Shown here: in pieces, positions 1 through 34,274 of the stretch
How the letters are laid out: every line of letters begins with the position of its first letter
How positions within the stretch are numbered: the first letter of the stretch is position 1
Assembly (NCBI GenBank): GCA_913054055.1
Contig: CAJXIT010000003.1
Span: forward strand, 1-34,274
Source of the DNA: an uncultured Thalassolituus sp.
Lineage (GTDB): Bacteria; Pseudomonadota; Gammaproteobacteria; Pseudomonadales; Oceanobacteraceae
Direction: 5' to 3'
DNA: 34,274 nucleotides
Made by a program: the position numbers and the translations under genes
Notes under the pieces: generated by a model
The model's database searches: none
Seen by the model: only the letters and a program-made list of their open reading frames with translations
What the model was told of the DNA's origin: nothing

Positions 1-605
1 CTTAAGTAACCGCTGACGGCTTCATTGCAGATCTGAATCGCTTGATCTAACTCAGGCAGTTTTGAATACGATTCTTCTTTGGCCCAATGATAAATAGTGG
101 CAAATAAACCCGCTAACCCATCACCCTGTTCTAACTCTATATCCAGCCAGCGCTTAACGGGCTGGGTAATCACATTGAGTTCTTGTTTTAAGTAATCAGG
201 TGCCTGTGACAAACGTGACAGAATGTTATCTATTCTTTGCTCGGCCAAGCGATCATCATTTACAAATAGTTGGAAAATCCCCGCACTGATGCCATCAATG
301 CCGGAAGGTTTACGGCATCGTTGCGGCTGACCACTTTGCTGTAATTCGTTAAAGAAAATGGATTGCTTCAGATAACGCGCCATTAACTGTAAGTCTAATG
401 ACTCATTGAAATCCGTTGTTTGATAGGACCCCAGCTGGGCGAGTAATTTTTTAGATCTTTTTGTTTCAGCCTCCATGGCCGCTAAACTTGGATCACCTAG
501 CTCACCCAAGTACTGAACATCACCTAATGCCATACTGGCATCAGGGTCACTTAATACATGGGCTTTGAATTGTGACTCTAGAGTTTGAAATTCAGTGCTG
601 GTCAT
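1..605 (-). CDS. DUF885-family protein, N-terminal part (truncated by window edge)
   Basis: Open minus frame from ATG at 605 (MTSTEFQTLESQFKAHVLSDPDASMALGDVQYLGELGDPSLAAMEAETKRSKKLL...WLDIELEQGDGLAGLFATIYHWAKEE) running off position 1. It resembles DUF885 proteins by eye. Not in the supplied track because it has no stop inside the window. Confidence 0.6.
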   Translation of the reverse strand, partial: MTSTEFQTLESQFKAHVLSDPDASMALGDVQYLGELGDPSLAAMEAETKRSKKLLAQLGSYQTTDFNESLDLQLMARYLKQSIFFNELQQSGQPQRCRKPSGIDGISAGIFQLFVNDDRLAEQRIDNILSRLSQAPDYLKQELNVITQPVKRWLDIELEQGDGLAGLFATIYHWAKEESYSKLPELDQAIQICNEAVSGYL

Positions 606-675
606 AATGAGCAACCATCCTTGATTAGATTTTTATCGGGCTAGAACGAACAATCATTGACGCCTTGTATTCACA

Positions 676-1098
676 TTATTGACAGTCAAACTTTGATTGC
701 ATCTCTGCATATACATCGATCATCAGCTTCTCTAAAACGGTCATATCCACTTCAGTCAGCTTATGGATATAAATGCAATTGCTGGCTGACTTGCAACGAC
801 CAAGCTGCTTTAACTGGCGCTCGTAATTGTCCAATCCACTCATCACATAGATAGCAATGCGCCCTGGCTCCATTACGAATGACAATACAGGCCATTGCCA
901 TTGGCGACCGGTTTTATGTACACACGTGTATTCTCCAAAACCAATCACTTGCTCACCCCACATGACAGCAGGCTTACCACTCACCTTTGCCATTAGCTGC
1001 TGAAGCAGCTGGGCATCCAGCTGGCGGCGAGTTTGTTCAAAGTTACTGATGAACTGAGTCACGTCGGTGTCGTTTGCTTCAATAAATGGTTCTAACAT
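676..1098 (-). CDS. DUF1801 (YdhG-like) domain protein
   Basis: 140-aa ORF from ATG at 1098 (the track start at 1110 is a TTG). 'VMWGEQVIGFGEYTCVHKTGRQWQWPVLSFVMEPGRIAIYVMSGLDNYERQLKQLGRCKSASNCIYIHKLTEVD' matches the DUF1801 pattern. Confidence 0.7.
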   Translation of the reverse strand: MLEPFIEANDTDVTQFISNFEQTRRQLDAQLLQQLMAKVSGKPAVMWGEQVIGFGEYTCVHKTGRQWQWPVLSFVMEPGRIAIYVMSGLDNYERQLKQLGRCKSASNCIYIHKLTEVDMTVLEKLMIDVYAEMQSKFDCQ

Positions 1099-1217
1099 AA
1101 AAAATACCAATGAAATTCAAACTTAATTATAGCGTTTATCACCTGCCTTAAGAACCTCTAATCAGCATAACAGCCCCTAATTAGACCCATGACTACTGCA
1201 TGTGTTAACCCCAAATA

Positions 1218-1242
1218 GCAACATGCAAAATGCGAATGTTGC
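1218..1242. promoter_or_regulatory. inverted repeat GCAACAT-N11-ATGTTGC upstream of TonB receptor 1 (possible operator or hairpin)
   Basis: Perfect 7-bp arms 1218-1224 and 1236-1242, about 30 bp upstream of the ATG at 1272. Confidence 0.35.
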
Positions 1243-1271
1243 ACTAGACTAAAAAGAACCATCACTATTTG

Positions 1272-3671
1272 ATGCAGCCTGACAGGTGGCCCGTGATAAG
1301 ACATGCTCTTGTACCCATTGCGTTGCTAGCTGGCATAAGTGCCCAAGCTATCGATAACTTCGGAACCAGTGACCTTATGTCGCTTTCTCTTGAAGATCTA
1401 ATGGATATCAGAGTATCAACTGGCAGCCTTTCTGATAGCACATCTGCAACCTCTTCTTCCGCCATAACCATCATTCGACAAGAGCAAATAGAGCTGTCAG
1501 CAGCCAAAAACCTTGCTGTTCTTTTAGAGCAGCATGTACCTGGCCTAATGCTCATGGAGCACTCCGAAGGTAATAAGATAGGGATCCGCGGTCTAATTGC
1601 CGCTGAAAACTACAAATTACTTCTGCTGTTAAACGGAAAAAATATCACTAATATGGTGTATGAAGGCGCCATTACCGAATTAGATTTATGGGATTTAGGC
1701 GACATTGAACGAGTAGAAGTAGTTCGTGGACCAGGGTCAGTCACCTACGGCACAGGGGCAATTGCTGGCGTCATCAATATCATCACAAAATCGGCTAACA
1801 GTAATACACCCAAAACCAGTATTTCACTCATGGATAACAGAACTTACGGCAGCTCAGGCGTGAACTTCCAATATCGTTCAAAGTTTGATGATATTGGTAT
1901 TTATTCATTTTTGTCATACCGGAAAACGGATGGCGATACCTCCCCTAAATACTTCCAAATGACCACAGGTGAATCCAGTGACATTCGATATTTGGGTTAT
2001 CGAGGCATAGACACTGAAGGCCCACAACCCTATCTAGCAGATACTCAAGGTCGACCTCAAATCAAAGCGCATTTAAACCTCTCTCGCCATGACAACCTCG
2101 ATATTTGGATGCGGTATACACAGTCAGGTCAAACCCACAACTTTGGCGTGTTAAAAGAATTATCAAATGGAACAGCTGTTAACAGTAATCAACTTAGTCT
2201 GCGCAGCTTTGCCACATCTTTCGATTATTCATATTCGATAGATGATGCGTCAGCACTTAACTCAAGCTTTCTGTACAGTAACCAAGAATATATTCGCTAT
2301 CGATTACGTAACCCAGACTACACAGAAGATAGCATCCATAACATTCGCCAATATGCATTTTCACAAGAACGTATCTTAGGCACCCTAACCTACAGTTTTA
2401 AGTATGAAGATAAATTAGACCTCATCATAGGATACGAATACAGCCAAATTAATGTGAATGCGCCATGGGGAGAAAGTGATGATCATATATGGATTTACGA
2501 AGGTACTGATCTGATCAGCAGTAATACTGATAGTGTGTATATTGATGACTCCGCCCCAAGCTTGGTGGAAGAAGCAGACCCTAATGATTCCATTGAAATA
2601 GGCAGTGGATTGAGTTTTCAAACACATACACAATTATTAGAAGGTACCTATAAACTCAACTCAAACATGGAATTATTATACGCGCATCGAATCGATTTTT
2701 CTGATGTTAGCGATACCATGTATTCACCGAGATTATCCTTAACCAATCATCATAACGAACATAACATCAGCGTAATAACAACACAGCGTGCCCTTAGAAT
2801 GATGCCGCTACGCGCTCAATATATTGCCGACTTAAACAACGACAGTTCAGACCATGAAACAATAGATAGTATAGAAGCTTCCATAACCAATACAGGCTTT
2901 CACAACACATCATTAAATGTCAGAGCCTATTACAACAAAATCAAAGCGGTTGGCTTTACCGGAGATCGCCTAGAGTTTTTAAGTGATATGGAGCTGGCAG
3001 GGCTTGAGCTAGAGGGACGCTATAAAGCAGATCAGTTTGAGTTTTCTGTCAATCACGCCTATCTGGATTTAATCAGCATGAATATGAATGATGAATTAAA
3101 AGATGGAAACAGTCGTAACAACATATCTTTTGCAGACTATTACTACAATACAAGTGATAGAAATGGCTCCGCTATTCCTATCTTATTAACCAGCTATGGG
3201 AATGGTTTGAATAACTGGTCGACCAATTCAACCAAATTATTATTCACATACAATATGCTGGATAACCGTTTAAAGTCTCATCTAAATGTTCAGATCTACT
3301 GGGACTATGATGGCGCATATGATGAAATGCACATGTATCAGCAAGCTTACGACAACTTTGATACCAATTCATTATCTGCCGCTGACCTAGTTATTTTTAA
3401 TCAGCAAAAAGCCGACTTTGAAAATGAACGCGCGTTATTGGAAGCGGAAGATGCTTATGAATACGACTTCGCGCTCAATGGGTCTATGTCTTACGAATGG
3501 CAAAAAGATAAGGATTACGAATTGTCGATCTCAGTATTTATTGAGAATATATTGAACACCAAAAAGCGCTATTATGTGAGCACAGGTTCAAGTGATCCTT
3601 TCCCAGCAAGGCTCAAGTTTTTAGAAGAACCGAGAACGATTGGCGTAAATTTAAACTTAAACTTTCAATAA
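1272..3671 (+). CDS. TonB-dependent outer-membrane receptor
   Basis: About 800 aa with signal peptide (ALVPIALLAGISAQA), plug domain (SSAITIIRQEQIELSAAKNLAVLLEQHVPGL...VRGPGSVTYGTGAIAGVINIITK) and C-terminal aromatic beta-strand ending NLNFQ. Track start 1269 is TTG; ATG is at 1272. Confidence 0.9.
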   Translation: MQPDRWPVIRHALVPIALLAGISAQAIDNFGTSDLMSLSLEDLMDIRVSTGSLSDSTSATSSSAITIIRQEQIELSAAKNLAVLLEQHVPGLMLMEHSEGNKIGIRGLIAAENYKLLLLLNGKNITNMVYEGAITELDLWDLGDIERVEVVRGPGSVTYGTGAIAGVINIITKSANSNTPKTSISLMDNRTYGSSGVNFQYRSKFDDIGIYSFLSYRKTDGDTSPKYFQMTTGESSDIRYLGYRGIDTEGPQPYLADTQGRPQIKAHLNLSRHDNLDIWMRYTQSGQTHNFGVLKELSNGTAVNSNQLSLRSFATSFDYSYSIDDASALNSSFLYSNQEYIRYRLRNPDYTEDSIHNIRQYAFSQERILGTLTYSFKYEDKLDLIIGYEYSQINVNAPWGESDDHIWIYEGTDLISSNTDSVYIDDSAPSLVEEADPNDSIEIGSGLSFQTHTQLLEGTYKLNSNMELLYAHRIDFSDVSDTMYSPRLSLTNHHNEHNISVITTQRALRMMPLRAQYIADLNNDSSDHETIDSIEASITNTGFHNTSLNVRAYYNKIKAVGFTGDRLEFLSDMELAGLELEGRYKADQFEFSVNHAYLDLISMNMNDELKDGNSRNNISFADYYYNTSDRNGSAIPILLTSYGNGLNNWSTNSTKLLFTYNMLDNRLKSHLNVQIYWDYDGAYDEMHMYQQAYDNFDTNSLSAADLVIFNQQKADFENERALLEAEDAYEYDFALNGSMSYEWQKDKDYELSISVFIENILNTKKRYYVSTGSSDPFPARLKFLEEPRTIGVNLNLNFQ

Positions 3672-3690
3672 TGGCCCTATCAAGGGCCAT
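3671..3690. terminator. stem-loop ATGGCCCT-ATCA-AGGGCCAT after TonB receptor 1
   Basis: Perfect 8-bp stem with 4-nt loop directly at the stop codon, between convergent genes. No strong T-tract. Confidence 0.55.
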
Positions 3691-3699
3691 ATATCACCA

Positions 3700-3969
3700 T
3701 TATTCACCACGCTTTTTAATCAAAGGTAACCAGTGAAACAACCCTACCAACATCACCATCATAAAATCCATAGGGGATGTGCGGTCAATTTCTTTAAGCT
3801 TTTTAAAGACCACAAGAAATTCAATAAAGTGCACCACAAGCAATCCCACACCAATAAATAAAACAATACTTTCGATATCACCACCAAATGGCATAAATAG
3901 ATTCACTAGAAACATAATCCAAAATACATACAAACCTAATTTATTCATTTTATTGAACATTTTCATCAT
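3700..3969 (-). CDS. DUF1145-family small membrane protein
   Basis: 89 aa with three hydrophobic segments. 'LFMPFGGDIESIVLFIGVGLLVVHFIEFLVVFKKLKE...FHWLPLIKKR' resembles DUF1145. Confidence 0.6.
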   Translation of the reverse strand: MMKMFNKMNKLGLYVFWIMFLVNLFMPFGGDIESIVLFIGVGLLVVHFIEFLVVFKKLKEIDRTSPMDFMMVMLVGLFHWLPLIKKRGE

Positions 3970-4171
3970 CTTTCCTATTTCAATTTATTATAAGACTCCC
4001 TAGACAGTACACCTTAAACCAGTGACGCTGACAATGACATAATCCGTCATGACAAGACAATTAGTAACAATCGCCAACATTATTCTTAATCACTCTATTC
4101 CAATTCCATAACTATGATCATATTTAATATTAGAATATGATAACCCTTTATATTTAGATAGATGATTCAGC

Positions 4172-4843
4172 ATGGAAACATTCGATGACATTTACCACAG
4201 AGCGGCAAAACGTAAAGGTGGAGAAAAGGCTTTAAAGGGGTTAATTGTAAAACCGCTCTTAAAAATCAGCAATGATAAGTGGCTAGAGGAGTTTACTCGA
4301 AAAATTTTTCAAAGCGGCTTTTATTGGTCAGTGATTGATAAAAAATGGCCTGGCTTTCGTGAAGTGTTCTGGGATTTTAATATCGATAAACTATTGATGA
4401 TGCCACCCGAAATGCTGGAAGAAAAATCCAGTGACGAACGCATTGTGCGTAATTTCAAAAAGGTAAACACCATTCCAGCGAATGCCTCTATGATTCATTT
4501 TGCCAGTAAAGATCACGGCGCCCCCTTTAATGAGCTAGTCGCCAAATGGCCAAGTACAGATATTATAGGATTATGGGCATGGCTTAAAAAGCACGGAGCT
4601 AGGTTGGGTGGCAATACAGGGCCGTATACGTTGCGAAAAATGGGTAAGGATACGTTTATCCTATCCAGAGACGTAGAAGCCTATTTACGAGTGCATGACA
4701 TTATTGATGGCGGCGTACAAAGTAAAAAATCTCTTAAGGCTGCTCAAGAATTTTTTAACCAGATGCATCAGCAAAGTGGCTTGTCGTTACAAGAGATCAG
4801 CCAAATCATTGCCTTTAGTGTCGGCGACAACCACATTCAATAA
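4172..4843 (+). CDS. DNA-3-methyladenine glycosylase I-like protein
   Basis: 223 aa, 'FTRKIFQSGFYWSVIDKKWPGFREVFWDFN...IVRNFKKVNTIPANASMIHFA...GNTGPYTLRKMGKDTFILSRDVEAYLR'. Resembles the adenine glycosylase/TagI-like superfamily. Confidence 0.65.
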   Translation: METFDDIYHRAAKRKGGEKALKGLIVKPLLKISNDKWLEEFTRKIFQSGFYWSVIDKKWPGFREVFWDFNIDKLLMMPPEMLEEKSSDERIVRNFKKVNTIPANASMIHFASKDHGAPFNELVAKWPSTDIIGLWAWLKKHGARLGGNTGPYTLRKMGKDTFILSRDVEAYLRVHDIIDGGVQSKKSLKAAQEFFNQMHQQSGLSLQEISQIIAFSVGDNHIQ

Positions 4844-4959
4844 ATATGCTATAGAGGGTGGCGCCTATGATCATTAGCTGGCATTTAGGACACAGGTAAT
4901 TGGCGCTATTTTGATTTAGACTGGCCTCACTCATATTTGCAACAGGAAATAACAAGTAC

Positions 4960-5538
4960 ATGAATATCCTTATCATCAGTGGCAGCCCACGAAATAACGC
5001 CAGTTCTTTAAATGTGGCACGCTATATTGAAAAGCAACTGATCAATAGTACGGATGCCCATGTTGATGTATTTGACCTAAATACCTGCTCCTTAGAATTT
5101 TGGTCGGATCAGGCTGACGTTGACGATGCCGCAAAAAAGCTGATCAACAAAGCGGATGGATATGTGTTTGTCGTACCCGAATGGCATGGCATGGTTCCCC
5201 CAGCCTTTAAAAACCTATTTCATTACTTTAACGGCCTATTCTCCCATAAACCGGCTTATATCATAGGGGTTAGCTCAGGAACAGGTGGGCGCTATCCCAT
5301 TACAGAGTTAAGAAGTACCACCTATAAGAATAGTTTTATTAATTATATTCCTGTTAGCACGGTACTTGATAAGGTGGATGAGACCATTAATAAAAATGGT
5401 GAGTATATTGCCGAGTCAGACCATATGGCTCAACGCATAGATGATGGCTTGCAGTATTTGCTGGAATATACCCAAGCCCTTTTCAGTGTTCGTGAGTCCA
5501 ATATATTCAATGAGAAGCGATTTAAAAATGGCATGTAA
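4960..5538 (+). CDS. NADPH-dependent FMN reductase family flavoprotein
   Basis: 192 aa, flavodoxin-like start 'MNILIISGSPRNNASSLNVARYI', then 'ADGYVFVVPEWHGMVPPAFKNLFHYF' and 'GVSSGTGGRYPITELRST'. Confidence 0.85.
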   Translation: MNILIISGSPRNNASSLNVARYIEKQLINSTDAHVDVFDLNTCSLEFWSDQADVDDAAKKLINKADGYVFVVPEWHGMVPPAFKNLFHYFNGLFSHKPAYIIGVSSGTGGRYPITELRSTTYKNSFINYIPVSTVLDKVDETINKNGEYIAESDHMAQRIDDGLQYLLEYTQALFSVRESNIFNEKRFKNGM

Positions 5539-5564
5539 TATCGGTTTATTTTAAGCGACACCCA

Positions 5565-5603
5565 AAAAAGGCCGTAACAATTGATTGTTGTTACGGCCTT
5601 TTT
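5565..5603. terminator. bidirectional Rho-independent terminator
   Basis: AAAAAGGCCGTAACAA (5565-5580) / TTGATTG loop / TTGTTACGGCCTTTTT (5588-5603). Perfect inverted repeat with A/T tracts on both sides, between convergent genes. Confidence 0.92.
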
Positions 5604-5612
5604 AGTGAAGTT

Positions 5613-5783
5613 CTAATCTTTTTTTGAGAGTGTCACTTCTATATTTTTTGAAGTGCCTGCAAACCATTTTTGAACGTATAACGACCCTACAATGGGTGGC
5701 TGGCCCACTTCTGGTACTTCTTTATAGCGAACGCTGTTTTTTGTTTCTTTTTCAAATTCGAACTTTATAGTTTTATCTGTCAT
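5613..5783 (-). CDS. 56-aa conserved-looking small protein (not in ORF track)
   Basis: Complete reading ATG..TAG: MTDKTIKFEFEKETKNSVRYKEVPEVGQPPIVGSLYVQKWFAGTSKNIEVTLSKKD. Alternating strand-like pattern and GSLYVQKW motif recall a widespread small-protein family. It fills the gap between the terminator and the TPR gene. Confidence 0.75.
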   Translation of the reverse strand: MTDKTIKFEFEKETKNSVRYKEVPEVGQPPIVGSLYVQKWFAGTSKNIEVTLSKKD

Positions 5784-5800
5784 AGTATTTTAATGAACCT

Positions 5801-7060
5801 TTAATTAAACTTTACTTTTTCAGGGGCGCATACACCTGTTATCTGCTCATAACGACGTGTGTCACTGACGTCCACATTTAAGTAGTGTAAATATGCCAAT
5901 GCCTCTTTAATCTTACCCGAGATCATGGTGGCATTATAAAATGCTTTTATGGCTTGTTCTTCTTTATTTAGCTTTAATTCACTAATACCCAGCAATAGGT
6001 TTGCTCGGCTCACATATTTATCTTTTAGCGGCCAAGTGCAGGCCTCTTTAATGGTTAAATTCATATTCTTCCAATCTTGAAGCTGGTAGTACAGTTCAGA
6101 TAAGTCTAAATAGCGCTGGGTACTGTCATCGTATTTTAAAGTCGTCTTAAGTGCCTTCGCTGCTTTATCAATTTCAGCAGCCATATACCAATATCGAAAT
6201 AATCGATCAAGATTCTCAACCGTCTGATCCACATAGTACTCATTAAGCAGTTGCTGCATTAGACGGGCGGCTAAAAATGGGTTGCCTCCCTTACTTAATA
6301 AATCACACATTAACAACAAATCTTCTTGTTCAAACGCTAACCCTTTTTGTAGGGCCACCAACAATACTTCTGCCGCTTGATCGGGCTTGTTGTTTCTAAG
6401 ATGTAATTTGCTTAATCTCAACCACTGTTCACCTGAGTGATCATCAATAGAGATGATTAACTGCTGAACGTGAGCGGCATTCAAGAAATCTTCAGTGTGA
6501 AAAAACACATATAAAATCTGTTTTAAGTCGTTCAATTCTAAAACAATCTGAGATCTTTTTTGTTCTTTATATAAGCCATTGGCAATTTTAAGTGCCTCAT
6601 TTTTTTTATCTAAATGATAATAAGCCAGCATTTTTTTAATAGAAAGTTGTGGGCTAGGTACGCCTTTTAATTGTTGATATCGATCGTAACCCCGAATAAA
6701 TTCCGTGTAGTTTTTTTGTTGAAAATACAAAGCCAGTAACTCCAACATAGTGGCCTGCTGTGCGTATACAGATAATCCCTTTCCATTCAAAGAAATCAAA
6801 TAATATTCAATGGCTTTCTTAATGCTTTCTTGCGTATTCTTTTGTGCATAATGTCGTGCTAAATATCGAGCAGTACTGTCTTTCGCGTAATCATCTGTTA
6901 AAGACGACAATTCACTCTCTAGTTCAGATATGGATTTAATGGCTTGCTTAGTTTTTCCCTTGGACTCAAGTAACTCATTACTTTGATATTGATCAGCAAA
7001 AACGGTTAATGCGTGAATCGACACCAGAAGTAAGCAAATAATGTTTAATAATATCCTCAT
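5801..7060 (-). CDS. TPR-repeat periplasmic protein of TonB/TtpC operon 1
   Basis: Signal peptide at ATG 7060 (MRILLNIICLLLVSIHALTVFA) and helical TPR-like repeats. Follows TonB with TAA-C-ATG overlap. The longer track start (7207) overlaps tonB and is unlikely. Confidence 0.82.
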   Translation of the reverse strand: MRILLNIICLLLVSIHALTVFADQYQSNELLESKGKTKQAIKSISELESELSSLTDDYAKDSTARYLARHYAQKNTQESIKKAIEYYLISLNGKGLSVYAQQATMLELLALYFQQKNYTEFIRGYDRYQQLKGVPSPQLSIKKMLAYYHLDKKNEALKIANGLYKEQKRSQIVLELNDLKQILYVFFHTEDFLNAAHVQQLIISIDDHSGEQWLRLSKLHLRNNKPDQAAEVLLVALQKGLAFEQEDLLLMCDLLSKGGNPFLAARLMQQLLNEYYVDQTVENLDRLFRYWYMAAEIDKAAKALKTTLKYDDSTQRYLDLSELYYQLQDWKNMNLTIKEACTWPLKDKYVSRANLLLGISELKLNKEEQAIKAFYNATMISGKIKEALAYLHYLNVDVSDTRRYEQITGVCAPEKVKFN

Positions 7061-7061
7061 G

Positions 7062-7751
7062 TTAATAATCCCAATTGTATGGGTAGTTTTTCCACTCAAA
7101 TTCAATTTTTTGAGACACATAACGATCATAACCAATAAAGCCTTGATATCGCCATTTACTGGCAGCCAAAACGGCATTCTCTTCAAATACCCCTTTTGGT
7201 GAAGCATCTAATACTCGAATGTCTTTTACTCGCCCCTCTGAAGTCACCGTAAAAGATAACAACACCCAGCCATTTATTTTGTTGTCCCAAGCCACTTTAG
7301 GAATGATAGGTGTGCGAGTGCCCACCGGGGTAATGGTATTCATACTTTTTTGTTCAGAAGTAATATCACCATCTAAACCTTGGCTACTTGAAGAGGTATC
7401 TAGACTGGTTGGCTGAACCCAGTTTTGTTGCAATTTAGGCAGCTCAGCCATTTCTAACGGTACAGTTGAAACATGCATGTTTAAACGAATATCAATATTG
7501 TTTAAATCAGGGGTCACATCGGACATCAATTGCGTATTCAGCTCAGGGGTTGGCTCATTTTTTGGAAGCTTTTTTTGTACCGTTTTTTGCTTTTTTTGAT
7601 CTTTACCCTGATCCAATTTCTCAACTTTGAATATGGATGCTGAATCGCTTTCAATAGGCGGCAATACATCGGTTCGCACAAAACCTATCATGATGTAAAA
7701 TAACATCAGGGTAATAAAGACAGCACCGGTAGAAGAAAATATTAAGCGCAT
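7062..7751 (-). CDS. energy transducer TonB (divergent C-terminal domain), operon 1
   Basis: N-terminal TM anchor (RLIFSSTGAVFITLMLFYIMIGF), charged/Pro linker, and TonB-family C-terminus 'VLLSFTVTSEGRVKDIRVLDASPKGVFEENAVLAASKWRYQ'. Confidence 0.85.
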   Translation of the reverse strand: MRLIFSSTGAVFITLMLFYIMIGFVRTDVLPPIESDSASIFKVEKLDQGKDQKKQKTVQKKLPKNEPTPELNTQLMSDVTPDLNNIDIRLNMHVSTVPLEMAELPKLQQNWVQPTSLDTSSSSQGLDGDITSEQKSMNTITPVGTRTPIIPKVAWDNKINGWVLLSFTVTSEGRVKDIRVLDASPKGVFEENAVLAASKWRYQGFIGYDRYVSQKIEFEWKNYPYNWDY

Positions 7752-7753
7752 TG

Positions 7754-8155
7754 TTATTTTTTGGCAGCTAACGCGATGTTTTTCACACCGGCTAATTTCA
7801 CTTGATCCATAACCCCCATCAACTGCTCTGCTGATACGGCTTTGTCGGCTTGTATCACCACCGCACCTTCAGGGTTATTGGTATGCATGCGGGCAATGAT
7901 GGCTCTCACGGTTGCCACATCCACTTGCCGTTTATCAATCCACACGTCACCGCTTTCATTGATAGCAACAAAGATACTGGCTTTATCTTGTGAGACGGCA
8001 CTACTGGCTGAAGGGGCATTTACTTCAATGCCTGACTCTTTTACAAAAGACGTGGTAACGATAAAAAAGATCAACATAATGAAGACAATGTCTAGCATGG
8101 GGGTAATATCCAGCTCACTTTCATCTTGCTGCACTTGGTGCCTACGTGCTCCCAT
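7754..8155 (-). CDS. ExbD/TolR family biopolymer transport protein, operon 1
   Basis: 133 aa, 'ELDITPMLDIVFIMLIFFIVTTSFVKESGIEVNAP', the classic ExbD TM with Asp. Confidence 0.95.
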   Translation of the reverse strand: MGARRHQVQQDESELDITPMLDIVFIMLIFFIVTTSFVKESGIEVNAPSASSAVSQDKASIFVAINESGDVWIDKRQVDVATVRAIIARMHTNNPEGAVVIQADKAVSAEQLMGVMDQVKLAGVKNIALAAKK

Positions 8156-8156
8156 A

Positions 8157-8717
8157 CTACCTCCCCGAACTCATGATTGTATTGGGTGCTTGATGAAACA
8201 CGTTTAAATGATCGGCTAACTGGTCTAAGCGATATTTAATTTTATGCTGTATCGCATAATTAAAATACATGGCCGATAAAGCCAAAAATAAACCCACCAT
8301 AGTGGGCAAGGTAGCTTTGTAAATGCCTGATCCCATGGCCTTGGCGTCACTGTTACCCGTTAATGATATAATTTCAAACACACCCAGCATGCCAGTCACT
8401 GTGCCCAATAAGCCAAGTAATGGGCATACCGCGATTAACACTTTAATGGTTGAACAACCTCGCTCTAGGGATTGTTTACTTTCGGATATTAAACATTCAC
8501 GTATTTTATGGGCGTTCCAAGAGTATTGATCCGATCGTTTCATCCAGCTTGTCACCGACATATTTACACGTGATGGAAATTCGAACTGAATAAACAGAAA
8601 ACGCTCAAGAATCAAAAACCACAAAACAAATCCTACCAACAGCAATACTGTGACAACGGGGCCGCCATTAAAAAAGAACTGTTGCCAGGTATTAAGGTTA
8701 AAAATATCAAACATCAA
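8157..8717 (-). CDS. MotA/TolQ/ExbB proton channel family protein, operon 1
   Basis: 186 aa, 'STIKVLIAVCPLLGLLGTVTGMLGVFEIISLTGNSDAKAMGSGIYKATLPTMVGLFLALSAM'. Confidence 0.95.
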   Translation of the reverse strand: MMFDIFNLNTWQQFFFNGGPVVTVLLLVGFVLWFLILERFLFIQFEFPSRVNMSVTSWMKRSDQYSWNAHKIRECLISESKQSLERGCSTIKVLIAVCPLLGLLGTVTGMLGVFEIISLTGNSDAKAMGSGIYKATLPTMVGLFLALSAMYFNYAIQHKIKYRLDQLADHLNVFHQAPNTIMSSGR

Positions 8718-10183
8718 TCAGAATCCTTATGACCCATAATCAATTGATTTGACTCACGATCCTTGGCCAAAATCCCTGCACTTTGTTCATCTAAAATTTG
8801 CAGTAATACTTTACTGAATGAAACCAACAAGTTGTGACTTAATAACAGCGGAATCGCCACGGTTAACCCTAATACAGTGGTGACCAGTGCTTGTGAAATA
8901 CCCCCCGCCATTAATTTTGCATCACCGCTTCCAAATAAACTGATGCTTTGGAAAGTGGCGATCATTCCTATCACGGTACCTAATAATCCTAATAACGGCG
9001 CAATGGCTGAAAATAATTTAATAAGGCTATGCCCCTGCTCCAGTTTAGGCAGCTCTTTTAAAATGGCCTCATCCAGTGCTAGCTGTAAACTTTCATCATC
9101 TTGTTTGCTGGTTTGATCAAGCTGCTGAACTTTATGATATACACGCCCTAGTGGGTTATTCGTTTGAATATTCGAAAGATCTTTTAATTGGTCCTGAGTT
9201 TTCAGCCATGTAAGCGTTAAGTACACCAGTCGATAAATGATGAGCAGCAATCCTATAATGCCTAAAGTTACGATGGCAAAACCCACTTCCTTACCTTGCA
9301 ATAAGCGCTCGTAAATACTGGGGGTTTGTCCAAGGATGGCCAGTAAATCACCTCGGCTTGGATCGATAATCGCCGCTTCTGTATGGTGTGTATTTTCTGC
9401 GTGTAAAGCTGAATCATGAACACTTTCGCTGAAGTCCTGCATCACCCCTTGCTCAACTGGTTGCTGGTCAATCACTAACAGTTCTTGGTTTTGTGGAACG
9501 TAGCGTAAAAATTGGCCTTCAGAGAACAAACTAAATGTTCCTAAGCGAATCACGGTTTGTTGCTTGGCTTTCCCTTGCCCATTAATAACGTTCCCATTAA
9601 ATGCCGTGTGCTTACCAGCTTCTGTCATTTCTTGCATTAACAGCAGCCACATGTCTCGCATATCTTCGATACTGGCTAGCTCACCATCGGATTGTAATGC
9701 ATCTAACTGTGACTCACGTTTTGGAAATTGAGAGTGCACCAACGAGTCTTTCATGCGTGCAATAAAGTCTCCGCTAAACTGCTTATAAATACTATGAATA
9801 TCACCAAGTTCTTCACTGTGTTTATCTAACTTATTTTGTAATACATCAATTTCTTTCTGCTGTTGATCTGTTATACGGACCAAAGGATTCGCTATTTTTT
9901 GCTGCTGAGTGAACTCGGCCTTCGCTTCTTTCACTAACTGCTTTTGCTGGTTTCGATTCACCATAAAGGCTTCTTCACGGGCTTGGTAAATCAACTTTTC
10001 TTTTTCTTTTAGGTTTCGAGTGCGTTCTAGCAGTTCATCCAAATTGATAATTTCCGAATGATCGATCACCTTGCTTTCATCTGGTTTATTAACAGAGGTT
10101 ACCGGCTCTTTAGCCATCACGTCTGTTACAAGCAATATCATAAGTAAGGAAGAAGCATATATAGAAGATTTGATCTTTAGCAT
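8714..10183 (-). CDS. TtpC-like large ExbB (extended N-terminal periplasmic coiled coil plus MotA/TolQ/ExbB domain), operon 1
   Basis: 489 aa. Signal sequence, coiled-coil region, TM, and 'IAPLLGLLGTVIGMIATFQSISLFGSGDAKLMAGGISQALVTTVLGLTVAIPLL'. Confidence 0.92.
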   Translation of the reverse strand: MLKIKSSIYASSLLMILLVTDVMAKEPVTSVNKPDESKVIDHSEIINLDELLERTRNLKEKEKLIYQAREEAFMVNRNQQKQLVKEAKAEFTQQQKIANPLVRITDQQQKEIDVLQNKLDKHSEELGDIHSIYKQFSGDFIARMKDSLVHSQFPKRESQLDALQSDGELASIEDMRDMWLLLMQEMTEAGKHTAFNGNVINGQGKAKQQTVIRLGTFSLFSEGQFLRYVPQNQELLVIDQQPVEQGVMQDFSESVHDSALHAENTHHTEAAIIDPSRGDLLAILGQTPSIYERLLQGKEVGFAIVTLGIIGLLLIIYRLVYLTLTWLKTQDQLKDLSNIQTNNPLGRVYHKVQQLDQTSKQDDESLQLALDEAILKELPKLEQGHSLIKLFSAIAPLLGLLGTVIGMIATFQSISLFGSGDAKLMAGGISQALVTTVLGLTVAIPLLLSHNLLVSFSKVLLQILDEQSAGILAKDRESNQLIMGHKDSD

Positions 10184-10184
10184 A

Positions 10185-10985
10185 TTAACGCCCCCCTTTC
10201 GTTAAATGTGTATTGTCTAGATTCACAGATAGTGGCAGCTCTAATAATTCAGGGGCCGCTTTTTTAGAGGCGATGCGCATGGCTTTTCGAATATTTAATT
10301 GATATTGATTATCGAGCACTTGCCAACCTTCTTGCGCTTGATTCCAAGTGGCACTGATCTGTGCATCCATCGTCTGAAAATATAAATTGCTTCTACCGAT
10401 CCTTAAAACCTGTACCGATAACGTTTCATCATTAACCACAACATTATCTCGATATACTTCTAAGTCGTAGTTGTAATCATTTTCTGCTTGATACATTTCC
10501 ATCACACGGCGATATTTTTCAGAAATTGACACTGAACTTGACGCCAATAATTGTGTGAGTTTATCCACGGCGGTTAATCGCTGCTGTTTACGAAATGGCA
10601 AATCCAATTTTATAAATTGCTCTAAGGTACTGACCATTTTACGTAATAAAGGTAAAAGCTGCTGCTTGGTAATAATGATGTCTTTGATTTGCTGCTCAAG
10701 GCTCGCCATTTCAACACGTTGCTCCCCTTGCAAAGTGCGTAGCTCTTCGTTGTATGACTTTTGATATTCAGACTTTTTCAATAAGGCTTGATATTGATCC
10801 AATAGCTGATCGGTTTCACTGGCCAATTGATTGACCTTAGCCTGACTTGACCGCCCTAAATTTAGAGTTTGCTCGGTATGATTCAAACTGTCGTTTAAGG
10901 TGTCTTTTGACTGTGCTAGCTGTGCATTAACCGGAAGGGCTAAAAAGAGAATCGCTAGCCGGATGATTATTTTTATACGCAACAT
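10185..10985 (-). CDS. DUF3450-family periplasmic coiled-coil protein, operon 1
   Basis: Signal peptide from ATG 10985 (MLRIKIIIRLAILFLALPVNA; track start 11030 is an alternative). 'LLRKMVSTLEQFIKLDLPFRKQQRLTAVDKLTQLLASSSVSISEKYRRVMEMYQAENDY...VLRIGRSNLYFQTMD' is the DUF3450 signature. Confidence 0.88.
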   Translation of the reverse strand: MLRIKIIIRLAILFLALPVNAQLAQSKDTLNDSLNHTEQTLNLGRSSQAKVNQLASETDQLLDQYQALLKKSEYQKSYNEELRTLQGEQRVEMASLEQQIKDIIITKQQLLPLLRKMVSTLEQFIKLDLPFRKQQRLTAVDKLTQLLASSSVSISEKYRRVMEMYQAENDYNYDLEVYRDNVVVNDETLSVQVLRIGRSNLYFQTMDAQISATWNQAQEGWQVLDNQYQLNIRKAMRIASKKAAPELLELPLSVNLDNTHLTKGGR

Positions 10986-11164
10986 AGATATATTTAACCT
11001 AGAAATAAAACCACTATATCCATCAATCATGACATAAAGCTGAACGATTAGTAAATGTCAGGCAATAACAGTTTAAGTGGCGATATTTCAGGTGAAACAC
11101 ATCAAAGAAGACACTGCCCACTGGCTTTAAAAGACAGAGGGCAGGCATTTGAGACTAACGAAAG

Positions 11165-12430
11165 TTAGGCACGTCTTTTTCTGAAGGCATAAATACCTGC
11201 ATTTAAAAGGGTACCAAAGAAAACACCCCATTCACTTAAGTTTGGCTTTGGCTTTTTACCATTTGCCATACGCGCTAACTGGGCTTCGTACCAAGTGATA
11301 TCTAACATGGCCATTTTATCAATGGCTGGCTTGCCAGTGGTTAATTTCTTCAGTTGTTGCTGATGGTTTTCATCGGCAATTAATTTATTTGGAAAGTCAG
11401 GATCCACCGCTGTTGTGCGGGCAATGCCAATGAAATCGGTTGCGCCAGTATCCAATGCTGCTTGCATGGCTTTGGATGATCTAAAGCCTCCGGTTACCAC
11501 CAGTGGCGTATCCACCAGCGCACGTACTTTCTCAGCATACTCAAGGAAGTAAGCTTCACGCGCTATGGTGGATTTTTTCGCATCACTGCCCATCATAGAT
11601 GGGTTTTCATAAGTACCACCTGAAATTTCAATCAGGTCAATGCCCACATCGGCTAATGTTTTTACCACTTGCATGGAATCTTCTTCGGTAAAACCCCCTT
11701 TCATAAAATCAGCCGAGTTTAATTTAATACCAATTGGGAAATCTTCACCCACTTCTTTACGAATAGCATGATAAATAGACAGAACAAAACGCATGCGGTT
11801 TTCTAATGACCCACCCCACTGATCATCTCGCTGATTATGACGAGGCGATAAAAACTGGCTTACCAAGTAACCATGGGCGCCGTGAATTTGAACACCGGTG
11901 AACCCTGCTTGCTTAGACAATTTTGCAGCCGTGGCAAATTTTTGAATAATGACCAGAATTTCGTCTTCAGTCAGGGCACGAGGTTTATTAAACCCTTTCT
12001 CTAAACCACGGGTTAAAGCAATGGCTGAAGGTGCCACCGGCACATCCACAATAAAGTTAGGAATTTGCTTACCCGGATGATTTAACTGAGGCCAAATATG
12101 CGAGCCATTTTTCTTACCTGCCTGAGCCCAGTTTTTAAATTCGGTTAAATCACTTTTTTCATCTAGTACAACATTTTTAGGTTCGCCCAGTGCGCCGCGA
12201 TCAACCATCACGTTACCTGTCATTGACAAGCCAATGCCACCCTCAGCCCAGCGACCATACAGTTTGGCTAAACCTGGCTTAGGGTCATGGGCTTTGGTCC
12301 CTAATTGCTCACTCATGGCTGACTTAAACAATCGATTCTTGATGGTCTGGCCATTTTTAAGAGTAAAACTGGTGCCTAATTTGGCGGTGTTTTTATTGTC
12401 TACAGCACTGGCTGCGGCTTGCTCTGTCAT
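11165..12430 (-). CDS. NADH:flavin oxidoreductase, Old Yellow Enzyme family
   Basis: 'FTLKNGQTIKNRLFKSAMSEQLG...GLSMTGNVMVDRGA...GFTGVQIHGAHGYLVSQFLSPRHNQRDDQWGGSLENRMRF...PLVVTGGFRSSKAMQAALDTGATDFIGIAR'. The ATG at 12430 is preceded by GGAG; track start 12451 is an alternative. Confidence 0.93.
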   Translation of the reverse strand: MTEQAAASAVDNKNTAKLGTSFTLKNGQTIKNRLFKSAMSEQLGTKAHDPKPGLAKLYGRWAEGGIGLSMTGNVMVDRGALGEPKNVVLDEKSDLTEFKNWAQAGKKNGSHIWPQLNHPGKQIPNFIVDVPVAPSAIALTRGLEKGFNKPRALTEDEILVIIQKFATAAKLSKQAGFTGVQIHGAHGYLVSQFLSPRHNQRDDQWGGSLENRMRFVLSIYHAIRKEVGEDFPIGIKLNSADFMKGGFTEEDSMQVVKTLADVGIDLIEISGGTYENPSMMGSDAKKSTIAREAYFLEYAEKVRALVDTPLVVTGGFRSSKAMQAALDTGATDFIGIARTTAVDPDFPNKLIADENHQQQLKKLTTGKPAIDKMAMLDITWYEAQLARMANGKKPKPNLSEWGVFFGTLLNAGIYAFRKRRA

Positions 12431-12454
12431 CTTATTCTCCATTATGGCCATTTA

Positions 12455-12467
12455 GACCGATCGTCTT
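12455..12467. promoter_or_regulatory. candidate TetR operator, site 1: GACCGATCGTCTT
   Basis: Identical 13-mer to site 2 before the TetR gene; AGAC-CGATC-GTCT imperfect palindrome. Upstream of the OYE gene. Confidence 0.6.
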
Positions 12468-12527
12468 TTAATTAGGTAAAATAAAACCCACATTCGGGTT
12501 AAAACTTCAGTTTGCTTGGTTAAACAG

Positions 12528-13139
12528 TCATTCAGATTGTGGTTTCAGCAGCCAATCCAGCATTAATTCCATGATTCGTTGCGCAGGTTTGATATTGGCA
12601 GACATTTTCATTTTAATCAGCGCCCCTTCCCAAGTGGCCCAATAGACACCGGCTATTGAACTGGCGTTTAAATCATTTCTGATTTCACCAGACTGCTGGC
12701 CTTTCTCAAATACTTGAGTAAAAAAGTCATGTCACTGCTGAGCAGCCCGATCCAATTGCACCCTGCACATATGGCTTTCAGCGGAAATTTCAGCCGCCAT
12801 ACTGCCCACTAAACACGACTTTTTAAATTCTGCATCGGCGTAGCGCTGTAAGCTGTATTGGTAAATGGCCCTTAACTGTTCAGCGGGGGTTAAATGCTTG
12901 CCTTCGCCTTCTATATACTCTCGAATCTGACCTAATAAATCTTGGTTATAGTGGCCAATTAACTCGGCTACAAACGCCTCTTTGCTGGCAAAGAAGTTGT
13001 AAAAGGAGCCTTTTGGCACATTCACTTGATCCAGAATCTGCTTGATACCGGTACCGTGATAGCCATGTATGGATAGCTGCTCAATGCCTTCTTGAATCAA
13101 GGCTTCTCTGATGTGCTCACTGCGTCTTGGTCTGTTCAT
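12528..13139 (-). pseudogene. TetR/AcrR-family regulator interrupted by in-frame TGA
   Basis: N-terminal HTH 'RSEHIREALIQEGIEQLSIHGYHGTGIKQILDQVNVPKGSFYNFFASKEAFVAEL'. Frame stops at TGA 12732-12734, then continues open for 67 codons: HDFFTQVFEKGQQSGEIRNDLNASSIAGVYWATWEGALIKMKMSANIKPAQRIMELMLDWLLKPQSE*, a normal TetR C-terminus. Confidence 0.85.
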
Positions 13140-13152
13140 ACTATTACTTTAT

Positions 13153-13165
13153 GACCGATCGTCTT
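13153..13165. promoter_or_regulatory. candidate TetR operator, site 2: GACCGATCGTCTT
   Basis: 14 bp upstream of the TetR start codon; exact match to site 1. Confidence 0.6.
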
Positions 13166-13279
13166 GGAATGAAAGCCATAATATGAAATGAGGGTAAAAA
13201 TGCTCTGTTTCATGAATGGGATAATAGGGCCAAAAAAAGGGGGGTTAACCCTCTAGCCCTTGATAGATCTAGTGCGTGA

Positions 13280-14167
13280 CTATGAATTACTTGGCATTGA
13301 GCCCTGAGCACCGTCCGCAGCTTCCTGCCTGTTTTGATTCACTATGCGCCTAAATTCGTCTTTATAACCGGGTAGTTCAGTGCCCAGGATGCGATCCCAC
13401 CAGGTGAAATACAGACCGTAATTCCCTTTTACCTTCTGGTGATGCATATCGTGATGGGTGGTGGTGGTAAAAACATCTAACGGGCTATCCACCCATTTAT
13501 GATGATGAAACTCAATTCCTGAATGGCCCTGAGCATTACGGAAGATTTGAATCGCAACAAACGTAAACAATACCGAGCCATGGATAGGTATGGCCCATAA
13601 CATAAATGGCACAAACGCCGACATGACAAACGCTTCACCTGGGCCAAAACTGTATGCTGCCCAAGGGGTAGGAGTGCGCGAGAGATGATGTATTTTATGA
13701 AACCATTTGAATAGCTTTGGGTGATGCATACTGCGGTGTGCAAAATAAAAGTAAGTATCGTGTAACAGCAATAACAAAGGCAAAGAAAGCAACGTATACG
13801 CCCAGCCATGGTCTTCGACATTCTCGTAAATTTTTAAATAACCATGAGACATGGCATAGATAACGAACACAGCCACAAAGCCGTAAATACTGGTGGTTAA
13901 TAGTGAAAAGAACACTTCTCGACGGATGTCCGCTTTGCTGGCTGCGCGGGTTTGAATTTTTCGAGACTGCGACCAAGCATTTAAAAACTTGTACAAGACT
14001 AAACTGGTTACCGTAGCAGCAATCAGATACCGCATGGTATCCAAAGTGAACACTGCAAACCAAACATTCAGTTGAAGCATCAGGTATTCGATACCTTGTA
14101 GCTCATATAAATTCGGATCAATCCCCATAGCTTTAGCCTTATTTTTATAATCCAAGAAAAACATCAA
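13280..14167 (-). CDS. sterol desaturase / fatty acid hydroxylase superfamily membrane protein
   Basis: His-box motifs HDTYFYFAHRSMHH, HKIHH, HHHKW and HHDMHH, with multiple TM segments. Confidence 0.92.
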   Translation of the reverse strand: MMFFLDYKNKAKAMGIDPNLYELQGIEYLMLQLNVWFAVFTLDTMRYLIAATVTSLVLYKFLNAWSQSRKIQTRAASKADIRREVFFSLLTTSIYGFVAVFVIYAMSHGYLKIYENVEDHGWAYTLLSLPLLLLLHDTYFYFAHRSMHHPKLFKWFHKIHHLSRTPTPWAAYSFGPGEAFVMSAFVPFMLWAIPIHGSVLFTFVAIQIFRNAQGHSGIEFHHHKWVDSPLDVFTTTTHHDMHHQKVKGNYGLYFTWWDRILGTELPGYKDEFRRIVNQNRQEAADGAQGSMPSNS

Positions 14168-14219
14168 ACCCAGATTACCAGCTAAGTATGGTGAAACAAG
14201 GACACTTCATGCCCTTTAT

Positions 14220-14231
14220 GATTGATCGTCC
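14220..14231. promoter_or_regulatory. degenerate copy of TetR operator motif: GATTGATCGTCC
   Basis: 9/12 match to GACCGATCGTCT, about 53 bp upstream of the hydroxylase ORF start. Confidence 0.35.
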
Positions 14232-14272
14232 TTAAACGCCCTTTGAATAACTCCCTCACAAAACCTTCATGC

Positions 14273-14305
14273 AAAAAAATGGCCATCCGCTTTCGCGAAT
14301 GACCA
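14273..14305 (-). terminator. Rho-independent terminator for PuuD-like gene
   Basis: Minus-strand RNA: UGGUCAUUCGC-GAAA-GCGGAUGGCCA followed by UUUUUUU. 11-bp stem with G:U pairs. Confidence 0.8.
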
Positions 14306-14331
14306 CTCTTTTGGTGTTAATTAAGCTCTAA

Positions 14332-14964
14332 TTAAAGAAACTTAAGAATACCTACGATCACAGCCGTTAGCACCAAGCTGTGTACGATTACGCCGCGCAC
14401 AGTTTCGATTGGGCCCATTTTGCCTTTAAGAGCATTGATCTCTAGAAGCGCAATAACCGCAAGAGCAACCCAAGTTGCTGTTGTACCAGTACCCATTCCG
14501 TAACCACCGAAGTGAGGGCCAGCAAGCATGCAGAATGCCATTGGACCAGAGAATAATACGTTAGTACGAGACGCTAAAAGTGCTTTACCAGCAGCAGTAG
14601 GACCGTCGCCTTCAGCCATGCCTAAAGCAATTTTTTGGTTTGGCCAGATGATTAACCAAACGTTTAAAAACATTAGCGTACCTAATGTACCACCGATCAC
14701 GATGTAATCGTTTAGTGCGCCAGTTTTGATCACGCCAACAAGAAGGATCAAACCTGTTAGGAATGTACCCATTGCGCCCCAACGGAACCACCAAAGTGCT
14801 TCAGGAGCCAATTTAGCTTTTGCATCTTTAAGGGCTTCAGGAGTAGCCGATTTAAAGTAACCGCCTTGGATGAAGTTAAAGTAGTATAAAAGACCGATCC
14901 AAGTCATACCGAATAATAAGTGTCCCCAACGAGACAGCATATTGATTAGTTCCATGATATCCAT
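14332..14964 (-). CDS. PuuD-like (urate hydroxylase membrane-domain family) integral membrane protein
   Basis: 210 aa, 'LSRWGHLLFGMTWIGLLYYFNFIQGGY...APEALWWFRWGAMGTFLTG', multiple TMs, no cytochrome c tail. Resembles the PuuD N-terminal domain by eye. Confidence 0.65.
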   Translation of the reverse strand: MDIMELINMLSRWGHLLFGMTWIGLLYYFNFIQGGYFKSATPEALKDAKAKLAPEALWWFRWGAMGTFLTGLILLVGVIKTGALNDYIVIGGTLGTLMFLNVWLIIWPNQKIALGMAEGDGPTAAGKALLASRTNVLFSGPMAFCMLAGPHFGGYGMGTGTTATWVALAVIALLEINALKGKMGPIETVRGVIVHSLVLTAVIVGILKFL

Positions 14965-15085
14965 AGATTTCCTCTCTTCAATTTTTTATCCCAAAGCATA
15001 AGAAATAAGCTTATTTTTGGGGTTTTTATGATGTGTAGCGTACAGGTGGAAAATAACGGCTAGAGACAAAACAATCAACCAAATT

Positions 15086-15099
15086 TTGATATAAATCAA
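15086..15099. promoter_or_regulatory. FNR/ANR-type binding site TTGATATAAATCAA
   Basis: Perfect TTGAT-N4-ATCAA palindrome in the intergenic region upstream of the PuuD-like gene. Confidence 0.7.
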
Positions 15100-15159
15100 G
15101 GCTTTGCCTGTTATTTGCTCAGTGGCTGAGCATGTTCGGCCCATATGTGCCCAATCAAG

Positions 15160-16080
15160 TTATTTAATCGGTCTTGCTTGCAGCAGATAATATTTCAATA
15201 TCTGCTTATTATATGCCCAACGAAGAAACCAAGCAGTGCCTTTGTACTTCAACCAGTTTCGTTTTTTCCCAGCATTGTCACCCTTGTCTAGGTCTTTAAT
15301 AAAGGCATCTAGCCAGGTTCCAAATGGTATAAACACATGTTCAGACACATCCCAGCTGTCTGTTAGCTCTAACCCTAGCGCTTTCAGGTTCTGCTCATAA
15401 TTAGCCAATGTCATCAGGTTTCCATAAGGGATATGTGACAGCTTGCAAATAAGCCTTAATAGCAAACCATGTAAAGGGTTAGCAATGGCTTTACTCAGCA
15501 ATAAATCGCTTATGGCTAAGATGCCTTGACCCTTCAATCGGCCGGCACAGGTATCTAAATAACGGGATTTATCATTAAAATGGTAAATGCAATCCAAGGC
15601 TAATATTCGGTCAAACTGTCTGGGGAAGGGATTCCACTGTTTGTCATCACAAGCATCTCCCTGTTTAAGGGTATAAGTTTGAATGCCATGCTCTTTCACC
15701 AAATTCAAAGCCAATTGAGTTTGGCTTTGAGAGTAGTTAATGCCATATAAATGCTTAACCCCATATCGTGCATGCCACACCAACAACTGATCACCGCAAC
15801 CAAACCCAGTGTCTAAGACCACATGGTCTTCACTTAATTGATTCAGTTTTGCCAAGTTAGCCAACTGCATGGCTAATTCTGAACAGGCATGGGCATAAGA
15901 TAATTGATCAGAAGGGGTTTCTATTTGGCCTTGTGGGTTTAATTGCCAATAACCTAAATTGCCCCAAGACGTTTCTCGTTTGAACGAGCTTGGGTTTAAA
16001 TTCAGCTGTAAATCTTCTAAATCATAAAACTCGTCAATGGGCGATGCCAGTTTACAGCCCTCTTTGTCTGTGGCGCTCAC
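15160..16080 (-). CDS. SAM-dependent methyltransferase
   Basis: 'HVVLDTGFGCGDQLLVWHARYGVKHLYGINYSQSQTQLA' (motif I) and 'FDRILALDCIYHFNDKSRYLDTCAGRLKGQGILAISDLLLS'. Confidence 0.85.
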   Translation of the reverse strand: MSATDKEGCKLASPIDEFYDLEDLQLNLNPSSFKRETSWGNLGYWQLNPQGQIETPSDQLSYAHACSELAMQLANLAKLNQLSEDHVVLDTGFGCGDQLLVWHARYGVKHLYGINYSQSQTQLALNLVKEHGIQTYTLKQGDACDDKQWNPFPRQFDRILALDCIYHFNDKSRYLDTCAGRLKGQGILAISDLLLSKAIANPLHGLLLRLICKLSHIPYGNLMTLANYEQNLKALGLELTDSWDVSEHVFIPFGTWLDAFIKDLDKGDNAGKKRNWLKYKGTAWFLRWAYNKQILKYYLLQARPIK

Positions 16081-17513
16081 GCAGGCAGAGCTTTCGAATC
16101 TGAATCATGCGCAAGGTTATCCCTTGGTTTACAGTTTGTTTTATGCCAAGGGATGGTGCACCCTAGTTGCTTGGCGATTTCTACTGAAGACTCCACCGCT
16201 GCATCCAATAACGGAATTTTATTGGCCATATACGAACCGCAAATTTTTATAGCGCTATGAGCATTTAAATTTTGTAGCTTCGCCACAGCCACTCGGCTTT
16301 CTAGGGTCACCAATGGCCGCGTAAAAGATTGCTGTGCAATGATGCTGCTGGCTTTTGGTTGCTTGATCACATTCCAAGTTTGAAATACTGGCTGCTGATC
16401 TTTATAGGTACTAAATGCCTTAGTTAAATCCACTGAGGTTGACGGGCGAGGCAGTGATTCATCCACAATATAACTCACCGGCGATGCTTGGTTCTGGTGA
16501 TGCACAATACTGGTGTCTGTGTGCAGTACCATTGAGGAGTACTGCATGGGAATGCTTGTGAGTAATTTAGCCTGCTGAGCGTGTACATCAGCCTCTTTAT
16601 GTTGAGCAGCCGATAATATTTGCCCCGCTATATCGGCTTGCGTAGCAATCACAACATGATCGAATTCATATTCTTTAACAACCGATGTGGCTTGGTTGCA
16701 GCTGGTTAACATGATGCGGTTTTTATCATGATCCAATGGCGCCACCGACATCACCTGTTCACCGCACAAAACGTCATAACCTTGTGTGATTTTTGGCACG
16801 ATGCCATCTACTCCTTGCTTGGCCCTGACAATGCCATCGTCCATAACACCACAGGTCAAATACCCCAAAATCAAATCCGCAGGATAATTTAAAATGCCAT
16901 CATAATCACAAGTACAGATCACCGCTAAGGCTGGCAGCAATAATTGGTGAATAAAACTGGCATTAAAATTGTTCTGCTGAAGGTACGTGCCAAACGTGAT
17001 GTGACTTAATGAATGGAGTGGATTAGCCATGTCTTTTTTGGCTTGCTTAAAAAACGTAAACTGCCCCATCACCAATTTAAAACCGGCACCACTGATACTG
17101 TTTCGACTTAAATAGCGAAAGCCTTTACCCAATACATTGATATTTCGATACTGAAAAAATACCGCCGGTCGTTCATCTTCGGGACGCCAAGTTTGATAAG
17201 CAGCAGCATGATCACTGCTTTCCATTTCAATGTTTAAATATTTATATAAAGCAAATAACTGAGGGTAATAGCCTTTAGTGAAAATCCTTAAGGGCATATC
17301 AATGCGTGTTTCAATGCCATTGCTGTGATAGTCCGAGGTAAAGACACCCATACCCGGAGAATCGTGGTATTCAAACAGGGTCACTTGATACTTATCTTTC
17401 AACAACCAAGCTGCACTCAATCCCGCTAACCCAGCACCTACCACAGCCAAAGAGGGCTTTGCATGCAGAGCATCCAAGCTAGGCGAAGAGACAGAAGGGT
17501 CTAGGGTATACAT
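16077..17513 (-). CDS. FAD-dependent oxidoreductase / flavin amine oxidase family
   Basis: Rossmann motif 'SLAVVGAGLAGLSAAWLLKDKYQVTLFEYHDSPGMGVFTSDY'; ATG 17513. Overlaps the methyltransferase start by 4 bp. Confidence 0.88.
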   Translation of the reverse strand: MYTLDPSVSSPSLDALHAKPSLAVVGAGLAGLSAAWLLKDKYQVTLFEYHDSPGMGVFTSDYHSNGIETRIDMPLRIFTKGYYPQLFALYKYLNIEMESSDHAAAYQTWRPEDERPAVFFQYRNINVLGKGFRYLSRNSISGAGFKLVMGQFTFFKQAKKDMANPLHSLSHITFGTYLQQNNFNASFIHQLLLPALAVICTCDYDGILNYPADLILGYLTCGVMDDGIVRAKQGVDGIVPKITQGYDVLCGEQVMSVAPLDHDKNRIMLTSCNQATSVVKEYEFDHVVIATQADIAGQILSAAQHKEADVHAQQAKLLTSIPMQYSSMVLHTDTSIVHHQNQASPVSYIVDESLPRPSTSVDLTKAFSTYKDQQPVFQTWNVIKQPKASSIIAQQSFTRPLVTLESRVAVAKLQNLNAHSAIKICGSYMANKIPLLDAAVESSVEIAKQLGCTIPWHKTNCKPRDNLAHDSDSKALPA

Positions 17514-17735
17514 AGGCACTCGAATATTCAAAAACAATCAAACTGCATACCATCATATAACGACACCCGTGCAAACAACAGATGAACAGACGGCTTGTTA
17601 CTATCTTATAAAGACGAATACTTACCTTAAACAGACAATCTAAATTGGCTGCCGCTGAACATTTCCCCCTGACGAACCCATATTCAACAGATATAATGCC
17701 TGCCTTTCCTACTTACCAACACAGGCCCCACATCC

Positions 17736-18170
17736 ATGAGCATATTAGACACCGTTAGCACCGCATGGGGCTGGGTAGGCATCACCCCTGAAAAAGTCAT
17801 CGCTGAAAATGAGTTTGGCAACCTGATTATCAAAGACCTTGAAGGCATGTATTGGCGCCTATGCCCTGAAGACCTGTATTGTGAGGTCATCGCTGACGAT
17901 GATGCCGATTATAATGAACTAGTAAAAGACGAAGAGTTTAACCAAGACTGGTTTATGGATGTCATGGTGAATAAAGCCACTGAAAAATTTGGCCCGCTAG
18001 AAGATGGTTTTAAATACCATATGCTAGAACCTGGTGCTTTGGGCGGAAAATACGCTGTATTCAACATCAAACCAATCGCATTTGAACGTATTATTAAGTT
18101 TTCAGGCGAATTGGCTCAAAAGGTACACCGTGCAGGCGGTAAGAAAGTAAAATTTACACCGCTTAGTTAA
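17736..18170 (+). CDS. DUF1851 / Tdi1-type (T6SS immunity-like) domain protein
   Basis: 144 aa. 'FGNLIIKDLEGMYWRLCPEDLYCEVIADDDADYNELVKDEEFNQDWFMDVMVNKATEKFGPLEDGFKYHMLEPGALGGKYAVFNIKPIAFERIIKFSGELAQKVH' resembles DUF1851. Confidence 0.7.
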   Translation: MSILDTVSTAWGWVGITPEKVIAENEFGNLIIKDLEGMYWRLCPEDLYCEVIADDDADYNELVKDEEFNQDWFMDVMVNKATEKFGPLEDGFKYHMLEPGALGGKYAVFNIKPIAFERIIKFSGELAQKVHRAGGKKVKFTPLS

Positions 18171-18180
18171 TTATGATGGC

Positions 18181-18209
18181 TAATCGCTCAACCCCCCATT
18201 GAGCGATTA
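18181..18209. terminator. convergent intergenic hairpin TAATCGCTCAA-CCCCCCA-TTGAGCGATTA
   Basis: Perfect 11-bp stem between the plus-strand DUF1851 gene and the minus-strand AraC gene, overlapping the AraC stop. Confidence 0.6.
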
Positions 18210-19256
18210 TCCATACACTAGTTTTTCTCGGATAGTCGCTGGGGTCATTCCACACCAACGCTTAAATGCCTTTCTAAAATTATTAGCATCTGTAATATTC
18301 AAGTACTCAGCAAGTTCAGTATTCCCCAAGCCTTTTGTTTGAATCAAATACAAACTCACTTCTAATTTAGATTGATCTTGTAATCGCTGAAAACTCCAGC
18401 CATGATTTTTTAACTTACGCTTAAAAGTGGCAGGGCTCATTCCAAATCGATCTGCTGTTTCATTTAAAGACAGTATATTAGGGCTTTCATTATTTAATAC
18501 TGATGCTATCGCTTCTATAAAGCCTAGAGAGCCTTTTTCATTTTCATTCTCGCACTGCCTTTTTGCCACGGTAAATGCCGCATTCGAACTGAGGTTTCGA
18601 TTAATCGAAGGGAATGGTTTTTCCAGCCAACTTTTATTCAGCATGATTAAGTCAACGCCCATGGAGAACTGAACGTTGTCACCTAAGTTTACTTTATACT
18701 CTTCTATATGCTTTGGTTCCGAAAATGAAAAACTAAATTTCCACGGTAGCTTTTCCGAAAAGTACCAATTTACTAAAGATGTAAAAGCAGTCACATAGGC
18801 TTCAATAACAAAGGCATAGCTTGTCCCTAAACCAATTGCATCATTCCACTGTATGTAAACTGTATCCGCATCTTCCCAAATTTTTAAACTTAATAAGGGG
18901 GTTAATATTGAATAACGTGACAAAACATCTGTCAGTTGCTTAAGGTTACCTGCATGGCATATTAACTGACTGTAAGCATCAAAATGCCCGGGAAACATTC
19001 CATGCCCCCAGCGAAAACTCAGTTCTGGTAAAGCATATAGACGCTTTGCATTTTCAATAATATGGCAGAACTGAGACGAATCGAGGCGTATACTCCCCTT
19101 AAGCAAATCATCATAAAATAATCGTGTACCTTTTAGGAAGCGATCGCTCTCAATACCACGCTCTAACAATATATCCATAAGTCCTGCAGCATGAAAATGT
19201 GCAGGATAAATCCTTGCATCATTCTCATACCAGCTTATGTTTATAGGCTGCTTCAT
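18207..19256 (-). CDS. AraC-family transcriptional regulator with N-terminal ligand-binding domain
   Basis: C-terminal double HTH 'SLNETADRFGMSPATFKRKLKNHGWSFQRLQDQSKLEVSLYLIQTKGLGNTELAEYLNITDANNFRKAFKRWCGMTPATIRE'. Confidence 0.92.
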   Translation of the reverse strand: MKQPINISWYENDARIYPAHFHAAGLMDILLERGIESDRFLKGTRLFYDDLLKGSIRLDSSQFCHIIENAKRLYALPELSFRWGHGMFPGHFDAYSQLICHAGNLKQLTDVLSRYSILTPLLSLKIWEDADTVYIQWNDAIGLGTSYAFVIEAYVTAFTSLVNWYFSEKLPWKFSFSFSEPKHIEEYKVNLGDNVQFSMGVDLIMLNKSWLEKPFPSINRNLSSNAAFTVAKRQCENENEKGSLGFIEAIASVLNNESPNILSLNETADRFGMSPATFKRKLKNHGWSFQRLQDQSKLEVSLYLIQTKGLGNTELAEYLNITDANNFRKAFKRWCGMTPATIREKLVYG

Positions 19257-19259
19257 ATC

Positions 19260-20165
19260 TTATGCAACAATGCTAAAAGGCTTTGACTGATTTAAAGAGG
19301 TATTAGCCTGTTCAATGAATTGATCTGCTGATAACCCTTGTCCATGTGCAATGCCGATGTTTATGTTTTGATAAAGCGTTTCACCACTTTTTTCTAATTT
19401 AAACGCAAAATTTGACACGGCTGTATAAAGTTCTTTTGATAAGATATTGGCGGTTTCCACATTTGTATTAGGCAGAACAATTGCAAATCGATCTCCAGCA
19501 TAACGGCAGAGTAAATCATCTTTACGTAAATTCAGCATAAGCAATTCACTTAATGCATGTAAAAAACGATCCCCCTCTCTGGTGCTGTACTTACGATTCA
19601 TATCGGAGAAGTTTTCTACATCTAATATCAGTAACGCATGATCATTAAAAGGGAATAGCTTTGAAAATCGATTTATCTGAGATCGCAAAAAGTCAATTCG
19701 ACCTAAATGGGTTAGCTTATCAACCGCCAAATGCTCTCGAAAATACTGTTCACGTTTTCTCAATTGGTCATTTATAGAGATTTGTTCTTGATGCCAGTGA
19801 TATAAGCCATAAGTTAATAACATGATGCCTATGGGCATGGATATAGATTCAAAACCTTGATCCCACCATTGCTCCGCAGGAATACGAATAAATTCATCTA
19901 AGGCGTCTTGCCAAAACGCGAGCAACATAAACCCCAGACCAAGGCTTAGAAGGTTGGTTACCCTACCCTGAGGACGACTCCCTAGTATAAATAAAATCCA
20001 TAGGCCTATCGCAAAAGCGCTGCCACCTTCTCCAACTACATCCACCCAATCTATTTCTTGCCAAGCTTTTGCTTCACCCAACATTAAATTAGTCGCAAAT
20101 GCAAAAACCAACAATCCGATTAAAAAGAGGCCTTTATTTTTGTGATGTACTAATAATGAAAACAT
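19260..20165 (-). CDS. membrane-anchored GGDEF-domain protein with degenerate active-site motif
   Basis: TM-rich N-terminus, then 'ALLILDVENFSDMNRKYSTREGDRFLHALSELLMLNLRKDDLLCRYAGDRFAIVLPNTN'. Signature reads REGDRF rather than GGDEF. Confidence 0.82.
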   Translation of the reverse strand: MFSLLVHHKNKGLFLIGLLVFAFATNLMLGEAKAWQEIDWVDVVGEGGSAFAIGLWILFILGSRPQGRVTNLLSLGLGFMLLAFWQDALDEFIRIPAEQWWDQGFESISMPIGIMLLTYGLYHWHQEQISINDQLRKREQYFREHLAVDKLTHLGRIDFLRSQINRFSKLFPFNDHALLILDVENFSDMNRKYSTREGDRFLHALSELLMLNLRKDDLLCRYAGDRFAIVLPNTNVETANILSKELYTAVSNFAFKLEKSGETLYQNINIGIAHGQGLSADQFIEQANTSLNQSKPFSIVA

Positions 20166-20447
20166 AACAATTTAATCTCGAATCTATTTCTACCTTACGG
20201 AATACCATTATTATATGACATTTTCTTTACAGATATTGAATCTGGCCAAATTAACCACGGGGTCAAATCAGCTCAATCTACCCGGTAATGGATTAGGTAT
20301 TATTTGCCTCAAATAATTAATATTGATCTCAAAGGTCCTGAAATCATAAGGGGTATAGCATCACACAAGTAATTACCGGGGTAATATCAGATCATATTTG
20401 TCTAAATAACAATCAATATCAATTTCTACAGCACAAAAGCCAGATGA

Positions 20448-20465
20448 CTGTCACATAGATGTCAT
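20448..20465 (+). promoter_or_regulatory. PHO box CTGTCACATAGATGTCAT, with putative -10 TAAGGT at 20476-20481
   Basis: Two 7-mer PhoB half-sites (CTGTCAC, ATGTCAT) with 11-bp period and ATAG spacer; 10 nt to the candidate -10; about 50 bp upstream of the TonB receptor ATG. Confidence 0.8.
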
Positions 20466-20515
20466 ACGGGATTTTTAAGGTGCTCACACTTTCTTAAAAT
20501 TAACCGAGCAGAACT

Positions 20516-23293
20516 ATGTTAAAAATAAGTAAACTGGCAGGCGCCATTGCACTATCCAGTGCAGCCTTAACCTCTCAAGCCGACGGAATCCTCGAAGGCC
20601 GAATCATTGATGCAAACACACAAAACCCTATTAATGGGGTGGTGGTCAGTATTAAAGATTTAAACCGAGACGTTCTAGTTAACAACAAAGGCGCTTTTCG
20701 ATTACCTAAATTAAAGGCCGGCACATACGAAGTCGTTGTCACACTGGGTGATCAAAGCATTCACCAAACACAAATCACCATTACGGATAATGAAGTCACG
20801 CGCTCAGATATGACTATCGATACTGCTGACGAAGCCATGGAAGAGATTGTCGTCGTTGGCCAAGCCGCTCAAATGCAGCGAGCGCTGGATCGTCAACGCC
20901 ATTCTGACAACATGATCAGCGCGATCAATGCAGATGCCATTGGTCAGCTGCCTGACTCAAATGCGGCAGAAGCATTGCAGCGTATTGCCGGAATTTCCAT
21001 TGAGCGTGACCAAGGTGAAGGTCGTTTTGTTCGTGTACGTGGTATCAGCCCTGATTTAAACGCCGTTACTGTTAATGGTACTCAGCTTCCTGCCCCTGAA
21101 TCTGGCCGCCGCGCGGTTGCTTTGGATGTCATCCCATCTGATTTAATAAGTTCGCTTGTAGTGACAAAAGCCTTAACCCCTGACATGGACGCTAACGCAA
21201 TTGGCGGAAGCATCGAAGTAGAAAGTTTATCGGCACTTGATCGAGAAGGCGCTTTCTACACAGTTAACTCATCTATGTCTTATGACGAACACACCAGCGA
21301 AACCAGTCCATCCATTGCAGCAACAGGTGGTAATACATTCGAGTTTTCCAATGGTCACCGATTGGGTGTGGCATCTGCCATCAGTTACGACAAACGTAAG
21401 TTTGGATCAGATAACGTTGAAACCGGTGCAAAATGGGATGGTGATGAATTAGAAGAGCTTGAACAACGTGATTACACCCTAGAGCGTGAGCGCATTGGTG
21501 CCGCTTTAAATCTAGATTATGAAATCGATCTAAATAATTCACTTTACGCTCGAACGCTATACAGTAAATACACAGATGACGAACAGCGCTTAGCCAATGT
21601 AATCGAATTTGGTGCCATGGAATTTGATGCGGATGAAGGTGAAAACGTATTTGAAGGCGGCTCTCGTGCAGAAGGTGATACAGGATTAGCAGAAGTTAAT
21701 CGTGAATTAAAGGACCGCGCTGAGACTCAAACAATATTATCAACAACACTAGGTGGTGAGCATTTTATTGATGATTGGACAGTTGAATATGCCGTAGGGT
21801 ACAGCAAGGCTGATGAAGATGAGCCAGGTGGCATCAGTGGTGCAGTTTTCAAACAAGAAGAAGTACCAGGTATGGGCTTTAACAATTCCCGTCAACCGGA
21901 TGTAATTTCAGGCAGTGAATTTTTAGATGCCACGGCTTATGAGCTAGATAAGATTGAATATGAAGAAGCGCTTACTGAAGATGTTCAAACCAGTTTCAAG
22001 TTTGATATCACAAAAGACCTATACTTCAACGATAACCCAGCAATAGTGAAGTTTGGAGCCAAGTCATCTCAACGTAAAAAGTCCCAACAACTTCAAGCCT
22101 ATGAATTTGAAGATTTCACTGACAATGGTTTTACCGATGATCAAATTACAATGGATAAATTTACCTCGGGATCTGTAGATTACAACCTTGGAAACTTCGG
22201 CCCTAATATTGACCCAGCATCTATACAAAATGTCATAAGCCAACTTGATATATCTAACTTTATTAATGAAGAAGACAGCACAATTGAAGATTACGAAATT
22301 GAAGAAGATATCAATGCTGCCTATCTAATGGGTCGAATTGATTTAGACGATACTCGTATTCTTGCTGGTGTTCGATATGAAGGAACGAAACAAACCTTTG
22401 AAGGTTACCAATACGACGATGGCGACATCACTTTACTTAACTCTGAAAATGACTATGATCACATTCTTCCATCATTACATGTTAAACATGAACTAGGTAA
22501 TGACTCTCAGTTACGTTTTGCTTATAGCAATGCAGTTGTTCGACCAACATTTGAACAACTTTCTCCTGGTACAAAAGTGGATGGTGATGAAACTGAAAAA
22601 GGTAATACCAATCTTAAAGCAATGGAGTCTGCTAATTTAGACTTTGGCTGGGAAATTTTTACCGGTGATGCAGGGGCTATCTCAGCTTTTATCTTCCATA
22701 AAGATATTAAAAATTTCACTTACGAAACTGAATTTGCAAGCATTGAAGGTGCAGACGTAAAAGAAATAACAACCTATGACAATGGTGAAAGTGCCACGCT
22801 TACAGGCATCGAACTGGGCTTCTCGCAAAAACTATCCATGCTACCATCTCCTTTTAATGGGGTACTAATCGGATTGAACGCGGCATACAGCGAAAGCGAT
22901 GCCAGCATTACCGCTCAAGAAGAAGATGAAGGCAGTATTTCAACCATTACCAGAGACATTCCTCTACCTAACCAATCAGACATGACAGGTAACTTCATTC
23001 TTGGATACGAAAAAAACAAGATTATGTTAAGACTGGCTGCCAACTATAAATCTGAATACTTGTTAGAAGTTAACAACCCAACTGACGAAGCTGAAGACGT
23101 GTATCAAGCGGCCCAAACACAATGGGATTTCAGTGCCGCATACAATGTTTTGGATAATCTAAAAGTGACATTTGAAGTATCAAATCTAACAGATGAACCT
23201 TATTACACTTACCAAGATAACGAATCTCTAAATGCGCAGTATGAAGATTACGGCCCAACTTACCGTGTTGGCCTAACATTCAATAATTTTTAG
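20516..23293 (+). CDS. TonB-dependent receptor with N-terminal carboxypeptidase-regulatory-like domain
   Basis: 925 aa. Signal peptide; 'GILEGRIIDANTQNPINGVVVSIKDLNRDVLVNNKGAFRLPKLKAGTYEVVV'; TonB box-like 'EEIVVVGQ'; plug 'IGQLPDSNAAEALQRIAGISIERDQGEGRFVRVRGISPDLNAVTVNG'; C-terminal 'YGPTYRVGLTFNNF'. Confidence 0.95.
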   Translation: MLKISKLAGAIALSSAALTSQADGILEGRIIDANTQNPINGVVVSIKDLNRDVLVNNKGAFRLPKLKAGTYEVVVTLGDQSIHQTQITITDNEVTRSDMTIDTADEAMEEIVVVGQAAQMQRALDRQRHSDNMISAINADAIGQLPDSNAAEALQRIAGISIERDQGEGRFVRVRGISPDLNAVTVNGTQLPAPESGRRAVALDVIPSDLISSLVVTKALTPDMDANAIGGSIEVESLSALDREGAFYTVNSSMSYDEHTSETSPSIAATGGNTFEFSNGHRLGVASAISYDKRKFGSDNVETGAKWDGDELEELEQRDYTLERERIGAALNLDYEIDLNNSLYARTLYSKYTDDEQRLANVIEFGAMEFDADEGENVFEGGSRAEGDTGLAEVNRELKDRAETQTILSTTLGGEHFIDDWTVEYAVGYSKADEDEPGGISGAVFKQEEVPGMGFNNSRQPDVISGSEFLDATAYELDKIEYEEALTEDVQTSFKFDITKDLYFNDNPAIVKFGAKSSQRKKSQQLQAYEFEDFTDNGFTDDQITMDKFTSGSVDYNLGNFGPNIDPASIQNVISQLDISNFINEEDSTIEDYEIEEDINAAYLMGRIDLDDTRILAGVRYEGTKQTFEGYQYDDGDITLLNSENDYDHILPSLHVKHELGNDSQLRFAYSNAVVRPTFEQLSPGTKVDGDETEKGNTNLKAMESANLDFGWEIFTGDAGAISAFIFHKDIKNFTYETEFASIEGADVKEITTYDNGESATLTGIELGFSQKLSMLPSPFNGVLIGLNAAYSESDASITAQEEDEGSISTITRDIPLPNQSDMTGNFILGYEKNKIMLRLAANYKSEYLLEVNNPTDEAEDVYQAAQTQWDFSAAYNVLDNLKVTFEVSNLTDEPYYTYQDNESLNAQYEDYGPTYRVGLTFNNF

Positions 23294-23307
23294 TAAATAG
23301 TTTTAAT

Positions 23308-23323
23308 AGGGGCTTCGGCCCCT
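23308..23323 (+). terminator. intercistronic GGGGC-UUCG-GCCCC hairpin between receptor and phytase
   Basis: AGGGGC TTCG GCCCCT, a strong UUCG tetraloop hairpin with only a short T run. May act as attenuator or RNA-stability element. Confidence 0.6.
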
Positions 23324-23335
23324 TTCGGTGAAGAT

Positions 23336-25234
23336 ATGAAAAAGTTACACACATTTATAACAGCAGCCATGATTGGCGGATCGCTATCGCTAGTATCTGG
23401 CTGCGAGAATGAGAACACAGCCTTACCGCTTTCGCTAAAGAGTGAAGCATTACCTTTGTCGGGTGAACATGGTGTTCAATTAAGCGAATCCAACTGGTTA
23501 CACTACGGGCCTGAAAGCACCGTTACACTGAGTTCAAAGAGTGGTGATATTCTTGATCGTAAACCGTTTCATGGGGAGTACATGGCACAAGGCCATGACA
23601 AGCAAGGGGCATTTGTATTAGCCATTGATCAGACCGGTAAGCCAACTTTAATTCGCGTGGGCAAGGCAGATAGCCTTACGATTAAACAAGGTGAAAAAGT
23701 TGAGACACCATTAGAAGGCATGTGTTTGTATCAACCAAAAGGCGGCAATACACAAGCCTTTTTAATGGATGAAACCGGCATGGCACATCAGGTATTGATC
23801 AAAGAAAATGCATCAAGCATTACATTCGATGCCTTACGCTCATTCCCACTTCCACCTGGTGCTGAATACTGCTCTGTTCATAACGACACAGATCAACTAT
23901 TTGTCAGCGAAGAGCGCATTGGGGTATGGCGCTATTCAGCTCGTGCTGAAAGTGAAGTCTCTCGTAGCGTTGTTGAGCTGGTGGCCCCCTACGGTGCATT
24001 AGAAGAAAATGCTGGGCCTTTAAGTATTGTGGGGGACACACTTGTGATTGCAGAAGTGGGCACAGCCAATTTGCATACAAAGTTGATCACTGAAGATAAA
24101 ACGCTAGATGGAGAACGCTATCAACTTTCTGGTAATGTGAAAATTGAAAACCTATCCGTTTCATTTCTCGATCAACCTAATGAAAAAAACCTAATTGCAC
24201 TGGATGATGAAACAAGTGGTCTAGTATCGTTTAACTTACCTATTTCTCAGGTAACCGCTGCGACCTCCTCTATCACCAATATTCCCGCAGTGGGTGAAAC
24301 TGAACCTGTGGCCAGTCGTGGTGATGCGGCAGATGATCCTGCGATCTGGGTAAACCCTAATCAGGCAGAAAACAGCCGTATTTTAGGTACCAACAAAAAG
24401 CGTGGTTTGTATGTTTACGATCTTTCTGGCGCTCAATTACAAGAGCTACTGGTAGACCGTGTGAATAATGTGGATGTACGCCAAGGCTTCACCTTAAAAG
24501 GACAAGCAGCCGATATTGCAGCAGCCAGCCAGCGAGATCGCAGCGCCATTGCATTATTTCATATTCACCCCGACACAGGATTGGTCACCACTGCCAATGA
24601 AATTTCGACGGGGTTAAGTGATGTTTATGGAATGTGCATGTATCAAGGTAAAGAAGACCGCATGTATGTTTACATTAATGATGAAGATGGTCGTTACGAG
24701 CAATGGGAAATCACTGACAGTTCCCAGGGTTGGGATGGAACATTGGTTCGTAGTTTTGCTGTAAGCAGTCAACCTGAAGGGTGTACCACAGATGAAAAAC
24801 AACACCGTTTATTTGTTGGTGAAGAAAACAAAGCCCTATGGACCCTTGGTGCTGAACCAGTCGATTCAACCAGCATGGAAATGATCGCTGAAACAGGTGG
24901 CATGCTAAAGGCGGATATTGAAGGCATGGAAGTTTATCAAACCGACAATAAAAGTATTTTAGTTGTATCCAGCCAGGGTAATGATAGCTATGTACTATTT
25001 GAAGCCAATGCACCTTACACATACCTAGGGCGCTTTCGTGTAGACCTAAATGCACAACTTGGTATTGATGGCGCATCAGAAACCGATGGACTGAGCGTAA
25101 CATCCGCAAACCTAGGCCCTGACTATCCTAAAGGCATGTTAGTGGTTCAAGATGGTCGCAACCTACTGCCAATGGAAACACAAAACTTTAAGCTCGTATC
25201 ATGGGAAACCATTGAACAAGCGCTGAATCTTTAA
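23336..25234 (+). CDS. beta-propeller phytase (3-phytase), lipoprotein, apparently dual-domain
   Basis: Lipobox SLVSGC; 'AVGETEPVASRGDAADDPAIWVNPNQAENSRILGTNKKRGLYVYDLSG...DVYGMCMYQGKEDRMYVYINDEDGRYEQWEI...EGCTTDEKQHRLFVGEENKALWTL...ETDGLSV'. Confidence 0.9.
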   Translation: MKKLHTFITAAMIGGSLSLVSGCENENTALPLSLKSEALPLSGEHGVQLSESNWLHYGPESTVTLSSKSGDILDRKPFHGEYMAQGHDKQGAFVLAIDQTGKPTLIRVGKADSLTIKQGEKVETPLEGMCLYQPKGGNTQAFLMDETGMAHQVLIKENASSITFDALRSFPLPPGAEYCSVHNDTDQLFVSEERIGVWRYSARAESEVSRSVVELVAPYGALEENAGPLSIVGDTLVIAEVGTANLHTKLITEDKTLDGERYQLSGNVKIENLSVSFLDQPNEKNLIALDDETSGLVSFNLPISQVTAATSSITNIPAVGETEPVASRGDAADDPAIWVNPNQAENSRILGTNKKRGLYVYDLSGAQLQELLVDRVNNVDVRQGFTLKGQAADIAAASQRDRSAIALFHIHPDTGLVTTANEISTGLSDVYGMCMYQGKEDRMYVYINDEDGRYEQWEITDSSQGWDGTLVRSFAVSSQPEGCTTDEKQHRLFVGEENKALWTLGAEPVDSTSMEMIAETGGMLKADIEGMEVYQTDNKSILVVSSQGNDSYVLFEANAPYTYLGRFRVDLNAQLGIDGASETDGLSVTSANLGPDYPKGMLVVQDGRNLLPMETQNFKLVSWETIEQALNL

Positions 25235-25268
25235 TCTATTTTCCTCGTAACACAATGGATTAAAGCTA

Positions 25269-25307
25269 GGCTGAACGATATTTAAATTTTATGAATATCA
25301 TTCAGCC
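25269..25307. repeat. inverted repeat between phytase and phosphatase genes
   Basis: GGCTGAACGATATT (25269-25282) and AATATCATTCAGCC (25294-25307), one mismatch in 14 bp, 11-nt loop. Confidence 0.65.
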
Positions 25308-25343
25308 AACCTATTACCTCTCAATTTGATCAAGTGCCCGTCT

Positions 25344-26954
25344 ATGAAAATATCTAAATTATTAAAGTTGTCTAGCTTAAGTTTATTTCCAATTATATTA
25401 ACTGCTTGTAACTCTGAAAGAATCAGTCACAACTTACCTGCCCATCAGCTAAGCAATACTTGGTATACAGAAGCGCAACAAGCCATGCATTCCAAAACCA
25501 ATAGCTTACCGGTAAACAGCCATGGCAAAGCTAAAAACGTCATCTTATTTGTTGGTGATGGTATGGGCATTAGCACACTAACCGCGGCTCGTATTCTAGA
25601 AGGTCAATTACAAGGTAATACCGGTGAAGAAAACTATTTAAGTTTTGAGAAATTTCCTTTTTCAGGTTTGTCTAAAACTTACAATACAGATCAGCAAACA
25701 CCAGATTCCGCTGGCACCATGACAGCCATGATGACAGGCATTAAAACCGATGCGGGTATCATTTCTATTTCAGAATCCGTCACGAGAGGTGACTGTAAAA
25801 GTGGTAAAGGGCAAGAATTAGTGACCGCTTTAGAGTTGGCAGAACTTGCTAATATGTCCACAGGTGTTGTAACAACAGCTCGCATCACCCACGCGACTCC
25901 TGCTGCTACCTTTTCTCGAGCGGCTAGCCGTAGCTGGGAGAGCGACGCTGATATACCTGAAGCTGAAAAAGATTGTCATGATATTGCTCGCCAGCTCATT
26001 GAATTCGACCAAAATTTAATGGCTCGATACCCAAATCATAAAGCAAATGGTATTGAAGTCGTATTTGGCGGTGGTCGTAGAAACTTTTTACCTGCAGAAC
26101 AAGCGATGAATGTAGAACAACCAAATAGTGAAAAAATTGAAGGTAAGCGCAAAGATGGCCGCCACCTCATTAATGAATGGCAACAAACCTACCCGAACGG
26201 GCAATACGCCAATAGTGAGTCCGAATTCAAAAACCTCAATCCAGAAAATGCCAGCCACCTTATGGGGTTATTCAATCCCTCTCATATGCGCTACCACCAA
26301 GACCGAAAAAATGATCCTCTGGGAGAACCAAGCTTAACCGACATGACAACATTGGCTCTCAAAAAGCTGCAACAAAACGAAAAAGGATTTTTCTTAATGG
26401 TTGAAGCCGGCCGCATTGATCACAGTCATCATGCTGGCAATGCCTATAACGCATTGCACGATACCATTGAATTATCTAATGCAGTAAAACAAGCAAAAGA
26501 CATGGTAAACCTAGAAGAAACCTTAATCATTGTTACCGCTGACCATAGCCACGTAATGACCATAGCAGGCTACCCAAAGCGTGGTAACGATATACTAGGA
26601 AAAGTGATTGGAATAAATAGCCATGAACCCACCATTATGGAAGACGGCCTACCCTATACAACACTTGGGTACATGAATGGCCGTGGTATGCACGACTTAG
26701 GGCATGAAACGGATGCTAATGCGGTAAAAAAACACCCACTTAACTTGGGGCGTAAAGATATTTCTAACATTGATACAACCCAACCAGGTTACCATCAAGA
26801 GGCACTTATCGCCCGCGACAGTGAAACTCATGGTGGTGAAGACGTGGGAATATACGCAACCGGGCCAGGTTCTCACCTAGTGAGCGGTGTGAATGAACAA
26901 AATGTTATTTTTCATATTATGACTCACGCAGCAGGCTTGCTAGAAAATAAATAG
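25344..26954 (+). CDS. alkaline phosphatase (PhoA superfamily), lipoprotein
   Basis: 'KNVILFVGDGMGISTLTAARI...TPDSAGTMTAMMTGIKTDAG...MVEAGRIDHSHHAGNAYNALHDTIELSNAV...IIVTADHSHVM...ETHGGEDVGIYATGPGSHLVSGV'. Lipobox LTAC. ATG at 25344; the track start at 25326 is TTG. Confidence 0.95.
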   Translation: MKISKLLKLSSLSLFPIILTACNSERISHNLPAHQLSNTWYTEAQQAMHSKTNSLPVNSHGKAKNVILFVGDGMGISTLTAARILEGQLQGNTGEENYLSFEKFPFSGLSKTYNTDQQTPDSAGTMTAMMTGIKTDAGIISISESVTRGDCKSGKGQELVTALELAELANMSTGVVTTARITHATPAATFSRAASRSWESDADIPEAEKDCHDIARQLIEFDQNLMARYPNHKANGIEVVFGGGRRNFLPAEQAMNVEQPNSEKIEGKRKDGRHLINEWQQTYPNGQYANSESEFKNLNPENASHLMGLFNPSHMRYHQDRKNDPLGEPSLTDMTTLALKKLQQNEKGFFLMVEAGRIDHSHHAGNAYNALHDTIELSNAVKQAKDMVNLEETLIIVTADHSHVMTIAGYPKRGNDILGKVIGINSHEPTIMEDGLPYTTLGYMNGRGMHDLGHETDANAVKKHPLNLGRKDISNIDTTQPGYHQEALIARDSETHGGEDVGIYATGPGSHLVSGVNEQNVIFHIMTHAAGLLENK

Positions 26955-26970
26955 AGCCAAACACCAATTT

Positions 26971-27003
26971 AGGCCTTGTATCATACTCGCTAATACAAGG
27001 CCT
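26971..27003. terminator. perfect stem-loop after alkaline phosphatase gene
   Basis: AGGCCTTGTAT (26971-26981) / 11-nt loop / ATACAAGGCCT (26993-27003). No following T tract. Confidence 0.5.
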
Positions 27004-27198
27004 ACTACTTCAACCTCTTCACGCCTTACCTTACTACGACACAAATTTACTCGAACAGTTAAACTTCATCTAACATTCCTGCGAATACATACCTTAAAAC
27101 ATCAGCCACCCGATTCCCTTTGTGCTATTAGCCTTTACTAGCACCTAGGTTGAGTATCGGTTTTCTGAGCTCTACACCCTTTTTTAATAACAAAAAAA

Positions 27199-27222
27199 GC
27201 CGAATAGATTGCTCTATTCGGC
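27199..27222. terminator. bidirectional Rho-independent terminator
   Basis: GCCGAATAGA-TTGC-TCTATTCGGC flanked by an A-run (left) and a T-run (right), between convergent genes. Confidence 0.88.
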
Positions 27223-27279
27223 CATTTTTTATTATTCAACAGTTTTTACAAACTGCATTCTTATGGTTCTAATTTTAAA

Positions 27280-28617
27280 TTATTGCGCTTGCGCCATATA
27301 CTCACGACGTTTTTCTTCGCCAGTGATAAATGCTAACCATTGATCAGCTGATTTCTCAGTTTTCTCAAACAGTTTTGCTGCCAAGAACGCTTTTTTTGCT
27401 TCTGCTAAGTCATCTAAATTAAACAAAACCAAGCCTTTTAGCACTTGAGCGTCTGCTTCTTGTTTGAAAGATTCATCAGTGATGGCTTTTTTCACGTTCT
27501 TTAAGGCTAGGTCCCATTCTTGGCGCTCAGTATGTATTTGAGCCAGCTTATAATAGTCTTTACCTGCTTCTGTAAAGCCTGCTGCTTGTGTCATCACTTT
27601 AATGGCTTGCTCATACTCTTTCGCAATCATCAAAGCGTCACCAAGTAACGATAGGTTTTTACCGTTCTCTTCTACAACACCCGATTTTAGACCTTTAATC
27701 ATCACTTGAGCCGATTTATAAGGCACTTCCAAAGTCAACATCGCTTGCGCAAGACTCACAACATGTGACTCTTTACCCAGTAAAGCTTGATCATAAGCTG
27801 TTTCCAGCACAGCAAGTTCTTTTTCGGGTTTGCCTAGTTCGTTATAAACCGCACTTAACTGAACCCAATATTGTGGTTTAGGGTAAAGTGCAATTAAATC
27901 TTTAAGGCAGCGCTCCATGGATTTAAAGTCTTTGTTTTGATAATAAACAGCTCGTTCTACCAATAACCAGTTTTCACGGGGTTGTTTCTTTTGTTCACGA
28001 ACCAAAGAAATCGCTTTTTTCACATCTGGTAATGCAGCATCATAATTTTCTAACTGATAATGCATTTGAGCACGTAAAACGTAAGACTCAGGGCCAATTT
28101 TTTGTGAAGAAGCTGAAACAACGTCAAACCATTCGTTTAACGAGACTAACGCCTTTTTGTATTGCTCTTGTACTAGGTACAACTTAGCAATACTGTAAAG
28201 CGTCGTTTGCTCTAAGCTTTCAGGCAACTTTTTGGTTTTAAGTACTTCACGGTAAGCAATAACCGCTGCATCATAGTTTTCACGATTAAACTCAACATAA
28301 GCCACCATATTCCAGGTCATAGCTGTTTCGTAACTATTACGACGAATCTTTTTCATCGCTTCTAGCGAATCTAATGCTTCATCGTATTGTTTATTATCGG
28401 CTAGCTCGCGAGCCTTATCTAATTTCTTAAATATTTTTGGACGCATGGTTTGCGCACGGCGTACCTTGCGCTTTTTCTTTTGCTGCTTTTCTTTAGCTTG
28501 CGCCTGTTCTTCCGCTTGTGCTGTTGACACAGTTAGCGGAGTAACAGAGGTTGCGGTAAACAACACACAAACAGAAAGCGCTACTGTTAATACTGAGGTC
28601 AGTTTTAAACGTTTCAT
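27280..28617 (-). CDS. TPR-repeat periplasmic protein of TonB/TtpC operon 2
   Basis: 445 aa, signal peptide, then many TPR-like repeats ('ARELADNKQYDEALDSLEAMKKI', 'AYVEFNRENYDAAVIAYREVLKTK'). Confidence 0.9.
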   Translation of the reverse strand: MKRLKLTSVLTVALSVCVLFTATSVTPLTVSTAQAEEQAQAKEKQQKKKRKVRRAQTMRPKIFKKLDKARELADNKQYDEALDSLEAMKKIRRNSYETAMTWNMVAYVEFNRENYDAAVIAYREVLKTKKLPESLEQTTLYSIAKLYLVQEQYKKALVSLNEWFDVVSASSQKIGPESYVLRAQMHYQLENYDAALPDVKKAISLVREQKKQPRENWLLVERAVYYQNKDFKSMERCLKDLIALYPKPQYWVQLSAVYNELGKPEKELAVLETAYDQALLGKESHVVSLAQAMLTLEVPYKSAQVMIKGLKSGVVEENGKNLSLLGDALMIAKEYEQAIKVMTQAAGFTEAGKDYYKLAQIHTERQEWDLALKNVKKAITDESFKQEADAQVLKGLVLFNLDDLAEAKKAFLAAKLFEKTEKSADQWLAFITGEEKRREYMAQAQ

Positions 28618-28628
28618 ATCAACCTGCC

Positions 28629-29270
28629 TTATCGCTTCTTACTACTTTTATCAAGCTCAAAACGTATGATGTTGCGTATACCCGTTACTTCAATGGCTTT
28701 ACCATTTTCAACTTTTGGTTTGTACTTGAATTTTTTAGCGGCGTTTATCGCTGCACGGTTAAAAATATTTGGTGGATCGGCTTCAATCACTTTAGGGTTT
28801 GTAACTGTTCCCAGTTTACTCACGGCAAACTCAACTACCACATACCCTTCAATGCCCTTTTGCGCAGCACGACGAGGATACTGAGGTGCGACTTTAACGA
28901 TCGGTAAATACTCACCATCGCCACTGCCACCGCCTAATCCAGCATCGACATTCAAATCAGCACCAATATCTAATGCACCGATATCCATACTATTGCTTGC
29001 TGTATCAAAGTTCGGCTTAGCCATTTCTGGTTTAGGCGGCTCTTTAGGTGCAACAGGTGGCTTATTGGGTTTACGGCTTTTAGTTTGAATATCGTCATCT
29101 TGCTGAACATGAACAAAATCAACCAGTTTGCCTAAACCATTGTCTTCAATAACCGACCCTCCAGATGAAATCAATCCTTGCATCATCAGGCCCACACTAA
29201 AGGTTACTGCAACTGCAGCTGCGATAGCTAGACCATAACGAGGCGCTGTTCCATGAGAAACGTTAGCCAT
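28629..29270 (-). CDS. energy transducer TonB, operon 2
   Basis: ATG 29270 (MANVSHGTAPRYGLAIAAAVAVTFSVGLMMQG); Pro/Lys linker 'KPNKPPVAPKEPPKPEMAKP'; CTD 'YPRRAAQKGIEGYVVVEFAVSKLGTVTNPKVIEADPPNIFNRAAINAAKKFKYKPK'. The track extension to 29327 overlaps exbD and is unlikely. Confidence 0.95.
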   Translation of the reverse strand: MANVSHGTAPRYGLAIAAAVAVTFSVGLMMQGLISSGGSVIEDNGLGKLVDFVHVQQDDDIQTKSRKPNKPPVAPKEPPKPEMAKPNFDTASNSMDIGALDIGADLNVDAGLGGGSGDGEYLPIVKVAPQYPRRAAQKGIEGYVVVEFAVSKLGTVTNPKVIEADPPNIFNRAAINAAKKFKYKPKVENGKAIEVTGIRNIIRFELDKSSKKR

Positions 29271-29271
29271 G

Positions 29272-29682
29272 TTAGTTAGCCTCTGTCGCCAATGAAACGT
29301 CATATACGCCTGCCGCACGGGCTGCATCCATAACCGCTACCAGAGTTTTGGTTCTGGCTTCTTCATCCGCTTGTACCACTACCGTTCCCTGAGGGTTTTC
29401 AGCGTGTAAGCGTTCGATGTTCGCGCGAACCTGGCTCACTTCAACTTTACGTTTATTGATCCAAATTTCACCAGTATCGTTAATACCAATTAAGATATTT
29501 GCTCGGGGTTTAGCAGCCGATGTGCTGGCATCCGGGCGGTTAACTTCGATACCTGATTCTTTTACAAAAGAAGCCGTAACGATAAAGAAGATCAGCATGA
29601 TGAAAACAACATCAAGCATAGGTGTAATGTCGATCTCACCTTCTTCTGCTTCGGGCGTTAGATTTTGAAATCCACGTCTCAT
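29272..29682 (-). CDS. ExbD/TolR family biopolymer transport protein, operon 2
   Basis: 'EGEIDITPMLDVVFIMLIFFIVTASFVKESGIEVNRPDAS'. Confidence 0.96.
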   Translation of the reverse strand: MRRGFQNLTPEAEEGEIDITPMLDVVFIMLIFFIVTASFVKESGIEVNRPDASTSAAKPRANILIGINDTGEIWINKRKVEVSQVRANIERLHAENPQGTVVVQADEEARTKTLVAVMDAARAAGVYDVSLATEAN

Positions 29683-29714
29683 AATTTATTCCTCTTGTTG
29701 ATCACTGATCAGAA

Positions 29715-30236
29715 CTAGTGATCAAACGTCAATTTATCTTCAATGTTAGACTTCTGGCGATTGATGTGACGCTGAATAACAGATTGTGCAAATACACCTG
29801 TTAATGCGCCAACCATACCGGCCATGGTAGGAATGGTGGCTTTCGAAATACCTGAAGCCATCGCTCTTGGGCTGCCATTTCCTAAAAAGGCCATTACATC
29901 AAACACTTCGATCATGCCGGTTACGGTTCCTAATAATCCAAACAGCGGACATAAACCTACTAACATTTTAATTGTGCTTAAGTTGGTTTCTAACGCCATC
30001 TTAGTTCGTGCAACTAAATCTTCACGAATTTGATGGGCTTCCCAACTGATGCGTTCTTTTCTGGCTTCCCATTCAGACACTGCATCTTCCACTACTTGTT
30101 TATGAGTAAACGAAAAGTATGCAATGCGCTCTATTATGAAAAACCAAAGCAGGAAGATGATTCCCAGAATGGAAAGGACGACGTCCCCTCCGCGTTCTGT
30201 GAATAAGTAAACCTGCTCGAATGCTTCAAAAAACAT
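29715..30236 (-). CDS. MotA/TolQ/ExbB proton channel family protein, operon 2
   Basis: 'STIKMLVGLCPLFGLLGTVTGMIEVFDVMAFLGNGSPRAMASGISKATIPTMAGMVGALTGV'. Confidence 0.96.
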   Translation of the reverse strand: MFFEAFEQVYLFTERGGDVVLSILGIIFLLWFFIIERIAYFSFTHKQVVEDAVSEWEARKERISWEAHQIREDLVARTKMALETNLSTIKMLVGLCPLFGLLGTVTGMIEVFDVMAFLGNGSPRAMASGISKATIPTMAGMVGALTGVFAQSVIQRHINRQKSNIEDKLTFDH

Positions 30237-30239
30237 GAG

Positions 30240-31655
30240 TTAGGCTGCCTTTGAAAAGTGTTGTTCTTCAGCTTTACGCGCCAAGATACCCGTAGCACGC
30301 TCTTGTAAAATTTGAATCAAACCACGGCTCTTGTTATTGGTCATTGTATGAAGGAATACACAAGGTATTGCTGCAACAAGGCCAAGTACGGTTGTGATCA
30401 GTGCTTGTGAAATACCACCTGCCATTAGCTTAGGATCACCTGTACCGAACAACTGGATGCTTTGGAACGTTGCTATCATACCGGTTACAGTACCTAACAG
30501 ACCCAATAACGGAGCGACTACAGAAATGATTTTGATCCAGTTGATACCACGACTTAAACGTGGAATTTCGGCTGAAATCGCTTCACCTAAGTGCAGCTCT
30601 AACGTTTCAGTATCTGCATCTTTGTTTGCTTGATACGTTTGCATAACACGGCCCAGTGCATTGTCACCGTTTGCAACGTCATCGTTCATTTGCTTTTTAA
30701 TGCGCTCGCCTTCTGATTGAAGAATTACCATACGAACCATTGACAAAATCACACCAATAATCGCTAAAGCTAATATAATGTAACCAACCACACCACCTTG
30801 CTGAACACGCTCAGTAAGACCGGCTGATTGGCCCATGATTTTAAGTAGCTGGCCACGTGATGGGTCCATCCAGAATGCTGTCAGCTCTGTACCAGACGCA
30901 TTTTCTCCTGATAATTCTTCTAGATCGTCAGCTGGACCGTTGTAACGGCTGCCTGGTTGAGAATCTAGCTCTACAAGCTTTTTAGCTTCAACGTCCCATA
31001 CCAGGTAGTTACCTTCAGCAACCACGTTAAAGCCACCTACACGTACAACATCTTTAGACACTGTTTCGCCAGTGGGCAATACAACGTTAGATTTATACTG
31101 TGCAACGTCACCAGACAGTGTCATTTCACGTTGCATTTCAAACCAAAGTTGCTCTAGGTTTTCAATGGATGGCAGTTCTGAAGAAGAGCCCGCTAAACGA
31201 ATTAGGTTAGTTAGGAACGCTTCACGACCTTCCACTTGAGAACTAACAACAGATCCTTCAAACACACCTTTGGTATCACCAGCAACTTGCTGAAGCACAC
31301 CAAACATTTCTTTTAAAGAACCCAATCGATTTGTTAAACGTTCTTGAGCGGCTGCTATTTTAACTTCGTTTTCACCGAAGGTTTCTTCTTTATCAGCACT
31401 GATATTTTCCAAGCGTGTACGTTCATCTTTAGATTCAGAAAGTAGACGCTCTTGATCAGACTTAGCCGCGTTAAAGCGATTAAGGCGTGAATTAAATTCA
31501 CTGTTATCACGGGCCTGACCTTTTTTAACAAGGGTCAGTAGTTCATCCATATTTAATGGTTCGGCCGCTTGCGAAGGTAACACAACCGCCATTGCGCTGC
31601 TTAGGGTGATGGCGCCAGCAGCAAATAAAGTACGTAGTTTAATGAAAGTCGTCAT
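30240..31655 (-). CDS. TtpC-like large ExbB, operon 2
   Basis: 471 aa; signal peptide, coiled coil, 'VAPLLGLLGTVTGMIATFQSIQLFGTGDPKLMAGGISQALITTVLGLVAAIPCVFLH'. Confidence 0.94.
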   Translation of the reverse strand: MTTFIKLRTLFAAGAITLSSAMAVVLPSQAAEPLNMDELLTLVKKGQARDNSEFNSRLNRFNAAKSDQERLLSESKDERTRLENISADKEETFGENEVKIAAAQERLTNRLGSLKEMFGVLQQVAGDTKGVFEGSVVSSQVEGREAFLTNLIRLAGSSSELPSIENLEQLWFEMQREMTLSGDVAQYKSNVVLPTGETVSKDVVRVGGFNVVAEGNYLVWDVEAKKLVELDSQPGSRYNGPADDLEELSGENASGTELTAFWMDPSRGQLLKIMGQSAGLTERVQQGGVVGYIILALAIIGVILSMVRMVILQSEGERIKKQMNDDVANGDNALGRVMQTYQANKDADTETLELHLGEAISAEIPRLSRGINWIKIISVVAPLLGLLGTVTGMIATFQSIQLFGTGDPKLMAGGISQALITTVLGLVAAIPCVFLHTMTNNKSRGLIQILQERATGILARKAEEQHFSKAA

Positions 31656-32449
31656 TATTTTGCTCCTCCATTCATTTCAGTTTTTGCAATTACAGGTGAA
31701 GAAACAGGGATCTTGATTAGACCAGGTGCAGATTGCTCACGAGCGATACGAATACCCATCATCACGTTACTTTTATAAACAGGATCTAGGCTTTCAAAAG
31801 ATTGTGTTTTGCTATTCCAAACACCTAGCTCTTTACCATCTAGCGTTTGAAACATAAGCGCTACACGGCCAGTGCGTAAGAAATCAACTTCGCGCATTGA
31901 ACCGGCAATTTCAATCTCACCACGGTAAGATTCGATTGTGCGACCGTAGTCCATTTCAGTTTGATACGCCTCCATTACCTTGCGGTACTTTTCAGCGATG
32001 GTCACATCAGAGCGACCCATCATTGCTTGTAGTTTTTCTACTCTAGCAACACGCTCTTCTTTTAAGAAAGGCACATCCGCTTGAACAAACTGATCAATGG
32101 CTTCAATCATTCGTAGCATTAGAGGTGTAATTTGACGCTCAATTAAGGTTACTTGACGGATACTGTCTTCAATTTGAACCATCTCAATTTCTTGAGCATT
32201 AAGCTGCTTATTAAGCTGATCGATATAAACTTTAAGACCTTCAACTTCTTTTAACACACCACGGTATTCACGTTCAGCTGATCGTGTTTGACTATCGATA
32301 CTATCGATTGTCGTTTGCGCTTTCTGTGCGTTACCAATACGGTCAACACCTTTATCTAGGGCGCTATCTAGGTTTGCCGCAGAAACGCTCATGGCGCCTG
32401 CTGCAATCATTGCAGCAACGAGACTGCTGACTTTCATTCTTAAGGGCAT
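31655..32449 (-). CDS. DUF3450-family periplasmic coiled-coil protein, operon 2
   Basis: 'RQITPLMLRMIEAIDQFVQADVPFLKEERVARVEKLQAMMGRSDVTIAEKYRKVMEAYQTEMDYGRTIESYRGEI...FLRTGRVALMFQTLDGKELGVWN'. Confidence 0.92.
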   Translation of the reverse strand: MPLRMKVSSLVAAMIAAGAMSVSAANLDSALDKGVDRIGNAQKAQTTIDSIDSQTRSAEREYRGVLKEVEGLKVYIDQLNKQLNAQEIEMVQIEDSIRQVTLIERQITPLMLRMIEAIDQFVQADVPFLKEERVARVEKLQAMMGRSDVTIAEKYRKVMEAYQTEMDYGRTIESYRGEIEIAGSMREVDFLRTGRVALMFQTLDGKELGVWNSKTQSFESLDPVYKSNVMMGIRIAREQSAPGLIKIPVSSPVIAKTEMNGGAK

Positions 32450-32519
32450 AATCGAAACCTCAACTTCCAGAACTATTAAAATGAGTTTGTATGATAGGAA
32501 GAGAAGATACGCCCGCTTT

Positions 32520-32537
32520 ATGACAGAATAATTACAT
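32520..32537 (-). promoter_or_regulatory. PHO-box-like site ATGTAAT-TATT-CTGTCAT plus -10 TATCTT (32504-32509), upstream of TonB/TtpC operon 2
   Basis: On the minus strand a perfect CTGTCAT half-site (32520-32526), an imperfect half-site 11 bp upstream, then exactly 10 nt (AAAGCGGGCG) to TATCTT. A further CTGTCAT lies at 32536-32542. Confidence 0.65.
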
Positions 32538-32604
32538 GACAGTTAGGTTTCAAATAATTTTCAAATTTATGTATGTTTTATGACAAGCGGTATAATTCGG
32601 GTTT

Positions 32605-32622
32605 ATTACAGAAATATGACAT
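32605..32622 (-). promoter_or_regulatory. upstream PHO-box-like site ATGTCAT-ATTT-CTGTAAT
   Basis: Two half-sites, each one mismatch from CTGTCAT, 11-bp period. A weaker TTGTCAT-AAAA-CATACAT lies at 32569-32586. Confidence 0.6.
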
Positions 32623-32703
32623 TTATATTCAAATAAAAAATAACGAAACGTTCAAAGATCATTTAACGACATAACTAGCTAAAGAAAGTCTAAAACGCAA
32701 AAA

Positions 32704-32723
32704 CGGCACCCTAAGGTGCCGTC
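32704..32723 (-). terminator. Rho-independent terminator of beta-helix lipoprotein gene
   Basis: ACGGCACC-TTAG-GGTGCCGT followed by TTTTT on the minus strand. Confidence 0.85.
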
Positions 32724-32754
32724 TTCTAATCTAGCTAGTTTTTAAAACTAGTGA

Positions 32755-34197
32755 TTATTGATCAAGAGATCCATCGATGATCCAATCAGCGTACCATGCA
32801 TCAGCAGCTGCAGTACCAGGTTCAACCGCACCAATGTAGGTAGTGGCATCAAATACGAAGTTTGAACCGTTATTTACTGCAGTTGCAGTTGTGCTCGCTA
32901 CTGTCGCTTCACCGTTTGTTAATGCCCAAGCTGTGTCAAACGCAGCAACAACTTCAACTAAACCTGATTCAGATTCTGGAGAAGATTTAGGGTAAGTACG
33001 AGCGCCATCTTCTGTACCAGTACCACAATCAGAAGCCATTACATTGATGATGTTTACCGGAGTATCAATTTTAGCTGAGGCCTCAGGGTTAGTAGAACCA
33101 TCTGCTAATTTACCATCTGCATCGTGATCAGAATCATCGATACGGATACAACCTTCGTTAGAAGCATCAGATGCAACAACTGAGTTAACAAAATCCATGT
33201 TTACAGAACCACGTAGACGAACACCTGGTTGACCAGCAGCGATTGGGCCGTTGATTACTGAGATGTTAGCTAGAGTCGCTTCAGTTTGTGGAACGTAATC
33301 TTCATCAGAAGAGTTAGCTTCGATACCGCGTGGATCGTTAGAACCTACTGGAGTTGCATCAGCCGCTTGATTTTGAAGAACGATTGCGTATTGAATATTA
33401 CCTTTATAACCTTCATCAAAATCGATCGCGTCATCATCGTTGTTTGTTAGAACAGCGTATTTAACGTTTACAGTACCGCCGAACCACTCGATACCGTCGT
33501 CTTGGTTACCGTGAACTTGTACGTATTCAACAGTAGTACCGTGACCAACACCTTGTAGAGTTAGACCGTTGATTTCGTTGTTAGGACCAGCAACTTTACC
33601 CGCTTCTGCAATACGAACGTATTTGATAGTACCGCTATTATCAGCAGCATCAATACCACCATAGTTACCAATGAAGTCACCGCCTTCACCAGCTACGTTA
33701 CATACGTCTGTACCACAAACACCAGTGTTACCCGCGCCGTATTGTGGAGCAAAACCTTGAACGACAACACCACCCCATTCACCAGTGCCGTCATAACCGT
33801 CGTCTTCACCAGAGAAAGTAATTGGTGCAGCAGCTGTACCTTCAGCTTCAAGCTTAGAGCCACGTGTTACAAGAAGAACCCCTTCGCCAGCCGCTTTAAC
33901 ATGAACACCAGCTTCGATAGTAAGCGTAACACCCGCTTCTTTAGCAGCAGCAACTGCAGCAGCGTCATCTAGGTCTACATTACCTTCACCCACTTGGAAA
34001 ACGTCAGCTAGAGTGTATTCAACACCTGTTTTCAAAGTGAAGTCTTCTTGAAGTACACCAGCAAGCGTACATTCAGTTGCTGCATCGTCACATGGAACGA
34101 ATACATTGCTAACTGCATCATCTGAATCACTACCACAACCAACTAGAGTTGCAGAAGCACCAATTACCGCAAGGGCCAATAAATTTTTAACAGACAT
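32755..34197 (-). CDS. secreted lipoprotein, probable right-handed parallel beta-helix fold, unknown function
   Basis: Lipobox SATLVGCGSDS; repetitive strands 'LTIEAGVHVKAAGEGVLLVTRGSKLEAEGTAAAPITFSG', 'GLTLQGVGHGTTVEYVQVHGNQDDGIEWFGGTVNVKYAVLTNNDDDAIDFDEGYKGNIQYAIVLQN'. Confidence 0.85.
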   Translation of the reverse strand: MSVKNLLALAVIGASATLVGCGSDSDDAVSNVFVPCDDAATECTLAGVLQEDFTLKTGVEYTLADVFQVGEGNVDLDDAAAVAAAKEAGVTLTIEAGVHVKAAGEGVLLVTRGSKLEAEGTAAAPITFSGEDDGYDGTGEWGGVVVQGFAPQYGAGNTGVCGTDVCNVAGEGGDFIGNYGGIDAADNSGTIKYVRIAEAGKVAGPNNEINGLTLQGVGHGTTVEYVQVHGNQDDGIEWFGGTVNVKYAVLTNNDDDAIDFDEGYKGNIQYAIVLQNQAADATPVGSNDPRGIEANSSDEDYVPQTEATLANISVINGPIAAGQPGVRLRGSVNMDFVNSVVASDASNEGCIRIDDSDHDADGKLADGSTNPEASAKIDTPVNIINVMASDCGTGTEDGARTYPKSSPESESGLVEVVAAFDTAWALTNGEATVASTTATAVNNGSNFVFDATTYIGAVEPGTAAADAWYADWIIDGSLDQ

Positions 34198-34238
34198 TTT
34201 TTTTCCTCGTTAAATGACTTAATAAAATGTACACGACT

Positions 34239-34261
34239 AAATTAGTGCTTTTTTGTGACAG
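34239..34261 (-). promoter_or_regulatory. candidate PhoB half-site CTGTCAC, 10 nt, -10 TAATTT, upstream of beta-helix lipoprotein
   Basis: Minus strand CTGTCAC (34255-34261) then AAAAAAGCAC then TAATTT. The preceding half-site TTTTAAT is weak; the window edge limits inspection. Confidence 0.4.
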
Positions 34262-34274
34262 TTATATTAAAAAA

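Follow-up and report, generated by a model that had tools for sequence, protein, structure and literature searches.

A lone in-frame TGA in a NemR-like tetR gene beside an Old Yellow Enzyme gene: a probable consensus base error in a draft assembly of Thalassolituus sp.

The window (the whole stretch of DNA analysed, 34,274 nucleotides) carries a TetR-family (NemR-like) gene at 13139-12528 on the minus strand, whose translation contains one internal in-frame TGA (12732-12734, codon 136). This stop is preceded by 135 residues, ending in VQLDRAAQQ, and followed by 67 open codons, which extend to a TGA at 12528-12530. An Old Yellow Enzyme (OYE) gene lies 3' of tetR on the same strand, and two putative operators (AAGACGATCGGTC-ATA/-TAA) flank tetR. 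The following features were identified in this region:

12528-13139, minus strand: TetR-family (NemR-like) repressor gene, interrupted (translation, Pfam, AlphaFold2, Foldseek); the range includes the internal stop
12732-12734, minus strand: in-frame TGA at codon 136, where the seven nearest homologues have TGG (Trp)
12531-12731, minus strand: the 67 post-stop codons, covering the C-terminal half of the long helix 123-149 and helices 159-180 and 183-197, with Lys178; the expected dimer/ligand half
12813-12815, minus strand: codon of Cys109, aligned with the redox Cys106 of NemR and nearly invariant among homologues
11165-12451, minus strand: OYE gene (Oxidored_FMN, NemA-like), intact, the presumed target (Pfam, neighbourhood)
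13150-13165, minus strand: putative operator 1, AAGACGATCGGTCATA, intact, just upstream of tetR and conserved
12452-12467, minus strand: putative operator 2, AAGACGATCGGTCTAA, intact, just upstream of the OYE gene
12485-12500, minus strand: terminator-like hairpin (AACCCGAATGTGGGTT, followed by TTATTTT) separating tetR from the OYE gene; a comparable hairpin is seen by eye in some relatives
13280-14167, minus strand: gene of the fatty-acid-hydroxylase superfamily (Pfam), upstream of tetR, possibly co-regulated
14214-14230, minus strand: third, weaker operator-like site, GACGATCAATCATAAAG, which lies upstream of the fatty-acid-hydroxylase-like gene and departs from operator 1 at 2 of 17 positions

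Analysis of the translated frame placed a TetR_N helix-turn-helix domain (PF00440; 37-38 bits against a cut-off of 24) at the N-terminus and a TetR_C_13 domain (PF16925) across the stop, the latter scoring 63.7 bits in the joined frame, 21 bits before the stop and 31.7 bits after it. The codon usage of the post-stop part is as gene-like as that of the pre-stop part (log-odds per codon of 0.157 and 0.117, respectively), all five remaining reading frames give negative values, and the chance of an open frame of 67 codons alone is about 2%. Since both halves match one TetR_C_13 model and the codon usage is gene-like, the open frame beyond the stop is more than chance. Translation, the domain model and codon usage thus bear out the preliminary description of the locus, which had reported this stop and, behind it, 67 open codons of a TetR C-terminal domain. 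A restart of translation 3' of the stop was considered and rejected: the ATG codons available in this frame fall far inside the C-terminal helices, where a new start could not restore a repressor. No second intact tetR paralogue was found in the genome at E <= 0.001.

The read-through frame was modelled with AlphaFold2 (pLDDT 92.3), and Foldseek matched the model to 3bru, PA2196 (4l62) and NemR (4yze). An all-helical C-terminal ligand/dimer domain is found in the read-through frame only, the 135-residue product being without its end. In the model, codon 136 lies inside helix 123-149, so truncation drops half of this helix together with helices 159-180 and 183-197, and with them Lys178. The C-terminal end of TetR proteins is the part that forms the dimer, and we infer from the family that the window repressor is a DNA-binding homodimer; judging by the model, the 135-residue product should therefore not be able to repress.

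The neighbourhood of the gene is conserved. An OYE gene adjoins the tetR homologue in about 25 distinct loci, and across the closest ~20 relatives the OYE partner is 69-90% identical. Both operators, or near variants of them, were found in nearly all close relatives; the operator at the tetR locus of the window may also be written AAGACGAYCGGTCWWA. In the genome of the window, operators 1 and 2 are the only exact matches. When one mismatch was allowed in eight relatives, all operator matches fell at tetR-OYE loci, two per locus, and exact sites were confined to such loci in all nine genomes searched. The proposed tetR-OYE link has thereby gained support from both neighbourhood and operators. 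The confinement of the operators to tetR-OYE loci and the hairpin between the two genes argue for a repressor dedicated to its own promoter and that of the OYE gene. Relative G005 carries two tetR-OYE loci (C279 and C592), each with both operators, i.e., four sites in total. As for the third operator-like site (chance expectation about 0.005, an estimate), the fatty-acid-hydroxylase-like gene downstream of it has no match in the other genomes of the genus examined at E <= 1e-40 and may have joined the tetR regulon.

A set of about 90 distinct homologues was assembled from searches of relatives and of GTDB contigs. Codon 136 is TGG (Trp) in all seven nearest homologues (65-71% identity; Oleispira, Bermanella and Thalassolituus), and the rest of the close group has mostly Trp or Cys at this place, with Leu in one 60% relative. 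On the tree the window branch is surrounded by Trp-bearing branches, which indicates that Trp is ancestral at codon 136; the change from TGG to TGA, until now only supposed, agrees with this comparison. Proteins ending at the same point were also looked for, and a stop at codon 136 is absent from all ~90 homologues. A distant clade (Thalassomonas, Marinomonas and Shewanella; homologues L041 and L043-L046) has Cys (TGC/TGT) in place of Trp, which is possibly an extra redox residue.

The age of the stop was approached through the constraint on the codons behind it. For residues 61-135 the tip branch of the window sequence accounts for 3.0% of total tree length; for the post-stop part the figure is 2.4%, and all seven post-stop columns that are invariant among 19 relatives are kept in the window sequence. 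The post-stop part is without sign of relaxed constraint, and the stop is therefore either very recent or not real. A long-standing pseudogene was rejected, as the post-stop part shows neither acceleration nor further lesions.

Lone stops of the same kind were then sought in sampled stretches (763 kb) of the same draft assembly (539 contigs, ~95% complete), with the assemblies of two relatives, G007 (400 kb) and G003 (335 kb), serving as controls (735 kb in total). A candidate was a lone in-frame stop that had coding signal to either side and lacked a nearby start; ordinary gene ends were sorted out. Six lone mid-gene stops, including that of tetR, were found in the 763 kb, as against none in the 735 kb of the controls, in samples of modest size and with sorting that was partly visual. 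A stricter scan of the controls gave five candidates in G007 and four in G003, all of which look like a gene end followed by a new gene. The five stops other than that of tetR are (sampled stretch: position):

L137: 14351, minus strand: TAA in clpB, Leu in all 12 ClpB orthologues
L145: 5416, minus strand: TGA in ilvI, Cys in all 12 relatives
L138: 11811, plus strand: TAA in a dihydroorotase gene, Lys in the one relative carrying the gene; found in the looser scan only, failing the stricter filter
L167: 147, minus strand: TAG in a Bat-like VWA gene, near a contig end
L145: 2546, plus strand: TGA in a chemotaxis receptor (MCP) gene, a case rated no higher than probable

In clpB, ilvI, the dihydroorotase gene and the VWA gene, NCBIfam or Pfam models cross the stop. 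All three stop codons (TAA, TAG and TGA) occur, and some of the changes require transversions. The rate of substitution that would yield six nonsense changes is about 2.2e-4 per coding base. No clear excess of frameshift-type errors was seen (two candidates in the own assembly vs. one and none in the controls).

Taken with the locus itself, these data make it probable that the TGA of tetR is a single-base consensus error in the draft assembly. The ilvI gene is the sole acetolactate synthase candidate in the genome; simultaneous loss of this function and of clpB is unlikely in one free-living cell, which leaves a technical cause as the simplest shared explanation, one that also accommodates the tetR stop. 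By the same argument, several of the interrupted genes being important ones, we infer that the other five stops are errors too. Sequencing or assembly error had been one of three options in the preliminary description; now that clpB, the sole ilvI and further genes of the assembly have turned out to carry stops of the same kind, with none in a similar amount of sequence from two relatives, it is the best supported. It is then most likely that codon 136 encodes Trp in the organism itself and that its repressor is full-length and works. Such a protein would repress its own gene and the adjoining OYE gene through the two dedicated operators, and would probably be released when the conserved cysteine meets an electrophile or oxidant.

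The chief rival holds that the sampled strain has only very recently undergone a true TGG-to-TGA nonsense mutation, which would leave the OYE and tetR promoters constitutively on. The TGA is, after all, present in the sequence, and one transition suffices to create it; a TetR repressor is presumably dispensable, and real nonsense mutations do occur in TetR genes. The operators and the OYE gene are intact, and in the model the 135-residue form keeps the helix-turn-helix but loses helices 159-180 and 183-197, half of helix 123-149 and the Lys that partners the sensing Cys. Set against this are the comparable interruptions of clpB, of the sole ilvI and of further conserved genes, which point to a shared technical cause, and the post-stop part, which has not decayed, so that the mutation, if real, must be recent. 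On balance we hold a true mutation to be rather unlikely. Less likely still, by a shade, is the corollary that the lineage has just lost a NemR-like repressor, and that the OYE gene, and perhaps the fatty-acid-hydroxylase-like gene, would be expressed constitutively.

Decoding of UGA (as selenocysteine, by reassignment or through programmed readthrough) would likewise yield a full-length repressor, and some distant homologues do have Cys at codon 136, just as the TGA in ilvI falls at a Cys codon. The near relatives, however, carry Trp rather than Cys, release factor RF2 is present, and the lone stops in other genes include TAA and TAG just as well. The search of the ~95% complete genome for tRNA-Sec gave nothing above the cut-off, its three weak matches being tRNA-Ser and tRNA-Lys, and the RNA 3' of the TGA folds no better than shuffled sequences (z -0.75, for general folding). 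UGA readthrough, another of the options raised earlier, is thereby disfavoured and appears very improbable. Even less credence is due to the view that the 135-residue form is functional in itself, as a shortened repressor or a purpose-made modulator: its helix-turn-helix domain is whole (TetR_N, 38 bits), but no relative ends at codon 136, and the post-stop region is under ordinary constraint, which would be needless if it were untranslated.

Returning to the consensus error as the preferred explanation, the case carries a warning for genome scans: before a lone in-frame stop in a draft assembly is claimed as a sign of a pseudogene or of recoding, it should be weighed against how often stops interrupt the conserved genes of that assembly. 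A further outcome is the description of a small NemR-like/OYE circuit, well conserved and a clean case of a one-target repressor, given that its operators occur nowhere else exactly in the nine genomes searched. Were the stop genuine, the locus would document a fresh loss of ene-reductase control and would catch a marine bacterium, a relative of Bermanella and Oleispira, just after this regulation was lost.

The interruptions resemble consensus base errors of draft and metagenome-assembled genomes in that they are lone stop substitutions in conserved genes, in an assembly of 539 contigs with no clear excess of frameshifts, a resemblance seen at the level of the assembled sequence. A direct measurement of stop-codon errors in metagenome-assembled genomes was not found in the literature.

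Apart from its interruption at codon 136, the window protein has the same domain order and the same fold as the TetR_C_13 repressors PA2196 of Pseudomonas aeruginosa (4l62) and 3bru of Rhodobacter. The closest functional parallel is E. coli NemR-NemA, encoded in the nemRA-gloA operon, in which a TetR-family repressor likewise adjoins an OYE reductase. The fold matches that of NemR (4yze) with a TM-score of up to 0.85 by query length, while the sequence identity is distant (~24%). The redox residues of NemR are Cys106 and its partner Lys175 (PMC7464077), with which Cys109 and Lys178 of the window protein align; among 38 homologues the conservation of Cys109 is 90% or higher, and some distant homologues have Arg instead of Lys178. 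The electrophile-responsive Cys21 and Cys116 of NemR have no counterparts, there being no Cys at the aligned places and the only cysteines of the window protein being 109 and 125. In further contrast to nemRA-gloA, the ORF that follows the OYE gene (10185-11030) does not look like gloA, and the window has a second operator directly 5' of the OYE gene; the operator sequence of NemR itself was not found in the literature. On these sequence features, the locus is a NemR-type circuit, a name that refers to its predicted working and claims no strict membership of NemR.
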